Assembly (NCBI GenBank): GCA_001604275.1
Contig: LVBD01000041.1
Coordinates: 1 to 64,000 of the forward strand
Origin: Spirochaetales bacterium Spiro_02
GTDB lineage: Bacteria; Spirochaetota; Spirochaetia; Sphaerochaetales; Sphaerochaetaceae
Direction: 5' to 3'
DNA: 64,000 bases
Part shown: positions 1 to 64,000 of the stretch, piece by piece
Layout of the letters: each line of letters starts with the position of its first letter
How positions within the stretch are numbered: position 1 is the first letter of the stretch
Position numbers and translations under genes: made by a program
Notes under the pieces: generated by a model
Database searches by the model: none
Told to the model about the DNA's origin: nothing
The model's input: only the letters and a program-made list of their open reading frames with translations

Positions 1-44
1 TACAGGGCGTTGCCCTTTTTGTTGGTGAAGACTTTTAGTTCCAT
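1..44 (-). CDS. Partial gene, N-terminal 14 codons only
   Basis: An ATG at 44-42 on the minus strand opens a frame that reads MELKVFTNKKGNAL and leaves the window with no stop. A GGAGG ribosome binding site lies at 49-53, four bases before the ATG, and a promoter-like pair lies further upstream. The start is therefore credible, but 14 residues are too few to name a family. The gene is divergent from the outer-membrane protein gene that starts at 392. Confidence 0.6.
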   Translation of the reverse strand, partial: MELKVFTNKKGNAL

Positions 45-67
45 ATGACCTCCAGGATCCTACCAAT

Positions 68-97
68 ATACTACATTACACTACAATATAAAGTCAA
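68..97 (-). promoter_or_regulatory. Promoter of the partial minus-strand gene
   Basis: On the minus strand, TTGACT (92-97) and TAGTAT (68-73) are separated by 18 bases, and the start codon follows about 24 bases downstream. The surrounding sequence is AT-rich. This is a pattern match to a sigma70 promoter only. Confidence 0.5.
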
Positions 98-391
98 TGA
101 AAAAGTATAAAAAAATGACGCAATTTCTTGTCTCTAAAAAATTACGCCACGTTATCTTCTTTTACTTACTGCGGAACCATGGAGCAGACACTACATGCGA
201 TGTACGCATCCTTTACAGAAAAAGCATATTCTCGCAAGAACTTCAGGTTTTCATTGCCTCGAGATTCCAGTATGATGATAGTCGTAACTGTTACGGAGCA
301 GTCCTGTTATATTGAATAGTGGCAGGTGTCGGCTCCCGACGCTTTTCCGGCGAAAGCGGTTTCGTCGGCATCGATAGAAGAAGAGGTAACC
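98..391. other. Divergent intergenic region, no gene seen
   Basis: The stretch lies between two divergent starts. It contains short open frames on the plus strand from 97 and 128, but neither has a ribosome binding site or a recognisable product. An extended -10 element, TGTTATATT at 305-313, without a good -35, could start the mRNA of the beta-barrel gene at 392. Confidence 0.5.
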
Positions 392-1018
392 ATGAAGAAG
401 ACATTCATGTCTATTGCGGTTCTGGCGCTCTCGCTGGGCATGGCGTTCGCCGCATCGGACACAAAGACAACCTATTATGATCTGGGAAACCAGGTGTTCT
501 CGTTCAAGGCCGGTCCGGGAATTCCGCTGTTCACATATCTCTGGGGTGGAGACGGAACGCAAGAGTCTGATTTTTATTTCGGAATCGGAGAGGATGGTAC
601 GCATCTGAAAGTCGGCGGCTATGGATCGATCAGCTATCAGGCGTTCATCAATCCATATGTCGCGCTCGGAGGAGAACTCGGATATTCGTTCTTCTATTCC
701 ATGAGCGACAGCCTTTTTACCGCGGTCCCCATCCAGGCGAAGGCGACGTTCGTCCCCATCCAGGGAACGATCGACCTGCCTATCACGCTGGGACTCGGAG
801 GGGTTTACCTTCGTTATGAGGATGATTCGCTCTCCTACGACGGCAGCCTGTTCACGTTGTTCGCCTCGCTGGACGTAGGACTGACCTGGTATTTCACGGA
901 AAACTGGGGAGTAGGAATCAACGCCGGCATCTGGATCATCCCCGAGTTCTATTCCAACAAGCGAAACAGCATCGGCGCGTTCATTCCCGCGACGCTTTCG
1001 ATCACCTACCGGCATTAA
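392..1018 (+). CDS. Outer-membrane beta-barrel protein (hypothetical)
   Basis: The product is about 208 residues. The chosen ATG at 392 follows an AGAAGAGG ribosome binding site; an upstream in-frame start at 326 would bury the signal peptide. Residues 1-21 form a clear Sec signal peptide (basic MKK, hydrophobic core, cut after AFA). The mature part is rich in Gly, Tyr, Phe and Ser and shows alternating hydrophobic strands typical of small 8-strand barrels of spirochaete outer membranes. It sits 13 bases before a lipoprotein gene, so both probably share an mRNA and act in the envelope. No specific family was recognised; OmpW- or opacity-like fold is possible. Confidence 0.75.
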   Translation: MKKTFMSIAVLALSLGMAFAASDTKTTYYDLGNQVFSFKAGPGIPLFTYLWGGDGTQESDFYFGIGEDGTHLKVGGYGSISYQAFINPYVALGGELGYSFFYSMSDSLFTAVPIQAKATFVPIQGTIDLPITLGLGGVYLRYEDDSLSYDGSLFTLFASLDVGLTWYFTENWGVGINAGIWIIPEFYSNKRNSIGAFIPATLSITYRH

Positions 1019-1031
1019 GAGGAGACCAGAC

Positions 1032-2345
1032 ATGAAACACACTACAAAGTCGCTTGCTATTTTCTGCACGGTCCTCGCAATCGCCGTTTTCGCTACAGCC
1101 TGCAATCTTGACTCCGAGATGGGCATCCTTGAAGCGATCAGCAATTCCCAGCCTACGCTGGACACGACGAACCAGAGCATCCTCGGCTTCAAAGGTGACT
1201 ATGTCTATATCAAGGCACAGGACGGAATCTACAAATATGGATCCACCGCTTCGGATGTTACTCAGGTCGATGAAATCGCCTTGATGACGAACGGTATCGC
1301 GACGTCGATCGGCAAGGCGCAGGAGGACTCGAAATTCGTCTATCAGATAAAAAGCGGATCCTCCATCGACTACAAGACATACGATTTGTCTGATGCATCA
1401 ATCGCAGATTACTCCACATCAAATGTGAGCGGAATGACCATGCTTGGAATGCACAACGGCATGGCGCTGTTCCGCAATGACAACGAGAATGCGGGAACTT
1501 CATCGTATGGCATCTCCATTCTGGCTGAAAACGGATTCGGTGCTCCAACCTATTTCGCCGAATATATCGATCCCCAGGACAAGGGACCGGGTATTTTCTT
1601 CAGCTTCGATGCCACAGATTGGCTTGCGACATTGATCGAGACATTTGAAAATGCCGACAACGAAGATGTATACCAGTTCTCCTATTTTTGGAATGATAGC
1701 ACTAATCAACTTAATCAACTTGACATTGAGGATAATACCGATGGAGATCTTGCCGACATCGTGGAATTGGATTATCCAACCAATCATGCGACTACGGAAA
1801 ATAGCAACTTCATCAGGATCCAGGCGTTCCAGCCAGCGACCGGTTCAGAGAACGGAGAAAAGGGAGTCGCGCTCGCTCGCATCTCCAACGACGAGACGAC
1901 CAGTCTGGTATTCGTCCAGAATTCTGTTGGCGGTCCTTTGGAGTATCTCGGGGAAGCCGACTTCACGCTGAACTACTACTCCCCCTCTGCAATGGCCAGC
2001 GCACGAGTCACGATCGGTGATAAGGACTACATGCTCGTTCCATACCTGTCCGGGATGAGACTGATCGATCTCACAGACGAAAATTGCATCAAGGACTCTA
2101 CGATCGACAACGCCAGCGACTACGCCTACCCGTCCACGAAGTCCGGTTCGTTCGCATATGGACTGACATATAACAATGTCGTCGATATCGAACCGCTTCC
2201 GAATATGGATGATACAGATACAGAAAAGAACAAATACTTGGTGTCCACGGTCAACAACGGAGTGTTCACCATCACGTTGCCCACCGCGGCAGGTGATCCG
2301 AGCAATGTCTATGGTTCGCAAGCCGTGGGATATCATCCGATTTAG
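1032..2345 (+). CDS. Putative lipoprotein, beta-propeller-like
   Basis: The 437-residue product begins with MKHTTKSLAIF, a hydrophobic stretch and a lipobox FATAC, so Cys24 would be lipidated by signal peptidase II. A GGAG lies 8 bases before the ATG. The mature part is acidic, low in Cys, and contains recurring beta-strand-like segments of the type 'YVYIKAQDGIYKYG' and 'NKYLVSTVNNGVFTI', which resemble blades of a surface beta-propeller, but I cannot assign a family. It is cotranscribed with the beta-barrel gene upstream and ends at a hairpin terminator shared with the convergent hpt gene. Confidence 0.75.
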   Translation: MKHTTKSLAIFCTVLAIAVFATACNLDSEMGILEAISNSQPTLDTTNQSILGFKGDYVYIKAQDGIYKYGSTASDVTQVDEIALMTNGIATSIGKAQEDSKFVYQIKSGSSIDYKTYDLSDASIADYSTSNVSGMTMLGMHNGMALFRNDNENAGTSSYGISILAENGFGAPTYFAEYIDPQDKGPGIFFSFDATDWLATLIETFENADNEDVYQFSYFWNDSTNQLNQLDIEDNTDGDLADIVELDYPTNHATTENSNFIRIQAFQPATGSENGEKGVALARISNDETTSLVFVQNSVGGPLEYLGEADFTLNYYSPSAMASARVTIGDKDYMLVPYLSGMRLIDLTDENCIKDSTIDNASDYAYPSTKSGSFAYGLTYNNVVDIEPLPNMDDTDTEKNKYLVSTVNNGVFTITLPTAAGDPSNVYGSQAVGYHPI

Positions 2346-2378
2346 ATTACGTAATTCTCACAAACGACCGAAACCAAG

Positions 2379-2409
2379 AAAGGCTGCTCTCCATATGGAG
2401 GCAGCCTTT
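2379..2409. terminator. Bidirectional hairpin between lipoprotein gene and hpt
   Basis: AAAGGCTGC pairs with GCAGCCTTT, and the interior CTCC-ATAT-GGAG extends the stem. TTTCT follows on both strands, so it can end transcripts from both converging genes. Confidence 0.75.
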
Positions 2410-2455
2410 CTATCATACAGCCTGACCTAGTCCTAGTCGCGCAGAAACCCTGCTA

Positions 2456-3070
2456 CTAATCTCCGCGAACCTCGTGGAGGATCTTTCGCACTTCGGGATC
2501 GGTATACTGCTCGTCGATCTCCTCGCTGGTCAGCCCGACGAACTCGTGGCACATGTAGTGGATCCACACCTCGTCCTCCACGCTATGCAGCACATGCTTT
2601 CGGCAGTAGTAATCAGGCTGGACAGGAAGCGGCGGAGTATCCTTGTATAGCGGGACTTTGTAATCGTACACGGCGATCTTGATGTCCTCGCGGGGAATCC
2701 CCTTCCGCAAAATGATGTCGCTCAGTTCGTTGACCGTCTTGCCGGTATCGAAAATATCATCGACGATCAGGATCTTGTCACCGGTTCGCAGATGCTCAGG
2801 AGAATAGGTCCAGCCATCGACCATCACCCTCGTCTGACATCGGATATCCGAATAGGAACGGGCTACGACGGCGGCGTAGAAGACAGGACGCCCCAGCTCC
2901 CGCTTGCGGACCATCTTGTAGTATTCACTGAACACGTTGGCCATATAGGCTCCGCCACGCAATGAAGCGTAAATGATATCGGGGACGAACCCGTCGTCGA
3001 CATACATCGTATGAACCAGCTTCAATGCGCTGTCACGGATCGTATCGGAACTGATGAACTCTTTCTTCAT
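2456..3070 (-). CDS. hpt: Hypoxanthine/guanine-type phosphoribosyltransferase
   Basis: The 204-residue protein carries the type I PRTase PRPP-binding loop ILIVDDIFDTGKTV at residues about 100-113 and an earlier LRGG-type turn (SLRGGAYMA, 37-45) that contacts pyrophosphate. The family salvages purine bases to nucleotides using PRPP. The C-terminal part (DYYCRKHVLHSVEDEVWIHY) resembles xanthine/hypoxanthine PRTases. It lies 39 bases downstream of map in the nusB-map-hpt group. The base specificity (hypoxanthine, guanine or xanthine) cannot be read from the sequence. Confidence 0.8.
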   Translation of the reverse strand: MKKEFISSDTIRDSALKLVHTMYVDDGFVPDIIYASLRGGAYMANVFSEYYKMVRKRELGRPVFYAAVVARSYSDIRCQTRVMVDGWTYSPEHLRTGDKILIVDDIFDTGKTVNELSDIILRKGIPREDIKIAVYDYKVPLYKDTPPLPVQPDYYCRKHVLHSVEDEVWIHYMCHEFVGLTSEEIDEQYTDPEVRKILHEVRGD

Positions 3071-3109
3071 GGGACGGAGCCTCGCTTCTTGTCGGATATG
3101 TCGTTCAGT

Positions 3110-3871
3110 CTACTCTGCTACTGTCAGGATTTCAACACCATCTTTCGTGATGGCAACGGTATGCTCGAAATGAGCCGAAGGCTTGCCGTCGGCTGTCACT
3201 ACGGTCCAGCCATCGTCAAGATCGCGGATATTCTTCGTGCCGAGGTTGATCATCGGTTCGATGGCGATCACCATCCCCGGACGGAGACGCGGGTTGGAGG
3301 ACAACGGATTCACATAGTTCGGAATCTCCGGCTCTTCATGGACGGCTAGCCCCACTCCATGCCCGCAATAGTCTCGGACTACTCCGAACCCGTTCCTGTC
3401 GGCATGCTTGAAGACAGCCGCCCCGACATCATGGACCCTCGCACCCGGTTTTCCCGCCGCTTCTATTCCGAGGCCAAGGCATTCCCGGGTCACCTTGCAC
3501 AGCTTCTCGCATTCGGGTGTCGTCGTCCCGCCGATGATGTAAGTTCTGGCGCTATCGCTGAAATAGCCGCCGAGGTTGATACCCAAGTCGATACCGACGA
3601 TATCGCCGGTCTGCACGACACGGTGCCGGCTAGGAATGCCATGGATCACTTCCTCATTGACGGAAATGCATGTCGCAGCAGGAAATCCCATATAATTGAG
3701 GAACGCGGGAACACCCTTGTGCTTGACGATGAAATCATGGCAGTGCCTATCTATGTCCCGGGTCGTCATACCCGGTTCAAGCCATCCGTCCAACGAATCA
3801 AGCAACCGGGCCAGCAAGTGGCAGGACTCCCTGATGCCATCGATCTGCTCCGGCGTTTTCAACTGTATCAT
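3110..3871 (-). CDS. map: Methionine aminopeptidase, type I
   Basis: The 253-residue enzyme removes the initiator Met from nascent proteins in the cytoplasm. All five metal ligands of the pita-bread fold are visible: D95 (GIDLG), D106 (FSDSA), H171 (YCGHGVG), E205 (IAIEPM) and E236 (HFEHTV); H78 (VIHGIP) is the usual substrate-contact His. The length is normal for type Ia and there is no N-terminal SH3 or zinc extension. The start overlaps the nusB stop by four bases, implying translational coupling. Confidence 0.95.
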   Translation of the reverse strand: MIQLKTPEQIDGIRESCHLLARLLDSLDGWLEPGMTTRDIDRHCHDFIVKHKGVPAFLNYMGFPAATCISVNEEVIHGIPSRHRVVQTGDIVGIDLGINLGGYFSDSARTYIIGGTTTPECEKLCKVTRECLGLGIEAAGKPGARVHDVGAAVFKHADRNGFGVVRDYCGHGVGLAVHEEPEIPNYVNPLSSNPRLRPGMVIAIEPMINLGTKNIRDLDDGWTVVTADGKPSAHFEHTVAITKDGVEILTVAE

Positions 3872-4308
3872 TTGTTGCGCTCCTCATCTTGCAAAAACCT
3901 TTGCATCGAGTCCAGGATGCCATTGATGAACTTGTAGTTCACTTCGCTGCTGAAATCCTGGGACAGTTTCACCGCCTCGTCGATGACGATGTGCGGATGA
4001 ATGTCCTTCGCATAGAGCAACGAAAAAACGCTCATGCGAAGAATATTGCGATCTACGATATCGATCCGGTCAAGCGGACGGTTCGTGGAGAACTTTGCGA
4101 TCATTTCATCGATTTCTTGAAGATGCTCCAACGTACCACAAACAAGATACTTGGCGAAGATCACGACTTCCTGTTCCAATGCCGCCTGCTCTTCATCAGT
4201 CAATGCAGGAAAGGACTCCGGAACGGACGCCGCCCCAAGTTCATTGTTGAAATCCATCGCATACAGCGTCTGCAACGCGATCTCTCTTGCTCTATGTCTT
4301 GATTTCAT
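3868..4308 (-). CDS. nusB: Transcription antitermination factor NusB
   Basis: The 146-residue all-helical protein has the NusB signature: N-terminal RHRAREIALQTLYAMDF, the central motif RIDIVDRNILRMSVFSLLY and the C-terminal INEAVKLS-like 'VIDEAVKLSQDFSSE' followed by 'YKFINGILDSM'. NusB with NusE (S10) binds boxA of rRNA leaders and prevents premature termination. It is the first gene of a nusB-map-hpt unit; an upstream hairpin at 4372-4400 separates it from the isomerase gene. Confidence 0.95.
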   Translation of the reverse strand: MKSRHRAREIALQTLYAMDFNNELGAASVPESFPALTDEEQAALEQEVVIFAKYLVCGTLEHLQEIDEMIAKFSTNRPLDRIDIVDRNILRMSVFSLLYAKDIHPHIVIDEAVKLSQDFSSEVNYKFINGILDSMQRFLQDEERNK

Positions 4309-4371
4309 GATCGACTCCCTTGGATGACTCTACCATCAAGTATCCGTTTCCGATGGCTTTTTTCGAGCGAC

Positions 4372-4400
4372 AAGACCCGCGCGACAAACGCGCGGGTCTT
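4372..4400 (-). terminator. Perfect 12-bp hairpin downstream of the isomerase gene
   Basis: AAGACCCGCGCG pairs perfectly with CGCGCGGGTCTT around the loop ACAAA. It follows the isomerase stop by 45 bases on the minus strand. No U-run follows, so it may work as an mRNA 3'-end stabiliser or a Rho-assisted terminator rather than a classical intrinsic terminator. Confidence 0.6.
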
Positions 4401-4444
4401 GGACGGGACCACATTCGGAAACACTCCCGCTCAATGGCGGCGAC

Positions 4445-5512
4445 TCATTTATACAGAATCTTGATCAACGCCTGCTTGCGCAAATCGGCGAGGATGTCGT
4501 TGATCGCCTTGTTCATGTCTGTCTGCTGATTCTGATAGATCAGCCCCTCCGTGATATACTGACGAACCGTGACAGTCGTATTCGGATTGATCGGATCGTC
4601 CAGATCCAGAACCTTGAAGTCGTTGTGCGCATGGACCTTGAGGATATGGTAGCCGGAATTCGATTCAACGACCGAAGAAATCTTGCCGACCTCAGTGTCG
4701 AACGCCGTATTGAAGAACGCATCGCCCAGCAACTGCTTCGTGGACGTATCGTCCATGGTCAGCCAGCCGATATCTCCGCCGATGTTCTTGCTCGCAGTAT
4801 CCTGCGAATACTGCTGGACAGCCTTCTCGAAGGTAATCTTTCCTGCATTGATGTCATTGACGATCGATTCAGCCAAAGCCTTGTTCTCAGCATTCTTTGC
4901 ATCCGCACCATCGCCGGTAGCGTACGGAATGAAGATATGGCTCAGCTTGACGTTCTCGGGATTGACGAACTGGGCTTTGTTCTGGCGATAGAAGGACTTG
5001 ACTTCTGATTCAGAGGGCTGACGAACATCCGTCAGGACATTCGGCCGAGCCTTCGAGAGATAGCCGCTGACCAGCAACTGCTCCCGAATCCCCTGCTTCA
5101 GTTCATCCATGCCGCCATAATAGGTGTTGACGAGGTTTTCGAATTCCGCGTCAGACAGTTTGCGACCGATCTGTTCCTGTTCAAGCTGCGCTCTCCAGGA
5201 TGTCTGGTATTGGCTGACCTGGGAATCGGTGATCACGACACCATCACGCGCAGCGCCCTGACGCCACAGCTCGTTGTTGATCAGGACATTGAGAACCGAC
5301 AAGGGATCGACCGACGAAGGGTCCCCGCCCTGCGCCTGAATCGCCGCTTTCTGTTGGGTGACAGCCTGGTTGAGCTCCTCGGTGGTAATGACGGTATTCT
5401 TCGTCAGATTGACCGTAGCCGCCGGAGAACTGATGATCGCGGAAAACGCAAGCCCCCCTGCGCACAGGAGAACGAGCAGGACGACGAAACTACGGGAAAG
5501 AAACTGTTTCAT
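4445..5512 (-). CDS. SurA/PpiD-like peptidyl-prolyl isomerase (parvulin)
   Basis: The 355-residue protein starts with an uncleaved or cleaved signal (MKQFLSRS then a hydrophobic stretch to about residue 27) and is therefore exported. Residues about 30-165 look like a SurA_N chaperone domain (NTVITTEELNQAV, VLINNELW). Residues about 175-300 are a parvulin domain with the typical KLSHIFIPY opening, GGDIGWLT centre and ESNSGYHILKVH end. In Gram-negative bacteria such proteins fold outer-membrane barrels. Its neighbours are flavodoxin-like, secG and glycolytic genes. Whether it is anchored or soluble is not clear. Confidence 0.85.
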   Translation of the reverse strand: MKQFLSRSFVVLLVLLCAGGLAFSAIISSPAATVNLTKNTVITTEELNQAVTQQKAAIQAQGGDPSSVDPLSVLNVLINNELWRQGAARDGVVITDSQVSQYQTSWRAQLEQEQIGRKLSDAEFENLVNTYYGGMDELKQGIREQLLVSGYLSKARPNVLTDVRQPSESEVKSFYRQNKAQFVNPENVKLSHIFIPYATGDGADAKNAENKALAESIVNDINAGKITFEKAVQQYSQDTASKNIGGDIGWLTMDDTSTKQLLGDAFFNTAFDTEVGKISSVVESNSGYHILKVHAHNDFKVLDLDDPINPNTTVTVRQYITEGLIYQNQQTDMNKAINDILADLRKQALIKILYK

Positions 5513-5527
5513 GGAAAAACTCCTTGA

Positions 5528-5944
5528 TTAGGAAATGTGCAGCCGTTTTCCGACGGCATGAGCATAGTCCTGGTTCTTGAGTATATCGGAAGTCTTGAGG
5601 TACATTCCTTCGGACTCCATCGCATGCATCAAGCTGTGCAGCGTCTTGCCAGAACGGATGCCGCCGTTCGTGATGAACGCCATGCATCGCTTACCCGAAA
5701 TGGTGCCAGCCTGCTTCAGGAATCTGGAAACCGGCTCGGGAATTTTCCCACCCCAAGAAGAAACGCTCTCGGTACCGACGACGATGTAGTCGTAGTACGA
5801 AATGATCTTGCCACCCTCCAACCGTATATCAAAGACATCGACAGTATGTCCCTGAGATCCGATCCCTTTGGCAAGCGCTCCTGCGATTTCCTTCAGTTTC
5901 TGGCTGGAGGAACCTCTTCCACAATACAGAACGCAGACTCTCAT
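5528..5944 (-). CDS. Flavodoxin-like protein
   Basis: The product of about 138 residues begins MRVCVLYCGRGSSSQKLKEIA, where a glycine/serine-rich turn after the first strand occupies the position of the flavodoxin FMN-phosphate loop. The second half (YDYIVVGTESVSSWGGKIPEPVSRF) matches the flavodoxin region that contacts the isoalloxazine. The ATG at 5944 is chosen because AGAGG lies 6 bases upstream; a TTG two codons earlier is less likely. It probably carries electrons using FMN, but the P-loop is not canonical (T/S-x-T-G-x-T), so FMN binding is an inference. Confidence 0.7.
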   Translation of the reverse strand: MRVCVLYCGRGSSSQKLKEIAGALAKGIGSQGHTVDVFDIRLEGGKIISYYDYIVVGTESVSSWGGKIPEPVSRFLKQAGTISGKRCMAFITNGGIRSGKTLHSLMHAMESEGMYLKTSDILKNQDYAHAVGKRLHIS

Positions 5945-5967
5945 CGGCAACCTCTACTAACAAGGAC

Positions 5968-5992
5968 CGACCGCAGAGCGAAGGTGCGGCCG
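5968..5992 (-). terminator. Hairpin between secG and the flavodoxin-like gene
   Basis: CGACCGCA pairs with TGCGGCCG with one internal mismatch around a 9-base loop. There is no U-run. It may be a processing or weak attenuation site in the 82-base gap. Confidence 0.35.
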
Positions 5993-6026
5993 GAACCTAC
6001 GTGCATATTCGGTGTATGGAAGACAA

Positions 6027-6341
6027 TCAGGCGTTGCTGGAACTCCACCAGTCCTCCACCTGCTGCACCTGTTCGGTCTGAACAGAGTCGAGCAAGGAAT
6101 CCTGGGATGGGCTCTTGTTGACAAGCGCCACGATCAGCGCCAGCACCATGAAAGCCGCCCCCATTATCGCGGTCGCCCTAGTGACGACGCTACTGGCGCG
6201 GGAGCCGAACGTCGACTCGCTGCCTCCACCGAAGATACCGCCGAGACCTGAGCTCTCCTCATCCTGGATAGCCACGATGAAAATCAGCAACAGGCTCACG
6301 ATCACGAACAATACCAACAAGATAATACTCAACACACCCAT
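6027..6341 (-). CDS. secG: Preprotein translocase subunit SecG
   Basis: The 104-residue membrane protein has two transmembrane helices (residues about 3-26 and 56-78) joined by a Gly/Ser-rich loop GLGGIFGGGSESTFGSRA, which is the hallmark of SecG. It assists SecYE in protein export. The tail (70-104) is polar and ends WWSSSNA. It lies 17 bases downstream of tpiA; a tpiA-secG arrangement is common in many bacteria, which supports the call. Confidence 0.92.
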   Translation of the reverse strand: MGVLSIILLVLFVIVSLLLIFIVAIQDEESSGLGGIFGGGSESTFGSRASSVVTRATAIMGAAFMVLALIVALVNKSPSQDSLLDSVQTEQVQQVEDWWSSSNA

Positions 6342-6358
6342 TTGTCTACTCCAGATAC

Positions 6359-7111
6359 TTACTTATCGAAAGTCACGATGGGGACGAACTGCTCCAGCGT
6401 CAGGGAGGCTCCGCCGACCAACGCACCGTCAATATGTTCCTTGGCCATCAGAGCCTTCACATTGCCGGGTTTCACTGAACCACCATACTGTATAATCAGC
6501 TCTTCTGCAACACCTTTGCCATAGAGTTTCGCGACAAGACCGCGAATAAAAGCATGCGCGGCATCAGCGTCCTCGGGAGTAGCGGTCATTCCGGTTCCGA
6601 TCGCCCAGACCGGCTCATATGCAATCGTGATGTGAACCATGTCCGAAGCCACGACACCTTTCAGCCCTTCCTCGACTTGACGAGTCAGAACCTCCTCGAG
6701 CCGCCCGCCCTGGCGTTCCTCAAGCGTCTCGCCGACGCACAGGACCACATCCATCCCTTGTTCGATGGCCAGACGAACCTTCGCATTGATGAACGCATCG
6801 GTTTCACCATAGTACGCACGGCGTTCGCTATGGCCGAGGATCACCGTGGCAACGCCAAGATCCTTCAGCATTTCCGCCGAGACTTCGCCAGTGTAGGCTC
6901 CGCTGAGATGATCGCTCATATTCTGGGCCGCAACGATGATATCGCTCCCCTTCACCGCTTCGAGGACCGCGGGGATCGTCACGAACGGAGGAGCGATCAT
7001 CACCTTGGCGGAACACCCCTTGAGAGCCTTCGCCAACGAAGCCGCATAAGCGGCTCCGGCCGACGGAGTCATGTTCATCTTCCAGTTTCCTGCGATATAA
7101 GTTTTTCTCAT
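6359..7111 (-). CDS. tpiA: Triose-phosphate isomerase
   Basis: The 250-residue enzyme interconverts dihydroxyacetone phosphate and glyceraldehyde 3-phosphate. Visible motifs: N-terminal AGNWKMN (Asn and Lys of the active site), catalytic His in GHSERR, catalytic Glu in YEPVWAIGTG, and the phosphate-binding IQYGGSVKPGN. The ATG at 7111 is used; a longer frame to 7372 only re-reads pgk. It begins one base after the pgk stop, and the ribosome binding site GGAGAA lies inside the pgk end, so it is translationally coupled. Confidence 0.97.
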   Translation of the reverse strand: MRKTYIAGNWKMNMTPSAGAAYAASLAKALKGCSAKVMIAPPFVTIPAVLEAVKGSDIIVAAQNMSDHLSGAYTGEVSAEMLKDLGVATVILGHSERRAYYGETDAFINAKVRLAIEQGMDVVLCVGETLEERQGGRLEEVLTRQVEEGLKGVVASDMVHITIAYEPVWAIGTGMTATPEDADAAHAFIRGLVAKLYGKGVAEELIIQYGGSVKPGNVKALMAKEHIDGALVGGASLTLEQFVPIVTFDK

Positions 7112-7112
7112 G

Positions 7113-8291
7113 CTACTTCTCCAAAGCCTTGATGCCGGGCAGTTCCTTGCCCTCGAGGAATTCGAGCGATGCTCCGCCGCCGGTAGAAACATGCGAAATC
7201 TTATCGGCAAGATGGAACTTGTTGATCGCCGCGACGCTATCGCCACCGCCGACAACGGTGGTACCCTTGCACTCGGCCATGGCCTGGGCGACCGCCATCG
7301 TCCCCTTCGCGAACGCATCGAACTCGAATACGCCCATGGGACCGTTCCATACAACGCTCTTTGCGCCGGCAATCGCCTTGACGATCAAAGCCACAGTCTT
7401 GGGGCCGATATCCATTCCGATCAGATCCGCCGGAATATCGACACCGTCAACATACACAGGGGTCGCATTTTCACTGAATTCCGTCGCACATTCATGGTCG
7501 ACGGGTAGAATCACCTGAACCCCCTTCTCTGCGGCCTTTTTCAAAAACGCCGCAGCGACATCGAGATAATCATTTTCCACGAGGCTCTTGCCGATTTCGT
7601 GCCCCTGCACCTTGTCGAACGTGTACGCCATGCCGCCGCCGATGACGATCGTATCGCACGTCCTGACCAGCGATTCAAGAACGCTGATCTTTGAAGAGAC
7701 CTTGGACCCACCGATGATCGCGACGAATGGTTTCTCAGGATGTTCGAGCAGCGGAGCCATGAACTTGACTTCCTTCTCGATCAGGAACCCGGCATATGCG
7801 GGAAGATAGTGGGCGACACCCTCCGTCGAGGCATGGGCGCGATGGGCGGTTCCGAACGCATCGTTGACATACAGATCGCCGTAAGACGCAAGCGTCTTCG
7901 CAAAAGCGGGGTCGTTGGCCTCTTCTTCCTTGTAGAAGCGGACGTTCTCAAGAAGGAGAACTTCACCGGGCTTGAGTGCATCGACTTCGGCGAGAACCTC
8001 AGGACCGATCACGTCGGGTGCGAGCTTCACAGGTTTTCCAAGCAGTTCGCTGAACTTCGCGGCGATCGGCTTCATGCTGAAGTCGGGATTCTTCTGCCCT
8101 TTCGGACGACCGAAATGGGACATGACCACAAGGCTTGCACCCTGCGACAGAATATAGTTGATCGTCGGCAACGCCGCGACGATCCGGGTATCGTCGGTGA
8201 CGACACCGTCCTTCAAAGGAACGTTGAAATCAACACGGATCAAGACTCTTTTGCCTTTGAGGTCCGCATCCTTGACGGTATTGAGCTGCAT
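7113..8291 (-). CDS. pgk: Phosphoglycerate kinase
   Basis: The 392-residue enzyme makes ATP from 1,3-bisphosphoglycerate. The N-terminal substrate domain shows RVDFNVP and SHFGRPKG; the nucleotide domain has [18 protein letters not shown] and the C-terminal [11 protein letters not shown]. Length is normal. An AGGAGG lies 7 bases before the ATG. The gap terminator ends only 16 bases upstream of the start, leaving no room for a separate promoter in between, so pgk expression depends on read-through. Confidence 0.97.
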
Positions 8292-8307
8292 AAAACCCTC
8301 CTGGGGG

Positions 8308-8335
8308 AAAAAAAAGCCTGCCGGAACGGCAGGCT
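8308..8335 (-). terminator. Intrinsic terminator between gap and pgk
   Basis: AGCCTGCCG pairs with CGGCAGGCT around a 3-base loop, and on the minus strand an uninterrupted T8 run follows. It lies 49 bases after the gap stop and 16 bases before the pgk start. Confidence 0.9.
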
Positions 8336-8384
8336 CGAGATTTCCGAGCGTTAAGCCGGATTTCTATCGAGAAGTGGCTACGGA

Positions 8385-9465
<1,081 letters not shown>

Positions 9466-9518
9466 CGAAACGGGCCGAGAGAACTTTTTTTTTCACCGGG
9501 AAGAAGCGCACGGCTACG

Positions 9519-10301
9519 TCATTCAGGTTGCTTGCGAATGATCCTGACTCGGTTGATCTTGTGGCCGTCGATGTCCTCGACGATGAACACCGCCTCGGAA
9601 TCCTCCACCTGTTCCTTGACGGCCGGTATGCGACCGAACAACTCGAACACATAACCACCGAGCGTCTCGAAGTCATCTTCCGGCAGATGAAGCCCAACGG
9701 TGGAATTGATTTCATCGATCGGGGTCCTGGCCTCGCATAGAAACTCCCCATCCTGCAATTCGCTGATATCCTCGGCTTCATCCTCGTCGAATTCATCTTG
9801 GATTTCACCGACGATCACCTCAAGGATATCCTCCATGCAGATGATACCGGACACACCTCCGTACTCGTCGATAGCTACGGCGATATGCACTTTCCGGAGC
9901 TTAAATTCACGTAGCAAGTCGTCAAGATGCTTGCTCTCCGGAACGAAATACGCCTTGCGCATCAGTTGCCTGACATCGAAATTGTCTTCGATATCAGGTC
10001 GGAGCAAATCCTTCGCATACAGGATTCCGATCACGTTGTCGATCGTGTCATCGTATACCGGGTACCGGGAATACCCCTGTTCGCCGATGATGCCGTAGAA
10101 CTCGTCCAAACTGATGTCCACTGGAATGAACTGCACGTCGATGCGAGGGACCATGACCTCCTTGACGGTCTTTTCTTCGAGTTCCCCGATGCCCTCGATC
10201 ATATCCCTACGTTCTTCGATCTCCGCTTGTTGGACTTGCTCGGACTGTTCGTCCCTGTCCTTTTTTTTCGTTCCAAACAACGACTTTAGGTTCAGACTCA
10301 A
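9519..10301 (-). CDS. corC: CorC/YbeX-like CBS-domain protein
   Basis: The 260-residue protein lacks transmembrane helices. A CBS pair spans about residues 45-175 (VMVPRIDVQFIPVD; VHIAVAIDEYGGVSGIICMEDILEVIVGEIQDEFD) and a CorC_HlyC FAD-binding-like domain follows (about 185-260). The codon at the start is TTG, with only a G-rich sequence before it and no upstream ATG in frame. It is the last gene of a phoH-pgpH-ybeY-corC set equivalent to ybeZYX of Escherichia coli. The family has been linked to Mg/Co resistance and ribosome maintenance; the exact role here is open. Confidence 0.85.
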   Translation of the reverse strand: MSLNLKSLFGTKKKDRDEQSEQVQQAEIEERRDMIEGIGELEEKTVKEVMVPRIDVQFIPVDISLDEFYGIIGEQGYSRYPVYDDTIDNVIGILYAKDLLRPDIEDNFDVRQLMRKAYFVPESKHLDDLLREFKLRKVHIAVAIDEYGGVSGIICMEDILEVIVGEIQDEFDEDEAEDISELQDGEFLCEARTPIDEINSTVGLHLPEDDFETLGGYVFELFGRIPAVKEQVEDSEAVFIVEDIDGHKINRVRIIRKQPE

Positions 10302-10307
10302 CTTCCA

Positions 10308-10823
10308 CTACCCCCGCAATCGGATGAGAATCTGTTCCTGCCGCATGAGCATCGGCTCGGACAAATCATTCGTCGCATGATCTTCACCCAGCAGGTGAAG
10401 CACACCATGGACGAGCAGTCGGTACAGTTCTTCATCTTCTGATACACTAAAATAATCGGCATTTCTTTTCAAGGAGTCGAGGCTGATTACCATGTCTCCG
10501 AGCAACGTTCCCTCGAACTTCCCTTCTTCTTTTCCGCCATCCGTCGCATAGTCATTTTCCAACGGCACATCCGGCCAGTCGAAATCGACGCCGTCGCCGG
10601 AGGCATCGGACTGTACGAAAGACAGGATGTCGGTGCTTTCGTCCCGGCCCCTCCACTGCCTGTTCAACTCCCGAATCCGATCGTCGGAAACGAACGAACA
10701 TGAGAACTCGACATTCTCTACACCGAGATCGGACAGTATGGCATTCAGCCTGCCTCTGACCATTTCTTCCGGCGCACGCTCCGCGAAACCGGGATCATCA
10801 TATTCTATGTCGATGACGTTCAT
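10308..10823 (-). CDS. ybeY: Endoribonuclease YbeY (rRNA maturation)
   Basis: The 171-residue protein carries the zinc-binding signature HGVLHLLGEDH near residue 138, i.e. H-G-x-L-H-L-x-G-x-D-H, and the upstream RELNRQWRGRDESTDILSF typical of the family. YbeY takes part in 16S rRNA 3'-end processing and ribosome quality control. An acidic insertion (residues about 80-100, DWPDVPLENDYATDGGKEEGKFEG) makes it slightly longer than usual. It lies between pgpH and corC. Confidence 0.95.
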   Translation of the reverse strand: MNVIDIEYDDPGFAERAPEEMVRGRLNAILSDLGVENVEFSCSFVSDDRIRELNRQWRGRDESTDILSFVQSDASGDGVDFDWPDVPLENDYATDGGKEEGKFEGTLLGDMVISLDSLKRNADYFSVSEDEELYRLLVHGVLHLLGEDHATNDLSEPMLMRQEQILIRLRG

Positions 10824-10850
10824 ACCTTCGAGAGCCTCCCTGACTTCGTG

Positions 10851-13118
10851 TCAATTCCCCGGCGACGGAACCGACTGTCCCTGCTCGCCGGCATTCTCAT
10901 CCGGATATTCGATCCGCTGATGGTCCCTCCCAACCAATGTCCTGACGAACGAAACCGTGATATCCTCCAGATCGGTCAATGAAAGCCTGGATCCGTCAAG
11001 CTGATGCCGGTCAATTTTGCCCATGATGATCTGGTGAATCAGCTTCTGATATTTCATCGCCGTCGGCCGTTTGATCGTCCTAGTGGCGGCCTCGACGCAA
11101 TCGCTGAGCATCACGATCGCAGCCTCAGGAGACGAAGGAGGAGTTCCGTTGTAGGAAAAATCCTCTTTGTTGACTTCCACATCCCGGTCGCTGGCGGCGG
11201 CCTCCTGCTTCGCCTCATTGTAGAAATACAAGATTACATCGTTGCCATGATGCTCTCCGATGATGTCGAGCACTTCCTGAGGCAACCCTGCGTCACGACC
11301 CTTCTCCATACCGAGCTTCACATGGCTCTTGATGATCGCCGCCGACAAGGATGGCTTCAACTCGTTATGCTTGTTATCGCCGTTTTGGTTCTCTATGAAG
11401 TATTCGGGGTGATCGGCTTTTCCGATGTCGTGGTACAGCCCTCCTACCCGGGCAAGCAACGCATTCGCTCCGATCGTCTGCGCAGCCGCATAGGAAAGAT
11501 CGGCGACCACCCTGCTATGATTGTACGTTCCCTGCGCCACCTGGCTGAGTCTGGTCAGCACAGGACTGTCCGCATACGCCAGCTCATGAAGGCGAAACGC
11601 CGTGGGAAGATTTAGCAGGACCTCGACGACCGGCAACAGGACCGATACTACGATGAAAGAGCCCGACACATTGATGATCGATCCGACGACCAGTAGCCAG
11701 ATTCCATCGAACGAATAGCCGAGCAACAGATTCGAGACAACAGTAACGAAGGCGCAGGACAGAGACGAGAAGAACCATTGATAGACCATGTCGAGCCGCC
11801 TGCTGACGAACTTGATGAAATAGATACAACAGCCGGCCTCGACCATGATGTAGAAAAATGTCATGGAATTGCTGTCGGGAAGCAGTGTTGCATATGCGGC
11901 GACCAGAAACGCGGCGACCAGACCGAGCCGCTTGCGACCGGTGACCATCGCGATGAAAATCGGTGCGATCAGCACGGGCAGGTACGGATCCAGTGTCGGG
12001 ACCACAAGATTGCGAGAAAACCGGACGACGATATACGAGGCGATCCCGCAGATGAGGGTCGCCACCAGCAGAAGGACCAGGTATTGGTCCTGACGCTTCG
12101 TGTTCGGCAGATAATTCTTGAATACCACCAAGGCGCAGATCGTGCAGATTACTACAAAAAACAGGCGGCCAAGCTGCTCCAAGAATGTATACTGCATCGA
12201 GTTCGTATCAAGATATTGAAGAATCTTCAACGCCTGGGCAGTCACCACGGTGTCCTTCTGCAGGATATACGTTCCTTTGGAGACAGTCACGGTCACAGGA
12301 TTCACGGAGTCGGCGACCGCCTCACGTCGTTGCATCGTCGTCAGTTCGTCATATTCCACGTTCGGAGTGGAAAGCAAGCGCAGCGCCTGTGTCAGCAACT
12401 CAGGCTGGAAGTTCGAGAACGAATCGTCATAGTTGCTCAGCCAGCGCAACATCACCCGATCAAGGCCTCCACCGGTGAGAGCCATCGCCACCTTCACCGT
12501 CCGAGGTGTCCGAAAAGGTTCCAGATCTACGGTATTCTCCAGGAAGAAGGACCCGTACCCTTGGGCGGATATCTTGTTCAGCTCTTCATTCGAATAGAGC
12601 CCGACCGACAATATTTCCCGGGAACTCTCACGAAGCAACCGCAGCATTTTTGTCCGTTCGTCGTAGGACAAGGCTGCCAATTGGGTCACGACAGAATCGG
12701 AATCGACCAAGCCGTCCGCTGTCAGCAGCGAAGCGATCTGCACTGGCACGGTCGGATCATCATCGATCTTCTCCACCAGGGCGATGAAACCGTCGATACG
12801 TTTCAGATTCCCAAGCGTCTTGTTCATGGAGAATGCAAAATACGGAAGGACATCATGGGTGGCGGCCGCGACCTTCGCTTGTGTGGCTTGATCGTCGACG
12901 AACGAAATCGATTTCCTTGCTATCACGTCTTCATCCGCCAGCTCTCCGACCTGATATTTACGAGAGAAAGCGTTCAAGGCATCTGAAGATTCGCTTGAAA
13001 GCGCGAGAGGCACGATCAATGCGCAGAGCATCGTCAACACGATCAGCGCATAAATCAGCACGTTCCGGGAAACTGGTCTCGTTTTTCTGTCTTCGGATAT
13101 CAGATTCTTCTTTTTCAT
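10851..13118 (-). CDS. pgpH: PgpH-like 7TM-HD cyclic-di-AMP phosphodiesterase
   Basis: The 755-residue membrane protein has an N-terminal helix (about 20-43), a long extracytoplasmic 7TMR-HDED domain (about 45-300), seven transmembrane helices (about 310-500) and a cytosolic HD domain with the motif GGLYHDIGKADHPEYF followed by the second cluster GEHHGND. This architecture is that of PgpH (YqfF), which hydrolyses c-di-AMP. The start overlaps the phoH stop by four bases, a linkage seen in Firmicutes and spirochaetes. Activity on c-di-AMP is inferred from architecture. Confidence 0.92.
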   Translation of the reverse strand: MKKKNLISEDRKTRPVSRNVLIYALIVLTMLCALIVPLALSSESSDALNAFSRKYQVGELADEDVIARKSISFVDDQATQAKVAAATHDVLPYFAFSMNKTLGNLKRIDGFIALVEKIDDDPTVPVQIASLLTADGLVDSDSVVTQLAALSYDERTKMLRLLRESSREILSVGLYSNEELNKISAQGYGSFFLENTVDLEPFRTPRTVKVAMALTGGGLDRVMLRWLSNYDDSFSNFQPELLTQALRLLSTPNVEYDELTTMQRREAVADSVNPVTVTVSKGTYILQKDTVVTAQALKILQYLDTNSMQYTFLEQLGRLFFVVICTICALVVFKNYLPNTKRQDQYLVLLLVATLICGIASYIVVRFSRNLVVPTLDPYLPVLIAPIFIAMVTGRKRLGLVAAFLVAAYATLLPDSNSMTFFYIMVEAGCCIYFIKFVSRRLDMVYQWFFSSLSCAFVTVVSNLLLGYSFDGIWLLVVGSIINVSGSFIVVSVLLPVVEVLLNLPTAFRLHELAYADSPVLTRLSQVAQGTYNHSRVVADLSYAAAQTIGANALLARVGGLYHDIGKADHPEYFIENQNGDNKHNELKPSLSAAIIKSHVKLGMEKGRDAGLPQEVLDIIGEHHGNDVILYFYNEAKQEAAASDRDVEVNKEDFSYNGTPPSSPEAAIVMLSDCVEAATRTIKRPTAMKYQKLIHQIIMGKIDRHQLDGSRLSLTDLEDITVSFVRTLVGRDHQRIEYPDENAGEQGQSVPSPGN

Positions 13119-14167
13119 CTTGCCTGACGGCGCTCCTGTTGCACGCTATCTTCAGGGGAAACTTCTCGAAGCGCAGGTTCCCTGTCCTTGGCGTACGCAT
13201 CAACAATCCTTCGGACGATTCTGCTTCTCACGACATCGACTGATGTGAATTTAATGAACGAAAGCCCATCGATGCCATGAAGTATCTGGGAGGCATGCAC
13301 GAGACCGCTGTCCTTGCTCTTGGGCAGATCGATCTGCGATATGTCCCCGGTTATGATCGATATCGAGTTCTCTCCGATTCTCGTCAGGAACATTTGCATC
13401 TGCTCTTTCGTCGTATTCTGGGCTTCGTCCAGAATGATGCAGGCATTGTGGATCGACCGTCCACGCATATATGCGAGCGGAGCGATCTCGATGGCGCCGC
13501 TTTCTTCCATTCTCCGGATCACAGTCGGAGGAATCAGCCACTCCATCGCATCGTACAGCGGCCTCAGGTAAGGATTGAGCTTCTGCGAAAGATCTCCGGG
13601 AAGGAAGCCGAGGCTCTCCCCAGCCTCAACGACAGGTCTGGTCAGAACCAACTTCTGCTTTTTCCCGGATAGAATCAGAGAAAGCGCATATGCGATGGCC
13701 AGGAACGTCTTGCCAGTCCCCGCAGGACCGATGCCGAAGACAATCTGATTCAACCGCATTGCCTCGATGTATTGGCGTTGCCTCGAACTTTTCGGATATA
13801 CGCTTTTGCCTGATACCGTTATCATCGTTTCCGAGAGCGCAGATGCCCGGTCGCCGCTTTCTACGGCATCGTCCCGACGCCCGGAAAGCACATCGTCGAT
13901 GGACGGTAGGCTCCTGACCGCCTGATATTCCATGAAGATCTCCGGTTCGGTGATATCCTGTCCGCGGGCTGCCAACGTCATCAAGCGCCTGAGCAAGGCA
14001 GAGAAACATTTGGCTGTCTCCCCCTCCGGGCCCGAGAACTCCATGCGGTTGCCTTTGACAAAGAGCTCGAAACCCAGCAACATCTCCAGATACGGGATAT
14101 TCCGGTCATTGATCCCGCATACGGCGCGCATCAGGTCCTCAGATTCAAATACTACGCTTCTACCCAT
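13115..14167 (-). CDS. phoH: PhoH-like ATPase (YbeZ)
   Basis: The 350-residue cytoplasmic ATPase has a Walker A GPAGTGKTFLA (about residue 145), a Walker B region ACIILDEAQNTT and the sensor-like GDISQIDLP. The N-terminal 110 residues contain a KH-like segment (DRNIPYLEMLLGFELFVKGNRMEF). PhoH/YbeZ works together with YbeY in rRNA processing, which fits its operon. It starts 7 bases after the lptD-like stop. Confidence 0.93.
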   Translation of the reverse strand: MGRSVVFESEDLMRAVCGINDRNIPYLEMLLGFELFVKGNRMEFSGPEGETAKCFSALLRRLMTLAARGQDITEPEIFMEYQAVRSLPSIDDVLSGRRDDAVESGDRASALSETMITVSGKSVYPKSSRQRQYIEAMRLNQIVFGIGPAGTGKTFLAIAYALSLILSGKKQKLVLTRPVVEAGESLGFLPGDLSQKLNPYLRPLYDAMEWLIPPTVIRRMEESGAIEIAPLAYMRGRSIHNACIILDEAQNTTKEQMQMFLTRIGENSISIITGDISQIDLPKSKDSGLVHASQILHGIDGLSFIKFTSVDVVRSRIVRRIVDAYAKDREPALREVSPEDSVQQERRQAR

Positions 14168-14174
14168 CTATCTC

Positions 14175-17100
14175 TCAGGTTCCTTGCGACCAGACATCGT
14201 CTTGCCGGGTCCACGTTTCATCCACCTTCAACTCGGGGATTGTATTCCACTGGAGGAATATCGTGACTTTCGGCACCCATTGCCAGTCATGCCCAGATAA
14301 TACAACGCTTCCGGTGTATTTGCAATGGAGGTCCCAGTCCTTCATGTAGTGGATCAGTTCCACCGAAACATCTTCCATATTGAACTGCGTATGTGTTCTT
14401 CCGGTTCCGAAGAAGTCCACGGAACGCATCAGATCCTCGAACATAGCCTGCCAGCTGAACGTATCGCCGTCGTAATAGCTGAAGAAACCATTGTTGGTAG
14501 AAGTAAGCCCGATACTGAGGGAAAGGAATTCTGCGATCGAGAAATTGACTTTCGCGGTCAGGGACAGGCTGGAGGAGTATCGATCCTGGAAGTCGAAATA
14601 CAAATCGGAAGACAGCGAGAATCCGAGCTTGATCCTTCGTTTCCACCAGGAGAACGTCAGGCCATCGATATTGGTCTCAAGGTCGAAGGAACTGAGCGAA
14701 AGGGATGCGGCAGGACCTTCGAACGTGAAGGACAGTTTCGCGATCGACGACGTATCTTTCGGATTGCGTTTGAATGCGACTGACGAAACCAAACTGTTGA
14801 AATAATTGTCGCCTGACGTCGACGTAGCCACGAAGTCGATCGATTGTTTCGCTTCCAGCCGATTTCCGAACGCCTTCAAAGCGAAATAGCCGTTGAGCGT
14901 AAAAGGGGCCCAGAAAGAACCGTCAGGATCATACGAAGCGGTCTGATACGTACCGGTGAAACTTGTGGAGATCATGCCTTGCTCATATCCTATCACCGCG
15001 GTAATCAAATCCTTTTGCAGATTTCCATTTCCATCGTCGACGAATTTGAAGGAGAAATTCGTTCTCCAACCGCCGTAGCGCCAAGCCAAAGCGGGCAGCA
15101 GGGAGAAACGAAGCGGCGGAAGCGTCCCGGTCAGGGATGCGGTGAACGTGCCGGCAGAGGTATCAAACGATTTGGTCAATGCCAATTGATGTGTGGTCAC
15201 AAAATCACTGTCCCAAGATGCCCATTGCTCGATAATTTCAGGGTCCACGGAATCTCTTTCAACTTTTTTATAGTTATACAGTTTCGTGACAAGCGTATAT
15301 TTCAGTCCGAGCAACGGGATTTCCGCGACAGTGCTGGATGTCAGCTGCAGCTGTGTCGATGCATAGTTGTCGTTATCCTCTTCTTCGGAAATCGTCAATG
15401 CAGGAGCCAACTTCTGCGAGAATTTGAACCAATAAGGAGCGATGCTTCCCTCCAGAATCAACGATCCTTTTGTCGCCGCATACAAAGTCTGTGGCCCGAG
15501 CATATTGTTTTCGTCAGTTGAAGAAGCATACTGATTCTTAAGAGTCTGATCGAGCGTATATCCGAGAGACAGCAAATGCATTCCCGTCGAAGCACTTTTC
15601 GCACTCCTATCGGAAACGGATTCAGCACGATACATATCCGGCAGGATTTCATCCGTAGTCTGTTCATCCGTAGTCTGTTCATCCGTAGTCTGTTCATCCG
15701 TAGTCTGTTCGTCGTTCGAAACGCTTGCCGAAACATCACCGACAGCCACATCTTCGGATTCCGAACCGGCAGATTGCCTGATGCGCTCGAGTTCAATCTC
15801 AAGGTCAGAACCTGCTCTAGCTTTCGACGTCACCCGAGCAGAAGCTTCTTTCTTTACCGAAAAAAGCGTGCCGGCCATGGCCGCAGTCAAATTAGGCAAC
15901 GTCAAGGAAGATATCTTATATGAATTCGTCGAAGAGGAGTCCCATTGGAACGTGGCGATCGCATCCAGCTTTGAAATTTCAAGTTTCGTAATATATGGAG
16001 AAGCGACACCCTTTGGAAATGTGAATTTCCCACCAGCTTTCCACGTATATGACGTTATATCGCTTCTGTAGTCGGTCGGAAATTCCTGGCTGGAACCGAA
16101 CAACGCATCGAGGGAAAACGAGGTCAGCCGGTTTCCGTAGATCCGCATGACGCCGGGATCAGAATACAGCGGCATCGATAACGAGAAATCGACGATATCG
16201 GTATCGATATCAGTGGACAAACTTCCAAGATACCGGAACGTCGGGTGGTAATATCCGCTCGAGGTCGTCGTACCGGGAGAAAACGCAACGCCTCCCCCCG
16301 CATCGATAACGATTTTCTTTTTCAACAACGCAGTAGATGAATCGAAACCAACGAAAACGCCTGCATTCTGATACGCGTCGGCCATCAGTGCCAGGTAGGA
16401 ACCGGTTTCGTCCGCCCAGGAAGCAAGTCCGTCCTCGGTTCCGTCGGAGGAAGCGGCAGTATAGATTAGGCCGGATTTCGCACGAGGACCGTCTGTCTTC
16501 GTGGAGAGCAAGGATGAAAAACTGCTTTGGTCAGACGCCTTGATCTTCGGATACGATCCATACACTTCATAGGTAGTGCTCAGGAACATGCCTCGATCGC
16601 TAGCAAATCCGAAAGCGGGGTTGAATACCATCGTCGAACCTGGATAGAAAAAAAATGGAACCCAGAGCACAGGAACACGACCGATCGAAAGATATGCATT
16701 GTCGACGAACATGTCTCCGTCGGGAAGTATCGCCATCGACCGAGCGGTAATGCTGGAATATGCCGTATCAGGGTTTGTCGTCACGTACCCTTCCCGGATC
16801 TGTACTCCGCCGGAAGAGCCGCGATAATCGATTTGCGTTCCTCTGGTGAAAAAGTCGACAGCCTCGTCCTCGCTATTGGTACGGCTCGTCGTAAGTGTCC
16901 CGCCAGATACGGAAATATTCCCGCTTTTCCATTCGAGACTGACGATATCGCCATTCACCTCCTGCACTGCCGAGGATTCCGAACTATCCTTGAACGAAAC
17001 ATGGCCCATCGCAGTCAACCTGGAATTGGCGAGATCGATCGTCATCCTGCCCGCCGTTAGTTCTTTCGTCGCTCCATCTCCATTGCCGGGTGTGAACCGA

Positions 17101-17531
17101 ACGGTCACATTCCCCTCAAGCACGACCAGATCCGAGTCGCTTCCGGCGCTCATCATCCGCTGGGCATCGATGATCTCCAGGTCATAAGCACTTTCTTGAT
17201 CGGCTTGTCCGGAAAGTGAACCGTCATCCTCCGACAACGAAAGTTCCTGCGACGCGAACCCGTGATAGGAAAACAGCCGTTCCCGAAGCTGATCCACAGT
17301 CCCCGATACGTCAAGTCCCCTGAGGGCGCACATCGACTGAAGTTCTTCCTGCGACGCATAGGCGATGGACTCGGAAAGCAGCAATGCGACTGAATCGGAA
17401 CCGCCAGCGCTTTCGATCGCATCCGCAGGATACACTGAGAACGCCCCATACCAACACAGGAGCATGGAAACGAGGAGAATCCGCACGATCGGAAATCGTT
17501 CCGACTTAATGGTCCCTTGATTTCTTATCAT
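14175..17531 (-). CDS. LptD-like outer-membrane assembly protein
   Basis: The product is about 1118 residues. The chosen ATG (17531) lies inside the uvrA end (26-base overlap) and gives a signal peptide ([22 protein letters not shown]). Residues about 62-90 resemble a SAP-type helix-turn-helix ([19 protein letters not shown]). Next is an OstA/LptD jellyroll-like region ([12 protein letters not shown]... [20 protein letters not shown]), where the 'vPvlWvPFF' segment is typical of LptD. The remainder is rich in aromatic beta-strands, as expected for a large barrel. A 4x DEQTT repeat lies near residue 610. The family inserts LPS in Gram-negatives; what it exports in a spirochaete is not known from sequence. 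Confidence 0.8.
15648..15707. repeat. Four perfect 15-bp tandem repeats in the lptD-like gene
   Basis: The unit TTCATCCGTAGTCTG is repeated four times without change and encodes DEQTT on the minus strand. Being a multiple of three, copy-number change would lengthen or shorten the acidic linker without a frameshift. Confidence 0.95.
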
Positions 17532-20355
17532 CCAGCACTTGTGCCAAATAATACCCCGTATGGCTATCTTTGCATAGTGCGACTTGTTCCGGAGTACCCG
17601 ATGCGACCAACATTCCGCCGCCATCCCCGCCCTCGGGACCGAGATCGATCAGATAGTCAGCCTGCTTGATTACATCCAGGTTATGCTCAATCAAAATGAC
17701 GGTATTTCCCGTGTCGACGAGCCGGTTGATCACCTCCATCAATTTCTTCACATCAGCAAAATGCAGTCCCGTCGTAGGTTCGTCCAAGACATACAGCGTC
17801 TTGCCCGTACTCCGCTTGGATAGCTCCAGGCTGAGCTTCACCCGCTGGGCCTCCCCTCCGCTCAGCGTCAGCGCGCTCTGCCCGAGCTTGATATAGTCCA
17901 GACCGACGGAAATGAGCGTATCGATCTTCCTCTTGATGGACGGGATGGCGCCAAAGAATTCCGAAGCCTCGGCCATAGTCATTTCCAGAACATCATGGAT
18001 ATTCTTCCCCTTATATCTGACCGCCAACGTCTCCTGGTTGAATCGTTTTCCATGACAGACATCGCATGTGACGAAGACGTCGGGAAGGAAATGCATCTCG
18101 ATCTTCAGCGTCCCATCGCCCTGGCAGTTCTCGCAGCGGCCGCCGGGAACATTGAAGGAAAACCGGCTTGCTTTGTATCCGCGGGCCTTGCTTTCCGGCA
18201 ACGAGGCGAACAGTTCTCTGATCGGCGTGAACGCTCCTACATAGGTCGCGGGATTGCTTCTTGGTGTCCGACCGATCGGACTTTGATCGATATTGATGAC
18301 TTTGTCTATGTGCTCCATGCCCGCAATCGAGCTATACCCGTCGAAATCCTCCGACTGACGGTTCAAAACCCGTCTGACCGCTGGGAGCAGGACTTCGTTG
18401 AGCAACGTGCTCTTTCCGGAACCGGAGACTCCCGTCAGGACGATCAACTCGCCGAGGGGAAATTCGACATCCACATGCTGAAGATTGTTCTTGTAAGCAC
18501 CTTTGAGGATGATAGAATGCCCGTTGCCTTTTCTACGCTTCGAAGGTACCGGGATGACCAGCTTGTGCGAAAGAAACTGTCCCGTGATGCTCTGAGGATT
18601 CAACTCGATCTCATCAGGGGTTCCCTGCGCCGTGATGTAGCCGCCATGGACGCCGGCGCCAGGTCCGAGATCCACGACATAGTCGGCTTCCCTGATCGTC
18701 GCCTCGTCATGTTCCACGACGATCAGCGTGTTGCCAAGATCCCTCAGATGCTTCAGCGTATCGATCAACTTCTGGTTGTCGCGCTGATGCAGACCGATCG
18801 ACGGCTCGTCAAGAACATACAGCACGCCGCTCAACGCCGAACCAATCTGAGTCGCGAGGCGGATGCGCTGGGCCTCGCCGCCGCTCAACGTGGCCGACGA
18901 ACGATCGAGAGTCAGATAGTCCAGTCCCACATCGGAGAGGAACCGCAGACGAGCCTTGATTTCCTTAAGTATCTGGAAACTGATTTCCTCCTCGGTCCGG
19001 GTCAAGGACAGGGAATCGAAGAATCCAATCGAAGTGCGCACGGACATGTTCGTCACTTCGACGATATTCTTACCGCCGACGAAGACTGTCAGAGCCTCGG
19101 GTCGCAACCGTGCTCCATGACATGCCTCGCAGGTTCGGGCCGTCTGGAACGTCTCCAGCCACATGCGTATCTGCATGGAGTTGGTTTCATACATCCTACG
19201 CTTCAGATCAGGAATGATTCCTGCGAACGGCTTTTCAACGTGGTATACCGTTCCTTTCTCCTCGTTTCGATATGCACGGGAAATTTTTTCCTGCGTCCCA
19301 TAGAGAATGATGTCGATGATTTCATCCGACAGATCCGAGAATGGAGTATCCAGAGTAAAACCATAGTGTTTCGCGAGAGATTCGAACATGGTACGGCCCC
19401 ATGTCGCATCAGGATTTTGGGAAGCGATCGCACCTTGATTGAACGACTTGGATCTGTCAGGAATGATCTTCTCTGGATCGAATTCACTTTTGAATCCCAG
19501 CCCGTTGCATGAGGGGCAAGCCCCGAACGGATTGTTGAAGGAAAACAACCTCGGCTGCAATTCCGGGATCGTGATGCCGCAATGCGGGCAGCTGTTCCGT
19601 TCGCTATATATCTCATTGTGTTCGATACCATGCTCATCGAACGACGCAATCTCGACCAGGCCGTTGGTCATGTCGATCGCGGTTTCTATGCTGTCCGCCA
19701 GGCGCTGACGACTGTCAGGATGGAGCATCAGACGGTCTACGACGACCTCGATCGTATGCTTGAACTGCTTGTCCAAAGAAATCGGCTCGTCCAGGACGCG
19801 CATCTCCTTGTCGATCCTCACCCGCTGAAACCCTGCGTTCTTCGCATCCTCGAGAACCTTCTTGTGTTCCCCCTTTCTTCCGAGCACCACCGGAGCCAAC
19901 ACCATCATCCGGGAATCGACTGGAAGCTGATATACCGCATCGATGATCTGGTCGATGCTTTGCTCGCTGATCTCACGACCGCACTGCGGGCAATGGGGCT
20001 TGCCAATCCGGGCCCAGAGCAACCGATAGTAGTCGTAGATCTCCGTAATCGTCCCGACGATGGATCTCGGATTCCTGTGGGTGGATTTCTGCTCGATCGC
20101 GATGGCCGGCGACAGCCCCTCCATGTAGTCTACATCCGGTTTTTCCAATCTCCCGAGAAACTGGCGTGCGTAGGCGGAAAGACTTTCCACATACCTGCGC
20201 TGCCCTTCGGCGAAGATCGTATCGAATGCCAGAGAACTCTTCCCTGATCCGCTCAACCCAGATATGACGATCAACTGATCCTTATCCAGATCCAGGTCGA
20301 TGTTCTTCAGATTATGTTCTCTAGCACCTTTAATGATGAGCTTGTTCTGACGCAT
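17506..20355 (-). CDS. uvrA: Excinuclease ABC subunit A
   Basis: The 949-residue ATPase is the damage-recognition subunit of nucleotide excision repair. Two ABC modules are seen: Walker [11 protein letters not shown] near the N terminus and [10 protein letters not shown] near residue 640, signatures [14 protein letters not shown] and [14 protein letters not shown], and zinc-finger cysteines CPHCG..CPSCNG and [19 protein letters not shown] 20355 follows GGAGACATTG with good spacing; a TTG one codon earlier is less likely. It lies 9 bases after ispG and overlaps the lptD-like gene. The uvrA-lptD pairing is, from memory, also present in Treponema. Confidence 0.97.
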
Positions 20356-20364
20356 CAATGTCTC

Positions 20365-21417
20365 CTACATTTCTTCCAAGGCGGAGAACAACGCATCTTC
20401 AGCATCCTCCGAGGTCACCTCGGCGACCAGTTGCCCATGTTTGTACAAGAAAACCTTCCGTCCGATTCCGGTAATAGCGAGATCGGCGTGGGCTGCCTCC
20501 CCCGGACCGTTTACCTGGCAGCCCATGATCGCCACTGTCAGAGGCTTATCGATCTGCAGGAGCCGCTTCTCGACCCGAGCGAGCATTCCCTGGGAATCGA
20601 AACTATGCCGACCGCATCTCGGACAGCTGACGATACGAATCCCTCCGGTCTTCAGGTGCAGGGTGCGCAGCAGCTCACAAGAGGCCTGCACTTCCATCGC
20701 GATATCCCCTGTAATCGAAATTCTGATTGTGTCGCCGATACCCCGCTCCAGCAGCCGACCGAGCGTCCACGTGCTCCTGACGACGGAGGTGACCACTCCC
20801 CCCGCTTCCGTGACGCCGAGATGAATCGGATAATCGCATCGGTCGGCGAGGAGCAGATTCGCCTTGTACGTCGTATCGCAATCGGAAGCCTTCAAGGAGA
20901 TCACCGTATCGGAGAAGCCCAATGCTTCGAACCATGACGCATACTCCAAAGCGGTATCCACCATGAGATTGACAGGGTCCTTCCCTTCCCGGGATTTCGG
21001 CAACGATCCGCTGTTCAATCCGATGCGGATCGCAGCTCCATGATCCTGGGCGCTTCTCACAACTTCGTCGACCTTCCATTTCGCTCCGATATTTCCCGGA
21101 TTGATTCTGATTTTCTGTGCCCCGCAATCCAGCGCCGCCAACGCCATACGATAGTCGAAGTGGATATCGGCGATGACCGGCATGGGACTTCTTTCGCAAA
21201 TCAGGGAGAACACGGCATGATCGTCGTCCGACGGATACGAAAACCTAATGATATCGCAGCCCATTGCTTTCAATGCGCTCAGTTCCCGCAACAATTCCTC
21301 GACCGCAGCGATATCTCCTGCTACTGGCATTGCCCGATCCCACATCGTCTGTACCAGGACCGGAGATCCGGCGCCCACCATCCTGTCGCCGATTTTCACT
21401 TGTCTGGATCTGCGCAT
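20365..21417 (-). CDS. ispG: 4-hydroxy-3-methylbut-2-enyl diphosphate synthase IspG
   Basis: The 350-residue enzyme catalyses the penultimate step of the MEP isoprenoid pathway using a [4Fe-4S] cluster. The TIM-barrel part shows IADIHFDYRMAL and IRINPGNIG; the C-terminal reductase-like part has cluster cysteines in SCPRCGRH and MGCQVNGPGEA. The ATG at 21417 follows AAGGAG with a 7-base gap, so it is preferred over 21441. It heads a probable seven-gene operon. Presence of IspG implies the MEP route supplies the dimethylallyl diphosphate used by tRNA prenylation. Confidence 0.95.
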   Translation of the reverse strand: MRRSRQVKIGDRMVGAGSPVLVQTMWDRAMPVAGDIAAVEELLRELSALKAMGCDIIRFSYPSDDDHAVFSLICERSPMPVIADIHFDYRMALAALDCGAQKIRINPGNIGAKWKVDEVVRSAQDHGAAIRIGLNSGSLPKSREGKDPVNLMVDTALEYASWFEALGFSDTVISLKASDCDTTYKANLLLADRCDYPIHLGVTEAGGVVTSVVRSTWTLGRLLERGIGDTIRISITGDIAMEVQASCELLRTLHLKTGGIRIVSCPRCGRHSFDSQGMLARVEKRLLQIDKPLTVAIMGCQVNGPGEAAHADLAITGIGRKVFLYKHGQLVAEVTSEDAEDALFSALEEM

Positions 21418-21485
21418 AGATATTTCTCCTTCGTTTCCCATCGCGACTAAGATGTCCGCCGCATCCGTCGTCTCTCCGCCCCGCC

Positions 21486-21514
21486 ACTATACTACAATGC
21501 GGGATAAATGGAAA
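21486..21514 (-). promoter_or_regulatory. Promoter of the ispG operon
   Basis: On the minus strand TTTCCA (21509-21514), 17 bases, TATAGT (21486-21491). The -10 is good, the -35 weak. It lies about 70 bases before the ispG ATG. Confidence 0.55.
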
Positions 21515-21639
21515 GTGCATAGTAAACATATGTTAAGCGGAATTTTGTTTTTTCTAGATAATTCAGTCCCTGCAAATGCAGTACATGTTTCTTTTTTCCT
21601 CGATAATCTGAAACAATGCCTGTGCTACAGGAGTTCCGA

Positions 21640-22557
21640 ATGTACCCTATACATGATCTTGACGACTACTTGCGGCGCCGTGCTGAGATTGGACGACTCT
21701 TCGATTTCTATCGGCTTGTGGATCCGGAAACACATCTGATCTATGATTTCAAACATGGAGAACTCATTCAGGCTGACGATCCCAGTTGCCATGCCATCTG
21801 GCAACGGGATGAGCCGTGCAAGAACTGCACATCCTTGCGTGCGAAAATTGAGAACCGGACGATCGTCAAACTAGAGTGCAACGCATATCACTTTTTTCTC
21901 ATCTATTCACTTCCTATCGACATTTTCGACAAATCATTCGTGATGGAATTGATCAAGGACGTCGACGACAGCCTGATGGTCAACGCGGGATGCGCCCCGG
22001 ATAATACGAACATCATGAACCTCGTCAGCGAAATGAACATTGCAATCCTCACCGATCCGTTCACCGGACTGTTCAACAAGAAGTTTTTTCTCACCGATGT
22101 TCCCGCGACAATCGGACAATCGCGGAAAAACGGATCGCCGTACTGCGGAGCGGTATTCGACATAGATAGATTCAAGCATGTGAACGACTCGTTCGGACAC
22201 TTGATCGGAGACACAGTCATCATGTTCATCGCCGAACTGTTCAAAGAGACGGAGAAGACCGCTCCGATAAAAGCCTTCCGCATAGGCGGAGACGAATTCT
22301 ATATCGGTTTCAGCGGCCTGCATTTTCTCGAAGCGGAACGTATCTGTAATTCAATACGAGAGAGGGTCGCAAACCATCGATTCGGTTCAGGCGGCGACCA
22401 GAGCTTCTCCGTAACGATCAGCTATGGTCTGGAAGAATATGACTTTGCTTCGGCGCCGTCGATCCGATCCTATCTGGATGAAATCGACAAAAAGATGTAC
22501 GAAGCGAAGAACCAGTTCTGGAAACATCATGGCATAGGACCAACTTCCGACTTCTGA
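21640..22557 (+). CDS. Diguanylate cyclase (GGDEF) with N-terminal sensory region
   Basis: The product of 305 residues has a C-terminal GGDEF domain: FDIDRFKHVNDSFGH (metal and guanine contacts) and an intact FRIGGDEFYIGF at about 213-224, so synthesis of c-di-GMP from GTP is expected. No RxxD inhibitory site is visible five residues before GGDEF. The N-terminal 115 residues form a PAS-like region with a CKNC pair near residue 63, which could hold a metal or a disulfide. No membrane helices. ATG 21640 follows AGGAG at 21629-21633; the upstream ATG at 21616 lacks one. It is monocistronic. Confidence 0.85.
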   Translation: MYPIHDLDDYLRRRAEIGRLFDFYRLVDPETHLIYDFKHGELIQADDPSCHAIWQRDEPCKNCTSLRAKIENRTIVKLECNAYHFFLIYSLPIDIFDKSFVMELIKDVDDSLMVNAGCAPDNTNIMNLVSEMNIAILTDPFTGLFNKKFFLTDVPATIGQSRKNGSPYCGAVFDIDRFKHVNDSFGHLIGDTVIMFIAELFKETEKTAPIKAFRIGGDEFYIGFSGLHFLEAERICNSIRERVANHRFGSGGDQSFSVTISYGLEEYDFASAPSIRSYLDEIDKKMYEAKNQFWKHHGIGPTSDF

Positions 22558-22634
22558 ATCCCCATCAAACGACGGCAACTCACAGAACCGCCCCGAACCT
22601 GAAAACGACCTATAGTCCAGTCCAAGCCTTCTGC

Positions 22635-22671
22635 AAAAAAAAGTGCCTCCGGGCTGTCTGGACCCGGAGGC
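22635..22671 (-). terminator. Terminator of the flavodoxin/DUF3793 unit
   Basis: GCCTCCGGG pairs with CCCGGAGGC around a 9-base loop; on the minus strand a T8 run (22635-22642) follows almost directly. It lies 60 bases after the flavodoxin stop. Confidence 0.9.
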
Positions 22672-22730
22672 GTGTGCGTTCATTTTTTGGAGTGTTTGTC
22701 TTTACAGATATTAGCAATGGACAATTGTCA

Positions 22731-23165
22731 TCAGAATACCGCCACCCCCTTTCCAAGTTCCTGACAGGCTACCAATGCGGGCGCATCGGGCATTTCCTGA
22801 CAGATCAGACCTTGGTCGTCGTATAGTACAGCGCCATCGGAGACGCACCTGGAGACCCAATCGCGCATCCATGCGCCGTCTCCCCAGCCGTATGAACCGA
22901 ACAACGCAAGCTTCCGACCCTTCAGAGAAGGTTCAAGAGCGGTGAAGAACGGTTCGAAATCTGCTTCCTCAAGGACCTCGTCACCCATTGCGGGACAACC
23001 GAGGACAAGGACATCGCCCTCCAAAGCCTGAGCAGTACTTGCTTCAGTCACCGGCAGCAACTTTACGGACGCACCGGCTTCCTTCGCACCATCCATGATG
23101 GCTTCGGCCATAGCCTGGGTGTTGCCAGTCAGACTATGATAAACGATGACGACTGTATTCATCAT
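22731..23165 (-). CDS. Flavodoxin, short-chain
   Basis: The 144-residue protein opens VVIVYHSLTGNTQAMAEAI, with the canonical FMN-phosphate loop S-L-T-G-N-T. The regions LGCPAMGDEVLEEADFEPF and LFGSYGWGDGAWMRDW provide the two isoalloxazine loops. Flavodoxins replace ferredoxin as low-potential carriers, often under iron shortage. It lies 29 bases downstream of a DUF3793 gene and the pair is preceded by a promoter overlapped by an 18-bp palindrome. Two adjacent ATG codons (23165, 23162) are both possible starts. Confidence 0.95.
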   Translation of the reverse strand: MMNTVVIVYHSLTGNTQAMAEAIMDGAKEAGASVKLLPVTEASTAQALEGDVLVLGCPAMGDEVLEEADFEPFFTALEPSLKGRKLALFGSYGWGDGAWMRDWVSRCVSDGAVLYDDQGLICQEMPDAPALVACQELGKGVAVF

Positions 23166-23194
23166 GCATCTCCTCTCTCATAACAAGATATGTA

Positions 23195-23758
23195 TCAAGC
23201 TATCTCCTTCAATATCTCTTCAAAGGAGAGTCCCGATTCAATCAAACCTCGGACCCGTAGGCGACAGCGGTCATACCAATCGAATAGCTTCACCGCCTCC
23301 TTCTCGTCCGAATACACTTTCCAATACCGGCAGAGCTTATAGCCCTTTCCACCACGCCTTTCAAATTCCAGCACGTCCTGTAGCGGATAGCCGAGGAACA
23401 CGCCGATCTCATGGGGAACGGTCATAGTCTTCCTGTATCGTTCCAACAACGCATCTACCATCGAATCCATTCCCGATGCAACGTCATATCCCTTGCCGAC
23501 GAGAAAACCAAGCACGCCTGGAGCTCCCAGAAAGGCTGCGAGCATCCAACGATGATAGATGAACAAGGTCACATGATGCTCGCATCGGCATACTTCTCGT
23601 AGCACACATCCCTGCCGCAACAGTTTTCGTCGTAGCGCATCCAATGCGTCGTCAACAGAATCCCGATCATATTCGCAACACGAAATGATCGAAGCAGGTT
23701 TCGCCTTGCCGAGCACCGTTGCGCAATGGACAAGAATCAGTTTTTCAAGCCTGTGCAT
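23195..23758 (-). CDS. DUF3793 family protein
   Basis: The 187-residue protein matches the DUF3793 pattern from memory: an N-terminal domain with HCATVLGKAKPASIISC, a C-x-C pair (CRCEHH) and a conserved C-terminal block VPHEIGVFLGYPLQDVLEFERRGGK then YWKVYSDE. The biochemical role is not known; in many anaerobes the gene stands next to flavodoxin or iron-transport genes, which fits the flavodoxin directly downstream here. Cys-rich (seven Cys), no signal peptide, presumably cytoplasmic. It is the first gene after the promoter with the palindromic site. Confidence 0.85.
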   Translation of the reverse strand: MHRLEKLILVHCATVLGKAKPASIISCCEYDRDSVDDALDALRRKLLRQGCVLREVCRCEHHVTLFIYHRWMLAAFLGAPGVLGFLVGKGYDVASGMDSMVDALLERYRKTMTVPHEIGVFLGYPLQDVLEFERRGGKGYKLCRYWKVYSDEKEAVKLFDWYDRCRLRVRGLIESGLSFEEILKEIA

Positions 23759-23783
23759 ACAAATGACCCTACATGCAAAAATT

Positions 23784-23801
23784 TGTTAGTAATATCTAAC
23801 A
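23784..23801. promoter_or_regulatory. Operator-like palindrome upstream of DUF3793
   Basis: TGTTAG-TAATAT-CTAACA has perfect 6-base arms. It lies just downstream of the -10 element of the minus-strand promoter and would cover the transcription start, as expected for a repressor site. A copy with the same arms lies upstream of the ferredoxin gene (58956) and a weaker one at 23985. Confidence 0.7.
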
Positions 23802-23806
23802 CATTT

Positions 23807-23836
23807 ATAATATCCCAACCCTTCCTACTGCGTCAA
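23807..23836 (-). promoter_or_regulatory. Promoter of DUF3793-flavodoxin
   Basis: On the minus strand TTGACG (23831-23836), 18 bases, TATTAT (23807-23812). The predicted start falls near 23800, inside the palindrome. Confidence 0.75.
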
Positions 23837-24123
23837 TAGGAATTGAAAATTATTAATGAAAAAATTGGACTAATAGCATATATATTATTGTAATATCAAT
23901 AAATACTGTGAAAAATTTATACAAATCAGAAACTAGGCGCACCAGAGAACCACGAGCTATTTCCTGTGATTTGGTTTGATATTTTGTTAGTTTATATTAA
24001 CAATAAACAAATCCTAAGAATACTCACAAACCATCAAAGGGAACCATCGACAGTACGTACGCACGGCAGTTCATATCATTTTTACGATTTTATATCGTTT
24101 TTTATAGTTTTTTTCAATTTAAA
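23837..24123. other. AT-rich intergenic region upstream of the small RNA
   Basis: No coding frame is convincing on either strand. It holds a possible extra plus-strand promoter (TTGGAC 23865-23870, 18 bases, TGTAAT 23889-23894), a second, weaker palindrome TGTTAG-TTTATA-TTAACA at 23985-24002, and, from 24077 to 24123, T-tracts spaced about one helical turn apart that look like an UP element for the promoter at 24124. Base composition is much more AT-rich than the flanking genes. Confidence 0.6.
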
Positions 24124-24152
24124 TTGACCGTTCGTGCATTTGGCCCTATAGT
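24124..24152 (+). promoter_or_regulatory. Strong promoter of the tandem anticodon-loop RNA
   Basis: TTGACC (24124-24129), exactly 17 bases, TATAGT (24147-24152), preceded by phased T-tracts (T5, T4, T6, T7) resembling the UP elements of stable-RNA promoters. The predicted start is at 24158-24160, immediately before the first hairpin. Confidence 0.85.
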
Positions 24153-24157
24153 GTAAT

Positions 24158-24302
24158 TACGTTGGTTGGGCTGGAAATCAGAATCCGACTCCGACACATG
24201 GTTGCAAACCGTGTTGAATGCGTCGGCTGAAAATCGGCGGATACTTCTGGACTGTAAATCTAGAAGAAGAAACGCTTCGACTCCAAATCGGGGCGTTTTT
24301 TT
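24158..24302 (+). ncRNA. Small RNA made of five tandem anticodon stem-loop mimics
   Basis: Five hairpins in a row each carry a 7-base loop of tRNA anticodon form. (1) loop 24171-24177 CTGGAAA, anticodon GGA (Ser), inner stem 4 of 5 pairs with a G-A mismatch, outer stem 24161-24165/24185-24189. (2) loop 24202-24208 TTGCAAA, GCA (Cys), 6-bp stem. (3) loop 24227-24233 CTGAAAA, GAA (Phe), 6-bp stem. (4) loop 24252-24258 CTGTAAA, GUA (Tyr), 8-bp stem. (5) loop 24281-24287 CTCCAAA, CCA (Trp), 11-bp stem ending in T7. Every loop has U33, A36, A37 and A38, and every stem a G30-C40 pair. No acceptor, D or T arm exists, so this is not a tRNA array. It has its own promoter and terminator and encodes no likely peptide. 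Function is unknown; a decoy or sensor for enzymes that read anticodon loops is inferred. An alternative fold pairs 24191-24195 with 24222-24226 and competes with hairpin 3. Confidence 0.85.
24270..24302 (+). terminator. Intrinsic terminator formed by the fifth (Trp-like) hairpin
   Basis: AAACGC plus the 5-bp anticodon-like stem TTCGA pair with TCGGG plus GCGTTT, giving 11 pairs (two G-U) around CTCCAAA, followed directly by a T-run to 24302. The terminator loop is thus itself a Trp anticodon loop. Confidence 0.85.
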
Positions 24303-24358
24303 ATGGCTCAGTGCAAAATTTTAGAAAAAAAGAAATGTGTGTTAAGCCGACAGACATG

Positions 24359-25288
24359 TCACCGTTGCGGCAACTCGGGGAATTGGTAAGAAACAGTCAT
24401 GGACATGTTCTTCCGCATATGCACGATATCCCGATCATCAAGCCGACCAATTTGCAACGGAGAATCCACGTCATGGATTTTCGTGACAGTCCTGGCGTTC
24501 GCATAGCAATATGAACAGTTGTACGGGCAGGTTCCGTAGGTGCCGATGTCGACGCTCGGCAAGCACCCGCAGCAGTTCCGCTGGCATGTATCCTTTTTCC
24601 TCTGAAAGATCTTTCCAGAAATGCGAGCAAGTAACCCTGAATCGATACAGGCTCCATGTTCGATTCCGAAACGCGACAGGTCGGCGGACTCCGCACAGGT
24701 TCTGACGGAAAACCCCCGTCTTTTCGCAATGTCGGAAAATGACTGCGCCAGATCAAGACACTCCCCCACAGTGGGTTCGCGAATGCCCAAACGCTTGCGA
24801 ACCCGTTCCAGATGCCGATACATATCGAAGAAACTGATCATGCAAACATCCGCATACCCTTCCAACGCCGTACACAACTTCGCGAACATCCGCTTGTGGT
24901 ATCCGACGGACAAGTCGTCGGTCATCAATATCGGGTCGTATCGCCACACCACTCGAACGGGACCGCACAGCAGTGACAGATCCCGGAACGACTCGATCCG
25001 CTCCTCCAATGGGGGAACTCCGGGTTCAATGGAAGCCGGATACCCCGTCAGCGTATATTGGAAACAGTATGCATAGCGATCAAAAGCGCTGAGGCATGGA
25101 ATGAACGGACGCGGATTTTTCGTCCAGAACACGATGGCATCGACGGAGGACGGGGACAAATCCACGCGCGAGACATCATGATATGAATACGGATTCCTTA
25201 CCAGAACATACTGTTCCTCGAATCTTTTCGCCAGCCACTTCGGGTATATTGCCGGCAAATCACACCGTCTGCTCGCACTAATGATCAT
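24359..25288 (-). CDS. DUF1848 family protein (radical-SAM-like)
   Basis: The 309-residue protein begins MIISASRRCDLPA, continues with VFWTKNPRPFIPCL and YTLTGYP, and ends with a cysteine cluster CQRNCCGCLPSVDIG..GTCPYNCSYCYAN (residues about 236-266). These are the marks of DUF1848, which I recall as a relative of radical SAM proteins with the cluster near the C terminus. A [4Fe-4S] cluster is therefore likely; substrate unknown. It converges on the tandem anticodon-loop RNA, their 3' ends being 56 bases apart. It has its own promoter just after the V-ATPase terminator. Confidence 0.85.
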   Translation of the reverse strand: MIISASRRCDLPAIYPKWLAKRFEEQYVLVRNPYSYHDVSRVDLSPSSVDAIVFWTKNPRPFIPCLSAFDRYAYCFQYTLTGYPASIEPGVPPLEERIESFRDLSLLCGPVRVVWRYDPILMTDDLSVGYHKRMFAKLCTALEGYADVCMISFFDMYRHLERVRKRLGIREPTVGECLDLAQSFSDIAKRRGFSVRTCAESADLSRFGIEHGACIDSGLLARISGKIFQRKKDTCQRNCCGCLPSVDIGTYGTCPYNCSYCYANARTVTKIHDVDSPLQIGRLDDRDIVHMRKNMSMTVSYQFPELPQR

Positions 25289-25298
25289 AACACCTCAC

Positions 25299-25327
25299 AC
25301 CATACCCGCCGCATCGATCTTTCGCAA
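25299..25327 (-). promoter_or_regulatory. Promoter of the DUF1848 gene
   Basis: On the minus strand TTGCGA (25322-25327), 17 bases, TATGGT (25299-25304), ten bases before the ATG. The short leader still contains GAGGTG. Confidence 0.65.
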
Positions 25328-25337
25328 GTCGATTTGC

Positions 25338-25372
25338 AAAAAAGGCGATGGATCGAAAACGATCCATCGCCT
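25338..25372 (-). terminator. Terminator of the V-ATPase operon
   Basis: AGGCGATGGATCG pairs perfectly with CGATCCATCGCCT around AAAA, and T6 follows on the minus strand. It lies about 30 bases after the atpK stop. Confidence 0.93.
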
Positions 25373-25403
25373 TGACTATCGCTGTTGGCCGGAAACGTAA
25401 TGA

Positions 25404-25841
25404 CTACTGGAGCAACAGCAAGCAGAAAACCAAGGTAAAAAGAGCAACGGTTTCGATGATACCGATGACGATGAAATAGTTCGCCGTCCCTTTTCCTGTC
25501 TCTGCAAGCGCATCGCAAGCGCTGGCGGAACATCTGCCCTGCATCCATGCGGAAAGACCGATCGCCAACCCACCGAACACGCCGCTACCGAGGGCGAGCA
25601 TGCCCGAAGCACCGGAAGCGACCGCACTGCGGATGAAATTCATCAGCAGGAACCCATAGATCGTCTGGGTAAGCGGAGCACCGGCGAATGCGACCATGAT
25701 GAACGGAGCGGGCTTCCCGTTCGCATAGCACTTCTTCCACGCACCGACAGCAGCCTGAGAAGCGGCGCCGGCGCCAAGCCCGGACCCCAGAGCGGACAGA
25801 CACAGTGCACAAGCCATTCCGATGTACGCAATACTATTCAT
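25404..25841 (-). CDS. atpK: V-type ATP synthase subunit K (proteolipid)
   Basis: The 145-residue protein has four transmembrane helices in two repeated hairpins and forms the membrane rotor ring. Glu130 in VIGIIETVALF is the ion-carrying carboxylate of the second hairpin. Thr58 and Gln59 (PLTQTIYGF) and Gln101 (SAWMQGR) occupy the places of T64, Q65 and Q110 of the Na+-binding NtpK of Enterococcus hirae (residue numbers from memory), so Na+ coupling is plausible. The first hairpin lacks a carboxylate, as usual for a duplicated K subunit. It is the last gene of the operon. Confidence 0.93.
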   Translation of the reverse strand: MNSIAYIGMACALCLSALGSGLGAGAASQAAVGAWKKCYANGKPAPFIMVAFAGAPLTQTIYGFLLMNFIRSAVASGASGMLALGSGVFGGLAIGLSAWMQGRCSASACDALAETGKGTANYFIVIGIIETVALFTLVFCLLLLQ

Positions 25842-25873
25842 TTTCTACTCCTTAGTTGTCTTGACCAACAACG

Positions 25874-27733
25874 TCATGATTCTTGTACCGTTTCTCTGAA
25901 CGGATCATATGAAACGCCGGTCCACTCCATTCCGAGCTGGCCGGAGAATTCCAATAGGTTCAATCGCACCCCATGAACGACGACAGAAAGCAGTCCCATG
26001 ACAAGGTTCAGTCCATGACCGATGGCGAGGACCAGGATCCCTGCCGGAAGCGCGAATCCATGCAACATCCCGCTCGCCATGTTGTTGAAACTCTGGGCGA
26101 TAGCCAAGGAAGCCATGCCCACGGCGAACAGACGTATGTAGCTCATGATATTTGAAAAACAGCTGATCGTGTTCAGGAACGTCGTGAAGAAACCTCCGAG
26201 GCCGGATTTCAGTCCTTGCAGGAACGACACGCCGGGTCCCTGGCTTCCGAACACGCAGACGAGCAGGAATCCGACGCCGACCGCACCGAATATCATGGAG
26301 ATATTCGTATGGGCTCCGACGACCAACTGCAAAACCATGAAATACAACGCAAGGATGTCGATCATCCATCCGACATCCGCGAAAGCGCTCAGATCCCTCT
26401 TGGGAATCTTGTGGATGACGTTGAGAACGCAAGCAAGCGAAAGTTGTACGGTGCCGATGATGAAGCAGAACTTCATCACGGCGTTCTGAGCGCTGACGGT
26501 ATCTACTCCGAACAATTGCGGATAGTTGGAAATCTCAGGAATCACAAGCTTCTGAAGAAACGGCGCCGACTCAAGGATTACCTCGGAACCGAACCAAGTA
26601 CCGGTCAGAGCCCCCCAGACCACCGTGGCGATGCTCAGCACATAAAGCAGGACCGTCAGGTTCGTAGCCTTGCGTTGCTTCACATGCAGACCTATGGCTA
26701 CGGCAAGAAAGACCACGCCGTAGCCGGCATCTCCGATGATCATCGCGAAGAACAGGGTAAAGAACAGCAGAAACCACATGCTGATGTCGTTCTCACGATA
26801 CCCGGGAACCGTGCCGAGGATATCGAACACCGGTTTGATGATCCCGACACCTTTCGGATACTTGATCAGCGTAGGCGGGTTATCATCTTCGGAAGGATCG
26901 TCGATCAGATATCCCCACCCGTTGTCGGCGGCAAGACGTCGGAACTCATCCGCCTTCGGTTCCGGAATGAACCCGGACACCCAGGAAATCTGATCTCCAT
27001 CGCCCATCGCCGACGCCACTTCTTCGAACCGGGTACTTTGTTCGGTCCTTGAAAGACGCAAGGAATATGCATCGACATACCGCGCGCAGGAGGCGAACTC
27101 ATCTTCGATATCCGACAAGCGTTTTCTGGCGTTGTTGATCCGAAGATCCAGCTCGGAAAGCCCATACTCCGGCAGTTCGAATCGGGTTGCGGAAATCTCC
27201 GCCGGCAACAAGTCTCCAGGCACCGCGATGGCGACCATCTTGCCGACCGGAGCAAGCCGGACATACGATATCTCCTGAGGAATTCGTTCAAGCTCTTTCT
27301 TCCCGATGGTGTAGAACGTCAGACGGACGCCCGCATCCACGAGGGACTGGACAGACTCAGGATCAAAATCTCCCCAGTCCTTGATCTGCTCACGCAAAAG
27401 ACTTTCCTTTGCGACAGCTTCGGACAATTCTTTCCGTTCTACCAACATGTCGGAAAGACGGGAATGTAGTCGATCGAACTCGGCGTCGGTACAGGACAAT
27501 TGCTCGATCCGCCCTTTGCGCCCAGTCCGCTTCGCCCATGCCGCGGCGCTCTCCTGTATCTGGGAACGGATGCGGGCAATCGCTTCGCCTTCCTTTTGCA
27601 GTTCTTCCACCGTAGCGGTCCGGACAGCCGCATCGCTGATATGCAGCAGACCTGCTTTCCTCAACTCACGAAGCATGTCCTTCTTGTCATGCGCCTGCAC
27701 GATGACAGACACCTTTTTCATCTTGACTATCAT
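25874..27733 (-). CDS. atpI: V-type ATP synthase subunit I
   Basis: The 619-residue subunit corresponds to the a-subunit. The N-terminal half (1-330) is cytosolic and rich in coiled coil; from about 335 there are seven to eight transmembrane helices, including MIIGDAGYGVVFLAVAIGLHV and SYIRLFAVGMASLAIAQSFN. The last contains the functionally important Arg of the ion half-channel (YIRLFA). It forms the stator channel next to the K ring. The start overlaps atpD by four bases. Confidence 0.93.
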   Translation of the reverse strand: MIVKMKKVSVIVQAHDKKDMLRELRKAGLLHISDAAVRTATVEELQKEGEAIARIRSQIQESAAAWAKRTGRKGRIEQLSCTDAEFDRLHSRLSDMLVERKELSEAVAKESLLREQIKDWGDFDPESVQSLVDAGVRLTFYTIGKKELERIPQEISYVRLAPVGKMVAIAVPGDLLPAEISATRFELPEYGLSELDLRINNARKRLSDIEDEFASCARYVDAYSLRLSRTEQSTRFEEVASAMGDGDQISWVSGFIPEPKADEFRRLAADNGWGYLIDDPSEDDNPPTLIKYPKGVGIIKPVFDILGTVPGYRENDISMWFLLFFTLFFAMIIGDAGYGVVFLAVAIGLHVKQRKATNLTVLLYVLSIATVVWGALTGTWFGSEVILESAPFLQKLVIPEISNYPQLFGVDTVSAQNAVMKFCFIIGTVQLSLACVLNVIHKIPKRDLSAFADVGWMIDILALYFMVLQLVVGAHTNISMIFGAVGVGFLLVCVFGSQGPGVSFLQGLKSGLGGFFTTFLNTISCFSNIMSYIRLFAVGMASLAIAQSFNNMASGMLHGFALPAGILVLAIGHGLNLVMGLLSVVVHGVRLNLLEFSGQLGMEWTGVSYDPFRETVQES

Positions 27734-28347
27734 GATGCAGTCACCTTCACCAATTTCTTCTTGGCGATCTTTCCGCGGACGACTGCCGCGGTCTGCTGGT
27801 CCCCCAGGTAGATTCCGATCCGACGAATATTTTCCTTCGATTCTGGAATCTTGACTTTCTCAAACAGGTTCACACGCTGGCTCGTAGTACGCAGCTCTTT
27901 CCCCAACAGAGAAATCTGCTGCTCCAATGTTGCGATCAGCGCATCATATCTCGCGACATCCCGCAACGAAGCGATACCGGTATCGACCCACAGTGGATAT
28001 TCATGCAAGTCATAGGCGATCGGCTTGAACGTCAACTCCTTGAACACAGGAATCGAAACACCTGCGATATTCCCCCTCGCCTTGACCACCCGGTCGATCT
28101 GGACCAGATGCTCCAGACGAAGCTCTTCGCGGAAGAAACGGTTCTCGTGATATACTGCGACCCAGTCCTGCAACCCGGCCACGACAGCCTGCTGTTGCTT
28201 CCTGAATCGGTCGACCTCGGCTTCGATCTGCCTGATCACCATCTGGAGCTGCTGCTTCTTCAGCTGAAGAGTCGGCAGATAGCGCTGGTACTGCTTGAGC
28301 TGGTCCTTCTGCTTCTTCTGCTCATTCTTCGTCAACTTGACGGCCAT
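27730..28347 (-). CDS. atpD: V-type ATP synthase subunit D
   Basis: The 205-residue protein is a long helical hairpin: helices at about 5-60 (LTKNEQKKQKDQLKQYQRYL) and 130-180 separated by a short beta region. Subunit D is the central rotor shaft inside the A3B3 head. Its N terminus begins MAVKLTKNEQ, typical of spirochaete D subunits. It lies 15 bases after atpB. Confidence 0.9.
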   Translation of the reverse strand: MAVKLTKNEQKKQKDQLKQYQRYLPTLQLKKQQLQMVIRQIEAEVDRFRKQQQAVVAGLQDWVAVYHENRFFREELRLEHLVQIDRVVKARGNIAGVSIPVFKELTFKPIAYDLHEYPLWVDTGIASLRDVARYDALIATLEQQISLLGKELRTTSQRVNLFEKVKIPESKENIRRIGIYLGDQQTAAVVRGKIAKKKLVKVTAS

Positions 28348-28362
28348 TCGTTCCCTCCAGAA

Positions 28363-29667
28363 TCAACTGACTTTCTTCGGCCAGCGGCTGAGGATCAGAT
28401 CGCTTTTCAGCCCGGTCTCGTTCGGCTCGAAACATTCGGCGAGAATCTCCCACCCAAGATCAAGCGCTTGCTCAAGCGGAATGTTCACGGACAGGTCCAT
28501 CAGCTTGCTTTCGAACAGCTCTCCGTATTTCAGCAGCTTGTCGTCCCATTCAGACATCTGGAAACCCATCGACTTCTTCTCCAAGGACTCCTTGTATGCG
28601 CTGTACAGCTTGATCATGCCGTCCATCAACGCACGATGGTCGTCACGCGTATCCTTGTTGACCTGCTGCTTGAGACGGGACAAGGAGCCGAACGGCTCGA
28701 TCCGTCCGCCCTTCAGATAATACTGACCTTCCGTGATATAGCCGGTGTTGTCGGGAACCGGATGGGTGACGTCGTCACCGGGCATCGTAGTGACGGCGAG
28801 GATCGTCACGGACCCGGCACCCTCAAAGTCGACGGCCTTTTCATAGCGGGAAGCAAGCGAACTGTACAGATCCCCAGGATACCCTCGGTTGGAAGGAACC
28901 TGATCCATCGTGATCGCCATTTCTTTCATGGCATCGGCGAAGTTGGTCATGTCGGTCAACAACACAAGAACCTTCTTTCCATCGATGGCGAACCGTTCCG
29001 CGACCGCTAGAGCCATGTCGGGAACCAGCATGCATTCGACCGTCGGATCGCTCGCGGTATGGATGAACATGATCGTCCGGCTCATTGCGCCGCTCTTTTC
29101 CAGCGTATCCTTGAAGAACAGATAGTCGTCGTACTTCAACCCCATCCCTCCAAGAATGATGAGATCCACCTCGGCCTGCATCGCGATGCGGGCGAGCAAC
29201 TGGTTGTACGGCTCACCGGAAACGGAGAAAATCGGCAGTTTCTGGCTTTCCACCAACGTGTTGAACACATCGATCATCGGAATGCCGGTACGGATCATAT
29301 TTCGTGGAATGATCCGCTTCGCGGGATTGACCGAAGGCCCGCCGATCTCGATCATGTTCTCAGTCAGCGCCGGCCCCTTGTCCCGAGGCACGCCGCTACC
29401 GGTAAACACCCTGCCCAGCAGATCTTCCGAATACGACACGCGCATCGGAACGCCGAGAAACCGGACCTGATCCCCCGTCGAGATTCCCTGTGCGCCAGAG
29501 AACACCTGCAGAGAAACCATATCCCGGTCCAGTTTGATGACATTGGCATAGGACTCGCCATGGGAAGTCGTCACAATAGCCAGATCCCCGTTCTTGACAC
29601 CATCGGCACGTACCGTAATGACGTTTCCGACGATGGATTCAATCTTCGTATATACTTTCTGCATCAT
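28363..29667 (-). CDS. atpB: V-type ATP synthase subunit B
   Basis: The 434-residue protein is the non-catalytic nucleotide-binding subunit of the head. It has the beta-barrel start ([19 protein letters not shown]), the segment [18 protein letters not shown] in place of a proper P-loop, as usual for B subunits, and [13 protein letters not shown] and [18 protein letters not shown] near the middle. The start overlaps atpA by four bases, ensuring stoichiometric translation. Confidence 0.95.
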
Positions 29668-31436
29668 CTTGCACCACCTGAGAGCAGTTTCTCTGCGACC
29701 GGATCGAAACCGACGGCCTTGCTCCTGTACAGTTCGGTCAATTCTTCTTCAAGCTGGCCGAAACGTTCGCTTTTCTGTTCGACGTTGTTCCAGTCCAGGA
29801 ACTTCTGGCGCACCTCGTTGAAGAACAGTCGGACTTCCTTCTTGTCCTCGAGGTCATAGATGGAGCCGAGGATATGAAATAGCACATCGAACGTCTCCTC
29901 CTGCCGTTCCGGAAGCACCGCCGAATCTACGGGGTCGAACGAATTCTGCTGCAGATAGACGCTGTCCAGCAATTCCCCTTTCTGATAGATGACGTAGTCG
30001 TCCACGGAAGTTCCTTCCTCTCCGACGACCTTCATCATCTGGTTGATTTCATTGCTCCGGAACAGGATCGAACGTGCATACTCTACTTTGGAGTCATCGA
30101 TGATCCCTGTATACTTCGACCAGCTTTCCATCGGATGGATCGCTGGATATTTTCTGGCGTCGGACCGTTCACGGGAAAGACCGTGGAACGCCCCGACGAC
30201 CTTCAGCGTCGCCTGCGTCACTGGTTCCTCGAAGTTTCCTCCAGCAGGGCTGACGGTTCCTCCGATCGTGACAGAACCGACCCTGCCGTTGCGCAGGCGA
30301 ACCTTGCCGGCACGTTCATAGAATTCCGCGATCCGGCTTTCCAGATAGGCCGGGAACGCTTCTTCGCCGGGGATCTCTTCAAGCCGACCGCTCATTTCAC
30401 GCATCGCCTGGGCCCATCTGCTCGTCGAATCGGCGAGCAACAGGACATCGAGACCCATCTGCCGATAATACTCAGCCATAGTCACCGCCGTATACACGGA
30501 AGCTTCACGTGCCGCGACAGGCATCGAACTGGTATTGCAGATGATGATCGTTCGTTCCATCAGCGACCGCCCTGTTTTCGGGTCGATCAGCTCGGGGAAC
30601 TCCTTGAGCACTTCGACGACCTCGCCGGCACGCTCCCCGCAAGCTGCGATGATCACGATATCGACATCGGCATTACGGCTGGTCAGGTGTTGCAGAACTG
30701 TCTTTCCCGCCCCGAACGGCCCGGGAACGCAATAGGTTCCGCCTTTGGCGACAGGAAGGAACGTATCTATGATGCGGACTTTCGTCACCATGGTCTCGTC
30801 GGGACGCAACCGCTCTTCATACCTGGTGATCGCCTTCTTGACCGGCCAGGAAAACACCATTGTAAGATTCCGTTCATTCCCTTTCGGATCCTTGACGACG
30901 GCGATCACGTCCCTGACGTTGTAGACACCCTTTTCCTTGATGGATACGACCGTCCAAGGAACATCCGCGAAAGAAAACGGAACCATGATCTGATGGGTGA
31001 ACAACCCTTCCGGTACGGTTCCGATCGCATCCGCCGGCCGTACGGAATCCCCGACATGCACGGAAGGAGTGAACGCCCAGTCACGATCCGGGATCGGATC
31101 GAGGTATACGCCTCGTTGCAGGAAGAAACCGCATTTCGCGGCAAGGTCGGGCAGAGGGTTCTGCAATCCGTCGTAGATCTGCGTCAGCAATCCCGGCCCC
31201 AGTTCGACACTCAGCATCTCATCGGAAAACTCCACGGAATCTCCGACGGCGACACCGTTGGTCATTTCGAAGACCTGCAGGCTCGCCGTGCGACCGTTGA
31301 TCCTAATGACCTCACTCTTCAGGCGAGTACCCCCGACGTGGATGTAGCCCACTTCGTTTTTTGAAATGGCGCCATCGAACTCCACTGTAACCATGTTCCC
31401 GTTCACGCCGGTGACACGTCCTTTATTCTTTGCCAT
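29664..31436 (-). CDS. atpA: V-type ATP synthase catalytic subunit A
   Basis: The 590-residue catalytic subunit has a Walker [12 protein letters not shown] near residue 235, the large 'non-homologous' insertion before it, Walker [18 protein letters not shown] and the R-finger region [16 protein letters not shown] 31436 is preferred because GGAG lies 8 bases upstream; the ATG two codons earlier directly abuts it. With subunit B it forms the A3B3 head that makes or splits ATP. Confidence 0.95.
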
Positions 31437-31448
31437 ATCCATACTCCA

Positions 31449-31997
31449 CTATATGCTCTTGATTTTTGACTGCAGATTGGAGAAAAGCCGCCGGAACTCG
31501 GTATTCCCTTCCTGGGACGAGAACCTCCCCTTCCGTTCGAGGAGCTGCAGCTTGACCGCATATGCCAGCAATGCGTCGACATCGAAGGCATGAAGCCCGC
31601 CCAAGTCATCCAGAAACTTCCAATACAGGGAAATAAGCAATAGTTCTCCCTGCAACGGATTCGGGGCGGACAACGCGGCTCTGACGGTCTCGGAAATCCT
31701 ATATTCTTTGTCACCTTCATTCTTATACCGGTCACCGCAGAACTCCAGCTTACGAGCTCGTTGATCGCTCAGTTCGCTTGCGACCATATCGCGGAAATGA
31801 TTCCATTTTTTCAAAAACGGATATGTCGAGCTCCGATCATCACCCGCGGGAGAAAGCGTCGCGGAACTGATCAGACGGAAATCCCGTTTGCTCACGTTAC
31901 CGCGGCACAGCTCGAGGAAATCCTCATACGTCATAGGCGCGGCGCCATCGTATCGAAGCATCGGCAACGTCGCGACCAGATAATAGTAGGATGACAC
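31449..31997 (-). CDS. DUF2764 family protein of the V-ATPase operon
   Basis: The 182-residue protein starts at GTG (31997) preceded by GAGGAG. It begins SSYYYLVATLPMLRYDG, the conserved opening of DUF2764, and is otherwise helical and charged. From memory the family is found inside V-ATPase operons of spirochaetes and some other bacteria, between E and A, where other operons have subunit C. No C or F subunit gene is visible in this operon, so this protein may stand in for C; that is inference. Confidence 0.8.
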   Translation of the reverse strand: MSSYYYLVATLPMLRYDGAAPMTYEDFLELCRGNVSKRDFRLISSATLSPAGDDRSSTYPFLKKWNHFRDMVASELSDQRARKLEFCGDRYKNEGDKEYRISETVRAALSAPNPLQGELLLISLYWKFLDDLGGLHAFDVDALLAYAVKLQLLERKGRFSSQEGNTEFRRLFSNLQSKIKSI

Positions 31998-32009
31998 TGT
32001 GTGCTCCTC

Positions 32010-32621
32010 TTATCGTTGCTCGACAGGGGCGAAAACGATTTCCTGAATCGCCGGACTCAGGAACGGAGCCATCATGGCGGCGGTTTCTTCGGCGCTGAAA
32101 TCATAGAAGCCGGAACCATCCTTATCGGCGATCCGGAATCCCGCATCCACGCCCGGCACCGGCTTGATCTCCAGTCCAGCCTTGATCTCCACGGCAAGCG
32201 CCGCCTTCAGATCGGTAGCCAGCGACTTGAACGCTTTCTGGTTCAATTCGACGACGGTCTTGGAAGGATCGGCGACATTTGAGGCGATCACATTCACGAT
32301 CAGCTCGACAAGAGCATTGGAATCGAAAGAATGGGATATCTTTGCTACGAGCAATCGGTCCATCTGCTCTTGCAAAGACTTTTTTAAAGAGAGCTGGACA
32401 TCTCGCGCAGCCTGTTGCAACGAAGCACGTGCGCTCTGATCCCGGACAGAGATATCCTTCTTTGCTTCCTCAACCAATTTTCCAGCTTCTTTCTTTGCGG
32501 CGGCTATGATATCTTCGGCTTTCCGGTTCGCTTCAGAAATGATTTCAGAGGCCTTCTTCTCTGCCTCTTCGATTCCATCGCGCTTGATCGATGCGACTAA
32601 ATCCTGAATCTGTAGTTCCAT
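32010..32621 (-). CDS. atpE: V-type ATP synthase subunit E
   Basis: The 203-residue peripheral-stalk subunit has a long charged N-terminal helix, residues about 8-85 (KRDGIEEAEKKASEIISEAN, IIAAAKKEAGKLVEEAKKDI), followed by a mixed C-terminal domain ending FLSPAIQEIVFAPVEQR. It links the A3B3 head to subunit I. It is the first gene of the operon, behind a good promoter. Confidence 0.9.
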   Translation of the reverse strand: MELQIQDLVASIKRDGIEEAEKKASEIISEANRKAEDIIAAAKKEAGKLVEEAKKDISVRDQSARASLQQAARDVQLSLKKSLQEQMDRLLVAKISHSFDSNALVELIVNVIASNVADPSKTVVELNQKAFKSLATDLKAALAVEIKAGLEIKPVPGVDAGFRIADKDGSGFYDFSAEETAAMMAPFLSPAIQEIVFAPVEQR

Positions 32622-32672
32622 CTGAGTCCTACCTTTTGAATAGAGGGGGAATTATATACACAATCTTTGCAT

Positions 32673-32701
32673 AATATATACGCATTGGACGTGATGTGCA
32701 A
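32673..32701 (-). promoter_or_regulatory. Promoter of the V-ATPase operon
   Basis: On the minus strand TTGCAC (32696-32701), 17 bases, TATATT (32673-32678), about 50 bases before the atpE ATG. Confidence 0.7.
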
Positions 32702-32936
32702 CCTCGATTTCTGACATTTTCTCGTACGTTTTATATACCTATGACAAAATATCTCCTAAAACGATAAAGAAATATCGCTCTCAATCGCATGGTGGGGCGC
32801 AACCTTCCGCAAGGATTTTCCATACATCGGAACCCTCCGTCCATCGGTCAAAGAGAAAAGAACTTTCCATGATCGCCCCTCTACGGCATCGCACGACATC
32901 CCTTTCTTGCTTCGAATGCGAGACATCCGACCGACA

Positions 32937-32966
32937 TTGACTCTTTCAACTGCCTGATGCTACCAT
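32937..32966 (+). promoter_or_regulatory. Possible promoter of the GIY-YIG gene
   Basis: TTGACT (32937-32942), 18 bases, TACCAT (32961-32966), followed by a leader of about 60 bases with GGAGG before the ATG. Confidence 0.5.
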
Positions 32967-33030
32967 CGCCAAGGTCATGCGCGACACAGACGTAGCTGAA
33001 TAGCAGAGAAACGGAGCATGGAGGATTGCG

Positions 33031-33378
33031 ATGGATAAGAAAGCGCTCAAACAACAATATGAATCGACTCGCCCGGAGATGGGAATCCTTCGAATCAGGA
33101 ATCTCCAGAACGACCGATGCTATCTTGCCGCAGCGCTCGACACGAGAGCCGCAGCGAACAGTCACCGATTCCGTCTCGATCTCGGAATGCACGAATGCAA
33201 GGAACTGCAGGACGAATACGCAAGCATCGGACTCGAGCTGTTCATGATCGATGTCATCGACACATTGCCATACGGAGACGATCCGCTGAAAACCGACTAT
33301 TCCGCGGAACTGGACGCACTCCTGAAGCTATGGCAAGAACGCCTGGAATCGGAAGGAATCGTCTTGTACCGCCGATAG
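33031..33378 (+). CDS. Degenerate GIY-YIG nuclease family protein
   Basis: The 115-residue protein follows the layout of small stand-alone GIY-YIG proteins: MDKKALKQQYESTRPEMGILRIRN, then a strand, 'RFRLDLGMHECKELQDEYASIGLELFMIDVI' and a C-terminal KLWQERLESEG. The signature residues are altered, with GIL in place of GIY and YLA in place of YIG, so nuclease activity is doubtful. GGAGGATTGCG precedes the ATG. It stands alone between the V-ATPase operon and a transposase-like gene. Confidence 0.7.
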   Translation: MDKKALKQQYESTRPEMGILRIRNLQNDRCYLAAALDTRAAANSHRFRLDLGMHECKELQDEYASIGLELFMIDVIDTLPYGDDPLKTDYSAELDALLKLWQERLESEGIVLYRR

Positions 33379-33460
33379 GCTGTACGAACCGATCGAATTG
33401 AATTGAATCACAGGACAGTTTTTCCCTCTTGAGATGATAAAACCATTTTGGGAGGTTCCC

Positions 33461-34201
33461 ATGGACGATGTTTTCGGATCGCTTTCCTCTCAGGATCGAG
33501 AATGCCCGATGTTCTTGGTCACGTTCATCGCTTGCGGGACACGGGATATATTCATCGTGGAAGACGATTACCATCGATACTGGGGATTCCTTGCGAGTAC
33601 GTTCGCTCAGACATGCGACTTCCTGATCGACTATGCCGCCGCAAAACGCAGATTCTGCATGATCGTAGATAGCCCCTGCACGGGGAGTTCCTGCGACAGA
33701 GCGTCGGCGCTCGAATCGATACTGCACAACTTGAATAGAAGCTACACGTGCTTCTATAACAGACAGCGTGGAGAGAAAGGGCGTTTGATTCGCGAAGAAT
33801 CTGTCATCGCGCTTCATTCACAACGGGACCTTCTGCTCGCCATGCGCGACATGTACCGCTGGCTCATGACTGCAGGCATGATTCCCGACCGATGGAGATT
33901 CTGCGGCAGATATGAACGCATCCACGGAAGCTGCTGGCCCGATACATCTCCTGCAAAGTACTCATTCCGCGGCCATATAACTGGAAAACTCAACGGAATT
34001 ACCGAACGAAAACTTCACTATGCGACCACGACGGACAACGAACAACAATGGAGAAAAATCCTGAACCAAATGTCCACGCTACAATGGAAAGACGAGTATC
34101 TGAATCGTCTTTTCGGGCAAGGGACAGGTGTCCACACCTCGCACGATCCCCACACCTCGCACCTCGTAGAAAACCGCCACTGGCCTCGCTCCCTACAATG
34201 A
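33461..34201 (+). CDS. Degenerate IS200/REP-associated transposase-like protein
   Basis: The 246-residue product resembles Y1-type (RAYT) proteins in its middle: LNRSYTCFYNRQRGEKGRLIR with a Tyr where the catalytic one is expected, then a helical block and WRFCGRYERI. The usual HxH metal motif is not present at the expected place (FCMIVDSP), so it is probably inactive or domesticated. GGGAGG lies before ATG 33461. The C-terminal 25 residues are encoded by short repeats (CCACACCTCGCAC twice), and the stop lies inside an 11-bp tandem repeat. Family assignment is tentative. Confidence 0.5.
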   Translation: MDDVFGSLSSQDRECPMFLVTFIACGTRDIFIVEDDYHRYWGFLASTFAQTCDFLIDYAAAKRRFCMIVDSPCTGSSCDRASALESILHNLNRSYTCFYNRQRGEKGRLIREESVIALHSQRDLLLAMRDMYRWLMTAGMIPDRWRFCGRYERIHGSCWPDTSPAKYSFRGHITGKLNGITERKLHYATTTDNEQQWRKILNQMSTLQWKDEYLNRLFGQGTGVHTSHDPHTSHLVENRHWPRSLQ

Positions 34202-34238
34202 CCCCACAATGACCCCACAATGACCCTGATATGACCCT
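34195..34238. repeat. 11-bp tandem repeat, four copies
   Basis: Units ACAATGACCCC, ACAATGACCCC, ACAATGACCCT, GATATGACCCT follow head to tail. The first contains the stop codon of the transposase-like gene, and the array ends a few bases before the stop of the convergent udp gene. The inverse complement of the same unit is repeated at 56523-56555. Confidence 0.9.
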
Positions 34239-34240
34239 TA

Positions 34241-35017
34241 CTAGGAGCGATCCATCGCAATCAGGTTCCGAATCCCCTGCACCGCAACCTTGATCGCATC
34301 CTCGGTATCATGAAGCTTCGGATTGTCCAACCCCAACGCCTCACGCTCCTGATTGCCGACAACGAAAAACTCGCTACCGCATCTGGCTCCGAGCCTGGCG
34401 GCGACAACGAAAAGCGCGGCGCTCTCCATCTCGCTTGCCAGCACACCGAGACGCTTCCATGCCTCCCACTTGTTCATCAACTCGTAGCTGACCGGCATCT
34501 CCGAAGGATCATGCTGACCATAAAATGAATCCTTGCACTGGACAACACCCAGATGATGGCGCTTGCCCAGCTGCTCAGCGGCCTGCTTCAACGCGGAAAC
34601 AACCTCGAAATTCGCCACGGCGGGAAACTCGATCGGCGCATATTCCCTGCTGGTCCCCTCCATCCGTACCGCACCAGTGGCAATAACGACATCGCCGCCC
34701 ACTACCGGAAGCGCGATGCCGCCGCAGGTGCCCATCCGCACGAACGTATCCGCACCGCATTTGAACAACTCCTCCATGGCGATGGAAGCCGACGGACCAC
34801 CGATCCCAGTAGAAGTCACGCTGACCTTCTCGCCATCGAGATAGCCGGTATAGGTAATGAACTCCCTGCTATCGGCGACGAACTTTGGCTGATCGAAATA
34901 CTTGGCGATCTTCTCGCACCGCTTCGGATCCCCCGGAAGGATCACATAACGACCAACATCCCCTTTCTTGATATGCAGATGATACTGGATTCCAGTACCG
35001 TTCATATAATCGGACAT
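34241..35017 (-). CDS. udp: Uridine phosphorylase-type nucleoside phosphorylase
   Basis: The 258-residue enzyme cleaves uridine (or a related nucleoside) with phosphate. It shows the PNP/UDP family motifs: [15 protein letters not shown], the phosphate-binding RMGTCGGI, and the substrate region [23 protein letters not shown] 35017 follows GGAGGA by five bases; a GTG start four codons upstream is less likely. It ends beside the 11-bp repeat array. Substrate choice between uridine and other nucleosides is not certain. Confidence 0.9.
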
Positions 35018-35060
35018 AGCTTCCTCCACATCGGCTCCGGAACACCCGAAGACACGGCGA

Positions 35061-35084
35061 CCCCGTTTCTATCACGAAACGGGG
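35061..35084 (-). terminator. Hairpin after the DUF6530 gene
   Basis: CCCCGTTTC pairs perfectly with GAAACGGGG around a 6-base loop. No U-run follows on the minus strand. Confidence 0.5.
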
Positions 35085-35136
35085 CGACCGGATTCACAGC
35101 GTACCATGGAGCACCAAGCATGTCAAACATCGACGA

Positions 35137-35646
35137 TCACCGCCCGTCAGTTCTGGAATGACGACCAGCATACCCCATATCCTCAAGCAACGCCCCCAGC
35201 ACACGGAAACGCTCCCCAAGCAGCTCCCCCTCCTCTCCAAGCACCTGAGCGAATAGCTTGATATCCGTATCGATCATCGGATTGTCCACGCAGACATCGA
35301 TCGTCATCGCATCTCCTTGCAACCCCACGCGATCGATCCTCGGATCGTCAGGATCATAGTACTTCGGAAATCGATAGGCGTCCTGGAAATACCGGTATGT
35401 TCTGCAAAGCAGGATGGCAAGATCCAGGACCCTGGTCATCGGCAACTCCTCCGACTGGCGGGACCACTTTTCACCGGTATATCGCCAGACTTTCGCCGAA
35501 ATGTCGACGCGCCCCCGATCGTTCCATTGCGCAAGCCCAAGTGACAGTCCCTTTGCATCCGAATCATAGGCGTTGCGTCCATCTACCTGTTCATAATTTT
35601 CCGAAACCACGACCGGCTTGTGTTTCAGCGTAGTCGGTATCTTCAT
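35137..35646 (-). CDS. DUF6530 family protein
   Basis: The 169-residue protein opens with MKIPTTLKHKPVVVSENYEQVDGRNA and contains KGLSLGLAQWNDRGRVDISAKVWRYTGEKWSRQSEELP, a pattern I recall for the DUF6530 family of small cytoplasmic proteins. Its function is not known. The promoter region contains overlapping TTTACTAA/TTAGTAAA inverted repeats, suggesting control by a dedicated repressor. Confidence 0.75.
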   Translation of the reverse strand: MKIPTTLKHKPVVVSENYEQVDGRNAYDSDAKGLSLGLAQWNDRGRVDISAKVWRYTGEKWSRQSEELPMTRVLDLAILLCRTYRYFQDAYRFPKYYDPDDPRIDRVGLQGDAMTIDVCVDNPMIDTDIKLFAQVLGEEGELLGERFRVLGALLEDMGYAGRHSRTDGR

Positions 35647-35694
35647 GTTGACTCCTTTCCCTCCACGCGATACGAAGACATACCGCTGAACGGA

Positions 35695-35718
35695 TTTACT
35701 AATTTAGTAAATTACTAA
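35695..35718. promoter_or_regulatory. Overlapping inverted repeats (operator-like) of the DUF6530 gene
   Basis: TTTACTAA-T-TTAGTAAA (35695-35711) and TTAGTAA-A-TTACTAA (35704-35718) are two perfect overlapping palindromes. They cover the -10 region of the predicted promoter. Confidence 0.65.
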
Positions 35719-35734
35719 TCTAAAAAAATGTCAA
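35706..35734 (-). promoter_or_regulatory. Promoter of the DUF6530 gene
   Basis: On the minus strand a consensus TTGACA (35729-35734), 17 bases, TTTACT (35706-35711). The -10 is embedded in the palindromes. Confidence 0.55.
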
Positions 35735-35820
35735 GAGGCATACCGCTCCCTCCGCATCAGAAACTCGGTGAAAACGTGTGGAATAGGAAAAACGAATATC
35801 AGGAAACAACCGCGGAGACG

Positions 35821-38205
35821 CTAACCAAGCTCAACGTAGGTCTTGCCCATCCCTCCGTCCTCAGGCAACGCGAAATGATACCCGGCGACGGATTTCTGAT
35901 TTTTCAGATACTCCGAAATCCCCCGGGAGAGGATTCCATCGCCATAGCCATGGATGACCGAGAACGTCGATACGCCATGGACAAGGCACGCCTCGATTTC
36001 GGAAGAAACCTGATCGATCGCTTCTTCAAGGGTGCAACCTCGGACATCAAGCGTCAGTTTCGGTCTCGGAGCTGAACTCTGGAACGAGACACTGACTTTC
36101 TTCGCCTCCTGGGAACGGGGAGGAACCGACAGCTCCGTTTCCTTGAGCGAAAACTTCATTGGTCCGATCGCCACGACCCATTTGCCCTTTCCGTCGGAAC
36201 GAATGATACGGCCTTCCCTCCTATGGGCGCCGCACAGGACGTCCATGCCGGGAGAGAACACGACCTTTCCAGCCGAAGCGAGAGCTTGCCGCGCGACCTG
36301 ACGCTCCTTCGCATCCTGTTTTTCCGCCGCTTGCCGTTCCTTTTCTTCCAGAGAAGCGATGTACTGACGTACCTTCCGGGTCTTCTCCTTCGTAATCTCG
36401 CCTTCCCTCAGCTCCGCTACAAGGTTCTCCAGCTCCTTCCGTTTCTCCGCGATGAAACGGCTCAAGTCCCCGATCTGCCCCTTGCGCACCAGATTTTCCT
36501 GCTGATCCACTTTCAGCCGCTTCAGCTCCACGTCCTTCACCTGGTCCTGGAGTTCACGATACCGCCGCTCGATCAACGCATCCCGCTCGTCGGCCTCCTT
36601 GCGACGCCGCTCCAACGCCTTGATGATCGAGCTGATCTGCACGCTTTCGTCTCCCAGATACCGCTGGGCAGCGGCGACGACCTCGGACGGCAAGCGCATC
36701 CGGCTCGCCGTATCGATGGCGTGGCTTTCGCCAGGAATGCCGCTGATGACACGGAATGTCGGTTCGTGGGTCCTCTCATCGAACTCCATCGAGGCATTGA
36801 GCACATGGTCAGAGGCGTATGCGAACTGCTTGAGCACTCCATGATGGCTCGTCACCAGCGTCAGTTCGGCATGAGCGACACTATACTCCATCACTGCCCG
36901 GGCGATCGCGGCGCCTTCTACGGGATCGGTCCCGCTGCCTAGTTCATCAAGGATCACCAGACTCCTGGAAGTACATGCATTGAGAATCAGCCCGATCTGC
37001 TTCATGTGGCCGCTGAACGTGGACAGCTGACGCTCGATGCTCTGGTCGTCGCCGATATCGGTGTATACGCCGTCGAAGACAGGGAGCGAACTCCCTTCCT
37101 TGGCGGGAATGAAACCGCAGAACTGATTGAGCAATGCCAGCAACCCAACTGTCTTGATCGTGACGGTCTTTCCGCCTGCGTTCGGACCGCTGATCACCAC
37201 GGCATGGATTGAAGTATCCAGTACGATAGTAATTGGAACCGCACGCACGCCGAGGGACGGATGGCGAGCCTCGAGCAACCGGCAAGGAACATCCGCATCC
37301 AGTTCGGTGGCGGTGCAGTGGTTCTGAAAAGCCCAGCGAGCGCATGCGAACAACGCATCCGCTTGAGCGACCTGTCTGGTCAGGATCCGCAGCAGATCCT
37401 CACATTCCCTCACCTTTCGCGTCAAGTCGCAAAGGATCCTCGCAATCTCGATCTGAATCTGCTGCTCCGCCATCACGACCGCATTATTCAGCTCGACAAG
37501 CCGATAGGGTTCCACGAACACGGTCGAACCGCTGGAACTCGAACTATGGACGAAGCCTTGTACGGAACCACGCATATCGCTTCGGACAGGCAGTACGACG
37601 CGGCCATCACGGAATACCGGCTGATCGTTCTGCATCAACGGCGCGCTGGAATGGATGAACTCCTGACTGAAGCGCGCCCGCTCAGCCCTCCGTCGATCGA
37701 TCTCCCTTTTCAAGGAACGGATCGCAGGATGCGTCGCCTTGACTTGTCCGGGAGATTCGAGCGCATCTAGGATCACCGTTGCAAGATCTTGTAGTTCCAT
37801 GGGAACCTCGGGCAGCAGAGAAGCCGCAGGAGGCTCCTCCAAGAGGGAGGCCTCGATCCTATCAGCCGCGGATACCGGGCTACGCAGAAAATCACGAAGA
37901 TCGATGGTCGCCCTGATGTAGCAGCCGATATCGTACAGATATTCTCCGGACAACGACGAAACGGATCGGGAAAGCGCTTCGAGCGCATCGGATATCGGTG
38001 GAAACCGGTCAGGAACGGAAACCGAACCACTGCCGAAAATGCGCAGGATGTCCCCGACGAGCATCTGACGCTCGCGCAGATGTCCGGCATCAGTCAGGAA
38101 CCGAGGAAGTCGCAGTTCAGAGGACCCTTCCTCGCTCAACGCGCATGAGACGATTTGATCCAGTACGGACTGGAACCCCAGATCCTCAAGAGTCTTCTTC
38201 CACAT
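35821..38205 (-). CDS. mutS2: MutS2 ATPase with Smr domain
   Basis: The 794-residue protein lacks the MutS mismatch-recognition domain and starts at the core domain. Walker A GPNAGGKTVTIKT (about residue 335), Walker B LVILDELGSGTDP and TSHHGVLKQFAY are clear; a long coiled coil follows (about 520-640) and an Smr endonuclease domain ends the protein (LDVRGCTLEEAIDQVSSEIE... SVIHGYGDGIL). MutS2 acts on branched DNA and, in some bacteria, on collided ribosomes. It overlaps the end of rsgA by 20 bases. Confidence 0.95.
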   Translation of the reverse strand: MWKKTLEDLGFQSVLDQIVSCALSEEGSSELRLPRFLTDAGHLRERQMLVGDILRIFGSGSVSVPDRFPPISDALEALSRSVSSLSGEYLYDIGCYIRATIDLRDFLRSPVSAADRIEASLLEEPPAASLLPEVPMELQDLATVILDALESPGQVKATHPAIRSLKREIDRRRAERARFSQEFIHSSAPLMQNDQPVFRDGRVVLPVRSDMRGSVQGFVHSSSSSGSTVFVEPYRLVELNNAVVMAEQQIQIEIARILCDLTRKVRECEDLLRILTRQVAQADALFACARWAFQNHCTATELDADVPCRLLEARHPSLGVRAVPITIVLDTSIHAVVISGPNAGGKTVTIKTVGLLALLNQFCGFIPAKEGSSLPVFDGVYTDIGDDQSIERQLSTFSGHMKQIGLILNACTSRSLVILDELGSGTDPVEGAAIARAVMEYSVAHAELTLVTSHHGVLKQFAYASDHVLNASMEFDERTHEPTFRVISGIPGESHAIDTASRMRLPSEVVAAAQRYLGDESVQISSIIKALERRRKEADERDALIERRYRELQDQVKDVELKRLKVDQQENLVRKGQIGDLSRFIAEKRKELENLVAELREGEITKEKTRKVRQYIASLEEKERQAAEKQDAKERQVARQALASAGKVVFSPGMDVLCGAHRREGRIIRSDGKGKWVVAIGPMKFSLKETELSVPPRSQEAKKVSVSFQSSAPRPKLTLDVRGCTLEEAIDQVSSEIEACLVHGVSTFSVIHGYGDGILSRGISEYLKNQKSVAGYHFALPEDGGMGKTYVELG

Positions 38206-39226
38206 GGTCCATGACGGTCCATCCCACCCCGTCTCTGCTGTCCATCAGCTTGTTCTTCCGCTGGAATTTGCCGCTTTTGCTCGTAGTGACTGCCTTTCCG
38301 CTCTCCAGATAACTCTCGGAAAGCCATTGCGGCACACGTTCATCCAACGAAGCGAGCATCCGCAGATAGCTCTCATACCGGTCGAAGTGGATATTTCCGT
38401 CCTCGACCAGCTCCTTGACCTTGCAGCCAGGTTCCTGGTCATGCAGGCATCCATCGTATTCGCACAGATTTGCGACCGCGCGGAATTCAGGGAATGAATC
38501 TGCGATCATGTGAGGATCGCCATGCGGTACGAGTATCTCGCGGACGCCGGGGGTATCGACGACGACGAACCCCGGTCCGTCGAGCATCAACGAATGGTTG
38601 GTAGTATGCCGCCCGCGATTGAACTTCTGCGACACTTCACCGATCCGCTGCTTCCCGTCGCTTCCCAGCAGACGGTTGATCAACGTGGACTTGCCCACCC
38701 CGCTCTGGCCGACGAACGCCACAGTGGATCCGGCCAGCGTCTGCGAAAGCAGATCCATGTTCTCCCCGGTTTTCGCCGAGACAGCCATCGTCCGATAGCC
38801 AAGATCGCTGAACAGACGGAATCGTTCGTGTTCGTCCTCGGTAAGGAGGATATCGCATTTGTTCATCACGATCATCACATCCACGCCTCTGGCGCATGCT
38901 ATGACGCGATCGATGAACCTGGGGCGGAACGGCGGAGTCTCGGCGGAGCAGACGCAGACGACCAAATCCATGTTCGCTACCACCGTCTGGTTGCACTCCC
39001 CCTTCACGTTCCACCGTTGGAAACTATTGCGCCGGGGAAGCCTCGCCGTAATCAGCCCCTCGCCCGCACAATACGGAGCGAACGTAACGAAATCGCCGAC
39101 TGCAAGCGGGTTATACTCCCCCTGTATGTCGGCAAGCTGCTTGCCCTTGATCCGGCACTGGTAGGTCTCAGCGCCGCAACGGACGGAATAGATGTTGTTG
39201 ATGCCGCGAATAACTACGCCATCCAT
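38186..39226 (-). CDS. rsgA: Ribosome small-subunit GTPase RsgA
   Basis: The 346-residue circularly permuted GTPase has an OB-fold N terminus, then G4 VMNKCD before G1 GQSGVGKSTLINRLLG and G3 DTPGVRE, the order that marks RsgA. A zinc knuckle follows (NLCEYDGCLHDQEPGCKVKELV). RsgA checks late assembly of the 30S subunit. The C terminus ends with a basic patch (TTSKSGKFQRKNK) and extends into mutS2. Confidence 0.95.
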   Translation of the reverse strand: MDGVVIRGINNIYSVRCGAETYQCRIKGKQLADIQGEYNPLAVGDFVTFAPYCAGEGLITARLPRRNSFQRWNVKGECNQTVVANMDLVVCVCSAETPPFRPRFIDRVIACARGVDVMIVMNKCDILLTEDEHERFRLFSDLGYRTMAVSAKTGENMDLLSQTLAGSTVAFVGQSGVGKSTLINRLLGSDGKQRIGEVSQKFNRGRHTTNHSLMLDGPGFVVVDTPGVREILVPHGDPHMIADSFPEFRAVANLCEYDGCLHDQEPGCKVKELVEDGNIHFDRYESYLRMLASLDERVPQWLSESYLESGKAVTTSKSGKFQRKNKLMDSRDGVGWTVMDHVEEDS

Positions 39227-39327
39227 CTTGCTCGCTCCTCATTCTCCGAAATCCCATCCAACACTCTATAGGGAAACGCAGGACTTGACAACTGCGAGGC
39301 AGGATTGACTGTCGAAATCGTCGGAGA

Positions 39328-39356
39328 TTGCGAAAAATCGACGAAGCGGATATGCT
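39328..39356 (+). promoter_or_regulatory. Promoter of the alcohol dehydrogenase gene
   Basis: TTGCGA (39328-39333), 17 bases, TATGCT (39351-39356). The -10 ends six bases before the ATG, predicting a leaderless mRNA. Confidence 0.6.
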
Positions 39357-39362
39357 AACGAT

Positions 39363-40547
39363 ATGGAAAACTACATCTATTTCAATCCGACCAAGATTAT
39401 TTTCGGCAAAGGAACCCACTCGCTCGCAGGAGAGCAGGTTCTCGCTTTCGGCGGCAAGAAAGTGCTGCTGCATTATGGCGGCGGCTCCATCAAGCGAACC
39501 GGCATCTACGATACGGTCGTTGCGTCGCTCGACACGGCGGGAGTTCCGTTCGTCGAACTCCCAGGAGTCGTGCCGAATCCGCGCATCTCACTGGTTCGGG
39601 AAGGAATCGAGCTCGTCAAACGACAAGGGATCGACTTCATCCTGGCGATAGGAGGCGGAAGCGTCATCGATTCGGCGAAGGCGATCGCCTTCGGTTCCCT
39701 ACTCGCCCCCGGAAAGGACATTTGGGACGACTATTTCATGGACCCGACGGCTACGATTCCCGCCGCAATGCCCCTTGGTGTCGTACTGACGATTCCTGCC
39801 GCCGGTTCGGAAAGCTCGAATTCCTGCGTCATCACGAACGAAGACACCGGCTTCAAGCGAGGAGTGAAAACCGAGCTCTACCTTCCAAAGTTCTCCATCC
39901 TCGATCCGGAAGTGTCGTATTCATTGCCTCCGTTCCAGACGGCATGCGGAGCCATCGACATCCATGCGCACATGTTCGAACGCTATTTCAGCGCGGTCGA
40001 GCACACCGATGTCACGGACCAGTTGCTGGAAGGTGCGATGCGTTCGGTCATCGACCTCGCCCCGAGGATTCTCAAGGATCCTCGCAACTACGGATATCGG
40101 GCTGAGATGATGTATGCGGGTACGATCGCCCACAACAACTCGCTCAACCCGGGCAGAGGAGGCGGCGACTGGGGAAGCCATCAGATCGAGCATGAACTGA
40201 GCGGAAGATACGACATGACCCATGGGGCAGGACTGGCGATCGTGATCCCGGCGTGGATGAAATACGTCTCGCGAAAACACCCGGAGAAATTCGTCCAGTA
40301 CGCCGTCAGGGTATGGGGCGTGACGCTTCCCCCGTCGGATACGTTCGGCGTCATCGACGCAATGATCGAACGACAGGAACAGTGGTACCGAAGCCTCGGG
40401 ATCAAGACGACACTTTCCGACCTCGGCTATGACGATACCTATTTCCAGGACATGGCGGAAAAGGCGTTGGTCAACAAAGGTTCTATCGGCTCATATTGCC
40501 GGTTGGGAGCCCAGGACATCGTAGAGATCCTCAAGCTGGCCCTTTGA
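39363..40547 (+). CDS. Iron-containing alcohol dehydrogenase (butanol dehydrogenase type)
   Basis: The 394-residue enzyme reduces aldehydes with NAD(P)H. It begins ENYIYFNPTKIIFGKG, has the nucleotide loop ILAIGGGSVIDSAKAIA and metal ligands in GAIDIHAHMFE (Asp, His) and THGAGLAIVIPAWM plus SHQIEHELSG (His). This is the YqhD/BdhA subgroup, normally NADPH-dependent. No ribosome binding site precedes the ATG, and the predicted transcription start coincides with it. It is followed by a pentapeptide gene with its own promoter. Confidence 0.93.
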   Translation: MENYIYFNPTKIIFGKGTHSLAGEQVLAFGGKKVLLHYGGGSIKRTGIYDTVVASLDTAGVPFVELPGVVPNPRISLVREGIELVKRQGIDFILAIGGGSVIDSAKAIAFGSLLAPGKDIWDDYFMDPTATIPAAMPLGVVLTIPAAGSESSNSCVITNEDTGFKRGVKTELYLPKFSILDPEVSYSLPPFQTACGAIDIHAHMFERYFSAVEHTDVTDQLLEGAMRSVIDLAPRILKDPRNYGYRAEMMYAGTIAHNNSLNPGRGGGDWGSHQIEHELSGRYDMTHGAGLAIVIPAWMKYVSRKHPEKFVQYAVRVWGVTLPPSDTFGVIDAMIERQEQWYRSLGIKTTLSDLGYDDTYFQDMAEKALVNKGSIGSYCRLGAQDIVEILKLAL

Positions 40548-40632
40548 CCGACTGACCGGGACATTTCGATGGCATCCGACCGGTGTCCTACCGGTCAGGC
40601 GCCATACCGCGGTCCATCGCAGAGCATACCTG

Positions 40633-40660
40633 TTGACATCCTATGCGATTCTGGTACTGT
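40633..40660 (+). promoter_or_regulatory. Promoter of the pentapeptide gene
   Basis: A consensus TTGACA (40633-40638), 16 bases, TACTGT (40655-40660). The -10 ends six bases before the ATG at 40667, again predicting a leaderless start. Confidence 0.55.
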
Positions 40661-40666
40661 TACAGT

Positions 40667-41248
40667 ATGTTCACGTTCAAGACTTGCGCAGTCCAAGGAT
40701 GTCCCGGTTTCGTCTGCAACGGACACGACACCTGCTTCCGCCATTGCGACGACCAGGCTGGAGCGCTGGCGTATTCCGCCGGACGGCTGGCGTCGCACGC
40801 CAGGATCGACGACATGACGATCACCAATGCCGAATTCCAGGATCTGGACTGTGCGAAAACGCAGATCGTCACCTGCAACCTTGGCTTCTGTACGTTCCGG
40901 AACATCGACTTCACGGGCGCGAAGTTCGTCACCGCCTCGCTCGACTTCTGCTTGTTCGACCGGTGCAGGTTCCTCGATATCGACAGCCGGTATTCCGTAT
41001 TCGCAGGAAGCAAGTTCATCGACTGCGACTTTACCGGCTCGATGCTGCTGCACACCAATTTCACCGGCTGCGACATGATTCAATGCGATTTCTCGTCCTG
41101 CGACCTCTATTATTCGAACTATACCAGCGCCCACCTTCGGGATGTCCGTTTCCAGGACTGCAATATGAAGAAGGCGGATTTCAGATACACCGACCGGCGG
41201 CGCGTGACGTTCAAGTATTCCAACTATGAGGAGGCGAACTTCGTTTGA
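40667..41248 (+). CDS. Pentapeptide-repeat protein
   Basis: The product of about 193 residues starts MFTFKTCAVQGCPGFVC, a cysteine-rich lead, and from about residue 60 carries some 20 copies of the A(D/N)LXX-type pentapeptide (FCTFRNIDFTGAKFV, SKFIDCDFTGSMLLHTNF, KKADFRYTD). Such repeats fold as a right-handed quadrilateral beta-helix; relatives include gyrase-protecting proteins, but no role can be assigned. Many repeats have Cys in place of Ala. ATG 40667 is used because the upstream start at 40643 lies in the promoter. Confidence 0.85.
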   Translation: MFTFKTCAVQGCPGFVCNGHDTCFRHCDDQAGALAYSAGRLASHARIDDMTITNAEFQDLDCAKTQIVTCNLGFCTFRNIDFTGAKFVTASLDFCLFDRCRFLDIDSRYSVFAGSKFIDCDFTGSMLLHTNFTGCDMIQCDFSSCDLYYSNYTSAHLRDVRFQDCNMKKADFRYTDRRRVTFKYSNYEEANFV

Positions 41249-41250
41249 GC

Positions 41251-41844
41251 ATGAAGATATTCCAGCACTTCTCGGTAGTAGGATTCTGCAATACGTATCT
41301 CATCGGACAGGATGGCGGAGGGCCGGCGATCCTGATCGACCCCGGACATGTCGATGTGGAATTGATCGAACTGATCGAGGAACACCACTACACGATCGAC
41401 CATGTGCTGATCACCCACCGTCACGATGCCCATGTGCAAGGGCTGGGAACGCTTCTGAAAATCTATACGCCGGAGGTCCATGCGGCGGCGGCATCGATCT
41501 ACGACTACCATGTATCTGAGGTGACGGACAACCAGACGCTGCACCTGTGCGGGTTCGAGATCGATGCGATACACATCCCAGGCCATTCTCTCGACAGCAT
41601 GGTGTTCAAGCTCGATCGGGCGTTGTTCACCGGCGATGTGATCATGTCGGGAAGAATCGGCTCCACGTCGGATATCATGGAGCGGGAACTGCTGCGGAAA
41701 GCGATTCGCAAACGGCTCCTGTCCCTTGACGAAAATCTGCTGCTCTTTCCCGGACACGGAGCGCCGAGCACATTGAAAATCGAAAAGATGTTCAACCCGG
41801 AACTGCTGGAGATCATCGCCGCGACCGCGGAATTGATCATGTGA
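41251..41844 (+). CDS. MBL-fold metallohydrolase
   Basis: The 197-residue protein has the metallo-beta-lactamase fold ligands: ITHRHDAHVQG (H-x-H-x-D-H), IPGHSLDSM, LFTGDVIM and a final FPGHGAPST. The arrangement is that of glyoxalase II-like thioesterases, but substrate is not determined. The start (ATG 41251, two bases after the pentapeptide stop) suggests coupling; a TTG at 41245 is possible. It is probably cytoplasmic. Confidence 0.88.
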   Translation: MKIFQHFSVVGFCNTYLIGQDGGGPAILIDPGHVDVELIELIEEHHYTIDHVLITHRHDAHVQGLGTLLKIYTPEVHAAAASIYDYHVSEVTDNQTLHLCGFEIDAIHIPGHSLDSMVFKLDRALFTGDVIMSGRIGSTSDIMERELLRKAIRKRLLSLDENLLLFPGHGAPSTLKIEKMFNPELLEIIAATAELIM

Positions 41845-41861
41845 ACGGAAAAATGCGACGG

Positions 41862-42884
41862 TTATTCTAGGAACATCGTCTCATCGCCCGGCCTCGAACA
41901 CAAAGGAGAAAGCGATCGGAGCACAGCCTTGAATCGTGGCGGCATCGGAGCGACGAAACGCACCCTCCCGCCGTTCGACGGATGGTCGAACCGGATCTGC
42001 AACGCATGGAGCATCAGCGACGCATCGGGATAACTCCCGTCTTTCCTGGAATAGACGGAATCTCCGAGCACAGGATGTCCGATCGACTGCATGTGCACCC
42101 GAATCTGATGCGTCCGCCCCGTCAGGATCCTGATCCGAAGCAATGCGTACCCGTCGTACTGACGGAGGACCAGATACTGCGTCTCGGCGCGCTTGCCTTC
42201 TTCTTCAGGACAGACCGTGAACCGTTTCCTATCTTCGGCATCGCGCCTGATGCCCGTCACGATCCGCCCCCTGCGCGACGGCATTCGTCCCTTGACGATC
42301 GCGATATAGTATTTTTCCGTGGTTCGATCCTTGAACTGGCGCGCAAGAGCGGCATGAGCCTGTCTGTTGCGGGCTACCACCATGACCCCGCTGGTATCCT
42401 TGTCCAGCCGATGGACGATCCCTGGACGGATGGCCGGAGCGGGAATGTCGGAATCGTCGGACGACGCATCATCTTCGGAACGGTCGTCGTCGGCATCCAT
42501 CCTTGCGAACGAGGCGCCGTATCGGTACACGAGCGCGTTGACCAGCGTTCCGTCAGGATTCCCCGCCGCAGGATGCACCACCATGCCCTGCGCCTTGTCG
42601 ATCACCAGCACGTCGTCGTCCTCATAGAGGATCTGCAACGGAAGGTCCTGCGGCTCGACGCCCTCGAAGCAACGCTCAGTCCAGCGCACCTCTACAGTCT
42701 GACCCTCCCTGACCGGGCGGCTGCGTTTTGCGGCAACGCCATCAATGAGGATCACCGTATCCTTTGCGCCTGCCAAAGCTCGGCTGACGAGCCCCTCTGA
42801 ATTGACAGCGACATATGCATCCACCCGCGTCTTGCCGTCCACAGCCCCCACGATGAGGGTGAAACTTCGTTCAACCGTCTTCAT
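41862..42884 (-). CDS. RluA-family pseudouridine synthase
   Basis: The 340-residue protein has an S4-like N-terminal region (about 15-75) and the catalytic motif HRLDKDTSGVMVVARN with the essential Asp. Further family blocks are VIDKAQGMVVHPAAGN and TGRTHQIRVHMQSIGHPVLGD. The closest group is RluD, which modifies 23S rRNA helix 69. An acidic insertion (DADDDRSEDDASSDDSD) lies between two blocks. It is the last gene of a four-gene operon. Confidence 0.92.
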   Translation of the reverse strand: MKTVERSFTLIVGAVDGKTRVDAYVAVNSEGLVSRALAGAKDTVILIDGVAAKRSRPVREGQTVEVRWTERCFEGVEPQDLPLQILYEDDDVLVIDKAQGMVVHPAAGNPDGTLVNALVYRYGASFARMDADDDRSEDDASSDDSDIPAPAIRPGIVHRLDKDTSGVMVVARNRQAHAALARQFKDRTTEKYYIAIVKGRMPSRRGRIVTGIRRDAEDRKRFTVCPEEEGKRAETQYLVLRQYDGYALLRIRILTGRTHQIRVHMQSIGHPVLGDSVYSRKDGSYPDASLMLHALQIRFDHPSNGGRVRFVAPMPPRFKAVLRSLSPLCSRPGDETMFLE

Positions 42885-42887
42885 CGA

Positions 42888-43253
42888 TCATTCTCCCTGT
42901 ATCTCGCCGATGATGAAATCAGTCAATGCGATCGAGAACGAAACGCCAGCGGCGATGCCGAACTGTACCAGGGCCGTCTTCAAGCCGGGATCCTCCTCTA
43001 CCGGGGAGGCGCCGAGATTCACGGCAAGATTATAGGCGAGGACGACGACAGGAAGCGTGATGGGAAACGATCCGAAGAAGAGCGATTCGGCACGACGGAG
43101 CTTGCCGCTCCAGATTGGAAATTCATCCTCGGCATACGGTTCGTATTCGGGAAGTTTCGTCGCGGCGTCCGATACGGTAGCGGCGCCGAGACTCTGGATC
43201 GAGAACGCCGCGAGGAGCATCAAGGCTATCAGACGGATCATTGTTCGCTTCAC
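42888..43253 (-). CDS. Hypothetical membrane protein
   Basis: The 121-residue product begins at GTG (43253), overlapping the yggS stop by four bases, with GAGGGA upstream. It has a signal-like N terminus (MIRLIALMLLAAFSIQSLGA) and two further hydrophobic segments (about 62-80 and 96-114). I do not recognise a family. Its tight coupling to yggS and rluD suggests co-expression only. Confidence 0.7.
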   Translation of the reverse strand: MKRTMIRLIALMLLAAFSIQSLGAATVSDAATKLPEYEPYAEDEFPIWSGKLRRAESLFFGSFPITLPVVVLAYNLAVNLGASPVEEDPGLKTALVQFGIAAGVSFSIALTDFIIGEIQGE

Positions 43254-43960
43254 GTCGTATAGTCCCTCGCCCCGAACAGACGGGTGCCGATCCGCACCAG
43301 CGTCGAACCTTCACGGATCGCCCATGCGAAATCGCCGCTCATTCCCATCGATAGCGTGCTGAAATCCAACGACGGATACCGCGCTTTGCATCGATCCCGC
43401 ACCGTCCGCAACAGGGAGAACGCGTTGCGGATCGTCCGTTCATCTCCACCCAACGGACCGACGGTCATCAGTCCGCGGACGACGATCCCCGGCAATTCCT
43501 CGATATGATCGAGCATGTCGAACAGATCGTGTTCCGACTCGAAGCCCGACTTCGCGTCTTCTGCAGAAGTATTGTATTCCAGAAGCACAGGCATCCTCGT
43601 TCCGTTGCGCATGGAGCAATCGCTGATCAAATGAGCGAGCTTCAAGGAGTCGAGGGAGTCGATCCCATCGACCAACGGGACGATCTTTTTCACTTTGTTA
43701 CTCTGCAGATGGCCGATCAGGCGGACTTGCATGCCATCGGGGCGCTCCTCGAAAGGCGGGAATTTCGCCTCGACTTCCTGCACGCGGTTCTCACCGAACA
43801 ATCTCAGACCTGCGGCATAGCCGTCCATCACGGCATCCCACGGATGCGTCTTGGACACCGCCATCAATGTAATTTCCCGGACATCCCGTCCGCACGAAGC
43901 GGCCGCTTGTGCGATCTCGTCGCGAATCCGGTCGATCCGTTCCTGCATCTTCTCGTCCAT
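43250..43960 (-). CDS. YggS/PROSC family PLP-binding protein
   Basis: The 236-residue protein matches the PLP homeostasis family: the PLP Lys in LMAVSKTHPW, then FGENRVQEVEAKFP, RLIGHLQSNKVKKI and the C-terminal SMGMSGDFAWAIREGSTLVRIGTRLFG. It holds pyridoxal 5'-phosphate without known catalysis. ATG 43960 overlaps the upstream stop by one base (TGATG); a TTG just before is possible. Confidence 0.93.
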   Translation of the reverse strand: MDEKMQERIDRIRDEIAQAAASCGRDVREITLMAVSKTHPWDAVMDGYAAGLRLFGENRVQEVEAKFPPFEERPDGMQVRLIGHLQSNKVKKIVPLVDGIDSLDSLKLAHLISDCSMRNGTRMPVLLEYNTSAEDAKSGFESEHDLFDMLDHIEELPGIVVRGLMTVGPLGGDERTIRNAFSLLRTVRDRCKARYPSLDFSTLSMGMSGDFAWAIREGSTLVRIGTRLFGARDYTT

Positions 43961-44799
43961 CAACGCTTGTTCGCCTTCCTTTCAATCTTCATCTGCCGGC
44001 CCTTTGCGTGAAGTTCCGCCCGCTCCTGGGCGTGTTTCAGCCGCCACTGATTCACTCCCTCACGCAACTGCTCGAACTGCTCCTTCATTTCCTCGCTTGC
44101 GCTGGTCATGCTGGGGAACGCATCGACCATACGACGGCTCTTTCTGCTCAACTCCGCTTTCAAGCGTTCCATCTCCTTGTCGAAACGAGCCTTGGCATTC
44201 GCAACAAGCTGCTGGCTCCCCTCCTTCTGCAGAAACGCCAGACGTTCTGCGAATTCCTTGCTCTTCTCCTTGACCTCCCTGACCTTCGCCTGGAACGCCG
44301 CCATGTGGTAGATGCTCGCCGTCGCATCGACGGACATGACGATGGCTATCACCATCGCCATCGGATGGTACAGGTTCTGCGGGAACTTGCCGACAAAGGC
44401 GGCGACCGCCGGATGGACGACATAGACGACGATCAGGCAGAGCAGTGCGAACAGTGTCGAGTTCAGCAGGCAGACACGTCCGTTGATATTGAACTTGTAC
44501 CGGGAGTAGTCCCATAGCTTCGTGTTGAAGAACTTCTCAAGAAGCCAGCTGGTAAAATATTCGAGAACGGAAGTGACGATCATGCCGAAGATGAATACCA
44601 GGTACGGCTTGTCGAAGAAAGGCTCCAAGGACAGGATCACGGCGATGGCGCCGAAGCCATAGATAGGCAGATACGGCCCGTAGAGGAAACCTCGGTTGAC
44701 GAACCGGTTGGCGGGAACTGAGCAGTACACTACTTCGCAGATGTATCCGCAAACGCAGTAGATGAAAAAATAGATGATGAGCTTGTCGACTGTGAACAT
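43960..44799 (-). CDS. CmpB-type putative ABC transporter permease (membrane protein)
   Basis: The 279-residue protein has five transmembrane helices in the first 155 residues, with the family block CGYICEVVYCSVPANRFVNRGFLYGPYLPIYGFGA and SVLEYFTSWLLEKFF near position 80. A long charged coiled coil fills 160-279. It belongs to the COG4905-type membrane proteins that are annotated as transporter permeases but lack a partner ATPase here, so the transport role is uncertain. First gene of the operon leading to yggS and rluD. Confidence 0.8.
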   Translation of the reverse strand: MFTVDKLIIYFFIYCVCGYICEVVYCSVPANRFVNRGFLYGPYLPIYGFGAIAVILSLEPFFDKPYLVFIFGMIVTSVLEYFTSWLLEKFFNTKLWDYSRYKFNINGRVCLLNSTLFALLCLIVVYVVHPAVAAFVGKFPQNLYHPMAMVIAIVMSVDATASIYHMAAFQAKVREVKEKSKEFAERLAFLQKEGSQQLVANAKARFDKEMERLKAELSRKSRRMVDAFPSMTSASEEMKEQFEQLREGVNQWRLKHAQERAELHAKGRQMKIERKANKR

Positions 44800-44956
44800 A
44801 CGGACTCCTGTCTGGCGATCACGATAGCTTTCGCTTCACATGCCGCCGTCAGTATAGCAGGAAGCATCATTCCTGCAAACTAGATTCTCGCCAGAGACGC
44901 CGAACGGCCCGTCGCTGCGTCCGGACAGAGGGGAAAGCTGGAAGAGACGGCTTGGT

Positions 44957-45559
44957 TCAGGAGAAAATCTTCGCGATTCCGTCAACGGCTTCCTTGATGG
45001 GAATGTACGACGTGTTGATGCACAGATCGTAGTTCAGCTTGTCCCCCCATTTGCGGCCGGTATAGAACTGATAGTAGCTCGCCCGGTTCTTGTCGATCCG
45101 TTTGATCTGCTGGGTCAGCTTCCTGTCGGTCAGATCCTCATGCTCCTTCGCACGGAGTCTGCACCGATCCATCTTGAAGTCCATCTCCGCATAGACGAAC
45201 AGACGCAAGGGATGCATATCCTTCAGAATATAGTCGGCGCAGCGGCCGACGATGATGCAATCCGATTTCTTCGCCATATCGGTGATTATCCTGCTCTGTT
45301 CGGAATAGACCGTATTGTTCTGCTCCAGAATCGGATCGACGATCGGATAGAACGATTGTCCGACTGTAATCGGGAAATAGAGTTCGGGACGGCGACTCAG
45401 TATCTGCTGCACATAGTCCACGGCGAAATCGGTCTTCTTTGCGATCGCGACAAGGATCTCCTTGTCGTAGTATGCTATTCCGAGTTTTTCGGCCAGTCGT
45501 TTGCCGAGTTCCCGGCCTCCACTTCCGAATTCCCTGCCGATCGTAATGATTCTATTCAC
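44957..45559 (-). CDS. Cytidylate kinase-like family protein
   Basis: The 200-residue protein begins at GTG (45559), six bases after GGAGG; the longer frame to 45949 runs over topB. It reads NRIITIGREFGSGGRELGKRLAEKLG, where GREFGSGG is the nucleotide loop of the cytidylate_kin2 family, followed by IIVGRCADYIL and a basic lid region. The family is related to CMP kinase but the real substrate is unknown. Confidence 0.88.
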   Translation of the reverse strand: MNRIITIGREFGSGGRELGKRLAEKLGIAYYDKEILVAIAKKTDFAVDYVQQILSRRPELYFPITVGQSFYPIVDPILEQNNTVYSEQSRIITDMAKKSDCIIVGRCADYILKDMHPLRLFVYAEMDFKMDRCRLRAKEHEDLTDRKLTQQIKRIDKNRASYYQFYTGRKWGDKLNYDLCINTSYIPIKEAVDGIAKIFS

Positions 45560-45677
45560 GCTCCACCTCCGTGCCTCGCCGCGGACCGTGATCCGCGCAA
45601 AGGCTTCTCCTTCCAGCATAGAACATCCGAAAGGGACGACGCAAGCCGTCGCCCCGTGTATCGGAAGTGAAACATTC

Positions 45678-48293
45678 CTATCGCCGCTTCTTTCGCTCGT
45701 CACGTTCCTTGCGCGTTCGGCTTGCGGCGAGGAAATCGGCGAACGTCCCCCCGGTTTCGGAAGAGGAATCGACATCGTACCGGCTCTGTCCGGAATGTCC
45801 CCAAGGACGGTCCTCCCGTGCGGGACGGGCGTCGCGGCGGTCCTGAGTGCGAGGACGGTCGCGGTACCCGTCGTCGCGGACAGCTCTCCGTTCCAGCTTG
45901 CTGGGACGAACCACCTCCACAACCGTCTCCCACGTGTATTGCAGATCATCTTCGTCGGGATCGTCGGGGAGACTGAACGAGGACGGGCGCGTCACTTGCG
46001 GCTTCGCAAAGGCCGCGGCACCGGTCGTTCGAAGAACGGCGGCGGCAGGCGCACTAGGAATCGCTACGGCCGATTTCTTCACCAGGACGACTTTCTTCTT
46101 CACCGCGCCGCCGCTTGGCGTGACGACGGAGCCGACCGAATCGGGAACCGCGACCGCGGCTTTCGTCGGAGCCGGCGCTACGGCTGCGGCGACAGGCTTC
46201 ACGGAGACTGCAACCTTCGCGCTCACAGCCTTGTCCTCCACAGACGTTCCCCTGACAGAGCGGGACTTCGCCACAGTTCCGGCATCGGGCGAAACAGAAA
46301 CCGGAACCGGCCGCTTCCGATCGGAAGCCGGAACGGGAACCCGTTTCTTCACTTCCATTTCTTCATACGAACAGGAAAGGCGTTGACAGACGTAGTGAAC
46401 CTGCTCGAATTCGTCTAGCACTTTCATCATTGGGCCCTTGCACCAAGGGCAGGACTTGCTCTCGGAGAACTTCGGCTCGAACACCAGGCCGCTGTCCACG
46501 ACCTGCTTCACCAGATCAGACGCATTTCGCTTGATGTCGCGGATGAACGGTTCGCTCGACTCCTTTCCCTCGGCGATGTTCGCAAGTCGCTCCTCCCACT
46601 GGCCGGTAAGTTCAGGAGATCGCAGCTGTTCAGGGGCGAGACGGACCACTTCCCGTCCTTTTGGGGTAGGAACCAGTTCCTTGCCAACACGCTCCACATA
46701 GTGGTTCTGTATCAGCTTCTCTATGATGTCGGCTCTGGTAGCGGGTGTCCCCAAGCCATTGCCGAGACGCTTCTTGAGCTTCGCGTCGTCGACGAAACGT
46801 CCTGCATGCTCCATTGCTGATAGGAGCGTCGCTTCGGTATACCGTTCCGGAGCGGCCGTCGTCTGTTTGCGCAACTTCGTTCCGACGACATGGAGGGAAT
46901 CCCCTTCCTGCAACCTTGCCAGACTGCCGCCGGTATCGGGATCATCGTCGTCGCCAGCGAGCGGAGCGGCGGAACGCCGGCCGATCACCCGCGCGACATC
47001 CCTCCACCCCTGTTCGACCGGGATGGTCAGCCGGGTGACGAACCGCTCACCTTCCACGGCAGCTTCGAGCGTCGTGGTCCTGTATGCATAGTCGGGGGAC
47101 AGAACCTCCAGGAACCTGATGACGATCAGCTCCCACAGCGCCCGTTCGTCGTTCGAAAGACGCCCGAGATCGACACGTTGCTCAGTGGGGATGATCGCAT
47201 GATGGTCGGTGACCTGCATGTCCTGCACGAACCGCTGTTCGTCAATCCTACAGCCTTTCACGGCGAATCCCGTAGCCATGGGACCGAACGGAGTCGAAGC
47301 CAGGGCGCGCAGCCGATCGGGGATCGTGGCCACTATGTCGTGTGTGATGTACCGACTGTCGGTCCTGGGATACGTGACGATCTTGTGGACTTCGTACAGT
47401 TTTTGCAGCGTGTCGAGCGTCTCCTTCGCGGAAAACGAAAGATAGACGTTGGCATCCTGCTGGAGGGCGGTCAGGTCGTAGGCAAGCGGAGGCTGTTCGG
47501 TCCGATCCACCGTCTTGAGGCTTGAAACCGTCCCATCGGCATCGGAGATCTTCGCGACAAGGGCGTTCGCCTGTTCCTCGGAGGGAATCCGGATCGAATC
47601 GTCCTGCCCGTACCACGAAGCGGAGAACAGACCGAAATCCGCCTTGAGCGTCCAGTAGAACTTGCCTGCGAACTGTTCGATCTCGTCTTCCCGACGGGTC
47701 ATCAGCGCCAGAGTCGGAGTCTGGACACGACCGGCGGAGAGCTTCGCGTCGTAGTGGCAGGTCAGCGCGCGGGTCACGTTCATCCCGACGTACCAGTCGG
47801 CCGCGGCGCGGCTTTCGGCCGCCGCATACAGATTCAGATACAGATCCCCGTCTTTCAGATTCGCGAACCCCTCCTTGATAGCGGCATCAGTCTGGCTACT
47901 GATCCACAACCGCTTCACCGGACCTTTCCAGCCCGCGAGCTTCATGATCCACCGTGCCACCAGCTCCCCTTCACGGCCGGCGTCGGTGGCGATCACCATC
48001 TCTCCGGCGTCGGACCTGTTCAGAAGCGACGAGACTATTTCGTATTGCTCCTTGCTCTGGTCGATCACCTCCTGCTTCAGTTCTTCAGGAAGCATGGGCA
48101 GGTCCCGCAGCGACCAACGCTTGTAGCGTTCGCTATACGCCGCGGGCTGGGCGAGCTCCACGAGATGGCCCAGCGCCCATGTCACGACATATCCGTCGCC
48201 TTCGATATATCCTTTCTCACGTATCTTGCAGCCAAGGACCCGGGCCAGTTCCCGCCCGACGCTCGGCTTTTCAGCCAGGACGATTTTCTTCAA
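45678..48293 (-). CDS. topB: DNA topoisomerase III with long disordered tail
   Basis: The 871-residue type IA topoisomerase starts at TTG (48293) preceded by GAGGAG 8-9 bases upstream; the longer frame to 49163 overlaps the divergent regulator gene and is rejected. The Toprim domain has VLAEKPSVGREL and TDAGREGELVARW, and the catalytic Tyr is in IVTYPRTDSRYIT. One zinc ribbon follows (CPWCKG..CQRLSCSY). The last 200 residues are low-complexity, rich in Ala, Val, Lys and Arg, ending in ERDEKKRR-like basic sequence. It relaxes and decatenates DNA. Confidence 0.92.
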   Translation of the reverse strand: MKKIVLAEKPSVGRELARVLGCKIREKGYIEGDGYVVTWALGHLVELAQPAAYSERYKRWSLRDLPMLPEELKQEVIDQSKEQYEIVSSLLNRSDAGEMVIATDAGREGELVARWIMKLAGWKGPVKRLWISSQTDAAIKEGFANLKDGDLYLNLYAAAESRAAADWYVGMNVTRALTCHYDAKLSAGRVQTPTLALMTRREDEIEQFAGKFYWTLKADFGLFSASWYGQDDSIRIPSEEQANALVAKISDADGTVSSLKTVDRTEQPPLAYDLTALQQDANVYLSFSAKETLDTLQKLYEVHKIVTYPRTDSRYITHDIVATIPDRLRALASTPFGPMATGFAVKGCRIDEQRFVQDMQVTDHHAIIPTEQRVDLGRLSNDERALWELIVIRFLEVLSPDYAYRTTTLEAAVEGERFVTRLTIPVEQGWRDVARVIGRRSAAPLAGDDDDPDTGGSLARLQEGDSLHVVGTKLRKQTTAAPERYTEATLLSAMEHAGRFVDDAKLKKRLGNGLGTPATRADIIEKLIQNHYVERVGKELVPTPKGREVVRLAPEQLRSPELTGQWEERLANIAEGKESSEPFIRDIKRNASDLVKQVVDSGLVFEPKFSESKSCPWCKGPMMKVLDEFEQVHYVCQRLSCSYEEMEVKKRVPVPASDRKRPVPVSVSPDAGTVAKSRSVRGTSVEDKAVSAKVAVSVKPVAAAVAPAPTKAAVAVPDSVGSVVTPSGGAVKKKVVLVKKSAVAIPSAPAAAVLRTTGAAAFAKPQVTRPSSFSLPDDPDEDDLQYTWETVVEVVRPSKLERRAVRDDGYRDRPRTQDRRDARPAREDRPWGHSGQSRYDVDSSSETGGTFADFLAASRTRKERDERKKRR

Positions 48294-48515
48294 GATCGGT
48301 ACTCCTCTGTATAGTGCGATGAAACGGCCGGACGGAGCGCACCGACATGCAGGGACCTTCCGGCATACGAGTGAAACTATACTTGCAACGACGCCGCCTG
48401 TGCAACAGGAATCATGCCCGCCTACGAAGCGCAAGCGCCGCGACATACATCCTTCCGTGCGTTTTTTCCACCCGGAGACGACATATCGTGATAGAATCCT
48501 TGCAGGTGGTGGACG

Positions 48516-50141
48516 ATGATCAGCGTATTTCTGGTTGAAGATGAGTTTCTCATACGCAAAAGCATCAAGGAAAATATCGATTGGAAGCAGGAAGGTTTCA
48601 GCTTCGTCGGAGAAGCCGGAGACGGAGAGCTCGCCCTGCCGCTGATCAAGGAAAAGAAACCGAACATCCTGATCACCGACGTCAAGATGCCGTTCATGGA
48701 CGGGCTGGAGCTCGCCACCCTCGTCAAGCGCGACTTTCCCCAGACGAGGATCGTCATACTCTCCGGTTTCAGGGAATTCGAATATGCGAAGAAAGCGATC
48801 AGCATCGGCGTCACCGAATTTCTTTCGAAACCCATTTCGTCGCAGCAGCTGCTGCAGGTGATCAAGAAAATCAAGCTCCAGATAGAGGAAGAACAGGAGG
48901 AGGAAACCCTCAGGAAGATGTATCTTGAGGAAATGAAAAGCAAGTTCGCCTTGGAAAGAAACCTGTTCCTCACCAAGGTGCTGGAGCGCCGCACGAATCT
49001 GCCCGAGCTGATCAAGGAAGCGGAAAAGCTCGGTCTCGACATGATCGCGCCGATGTACAACGTCATGCTGTGCCGGTTCCGGCCGGCCGAAGATACTCCG
49101 GAGAACTGGGAGAAAACCCAGCAAGCCACGGATAGGGCGGTCTTCCTGTTCAGCGGAGACCATCGCGTTATTCTATTCGAGCGGGGATTCGAAGGAATCG
49201 CGCTGGTGCTGAAAGGTTCTTCGGAAACAGAGCTGGACACCATCGCCGACGACACAGCCGCTGCGATCAGGGCCATTTGCCGAAACTACCCGCAGGTGGA
49301 ATATTTCGGAGGCGTAGGACATTCCGTGAACCGTCTCAGCGAGCTTCATAACTCGTATCAAAGTGCGAACAAGGCGTTCGCCACCCGTTTCTTTACGACA
49401 AAGAACCAGATCATCTTCCATGATGATGTCAAGACTATGAAACTGGCGGGAGAGCAGACGCAGGAGATCAAGATCGATGATCCGAAGACCCTCAGCTGGG
49501 GAACGATCGAAGTTTTCCTCATGACGGGCATGCGGGAGGAAATCCCGGGCTTCGTGGAAGAGTATCTGGAAAGTCTGGGACCGGAGAACTGCGATGTGGA
49601 TTCGTTCAGGCTCCATGTGGCGATGAACGCATACTTCTGCGCGCTGGCCTATGCCGAAAAAATAGCGATCCAGCAAAAAAAGCCTGCCGATGCGCTGGGG
49701 ACCGTCCCCGCTTCGATCCCTGACAAAACCGGTTTGGGCCGATATCTCGAACATCTGCTCCATACGGTGCTTTCAGAACGCGAGAAGCAGCAAAGCAGAC
49801 GCTATTCGCTCCAGATCGCAAAAGCGAGGGAATATATTCTCGCCCATGCGAAGGAATACGGGCTATCGCTGAACACGGTGGCGCAGCAAGTGAACATGAG
49901 TCCGAACTATTTTTCCACGGTATTCAGCCAGGAAGTCGGCAAGACATTCATTGAGTTCCTGACCGAAACGCGGATGGATATCGCGAAAGAGCTGCTACGG
50001 ACGACAACGATGCGCTCCTCCGAGATCGCGCCGGAAATCGGATACCAGGATCCGCACTACTTCGGCTTCCTGTTCAAGAAGATCGTCGGGTGCTCCCCCA
50101 AGGAGTATCGGCAGAGGGGCGCCTGGGATGTCCGGCCGTAA
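48516..50141 (+). CDS. YesN-type response regulator (receiver + AraC HTH)
   Basis: The 541-residue regulator has an N-terminal receiver domain (SVFLVEDEFLIRKSI; phospho-acceptor Asp55 in ITDVKMPFMDG; LSKPI with the conserved Lys) and a C-terminal AraC/XylS double helix-turn-helix (ILAHAKEYGLSLNTVAQQVN; NYFSTVFSQEVGKTF; IGYQDPHYFGFLFKKIVG). The central 300 residues are a variable linker. It overlaps the histidine kinase gene by 14 bases and precedes a sugar ABC operon that it probably activates. Confidence 0.93.
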   Translation: MISVFLVEDEFLIRKSIKENIDWKQEGFSFVGEAGDGELALPLIKEKKPNILITDVKMPFMDGLELATLVKRDFPQTRIVILSGFREFEYAKKAISIGVTEFLSKPISSQQLLQVIKKIKLQIEEEQEEETLRKMYLEEMKSKFALERNLFLTKVLERRTNLPELIKEAEKLGLDMIAPMYNVMLCRFRPAEDTPENWEKTQQATDRAVFLFSGDHRVILFERGFEGIALVLKGSSETELDTIADDTAAAIRAICRNYPQVEYFGGVGHSVNRLSELHNSYQSANKAFATRFFTTKNQIIFHDDVKTMKLAGEQTQEIKIDDPKTLSWGTIEVFLMTGMREEIPGFVEEYLESLGPENCDVDSFRLHVAMNAYFCALAYAEKIAIQQKKPADALGTVPASIPDKTGLGRYLEHLLHTVLSEREKQQSRRYSLQIAKAREYILAHAKEYGLSLNTVAQQVNMSPNYFSTVFSQEVGKTFIEFLTETRMDIAKELLRTTTMRSSEIAPEIGYQDPHYFGFLFKKIVGCSPKEYRQRGAWDVRP

Positions 50142-51603
50142 ATCATTGATCAAGCGGCTGAGACTCAGCGCCTATCTGAGCCTCATACCGGTCGCAGTGT
50201 TCTTCATCCTGATGCTCGTGATGCTCCTGACCACGACGCTCTCCTACGACAAGATCGTCAGGAACATCACCGAAGCGAACAAGTACTCCGTCGGATTCAA
50301 GGAAAAGATCGACTACGCCATGTACCGGTCCGTCGCCAACGCCAGCAGCGTAAAGAACCTGATGGAAAAATATCCGAACGACCAGATATACGATCCGTAC
50401 CTGTTGATCGATGAAGCAAGGAACGCTTTTTACGGTCTCAAGGATCTGTCGAACAAGGAGAATGCGACGCAGATCGCCATCATACTCCGATATCTGGACA
50501 ATCTGGAAGCCGTCTGCAGGAAAGTCGAGCAGAGTGCCCAGGAGTACGGCAACTACGACGAAAACATGCGGCTGCTGGATCTGAACGTGTATATCCTGTC
50601 GGAGCTGATCCAGGAGCAGATTCAGGAGTACATCCACCTCGAGGCCCGCAGCATGGCCGCACTGCGGCAACAGCTCTATATGAACGCTACCAATTCCATG
50701 ATCGGATTCTTCGTCGTGTTCGTCTTCTACATGATCTTCAGCGCATCGTATAGCAGGAAAGTGCTCAACAGCATCCGCGATCCGATCGCACAGCTGCGCA
50801 AGGCGGCGGAGACGATCGCCACGGGAGACTTCTCTCCGCGACTCGACGAGGATTCCTACGACGAGGAGCTGCATGTGCTCGCTTCGAGCTTCAATCATAT
50901 GACGAAGGAGATACAGGAACTGATCAGGATGATCACGCAGGAGCAGCAGGATCTGAGATCGTACGAGCTGAAGCTGTACCAGGCGCAGATCAATCCGCAT
51001 TTCCTCTACAATACGCTCGATACGATCATGGCTCTTGTCGAGAGCAACATGCCCAGGGATGCGCTGAAGATGATCTCGTATCTCTCCGATTTCTTCCGCA
51101 CGACGCTCTCCTCCGGAAGAGACCAGATCACGGTCGAAGAAGAGGAGCAGCATATCCGAAGTTATCTGGAGATCCAGCATGTCCGCTATCAGGACATACT
51201 TTCCTATCGCATCGACTTCGAGGACAGGATCAAACATTGCACGATCCTCAAGCTGACGCTCCAGCCGATCGTCGAGAACGCCCTGTATCATGGAATCAAG
51301 CAGAAGCGGGGGAAAGGCAGCATCACTGTCACCGGCCGACTCGTCGGCGGCTCCGTCGTGTTCAGCGTCGCCGACGACGGGATCGGGATGCGTCCGGACG
51401 AAGTCGAGGAGCTGCGGCGCTGCATCCACGGCAAGACATCCGGTTGCGACAGCGGTTTCGGGCTGTTCAACGTACAGCAGCGGATCATGCTCCACTACGG
51501 TCCCGAATACGGTATTTCCGTAGAAAGCCAATGGGAAAAAGGAACCGCGGTTTCCGTCGTCGTCCCTGCGTTAACGAACACGCTCGTAAAATACTCACCA
51601 TAA
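50128..51603 (+). CDS. YesM-type sensor histidine kinase
   Basis: The 491-residue membrane kinase has transmembrane helices at about 15-37 and 190-210 bounding an extracytoplasmic domain, then a HAMP region (SIRDPIAQLRKAAETIATGDF), and a His_kinase domain with the phospho-His in QINPHFLYNTLDTIM (about residue 290) and an HATPase part (IVENALYHGIKQKRGKGS; DDGIGM; GFGLFNVQQRI). Such pairs sense sugars and signal to YesN-like regulators. Confidence 0.93.
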   Translation: MSGRKSLIKRLRLSAYLSLIPVAVFFILMLVMLLTTTLSYDKIVRNITEANKYSVGFKEKIDYAMYRSVANASSVKNLMEKYPNDQIYDPYLLIDEARNAFYGLKDLSNKENATQIAIILRYLDNLEAVCRKVEQSAQEYGNYDENMRLLDLNVYILSELIQEQIQEYIHLEARSMAALRQQLYMNATNSMIGFFVVFVFYMIFSASYSRKVLNSIRDPIAQLRKAAETIATGDFSPRLDEDSYDEELHVLASSFNHMTKEIQELIRMITQEQQDLRSYELKLYQAQINPHFLYNTLDTIMALVESNMPRDALKMISYLSDFFRTTLSSGRDQITVEEEEQHIRSYLEIQHVRYQDILSYRIDFEDRIKHCTILKLTLQPIVENALYHGIKQKRGKGSITVTGRLVGGSVVFSVADDGIGMRPDEVEELRRCIHGKTSGCDSGFGLFNVQQRIMLHYGPEYGISVESQWEKGTAVSVVVPALTNTLVKYSP

Positions 51604-51647
51604 TCGGAAAATTTTCCTCCTTGACAATATCCGTGTTCCGGGCTTTT

Positions 51648-51694
51648 CGTAAGATTTTCCCGCAACTCCGTAAATTCTCCCGTATCTTTTTCCG
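51648..51694. promoter_or_regulatory. Direct repeats upstream of the sugar-binding protein gene
   Basis: CGTAAGATTTTCCCG (51648-51662), CGTAAATTCTCCCG (51669-51682) and CGTATCTTTTTCCG (51681-51694) share the pattern CGTAN-TT-TCC-CG. The first two start 21 bases apart, i.e. two helical turns, as is usual for AraC-type binding sites. They are candidates for the YesN-like regulator. A short hairpin TCCCACG-TC-CGTGGGA (51728-51743) precedes the ribosome binding site. Confidence 0.5.
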
Positions 51695-51759
51695 AAAACC
51701 GGCCCGTAGACTATATCCATGTTGCGCTCCCACGTCCGTGGGAAAAAAGGAGAATCGAT

Positions 51760-52758
51760 ATGAAAAAAGCATTGGCAATCGCATTGGTCGCCCTCGTCGC
51801 CCTTTCCGGCGTCTTCGCAGGGGGAGCTCAGGAAAGCGCGGCCCCCGCGGCATCCGACAACCTGATCGTAGTCGGATATGCGCAAGTCGGCGCGGAATCT
51901 GATTGGCGCACCGCCAACACCCAGTCGTTCAAATCGACGTTCACCGAAGCCAACGGCTATCGGCTGATCTTCGACGACGCCCAGCAGAAGCAGGAGAACC
52001 AGATCAAGGCCATCAGAAGCTTCATCCAGCAGGACGTCGACTACATCGTCGTCGCTCCCGTTGTCGAGACCGGTTGGGAAACTGTTCTCAAAGAAGCCAA
52101 GGACGCCGGAATTCCGGTGATTCTTTCCGACCGCATGATGGATGTGTCCGATCCTTCCCTCTATACCTGCTGGGTCGGCGGCAACTTCATCAAGGAAGGC
52201 GAGGACGCAGGCAAGTGGCTGATCGACTACCTGAAGAAGCAGGGTCGCAGCAACGAGAAGATCAACATCGTCACGCTGCAGGGCACGATCGGAGCTTCCG
52301 CACAGATCGGACGCACCGAAGGATTCGGAAACATCGTCAAGACACAGCCGAACTGGAACATGCTCGCCATGCAGACCGGTGAATTCACCCAGGCAAAAGG
52401 ACAGGAAGTCATGGAATCCTTCCTCAAGAGCTATCCCGATATCGACGTCGTGGTCGCGGAGAACGACAACATGGCGTTCGGCGCCATCGATGCGATCAAG
52501 GCCGCCGGCAAGACCTGCGGACCGAACGGCGACATCATCATCATTTCCTTCGATGCAGTCGCAGCGGCATTCGATTCCATGATCGCCGGTGACATGAACG
52601 TATCGGTCGAATGCAATCCGCTGCATGGGCCTCGCGTAGCTGAAATCATCCAGAAACTTGAGAAGGGTGAAACAGTCGACAAGATCCAGTACGTTGTGGA
52701 AGAGGTATTCGACACCAGCATGGATCTGCCTGCGGTCAAGGCTACCAGATTGTACTAA
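51760..52758 (+). CDS. Periplasmic sugar-binding protein of an ABC importer
   Basis: The 332-residue protein has a signal peptide (MKKALAIALVALVALSGVFA, then GGAQES) without a lipobox Cys, so it is probably released into the periplasm. The mature part is a type I fold (peripla_BP_4): LIVVGYAQVGAESDWRTANT, DYIVVAPVVETGWE, VVAENDNMAFGAIDAIKAAG. The first block closely resembles the galactofuranose-binding YtfQ. AAGGAG precedes the ATG. It feeds the ATPase and permeases downstream. Confidence 0.93.
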   Translation: MKKALAIALVALVALSGVFAGGAQESAAPAASDNLIVVGYAQVGAESDWRTANTQSFKSTFTEANGYRLIFDDAQQKQENQIKAIRSFIQQDVDYIVVAPVVETGWETVLKEAKDAGIPVILSDRMMDVSDPSLYTCWVGGNFIKEGEDAGKWLIDYLKKQGRSNEKINIVTLQGTIGASAQIGRTEGFGNIVKTQPNWNMLAMQTGEFTQAKGQEVMESFLKSYPDIDVVVAENDNMAFGAIDAIKAAGKTCGPNGDIIIISFDAVAAAFDSMIAGDMNVSVECNPLHGPRVAEIIQKLEKGETVDKIQYVVEEVFDTSMDLPAVKATRLY

Positions 52759-52772
52759 GCGTTCCATTCCTT

Positions 52773-52812
52773 GGAAACGGTGGAGAAGCGGGGGCTGATC
52801 TCCACCGTTTCC
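52773..52812 (+). terminator. Intercistronic hairpin after the binding-protein gene
   Basis: GGAAACGGTGGAGA pairs perfectly (14 bp) with TCTCCACCGTTTCC around a 12-base G-rich loop. No U-run follows, so it likely protects the 3' end of the binding-protein mRNA or reduces expression of the ATPase. Confidence 0.75.
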
Positions 52813-52836
52813 TCATCATCGACAAGGAGGAAGCAC

Positions 52837-54354
52837 ATGGAGGAGCATCAGCACGTCGTCCTCACCATGCGAGGTATCTGCAAGTCATTTCCGGGCGTCA
52901 AGGCCCTTCAGGATGTGGACTTCACACTGAGAACCGGTGAAATCCATGCGCTGATGGGAGAAAACGGCGCCGGAAAATCGACATTGATCAAGGTGTTGAC
53001 GGGCGTATACGAGCTTGACAAGGGTGAAATCCGGCTGGAAGGCATCGATCATCCGATCGTCAATCGTTCCCCGGAAGAGGCTCAGAGCAAAGGAATCAGC
53101 ACCGTCTATCAGGAAGTCAACCTCTGCCCGAACCTTTCGGTCGCAGAGAACATCTATATCGGCCGTGAACCGAAGAAATTCGGGAGAATCGACTGGAAGA
53201 CCATGAACAGATTGGGCGCCGAGCTGCTCAAGAGCCTCGATATCGATGTCGACGTCACGGTTCCGCTAGGCCATTATTCCATCGCCTTGCAGCAGATGGT
53301 AGCCATCGCCCGGGCGGTGGACATGTCGGCGAAAGTGCTGATTCTCGATGAACCGACATCGTCCCTCGACGAACTGGAAGTCGAGAAGCTGTTTACGTTG
53401 ATGCGCAAGCTGAAAGGACAGGGCGTCGGCATCATTTTCGTCACACACTTCCTGGAGCAGGTATACGAAGTCTGCGACAGGATCACCGTCCTTCGCAACG
53501 GCCAGCTCGTCGGAGAATACCCGGTCGCACAGCTTCCCAGGCTCCAGCTTGTGGCGAAGATGATGGGCAAGGATTTCGATGACCTGGCTTCGATCAAGTC
53601 GTTGCGCAAGCACACTCCCGCCGAAGACGTGGTCATTTCGACGGAGCGGCTCGGCCATTCGGGGACGATCAAGCCGTTCGATCTGCAGATACAGAAAGGA
53701 CAGGTCGTCGGGCTGGCCGGACTGCTCGGTTCCGGACGGTCTGAGCTCGCCCGCTGCATTTATGGGACGGACCGTCCGGACAGCGGCAAGCTGCATGTGG
53801 ACGGGCGCGAGTTCGCCGCCTCGCATCCGATAGACTCGATGCACGCCGGCATGGCGTACCTGCCGGAAGACAGGAAGAACGAAGGAATCATCGCGGACCT
53901 TTCGGTGAGGGAGAACATCATGATCGCGCTACAGGCCAAGCGAGGCGTATTCAAGTTGCTGTCGCGGAAGGAACAGGAAGAGTTCACCGACAAATATATC
54001 GATCTGCTGCAGATCAAGACCAGCGACCGGGACGCCCCGGTCAAGTCGCTTTCCGGCGGCAATCAGCAGAAAGTGATTCTTGGCCGGTGGCTTCTCACCG
54101 AGCCGGATTTCTTCATCCTCGACGAGCCGACTCGTGGCATCGATGTCGGCACGAAGACGGAAATCCAGAAGCTTGTCCTTCAACTTGCGGATCAAGGGAC
54201 GTCAGTAATGTTCATATCCTCAGAAATCGATGAGATGCTCAGGACCTGCGACAAGATGGAAGTGTTGCGCGACGGAGCGAAGGTAGCCGAGCTGGACGGG
54301 GACAGGATGTCCCAGGAAAGCATCATGGCTTCCATAGCCGGAGGTGAACGATGA
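52837..54354 (+). CDS. Sugar ABC transporter ATPase, two ABC domains
   Basis: The 505-residue protein has two nucleotide-binding modules. The first has Walker A GENGAGKSTLIK and Walker B KVLILDEPTSSLD but a Q-rich signature (IALQQMVAIARA). The second has a degenerate P-loop GLLGSGRSELARC and an intact signature LSGGNQQKVILGRWL with FILDEPTRGIDVG. This is the layout of RbsA/YtfR-type importers. ATG 52837 follows AAGGAGGAAGCAC. It overlaps the first permease gene by four bases. Confidence 0.93.
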   Translation: MEEHQHVVLTMRGICKSFPGVKALQDVDFTLRTGEIHALMGENGAGKSTLIKVLTGVYELDKGEIRLEGIDHPIVNRSPEEAQSKGISTVYQEVNLCPNLSVAENIYIGREPKKFGRIDWKTMNRLGAELLKSLDIDVDVTVPLGHYSIALQQMVAIARAVDMSAKVLILDEPTSSLDELEVEKLFTLMRKLKGQGVGIIFVTHFLEQVYEVCDRITVLRNGQLVGEYPVAQLPRLQLVAKMMGKDFDDLASIKSLRKHTPAEDVVISTERLGHSGTIKPFDLQIQKGQVVGLAGLLGSGRSELARCIYGTDRPDSGKLHVDGREFAASHPIDSMHAGMAYLPEDRKNEGIIADLSVRENIMIALQAKRGVFKLLSRKEQEEFTDKYIDLLQIKTSDRDAPVKSLSGGNQQKVILGRWLLTEPDFFILDEPTRGIDVGTKTEIQKLVLQLADQGTSVMFISSEIDEMLRTCDKMEVLRDGAKVAELDGDRMSQESIMASIAGGER

Positions 54355-55403
54355 ACGAAAAACTGAAGAGAATCACTCACTATCGACTGTTCCTTCCGCT
54401 GATCTGCCTGGCGCTCGTCCTGTTGGTCAACATGATCAAGACGCCGACGTTCTTCCATCTTTCGATCAAGAACGGAGTGCTGTACGGATATACGGTCGAC
54501 GTAGTCAACCGCGCCAGCGAGCTGGTGATCCTCGCTGTAGGGATGACGCTCGTTGTCGCTTCTTCGGCCGGCACCGACATCTCCGTCGGAGCCGTGATGG
54601 CCGTGGCCGGGGCGGTGTGCTGCTACATTCTGTCCGGCGGCGCAGTCTCGGTCAATGAATACCATGCGCCATGGATACTCGGACTGCTGGCGGCGCTTGT
54701 CGCAGGGACCGTATGCGGGGCATGGAACGGGTTTCTCGTCTCAAGGATGAAGATACAGCCGATGGTCGCCACGTTGATCCTCTTTACTGCCGGTCGGGGC
54801 ATCGCGCAACTGATCACGAAGGGACAGATCACCTACATCCGGGTGGAATCGTTCAAGCTGCTCGGGGCAAATATCCCGGGTATCCCCCTCCCCACTCCGA
54901 TCTTCATCGCGATCATCGTTGTTCTGATCACGTCGATCGTGCTGAAGAAGACGGCGCTTGGACTGTACATCGAGGCGGTGGGCATCAACCCGACGGCTTC
55001 CAGGAATGTCGGAATCAAGTCGAAGCAGATCATTTTCTTTACCTACACGTTCTGCGGGTTGCTGGCGGGCATAGCCGGCATGATCGCCACCAGTCGCATC
55101 TATTCGGCCGATGCGAACAACATCGGACTGAACATGGAGCTGGATGCGATCCTCGCCGTCGCGCTCGGGGGCAATAGTCTCGGAGGCGGCAAGTTCAGCA
55201 TCTCCGGCTCGGTGATCGGAGCGTATACGATCCAGGCGCTCACGACCACGCTGTACGCAATGGGTGTCAGCGCCGACCAGATTCCGGTGTACAAGGCGAT
55301 CGTGGTCGTCATCATCGTCACGCTGCAGTCCGAGGAATTCAACCGGTACATGCGCAAGTTCTCGGCGAGGTTCGCGGCGCGGAAGGCGGAGGTGGCGAAA
55401 TGA
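54351..55403 (+). CDS. Sugar ABC transporter permease (YtfT type)
   Basis: The 350-residue permease has about nine transmembrane helices with the family block ILAVGMTLVVASSAGTDISVGAVMAVAGA and the cytoplasmic loop EAVGINPTASRNVGIKSKQI. It pairs with the second permease to form the channel. The gene overlaps both neighbours by four bases. Confidence 0.92.
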   Translation: MNEKLKRITHYRLFLPLICLALVLLVNMIKTPTFFHLSIKNGVLYGYTVDVVNRASELVILAVGMTLVVASSAGTDISVGAVMAVAGAVCCYILSGGAVSVNEYHAPWILGLLAALVAGTVCGAWNGFLVSRMKIQPMVATLILFTAGRGIAQLITKGQITYIRVESFKLLGANIPGIPLPTPIFIAIIVVLITSIVLKKTALGLYIEAVGINPTASRNVGIKSKQIIFFTYTFCGLLAGIAGMIATSRIYSADANNIGLNMELDAILAVALGGNSLGGGKFSISGSVIGAYTIQALTTTLYAMGVSADQIPVYKAIVVVIIVTLQSEEFNRYMRKFSARFAARKAEVAK

Positions 55404-56425
55404 AGCTGCGTAGGAAAAAGGCATTCAACGAGACGACCTTCCTGTTGACGATCACCATCACGCTGTTCTTCGCGATGTATATCGCCGGGATGATCGTGTT
55501 CAAGAACAATGGCTTCGCACGGCTCCAGGTGTTCCTCAACCTGTTCATCTCCAACGCTTCGCTGATCGTCATAGCCGCGGGAATGACGGTGGTGATGATT
55601 ACCGGCGGTATCGATATTTCAGTCGGTTCGTTCGTGGCGATGAGTTGCATGATGCTCGCCCATATGATGGAGCGCAGCGGATATGGAGCGATCCATTCCG
55701 TGCTGATTGTGCTGCTGACGGGCATCGTTTTCGGGTTCGTACAAGGATATCTGGTCTCCTATCTGAAGATTCAGCCGTTCATCGTCACGCTGGCTGGGAT
55801 GTTTTTCGCACGAGGAATGACGGCGATCATCAGCCAGGATATGATCAGCATCAAGAATCCGATGTTCCTCTCATGGGCGACACACAAGATATACCTGCCG
55901 TTCGGCGGATACACGAACCGCAAAGGGGTGCTCGTCATCCCGTATATCTACCCTACTGTCATTATCGCGCTGATTGCATTGGTGGTCATCTGGGCGCTGC
56001 TTCGCTACACGAAATTCGGCAGGCGTATCTATGCGATCGGCGGAAGCGAGACCAGCGCGTTGCTGATGGGACTGAATGTCCGCAGGACGCGGCTTTTCGC
56101 ATATATTCTCGATGGTTTCCTGTGCGCGATCGGTGGAATCCTGTTCTGTCTGAATACGTGTTCGGGGTTCGTTGAACAGGCGAAAGGGCTTGAGATGGAG
56201 GCGATAGCCGGCGCGGTCATCGGCGGGACATTGCTTACTGGTGGCGTGGGGAACGTATTCGGTTCTCTTTTCGGTGTCCTGATCAAAGGTACGATCGAGA
56301 CGTTCATCACTTTCCAGGGTACGTTGTCATCGTGGTGGACGAGGATCACGATCGCCGCGCTCCTTGCCTTCTTCATCATCCTCCAGAGTCTGCTTGCCAG
56401 CAGCAAGCTGAAAAAACGTAGATAA
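55400..56425 (+). CDS. Sugar ABC transporter permease (YjfF type)
   Basis: The 341-residue permease has about nine transmembrane helices, the block VIAAGMTVVMITGGIDISVGSFVAMSCM, and the loop YAIGGSETSALLMGLNVRRT. Having two permease genes is typical of the galactofuranose importer YtfQRT-YjfF. It is the last gene; two hairpins follow. Confidence 0.92.
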   Translation: MKLRRKKAFNETTFLLTITITLFFAMYIAGMIVFKNNGFARLQVFLNLFISNASLIVIAAGMTVVMITGGIDISVGSFVAMSCMMLAHMMERSGYGAIHSVLIVLLTGIVFGFVQGYLVSYLKIQPFIVTLAGMFFARGMTAIISQDMISIKNPMFLSWATHKIYLPFGGYTNRKGVLVIPYIYPTVIIALIALVVIWALLRYTKFGRRIYAIGGSETSALLMGLNVRRTRLFAYILDGFLCAIGGILFCLNTCSGFVEQAKGLEMEAIAGAVIGGTLLTGGVGNVFGSLFGVLIKGTIETFITFQGTLSSWWTRITIAALLAFFIILQSLLASSKLKKRR

Positions 56426-56457
56426 GCGAGGCTGCTTCCTGTCTCGCTGAAAGCCCT

Positions 56458-56521
56458 GGGGTTGTCGTTTCGGGATGAGTTCTGATAGAGCCCGGTTCTC
56501 CATCCCGACGACAGCCCCTTT
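56458..56521 (+). terminator. Terminator of the sugar operon
   Basis: GGGGTTGTCG pairs with CGACAGCCCC and, after a two-base bulge, TCGGGATG with CATCCCGA, around a 23-base loop; TTT follows. A smaller hairpin AGCGAG/CTCGCT lies just before at 56425-56448. Confidence 0.75.
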
Positions 56522-56522
56522 A

Positions 56523-56555
56523 AGGGTCATTGCAGGGTCATTGCGGGGTCATTGG
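56523..56555. repeat. 11-bp tandem repeat, three copies
   Basis: AGGGTCATTGC, AGGGTCATTGC, GGGGTCATTGG are head to tail. They are the reverse complement of the unit at 34195-34238 with the same 11-base period. The array sits between the sugar-operon terminator and the stop of the convergent phosphoesterase gene. Confidence 0.9.
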
Positions 56556-56620
56556 CGGTAAGTGTCAGTGGCGGATCTTTGGCGGATTACTCGAGGAATG
56601 GCGAGCGGCGAGAGAGGCCG

Positions 56621-57337
56621 TCAGTGGAACCGCCCGTACGCGACCACATAGGCAAGATCGGTGAACAAGGGTTCTGCGAGCAGTTCTTCGCGATACGAAA
56701 CATAATCGTAGTCTATGCGCCGCATATTGATCGATATCCCATCCGAGGAGATATCCGCGATACAATAATTCGGTCTCGGGTCGCCGTCGAACGCGTACCC
56801 GACCGCGCCGACATTCACTACCAGCGTTCTACCGATTTCGAATGTCTCACGCTTGTGGGTGTGTCCGCAGAAAATGACGTCGACATCCAATGCATCGACT
56901 TTCTGCGTCATCATAGGAAACGCTGGACTTGATGGAGAGAAATTGTCCTTGAAGCTCCAGGGACTCCCATGGCAGAACAGAACTCGTTTGCCATCGATCT
57001 CCCGTAGATCGACCAGCGGGAGACGCTCGAGCATATGTTTTGATAGCCCGGAAAGACGACTGTCACCGTATGCGATCAAAGCGTACAATCGCCGTTCGGC
57101 ATCATCCAACGGAACGAAAGTCGGAAATTCTTCAAAGTTCGAATCAGTATTACCTTTGATGATGCACATCGGCCTCAGGTGTTCAAGCAGTTCGACACAT
57201 TCCTGGGGATATAGTCCGTTGAAGGAGATGTCGCCAAGACATACGACGCCATCGGGTTCATGTTCGTACATATCGGTCGTCACCGCATTGAACGCAGGCA
57301 GATTGCCATGTATGTCGCTGAAAACAGCAAGTCTCAT
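56621..57337 (-). CDS. Metallophosphoesterase (calcineurin-like)
   Basis: The 238-residue enzyme has the full set of metal motifs: FSDIHGN (D-x-H), CLGDISFNG (G-D), IKGNTDSNF (G-N-x-D), VLFCHGSPW (H) and FCGHTHKRE (G-H-x-H). The size and spacing fit the YfcE/MJ0936 group of cytoplasmic phosphodiesterases; substrate unknown. Confidence 0.9.
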   Translation of the reverse strand: MRLAVFSDIHGNLPAFNAVTTDMYEHEPDGVVCLGDISFNGLYPQECVELLEHLRPMCIIKGNTDSNFEEFPTFVPLDDAERRLYALIAYGDSRLSGLSKHMLERLPLVDLREIDGKRVLFCHGSPWSFKDNFSPSSPAFPMMTQKVDALDVDVIFCGHTHKRETFEIGRTLVVNVGAVGYAFDGDPRPNYCIADISSDGISINMRRIDYDYVSYREELLAEPLFTDLAYVVAYGRFH

Positions 57338-57442
57338 ACACTTCCCCCCTCATCCTCAGAATCCACAACAGCACAGAACGAGACATTCCGATTCCAGTAT
57401 ACCCGTCGTTCGAAGAAATCCGCAACGGAAATCGCAACGAGG

Positions 57443-57461
57443 AAGCCTCCCCCGGGGGCTT
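57443..57461 (-). terminator. Hairpin after the kinase-like gene
   Basis: AAGCC pairs with GGCTT, with inner C/G pairing possible. It lies 17 bases beyond the stop of the kinase-like gene. No U-run. Confidence 0.4.
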
Positions 57462-57477
57462 TCCGCGGAGGAAAGGA

Positions 57478-58587
57478 TCAGCGGATGGCGGCTTCCAACA
57501 CATCCCATTGGTTGTCCATCGACTCGATCAACTTCCGTTGCGTGCGCATTCTGTCCAGATTATGTTCCGGACGCGACACCTTGTAGTAGATATCGCCGTT
57601 GAGATAGTCGGTCAGGAACCGGATAGCCATGATGAGCGCGGTCGTCCGTCCGCTTTCGGCGAGCAGGCTCCGCTCGAGTTCCGTCAGAAACGAAGACGCC
57701 TCCGCCAGATAGCCTTCCATCAAGGAACGGAACAACGTCACATCGCAGGAAATCCGCGACAAATCCCGCTCATCTTCTTCGCCGGTGATCGTTGCAGTGC
57801 GGATCATGTCGCCGGTGTCGAACAGTATCGTGCCTGGCATCACCGTATCCAGATCGATGACGCAAGTTCCTTCGCGCGTGGTCTCGTCGAACAGCACGTT
57901 GTTCAGCTTCGTATCGTTATGGGTGATACCATTACGAAGTTTTCCCTGGCGGTATAGATCGCTGATCACCATGCCGCGTTCTTCGTTCGCGAACAGAAAC
58001 GAAAGCTCATCGGAACAGGATGCTTTTCTTCCGGCCAGATCACGGGAAACCGCGTCCCGGAGCTGATCATACCGCCAGCGCATATCGTGGAAACGGGAGA
58101 TGGTCTCATGCAACAGACTACCGTCCAGGTCGGAAAGCTGCGTCTGGAAACGGCCGATCGCACGGCCGAGGTGGAGGGCGACCGACGGGTCGTCGAGCTT
58201 CTCATACGTGTAGACATGGTCTACGAACAAATAGGTGCGCCAGTACTCCCCCTCGGAATCGAGCGCATATGGCAGACCGTCCTTGGCTGGCACCACGGTG
58301 AGCACCCGATTGGAAGCGAGCGGGACATGACACTCTTCCAGCTTCCTTCGAATATGATTCGTCACAAGACTGATGTTCTCCATCACCTGATCGGGATGAA
58401 GAAAAATCCCTTTATTGATCCTTTGATGGGTGTATCGAATCCGTACTCCGGCCTGATTGAACGTCGAGACGAGCGTCGTATTGATATGTCCGTTGCCGAA
58501 CCCCTTGCATTCCACCAGATCGCCATACAAAGCGAACCGCCCGATGATGTCCCGAACCTGTTGCGGAATATCCTGACCCGTCTGCAT
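57478..58587 (-). CDS. NahK-like aminoglycoside-phosphotransferase-fold kinase
   Basis: The 369-residue protein has the APH kinase fold: GNGHINTT in the N lobe, catalytic loop GITHNDTKLNNVLFD (D and N), metal motif CVIDLDTVMPGTILFDTGDMIR. This combination matches N-acetylhexosamine 1-kinase (NahK) and so-called mucin-desulfating proteins, suggesting phosphorylation of host- or diet-derived amino sugars; this is family inference. ATG 58587 follows GGGAGGTATCG; the longer frame to 58665 lacks a site. Confidence 0.85.
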   Translation of the reverse strand: MQTGQDIPQQVRDIIGRFALYGDLVECKGFGNGHINTTLVSTFNQAGVRIRYTHQRINKGIFLHPDQVMENISLVTNHIRRKLEECHVPLASNRVLTVVPAKDGLPYALDSEGEYWRTYLFVDHVYTYEKLDDPSVALHLGRAIGRFQTQLSDLDGSLLHETISRFHDMRWRYDQLRDAVSRDLAGRKASCSDELSFLFANEERGMVISDLYRQGKLRNGITHNDTKLNNVLFDETTREGTCVIDLDTVMPGTILFDTGDMIRTATITGEEDERDLSRISCDVTLFRSLMEGYLAEASSFLTELERSLLAESGRTTALIMAIRFLTDYLNGDIYYKVSRPEHNLDRMRTQRKLIESMDNQWDVLEAAIR

Positions 58588-58815
58588 CGATACCTCCCGA
58601 GCGGGGAGAGCACTTCGGATCCCCCGCCGAACCTCCCCGTCCTCAGGAATCATAGCATGCGACATCGCAACGGCTCAATATAGGGCGATCCCGTTCGGAA
58701 CACCTTGCAGGAAACAGTCTGCAGGTATGTATCCATCGCTGTCTTTTGCTGTAAAAAAGTTGCATATTGCTATCTTATTTCCGAAGTCCGCCATCGAAAG
58801 ACGTAACAAAAATAC

Positions 58816-58837
58816 AAAACCCGTTCTTCGGGGTTTT
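58816..58837. terminator. Hairpin in the region upstream of ferredoxin
   Basis: AAAACCC pairs with GGGTTTT around an 8-base loop. It could end a short RNA or act on either strand; no transcript is evident. Confidence 0.4.
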
Positions 58838-58955
58838 CAGTACATCGAATCGTTATTCGTATCTTTTTTTCTTCATTACAGGGAAAAACCCACCAGCTAC
58901 GAGTGCATGCAATCGGAGCGATCATACATGGAGGAATACCGGTGCGCATGCATAT

Positions 58956-58973
58956 TGTTAGTAGAAGCTAACT
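58956..58973. promoter_or_regulatory. Operator-like palindrome upstream of ferredoxin
   Basis: TGTTAG-TAGAAG-CTAACT has perfect 5-base arms (GTTAG/CTAAC) with the same 6-base spacer length as the site before DUF3793-flavodoxin. A possible -10, TATACA, follows at 58975. Confidence 0.55.
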
Positions 58974-59091
58974 TTATACAACACGACAAGTTATGCTCAT
59001 GAAAATATTAAGGAAACCTTGACCTTGAGGAACCGGACGTATTATCATTGGAACCGTTGAATAAAAAAAATTTTGGAACAAGGAGTCTCCC

Positions 59092-59259
59092 ATGGCTTAC
59101 AAAATTACCGATGCTTGTGTAGCTTGCGGCACCTGCCAGTCCGAATGCCCCGCCGACGCTATTTCCGAAGGCGACATTTACGTGATCAATCCTGAAGTGT
59201 GTGTCGACTGCGGTACGTGCGCAGATGTATGCCCCACTGGTGCAATCATCCAGGAATAA
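59092..59259 (+). CDS. 2[4Fe-4S] ferredoxin
   Basis: The 55-residue protein has two clusters of the bacterial type: CVACGTCQSECP (residues about 9-20) and CVDCGTCADVCP (37-48), i.e. two C-x2-C-x2-C-x3-C-P motifs. It is the clostridial-type low-potential electron carrier. AAGGAG lies 7 bases before the ATG. It is a single gene closed by a strong terminator and shares an operator-like palindrome with the flavodoxin unit, fitting a ferredoxin/flavodoxin switch. Confidence 0.97.
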   Translation: MAYKITDACVACGTCQSECPADAISEGDIYVINPEVCVDCGTCADVCPTGAIIQE

Positions 59260-59281
59260 GGCTACCGCCGATTCAAAAAAG

Positions 59282-59322
59282 AGCTGTTCCAAACGTCTTC
59301 GTGGCTTGGGACAGCTTTTTTT
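59282..59322 (+). terminator. Terminator of the ferredoxin gene
   Basis: AGCTGTTCCAA pairs with TTGGGACAGCT (one G-U) around a 13-base loop, followed by T7. Confidence 0.93.
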
Positions 59323-59491
59323 GTTCTGACGCCACGAACCTCCAGACGATAGTTTTCCACCGACGACGGCCGGTCGCTGGAAAAACTTTTCGCGACCCAT
59401 TCCCTTCGAGCACTTCTCGATGATGGTTACCAAAACCACGAAACATGATATGATGGCTCTCGCATACCTGCGGTACAGGAGGAAACGAACG

Positions 59492-60292
59492 ATGAATTCG
59501 GCACCTGTGATGGTTCTCGGAGTGATCGTCGGCGTACTACTTTGTTTTTCCGGCAACCCTCTCAAACGCTTCTGGTTTCCGATCAGGAGCCTGGCATTCG
59601 GCGCCCTTACACTGACGCTGGCAGTTCAGTGCATCGTGGACAAGCAGGCGATCGTGACGTTGTTTGCGAACAGTGCGACTTTCTCAGGATTGCTACAGAC
59701 GCTTACCCATGACACGCTGTGGTGGCATACGCTTCTGAAAGTGCTCGCAGGGGTCGTCGGAGCTGTCGTTTTCTTCTTCCTTGGACGAGCGAAGCATCCG
59801 GTCGCGACATTGGTATCGAAAATCCTGACGGCATGTACGACGGCTTGCGCGATCGCGTTGCTGATCGCCCTCGGGGGATTCGCCGTGGTTACGCTCCCCA
59901 TGGCGGCGGTCATTGCAGGCGTGCTCGCGGTGGTATTCATTCCCATCTGCGTCCAGCGGTTCGACTATTATTTTGCAGCGGAAACAGGTCTTGCAGGAGC
60001 GCTGCTTACTTCCTACATGTTCTCGCGGTTCTATTATCTGTCTCCATGGCTGTTCTGGCTACTTGCGGTGCTACTCGCGTTCTGTGGAATCTATCTGCAG
60101 GAACGAGCTGCCATCAGGAAACGGAACAGAACCGGAGTGTCGCCCGACGAGAACAAACAGGACGCGACCAAGCGGAAGGACAGGAAGACAGGAAACAAGC
60201 GGCCGGAGCAGACGATCGAATTCACCGACCCGCCGGTCGAAGAGCCGGGGCGGCAGGCGCAAGCCGATCTCCCGCATGCGGAAAAGGAATGA
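59492..60292 (+). CDS. Hypothetical multi-spanning membrane protein
   Basis: The 266-residue protein has about six to seven transmembrane segments in its first 200 residues (for example VMVLGVIVGVLLCF and LLKVLAGVVGAVVFFFLG) and a polar basic tail (KQDATKRKDRKTGNKRPEQ). The layout resembles DUF4203-type (TMEM198-like) proteins, but this is uncertain. ATG 59492 follows AGGAGG. It ends four bases before xseA and probably shares its mRNA. Confidence 0.75.
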   Translation: MNSAPVMVLGVIVGVLLCFSGNPLKRFWFPIRSLAFGALTLTLAVQCIVDKQAIVTLFANSATFSGLLQTLTHDTLWWHTLLKVLAGVVGAVVFFFLGRAKHPVATLVSKILTACTTACAIALLIALGGFAVVTLPMAAVIAGVLAVVFIPICVQRFDYYFAAETGLAGALLTSYMFSRFYYLSPWLFWLLAVLLAFCGIYLQERAAIRKRNRTGVSPDENKQDATKRKDRKTGNKRPEQTIEFTDPPVEEPGRQAQADLPHAEKE

Positions 60293-60296
60293 TCGT

Positions 60297-61499
60297 ATGG
60301 ATGGACAGGGTCTTCTCGACGGAATCACTCTGAGCGTCGGAGACTTGACGAAACTCCTCAAGGAAACGCTTGAAGGGGCATTCTACGGTCTTACGGTCGA
60401 GGGAGAGATCTCCAACTTCCGGCCATCCTCCACAGGTCACTGGTATTTCACATTGAAAGACGACCGAGCAATGATTGGCGCGGTCATGTTCAAAAACCGG
60501 CTCTGGAAGCTCGATTTCGTTCCGAAGGATGGCGACAAAGTGGTCGTCACCGGGAAGATCGATGTATATGAGCGGCGCGGGACCTACCAGATCATCTGCG
60601 ACACGATGAAGCAGACCGGGACTGGGGATTTGCTGGCGATGCTTGAGGAACGCAAGCAGGCATATGCGAAAGCGGGATATTTCGATGCGGATCGCAAACG
60701 TCCGATTCCTGAAAATCCGACACGGGTCGCGGTGGTGACCAGTCCCACGGGGGCGGCGCTTCGCGACATCCTCCAAGTACTGGGCAGACGATCGGTCGGT
60801 CTCGACGTGCTGGTGCTCCCTGCGCCAGTCCAAGGCGAAGGAGCGGCGGAAATCATTGCGGCGCGCATCGACCAAGCGAACAAATTCCTGCTGGCAGACG
60901 TAATTATCGTGGGACGGGGCGGAGGGGCGCTCGAGGATCTGCTCCCGTTCTCGGAACCGTGCGTGATCGAAGCGATCTATCGTTCGGAAATTCCCGTGGT
61001 TTCTGCGGTAGGACATGAAATAGACTGGGCGCTGTCCGACTTCGCCGCCGATCTGCGGGCCCCTACTCCATCTGCCGCGGCTGAACTTGTCTGTAAAAGC
61101 GGAGAGGAACAGATTGTCCGTCTGCGAAGCATGAAACGAGCGCTTACCGACGCACTGATCCAGAAAACAGCTGCGGCCAGGCTCGCTATCGAACGTTACG
61201 CCCCTCGGACGCTCGGAGATATCCAATCGCGGAGAATCGAACAGATGCGCTATCGTCTGGACGATGTTTCGCGGGAAATCGGAAACAGCATACGGCACCA
61301 GGTGGGGGAACTTCGCCATCGCCTGAGTCTCATGCAGAACGAATTGAACGGACTGTCCCCCGTCGCCATACTGGAACGGGGCTATGCAGTCGTAACTGAT
61401 GACCAAGGAAGCGTCGTTTCCGATGCGGCGGTCCTATCCTCCGGAGACGGAGTTTCCATCAGGTTCGCCGCAGGCGCGGTGCATGCGACGATTGACTGA
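60297..61499 (+). CDS. xseA: Exodeoxyribonuclease VII large subunit
   Basis: The 400-residue subunit has an OB-fold (about 10-105: LTVEGEISNFRPSSTGHWYFTLKD), and the catalytic region with VAVVTSPTGAALRDI, VIIVGRGGGALEDLLPF and SAVGHEIDWALSDFAADLRAPTPSAAAE. The C terminus is a long coiled coil. ATG 60297 is chosen; a longer frame overlaps the membrane gene. It degrades single-stranded DNA together with XseB encoded 21 bases downstream. Confidence 0.96.
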   Translation: MDGQGLLDGITLSVGDLTKLLKETLEGAFYGLTVEGEISNFRPSSTGHWYFTLKDDRAMIGAVMFKNRLWKLDFVPKDGDKVVVTGKIDVYERRGTYQIICDTMKQTGTGDLLAMLEERKQAYAKAGYFDADRKRPIPENPTRVAVVTSPTGAALRDILQVLGRRSVGLDVLVLPAPVQGEGAAEIIAARIDQANKFLLADVIIVGRGGGALEDLLPFSEPCVIEAIYRSEIPVVSAVGHEIDWALSDFAADLRAPTPSAAAELVCKSGEEQIVRLRSMKRALTDALIQKTAAARLAIERYAPRTLGDIQSRRIEQMRYRLDDVSREIGNSIRHQVGELRHRLSLMQNELNGLSPVAILERGYAVVTDDQGSVVSDAAVLSSGDGVSIRFAAGAVHATID

Positions 61500-61520
61500 C
61501 GATCGATACGGAGAACAAAG

Positions 61521-61772
61521 ATGAGTTTTGAAGACGACATGAAACGACTGGAAACGATCGCTGCAAAACTGAGAAACAGCGATACCTCCCTGGACGAATC
61601 CATAGCTCTGTTCGAAGAAGGCGTCAAGCTGACGAAACGGCTGGACGAACAGTTGACGAAAACGGAACGCAAGGTCGAGATCCTGTTGGGCGACGCCGAT
61701 GTGGACTCCGACAGCGTGGAGATCGTCCCGTTCGGCGAAGCCGAAGAGGCGGAACTCGGAAAGACCGATTGA
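61521..61772 (+). CDS. xseB: Exodeoxyribonuclease VII small subunit
   Basis: The 83-residue protein has the family pattern FEDDMKRLETIAAKLRN, SLDESIALFEEGVKLTKRLDEQL, a helical hairpin that binds the coiled coil of XseA. GGAG precedes the ATG. An acidic tail follows. It is directly adjacent to a MarR-like remnant that continues in the same frame after the stop. Confidence 0.95.
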   Translation: MSFEDDMKRLETIAAKLRNSDTSLDESIALFEEGVKLTKRLDEQLTKTERKVEILLGDADVDSDSVEIVPFGEAEEAELGKTD

Positions 61773-62012
61773 AGATGCAGGATAAAATCATTTTTCTCAT
61801 TCAATGCGAGGATCAGAAGGATACGGCATACGGCCCCCTCCGACAAACGGCAGTACCGGATATATCCGACGGAAAAAGCGAAGACGCTTTATGAGAGCAT
61901 TCATGGCATTGCAACGACCAGCGAAGACCGGCTCACAAAAGGATTCACGAGTATCGAACGCGAACTTCTGCTCAACCTTCTGGACAAAGTGATTGAAAAC
62001 CTGCAGGGGTGA
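61773..62012 (+). pseudogene. C-terminal remnant of a MarR-family regulator
   Basis: Starting right after the xseB stop and in the same frame, an open stretch without any start codon reads, from 61842, DKRQYRIYPTEKAKTLYESI and ends with SIERELLLNLLDKVIENLQG and TGA at 62010-62012. The D-K-R-x-x-R-I-Y-P-T-E-K block is the wing of MarR proteins, and the rest fits their C-terminal dimerisation helices. The helix-turn-helix part is missing, so only about 60-70 residues remain. The gene is judged dead by truncation. Confidence 0.75.
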
Positions 62013-62092
62013 CAAGTAGCGTTTTTTTCTTCTCCTGATGAATTGAAAAGGGCCTGCGATGGATTCCCCTACTGTTCATGACCATACATAAA

Positions 62093-62119
62093 GGGCTTCC
62101 GAAAAACTTCCGGAAGCCC
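62093..62119 (-). terminator. Terminator of the ammonium transporter gene
   Basis: GGGCTTCCG pairs with CGGAAGCCC around a 9-base loop; TTTAT follows on the minus strand. It lies about 50 bases after the transporter stop. Confidence 0.7.
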
Positions 62120-62171
62120 CAGCCAAGTCGAAGGAACCTATATCAATCGCTTATTGAGATCTTTAGCGCAA

Positions 62172-63896
62172 TCATACATCGTCCTGCAGTGCGTCATACC
62201 CTTCTTCACCGGTACGGACTTTGATGACATTCTCCACATCGTAGATGAATATCTTGCCGTCGCCGAAATGTCCGGTATACAGGACCTGCTTCGCCGTGTC
62301 GATGACCGTGCGCACGGGCACCTTGCTGACGATGATCTCGATCTTGATCTTCGGAAGCAGCGTCATCTCGACTGGAACACCGCGGTAGTACTCGGAACGT
62401 CCCTTCTGCATGCCGCATCCCATGACATTGGTGACCGTGATACCGGTGATGCCGATCTGATTCATGGCATGCTTCAATTCCTCGAACTTACTCTGGCGGG
62501 CGATGATGACGACCTTAGTCATCTTCACCGTACCTGCAGGAACTTCGGTGACAACCTTCTTCACAGGCACGGCCTCGTGCACGGAAACCGGTTCATCTTT
62601 CGTTTCAGGAATCGCCACGGCAATATTTCCACCGTTGATCTGCGGAATGACGGCTGGCATGAAGTCGGCATAGCTGGAAATGAGTCCGTGTTCCTCGATA
62701 TCGAGACCGGCGACTTCTTCAGCGGCGCTTACGCGAAGACCTACAGTCTTCTTGATCAGGAAGAATATGATCGTCATGGTGACGGCGACCCAGATGATTA
62801 CGGAAACAACACCCAAAGCCTGAATTCCCAGCAGTTTGAAACCACCGCCGTAGAACAGACCCCCGTCGACGGCGAACAGTCCGACGAGCAACGTGCCGAG
62901 GGCGCCGCACACGCCGTGGACGCTGATCGCTCCGACCGGATCGTCGATCTTGGCCACCTTGTCGAAGAACTCGACAGCGAATACGATCACGATACCTGCG
63001 ATGGCGCCGATGATGGCGGAACCTGCAGGGGAAACAGCATCACAGCCGGCGGTGATGGCTACCAGACCAGCGAGAGCGCCGTTGAGCGTCATCGATACGT
63101 CAGGCTTCTTATAGCGGATCCAGGTCACGATCATCGTCGCACAGGCGGCTACCGCGGCGGCGAGGTTCGTCGTCACGAAAATCCGGCTAGCGGCGACAAG
63201 GGTATCGTCACCGGTCATCGATACGGTGGAACCACCGTTGAAACCGAACCAGCAGAACCAGAGAATGAACACGCCCAACGCGCCAAGGGTCAGACTGTGG
63301 CCGGGAATAGCCCGAGGCTTGCCGTCCGCACCATATTTGCCGATACGGGGTCCGAGCAACTTGGCACCGACCAAGGCGGCGATACCGCCTACCATATGGA
63401 CCGCGGTCGAACCTGCGAAGTCGTGGAATCCAAGCTGGGAGAGCCAGCCACCGCCCCAGATCCAGTGGCCGCTGATCGGATAGATGAATGCGCTGATGAC
63501 CATGCTGTAGATGCAATACGAAATGAATTTCGTCCGCTCCGCCATAGCACCGGATACGATGGTCGCCGCAGTAGCGCAGAAGACTGTCTGAAAAATCAGG
63601 AATGCGTAGGTGGGAAACGAACTACTGTAGTCACCCCGCACGAACAAATCGGGTACCCCTATGAACGGCAGGGACTCGCCCGCGGCCGTCGTGCCGAACA
63701 TCAGACCGAAACCGATGAACCAGAACACCGGAGTACCCAGCGAGAAATCCATCAAGTTCTTCATGATGATGTTTCCTGCGTTCTTCGCACGGGTGAATCC
63801 AGTCTCCACCATCGCGAAGCCCGCCTGCATGAAGAATACAAGCACGGCGCCAAGCAACACCCAGATTGTGTCTACCGATGAATACAGTCCTTCCAT
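62172..63896 (-). CDS. amt: Ammonium transporter fused to a C-terminal PII (GlnK) domain
   Basis: The 574-residue protein has an Amt channel of eleven transmembrane helices (about 1-410) with the twin His in FAGSTAVHMVGG and ISVHGVCGALGTLL, the FIGFGLMFG helix and GDDTLVAASRIFVTTNLAAA. After a linker (about 410-460) a complete PII domain follows: MTKVVIIARQSKFEELKHAM, T-loop GRSEYYRGVPVEMTL with the Tyr that is uridylylated in GlnB, and GDGKIFIYDVENVIKVRTGEEG. PII normally plugs the Amt exit, so this fusion would be self-gating. GAGGGAGGAAGTA precedes the ATG. Confidence 0.95.
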   Translation of the reverse strand: MEGLYSSVDTIWVLLGAVLVFFMQAGFAMVETGFTRAKNAGNIIMKNLMDFSLGTPVFWFIGFGLMFGTTAAGESLPFIGVPDLFVRGDYSSSFPTYAFLIFQTVFCATAATIVSGAMAERTKFISYCIYSMVISAFIYPISGHWIWGGGWLSQLGFHDFAGSTAVHMVGGIAALVGAKLLGPRIGKYGADGKPRAIPGHSLTLGALGVFILWFCWFGFNGGSTVSMTGDDTLVAASRIFVTTNLAAAVAACATMIVTWIRYKKPDVSMTLNGALAGLVAITAGCDAVSPAGSAIIGAIAGIVIVFAVEFFDKVAKIDDPVGAISVHGVCGALGTLLVGLFAVDGGLFYGGGFKLLGIQALGVVSVIIWVAVTMTIIFFLIKKTVGLRVSAAEEVAGLDIEEHGLISSYADFMPAVIPQINGGNIAVAIPETKDEPVSVHEAVPVKKVVTEVPAGTVKMTKVVIIARQSKFEELKHAMNQIGITGITVTNVMGCGMQKGRSEYYRGVPVEMTLLPKIKIEIIVSKVPVRTVIDTAKQVLYTGHFGDGKIFIYDVENVIKVRTGEEGYDALQDDV

Positions 63897-63950
63897 TACT
63901 TCCTCCCTCGGTCCAGTCCTACGATGTCGTCGCTTCGCGGACCAGCCGTC

Positions 63951-64000
63951 TAAAATAAAAAACGTGCGATTGTCCGGACAACGCCGGATGCAATCGCACG
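63951..64000 (-). terminator. Terminator of a minus-strand gene beyond the window
   Basis: CGTGCGATTG (63963-63972) pairs with CAATCGCACG (63991-64000), with inner TCCGG/CCGGA. On the minus strand T6AT4-type sequence follows (63951-63962). It must end a transcript entering from the right edge. Confidence 0.85.

Follow-up and report, generated by a model that had tools for sequence, protein, structure and literature searches.

The 64,000-nucleotide stretch of DNA analyzed here (the window) comes from Spirochaetales bacterium Spiro_02, a member of the Sphaerochaetaceae, whose array-bearing members are free-living spirochaetes, and contains an intergenic array of hairpins at positions 24158-24302 of the forward strand. 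The gene upstream encodes a DUF3793 protein (Pfam PF12672; 23195-23758, reverse strand) and is divergent from the array, and the gene downstream encodes a DUF1848 protein (Pfam PF08902; 24359-25288, reverse strand) and is convergent with it. This arrangement of the neighbors implies that the array is a free-standing transcription unit; since the DUF1848 gene is convergent, the array RNA is not a leader of that gene. Consistent with a unit of this kind, a promoter scan identifies a putative sigma70-type promoter, TTGACC-17-TATAGT (24124-24152, forward strand; 10 of 12 consensus matches), whose position would place the transcription start near 24158-24160, at the first element, a consensus-based rather than a mapped assignment. 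The proposed small RNA of ~145 nt (24158-24303, forward strand) requires no open reading frame and would carry five elements that resemble tRNA anticodon arms, the last of which appears to double as its intrinsic terminator. A flavodoxin and DUF3793 gene pair (22731-23758) adjoins the array, and genes for a GGDEF protein and for IspG, the latter 3 kb from the array, lie farther upstream.

The loops of the five elements start at 24171 (CTGGAAA), 24202 (TTGCAAA), 24227 (CTGAAAA), 24252 (CTGTAAA) and 24281 (CTCCAAA), exactly as read in the initial annotation of this DNA. That annotation described five hairpins, which holds for elements 2 to 5, whose 7-nt loops are flanked by unbroken stems of 6, 6, 8 and 11 bp, respectively. 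On the forward strand, element 2 (24196-24214) reads ACATGG-TTGCAAA-CCGTGT, element 3 (24221-24239) starts CGTCGG around its CTGAAAA loop, element 4 spans 24244-24266, and element 5 (24270-24302) overlaps and runs into seven T residues (24296-24302). Element 1 (24169-24179, forward strand) fits in sequence (core GG-CTGGAAA-TC) but has a weak stem of 2 bp followed by a G-A mismatch, and ensemble folding of the transcript predicts no anticodon-type stem for it. In the same calculation elements 2, 4 and 5 are dominant (>0.9) and element 3 is a minority form (~0.1); a few elements of other arrays are likewise not the dominant fold. The folding of the array region nevertheless beats that of all 200 dinucleotide-shuffled sequences (z -3.2). 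Across the whole window, a YTNNAAA loop on a stem of at least 5 bp occurs four times on the forward strand, in every case inside the array locus, and once on the reverse strand, outside it. A Poisson estimate of ~3e-10 for four such hairpins in 145 nt is indicative only, the loop pattern having been picked after the locus was viewed, but the design recurs in other genomes, where it was found once the pattern had been set on the window locus.

A BLASTN search with the window locus against 60 relatives returned no homologue, just short chance matches, as expected if loops and pairing alone are kept. Our first array finder instead required three cores in tandem, at a spacing tighter than tRNA genes permit, and other arrays were found through further pattern searches, a conserved neighboring gene and a covariance model. 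Arrays of two to eight elements are present in nine Sphaerochaetaceae genomes of three genera, counting the window host with its five elements. The longest, in genome G066, has eight or more elements and is ended by the end of the contig; those of G130, G002 and G137 have four elements each, and those of G022, G127, G036 and G146 two each. The covariance model, R2, was trained on the four two-element RNAs alone and detected the arrays of G130, G137 and G002, each of four elements (E values 2.7e-8 to 1.2e-5) and, also unaided, the G066 locus (2.7e-8 to 4e-3 for all four), along with single-terminator look-alikes. All seven arrays with readable upstream DNA, including that of the window, have a TTG-17-TATAGT or TATCAT promoter sequence, at a matching position with respect to the elements. 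Related genomes contain homologues of the array in which the loops are fixed and the stems compensate, which is the outcome of a test that the initial annotation had set beforehand, and its view of the array as a real RNA gene built of consecutive anticodon stem-loop mimics is borne out by these homologues, their conserved loops and their paired but variable stems. That the array represents a genuine RNA family is very probable.

Conservation and pairing were counted over the 32 complete elements of the nine genomes, which share the core consensus G30-A31-C32-U33-N34-N35-A36-A37-A38-U39-C40. Positions G30, U33, A36, A37 and A38 are invariant; C32, U39 and C40 are each present in 31 of the 32 elements and A31 in 29, and positions 34-35 take all bases. 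The stem is constrained in pairing rather than in sequence. Pair 27:43 is standard in 31/32 elements against 13.9 in shuffles, pair 28:42 in 29/32 against 14.0, and pair 29:41 in 30/32 against 22.3, and many types of pair are represented, as many as six. Kinship of the sequences inflates these counts, yet elements within a single RNA differ and still pair. Each of the five pairs of the stem is formed in 91-100% of elements, and pairing then drops at 26:44 to 21/32 (66%; 13/24 in internal elements), which delimits a five-pair anticodon stem like that of tRNA, maintained in the arrays by covariation.

In the seven Sphaerochaeta-type loci the array ends with a long hairpin formed by its last element, and in all loci but G066 the stem of this element is longer and GC-rich, as expected of a terminator. 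Given that this element is a terminator, and that a few single terminators (L275, L276) have loops of the same type, the elements might be taken for a DNA-level repeat, or for terminators or other ordinary hairpins, whose common loop style is a coincidence. We regard this as very improbable: the internal elements have no T run, such a loop occurs in just 2 of 46 terminators in 417 kb of family DNA, both of them picked by the search model, and a DNA operator would have no need of stems that vary in sequence yet pair. The single hairpins L275, L276 and L283, with loops CTAGAAA, CTCAAAA and CTGCAAA, lie behind protein genes in G064, G020 and G131, and two of the three are terminators. The resemblance of the cores to real anticodon arms could also suggest the remnant of a tRNA gene cluster, but this explanation is refuted, and its probability is close to nil: acceptor, D and T arms are absent, the elements are spaced at 25-55 nt, some anticodons belong to no tRNA, the stems are unlike those of the host tRNAs, and pairing is under selection. 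With no tRNA gene match at the locus, the initial annotation was right to call it neither a tRNA cluster nor a remnant.

The same annotation had read the five loops as Ser, Cys, Phe, Tyr and Trp anticodons, and this reading is not supported. Positions 34-35 are free, the elements include the anticodons CUA and AGA, neither of which any host tRNA has, and the GGA loop assigned to tRNA-Ser is CTGGAAA where that of the host tRNA-Ser(GGA) is TTGGAAG; anticodon identity is therefore not under selection. Position 34 does avoid U, which is found in 1 of the 32 elements (G 22, C 6, A 3). The host tRNA-Ser(GGA) (G000:C31), with G38 in its loop, places the tRNA that reads UCC and UCU outside the A36A37A38 rule, and the E. 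coli tRNA-Ser(GGA) likewise does not carry i6A37 (PMC7200024).

Among the 42 distinct anticodon arms of the host, exactly eight have A36A37A38: those of the tRNAs for Cys, Leu (CAA and UAA), Phe, Ser (CGA and UGA), Trp and Tyr. Positions G30, C32, U33 and C40 are common to all eight arms and the arrays. The conserved signature of the arrays matches this class of host tRNA and no other, and the class is that of the substrates of MiaA, the enzyme of i6A37 formation. MiaA-type enzymes recognize the conserved sequence A36-A37-A38 (PMC7200024, PMC10644310), which occurs in an anticodon-type stem-loop, as in MiaA substrates, in 32/32 elements; synthetic isolated anticodon stem-loops suffice as in vitro substrates for the human MiaA homologue (PMC4046958). 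The host has miaB and a MiaA close to enzymes with solved structures. The miaA gene is present in the host and in 60 of 61 relatives and is so nearly universal that its presence does not discriminate.

A general tRNA enzyme would not fix A36 and a codon-specific target would fix positions 34-35, which makes MiaA or MiaB the simplest partner. We suggest, with a probability of about 0.4, that the RNA acts in trans and titrates MiaA or the enzyme that follows it, MiaB, as a multivalent decoy or an alternative substrate. It would present the anticodon arm of tRNAs for U-starting codons in several copies, and the determinants of MiaA, namely U33, A36-A37-A38 and a short paired stem, would be offered by each hairpin. 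Once made, it would bind MiaA or MiaB, and perhaps be modified, in competition with the eight A36A37A38 tRNAs, lowering or delaying i6A37 or ms2i6A37 on these tRNAs and so altering the decoding of UNN codons. With more than one site on each molecule, it could be an efficient titrator, in the manner of the CsrB and RsmZ RNAs. The steps of transcription, binding, titration and altered decoding are inferred. Counting against a role for MiaA are the avoidance of U34, the elements (1, 3 and a few others) that are not the dominant fold, and the fact that none of the arrays lies beside miaA or miaB. Of the eight A36A37A38 tRNAs in the host, two have U34, against the array bias, and the specificity of MiaA offers no explanation for its avoidance.

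The full substrate signature in every element would also suit RNAs in which i6A or ms2i6A is itself the point. The hairpins might carry the modification as a report of isoprenoid, iron or methionine status, or their stability or their binding to another partner might depend on it. U39, at a usual site of pseudouridine, is part of that signature, and the window array has the flavodoxin and DUF3793 genes as neighbors and ispG at a distance of 3 kb. In other genomes, however, the neighbors differ, and a search for a conserved sequence that could mark a partner gave none; we judge this explanation unlikely. The target could also be another enzyme of the same loops, the pseudouridine synthase RluA or TruA (which acts at positions 38-40), an option to which U39 in 31/32 elements lends itself. 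RluA has the consensus UUXXAAA and reads U33 and A36, on which it depends, but it also needs U32 (PMC7822408), and this target base is replaced by C in 31/32 elements, although an unreactive decoy is still conceivable. TruA modifies many tRNAs that lack A36 and would place no constraint on that base. A role for either synthase therefore seems improbable.

The decoy for MiaA or MiaB would have to act in trans, and the genomic setting of the arrays fits this. In each of three different contexts they are solitary units flanked by convergent or divergent genes. Both the window and the Sphaerochaeta-type genomes have a convergent gene downstream, and a tRNA gene is next in G066; no array lies upstream of a co-oriented regulated gene, as a cis leader such as a T-box or an attenuator would. 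In the Sphaerochaeta-type genomes the array is divergent from one conserved gene, which has no Pfam or NCBIfam match, and occupies one chromosomal locus throughout. Multivalent copies of tRNA loops would also serve as bait that guards tRNAs from a ribonuclease cutting in the anticodon loop (a VapC-type toxin, an anticodon nuclease or a colicin), and toxin-neutralizing repeat RNAs exist in type III toxin-antitoxin systems. Such a nuclease would, however, need to read A36A37A38 and ignore 34-35, a toxin gene adjoining the array is absent in all three contexts, the array keeps its one chromosomal locus across the Sphaerochaeta-type genomes, and no array was found in the viral contigs searched. 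We consider protection from a nuclease unlikely.

Samples of 393 genomes from the phylum and 395 from the class contained no array outside the family, the strings matched in G542 and G384 being simple tandem repeats. Scanning 84,980 species genomes with the three-core pattern gave at least 117 stretches; among the matches listed, when stems were required to be paired and to differ, the diverse arrays left were the Sphaerochaetaceae loci, and the other listed stretches were near-identical tandem repeats, coding repeats or chance. In searches of viral contigs 10 and 3 stretches matched, none of them a diverse array. One viral contig has degenerate tRNA-like fragments clustered at and around L266:1557-1616. 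An acidobacterial run of six near-identical hairpins, GGCGA-YTRGAAA-TCGCC (L147, reverse strand, ~1376-1511), has similar loops on constant stems and is probably unrelated to the arrays.

A close functional likeness is to CsrB, CsrC and RsmZ, small intergenic sponge RNAs whose numerous hairpins each display the motif found in the true targets of a single protein, in a copy number that differs between species (PMC5027483 and, in part, general knowledge). By analogy the array may work like a Csr/Rsm sponge, but it does not belong to the Csr/Rsm family: its motif is the tRNA anticodon arm with A36A37A38, not GGA in the loop, and GGA lies in the paired stem (29-31) and is missing from several elements. 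Anticodon-arm mimics outside tRNA are also known, the thrS operator being one that lies in an mRNA and is bound by a tRNA enzyme. For another anticodon mimic, binding by a synthetase is described (PMC6542539). Such mimics occur singly, in cis, in the mRNA of one synthetase and have a fixed anticodon, whereas the arrays form a free RNA with two to eight copies in which 34-35 are free. With tRNA (RF00005) and tmRNA the arrays share anticodon-arm sequence and a five-pair stem (28:42 in 29/32 and 27:43 in 31/32 elements), together with the seven-base loop and U33 (32/32), but they have none of the three other arms, score below the covariance-model cut-off and are matched neither by Rfam nor by ARAGORN. 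Type III toxin-antitoxin RNAs (ToxI) are likewise non-coding RNAs of tandem units, but the units of the arrays are not identical repeats and no toxin gene lies directly downstream in any of the three contexts. On these grounds the CsrA-sponge, generic-terminator, tRNA-remnant and leader assignments were all set aside.

No family of Rfam 15 matches the locus at gathering score, with weak chance matches at most, and the literature searched contains neither a description of tandem anticodon-arm mimics nor a report of MiaA titrated by any RNA. As far as Rfam and the papers searched allow, a free RNA in which anticodon arms follow one another in tandem while the anticodon itself is free is new, and a conserved RNA made of tRNA anticodon arms alone would be so even if its partner is another protein. 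To our knowledge, the control of bacterial tRNA modification levels is largely an open matter, the known control lying in enzyme level, substrate and iron supply. It is possible, if somewhat doubtful, that the arrays constitute a new class of bacterial non-coding RNA in which tandem anticodon-arm mimics titrate an A37-modifying enzyme and control a group of tRNAs at once. A mimic of the modified part of the tRNA set would then provide direct RNA-based control of tRNA modification state, and the cell would have a switch for decoding all U-starting codons.

Some of the array loci show further features. The spacer between the two elements in G022, G127, G036 and G146, GTTGGTGTGTTGGTAAC, is identical in all four genomes and may be a further functional site. 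In G002 an insertion sequence (DDE_Tnp_1; L224:5017-6906) lies between the conserved neighboring gene and the four-element array, and ~65 bases that include the promoter region are present on both sides of it (L229, L080).
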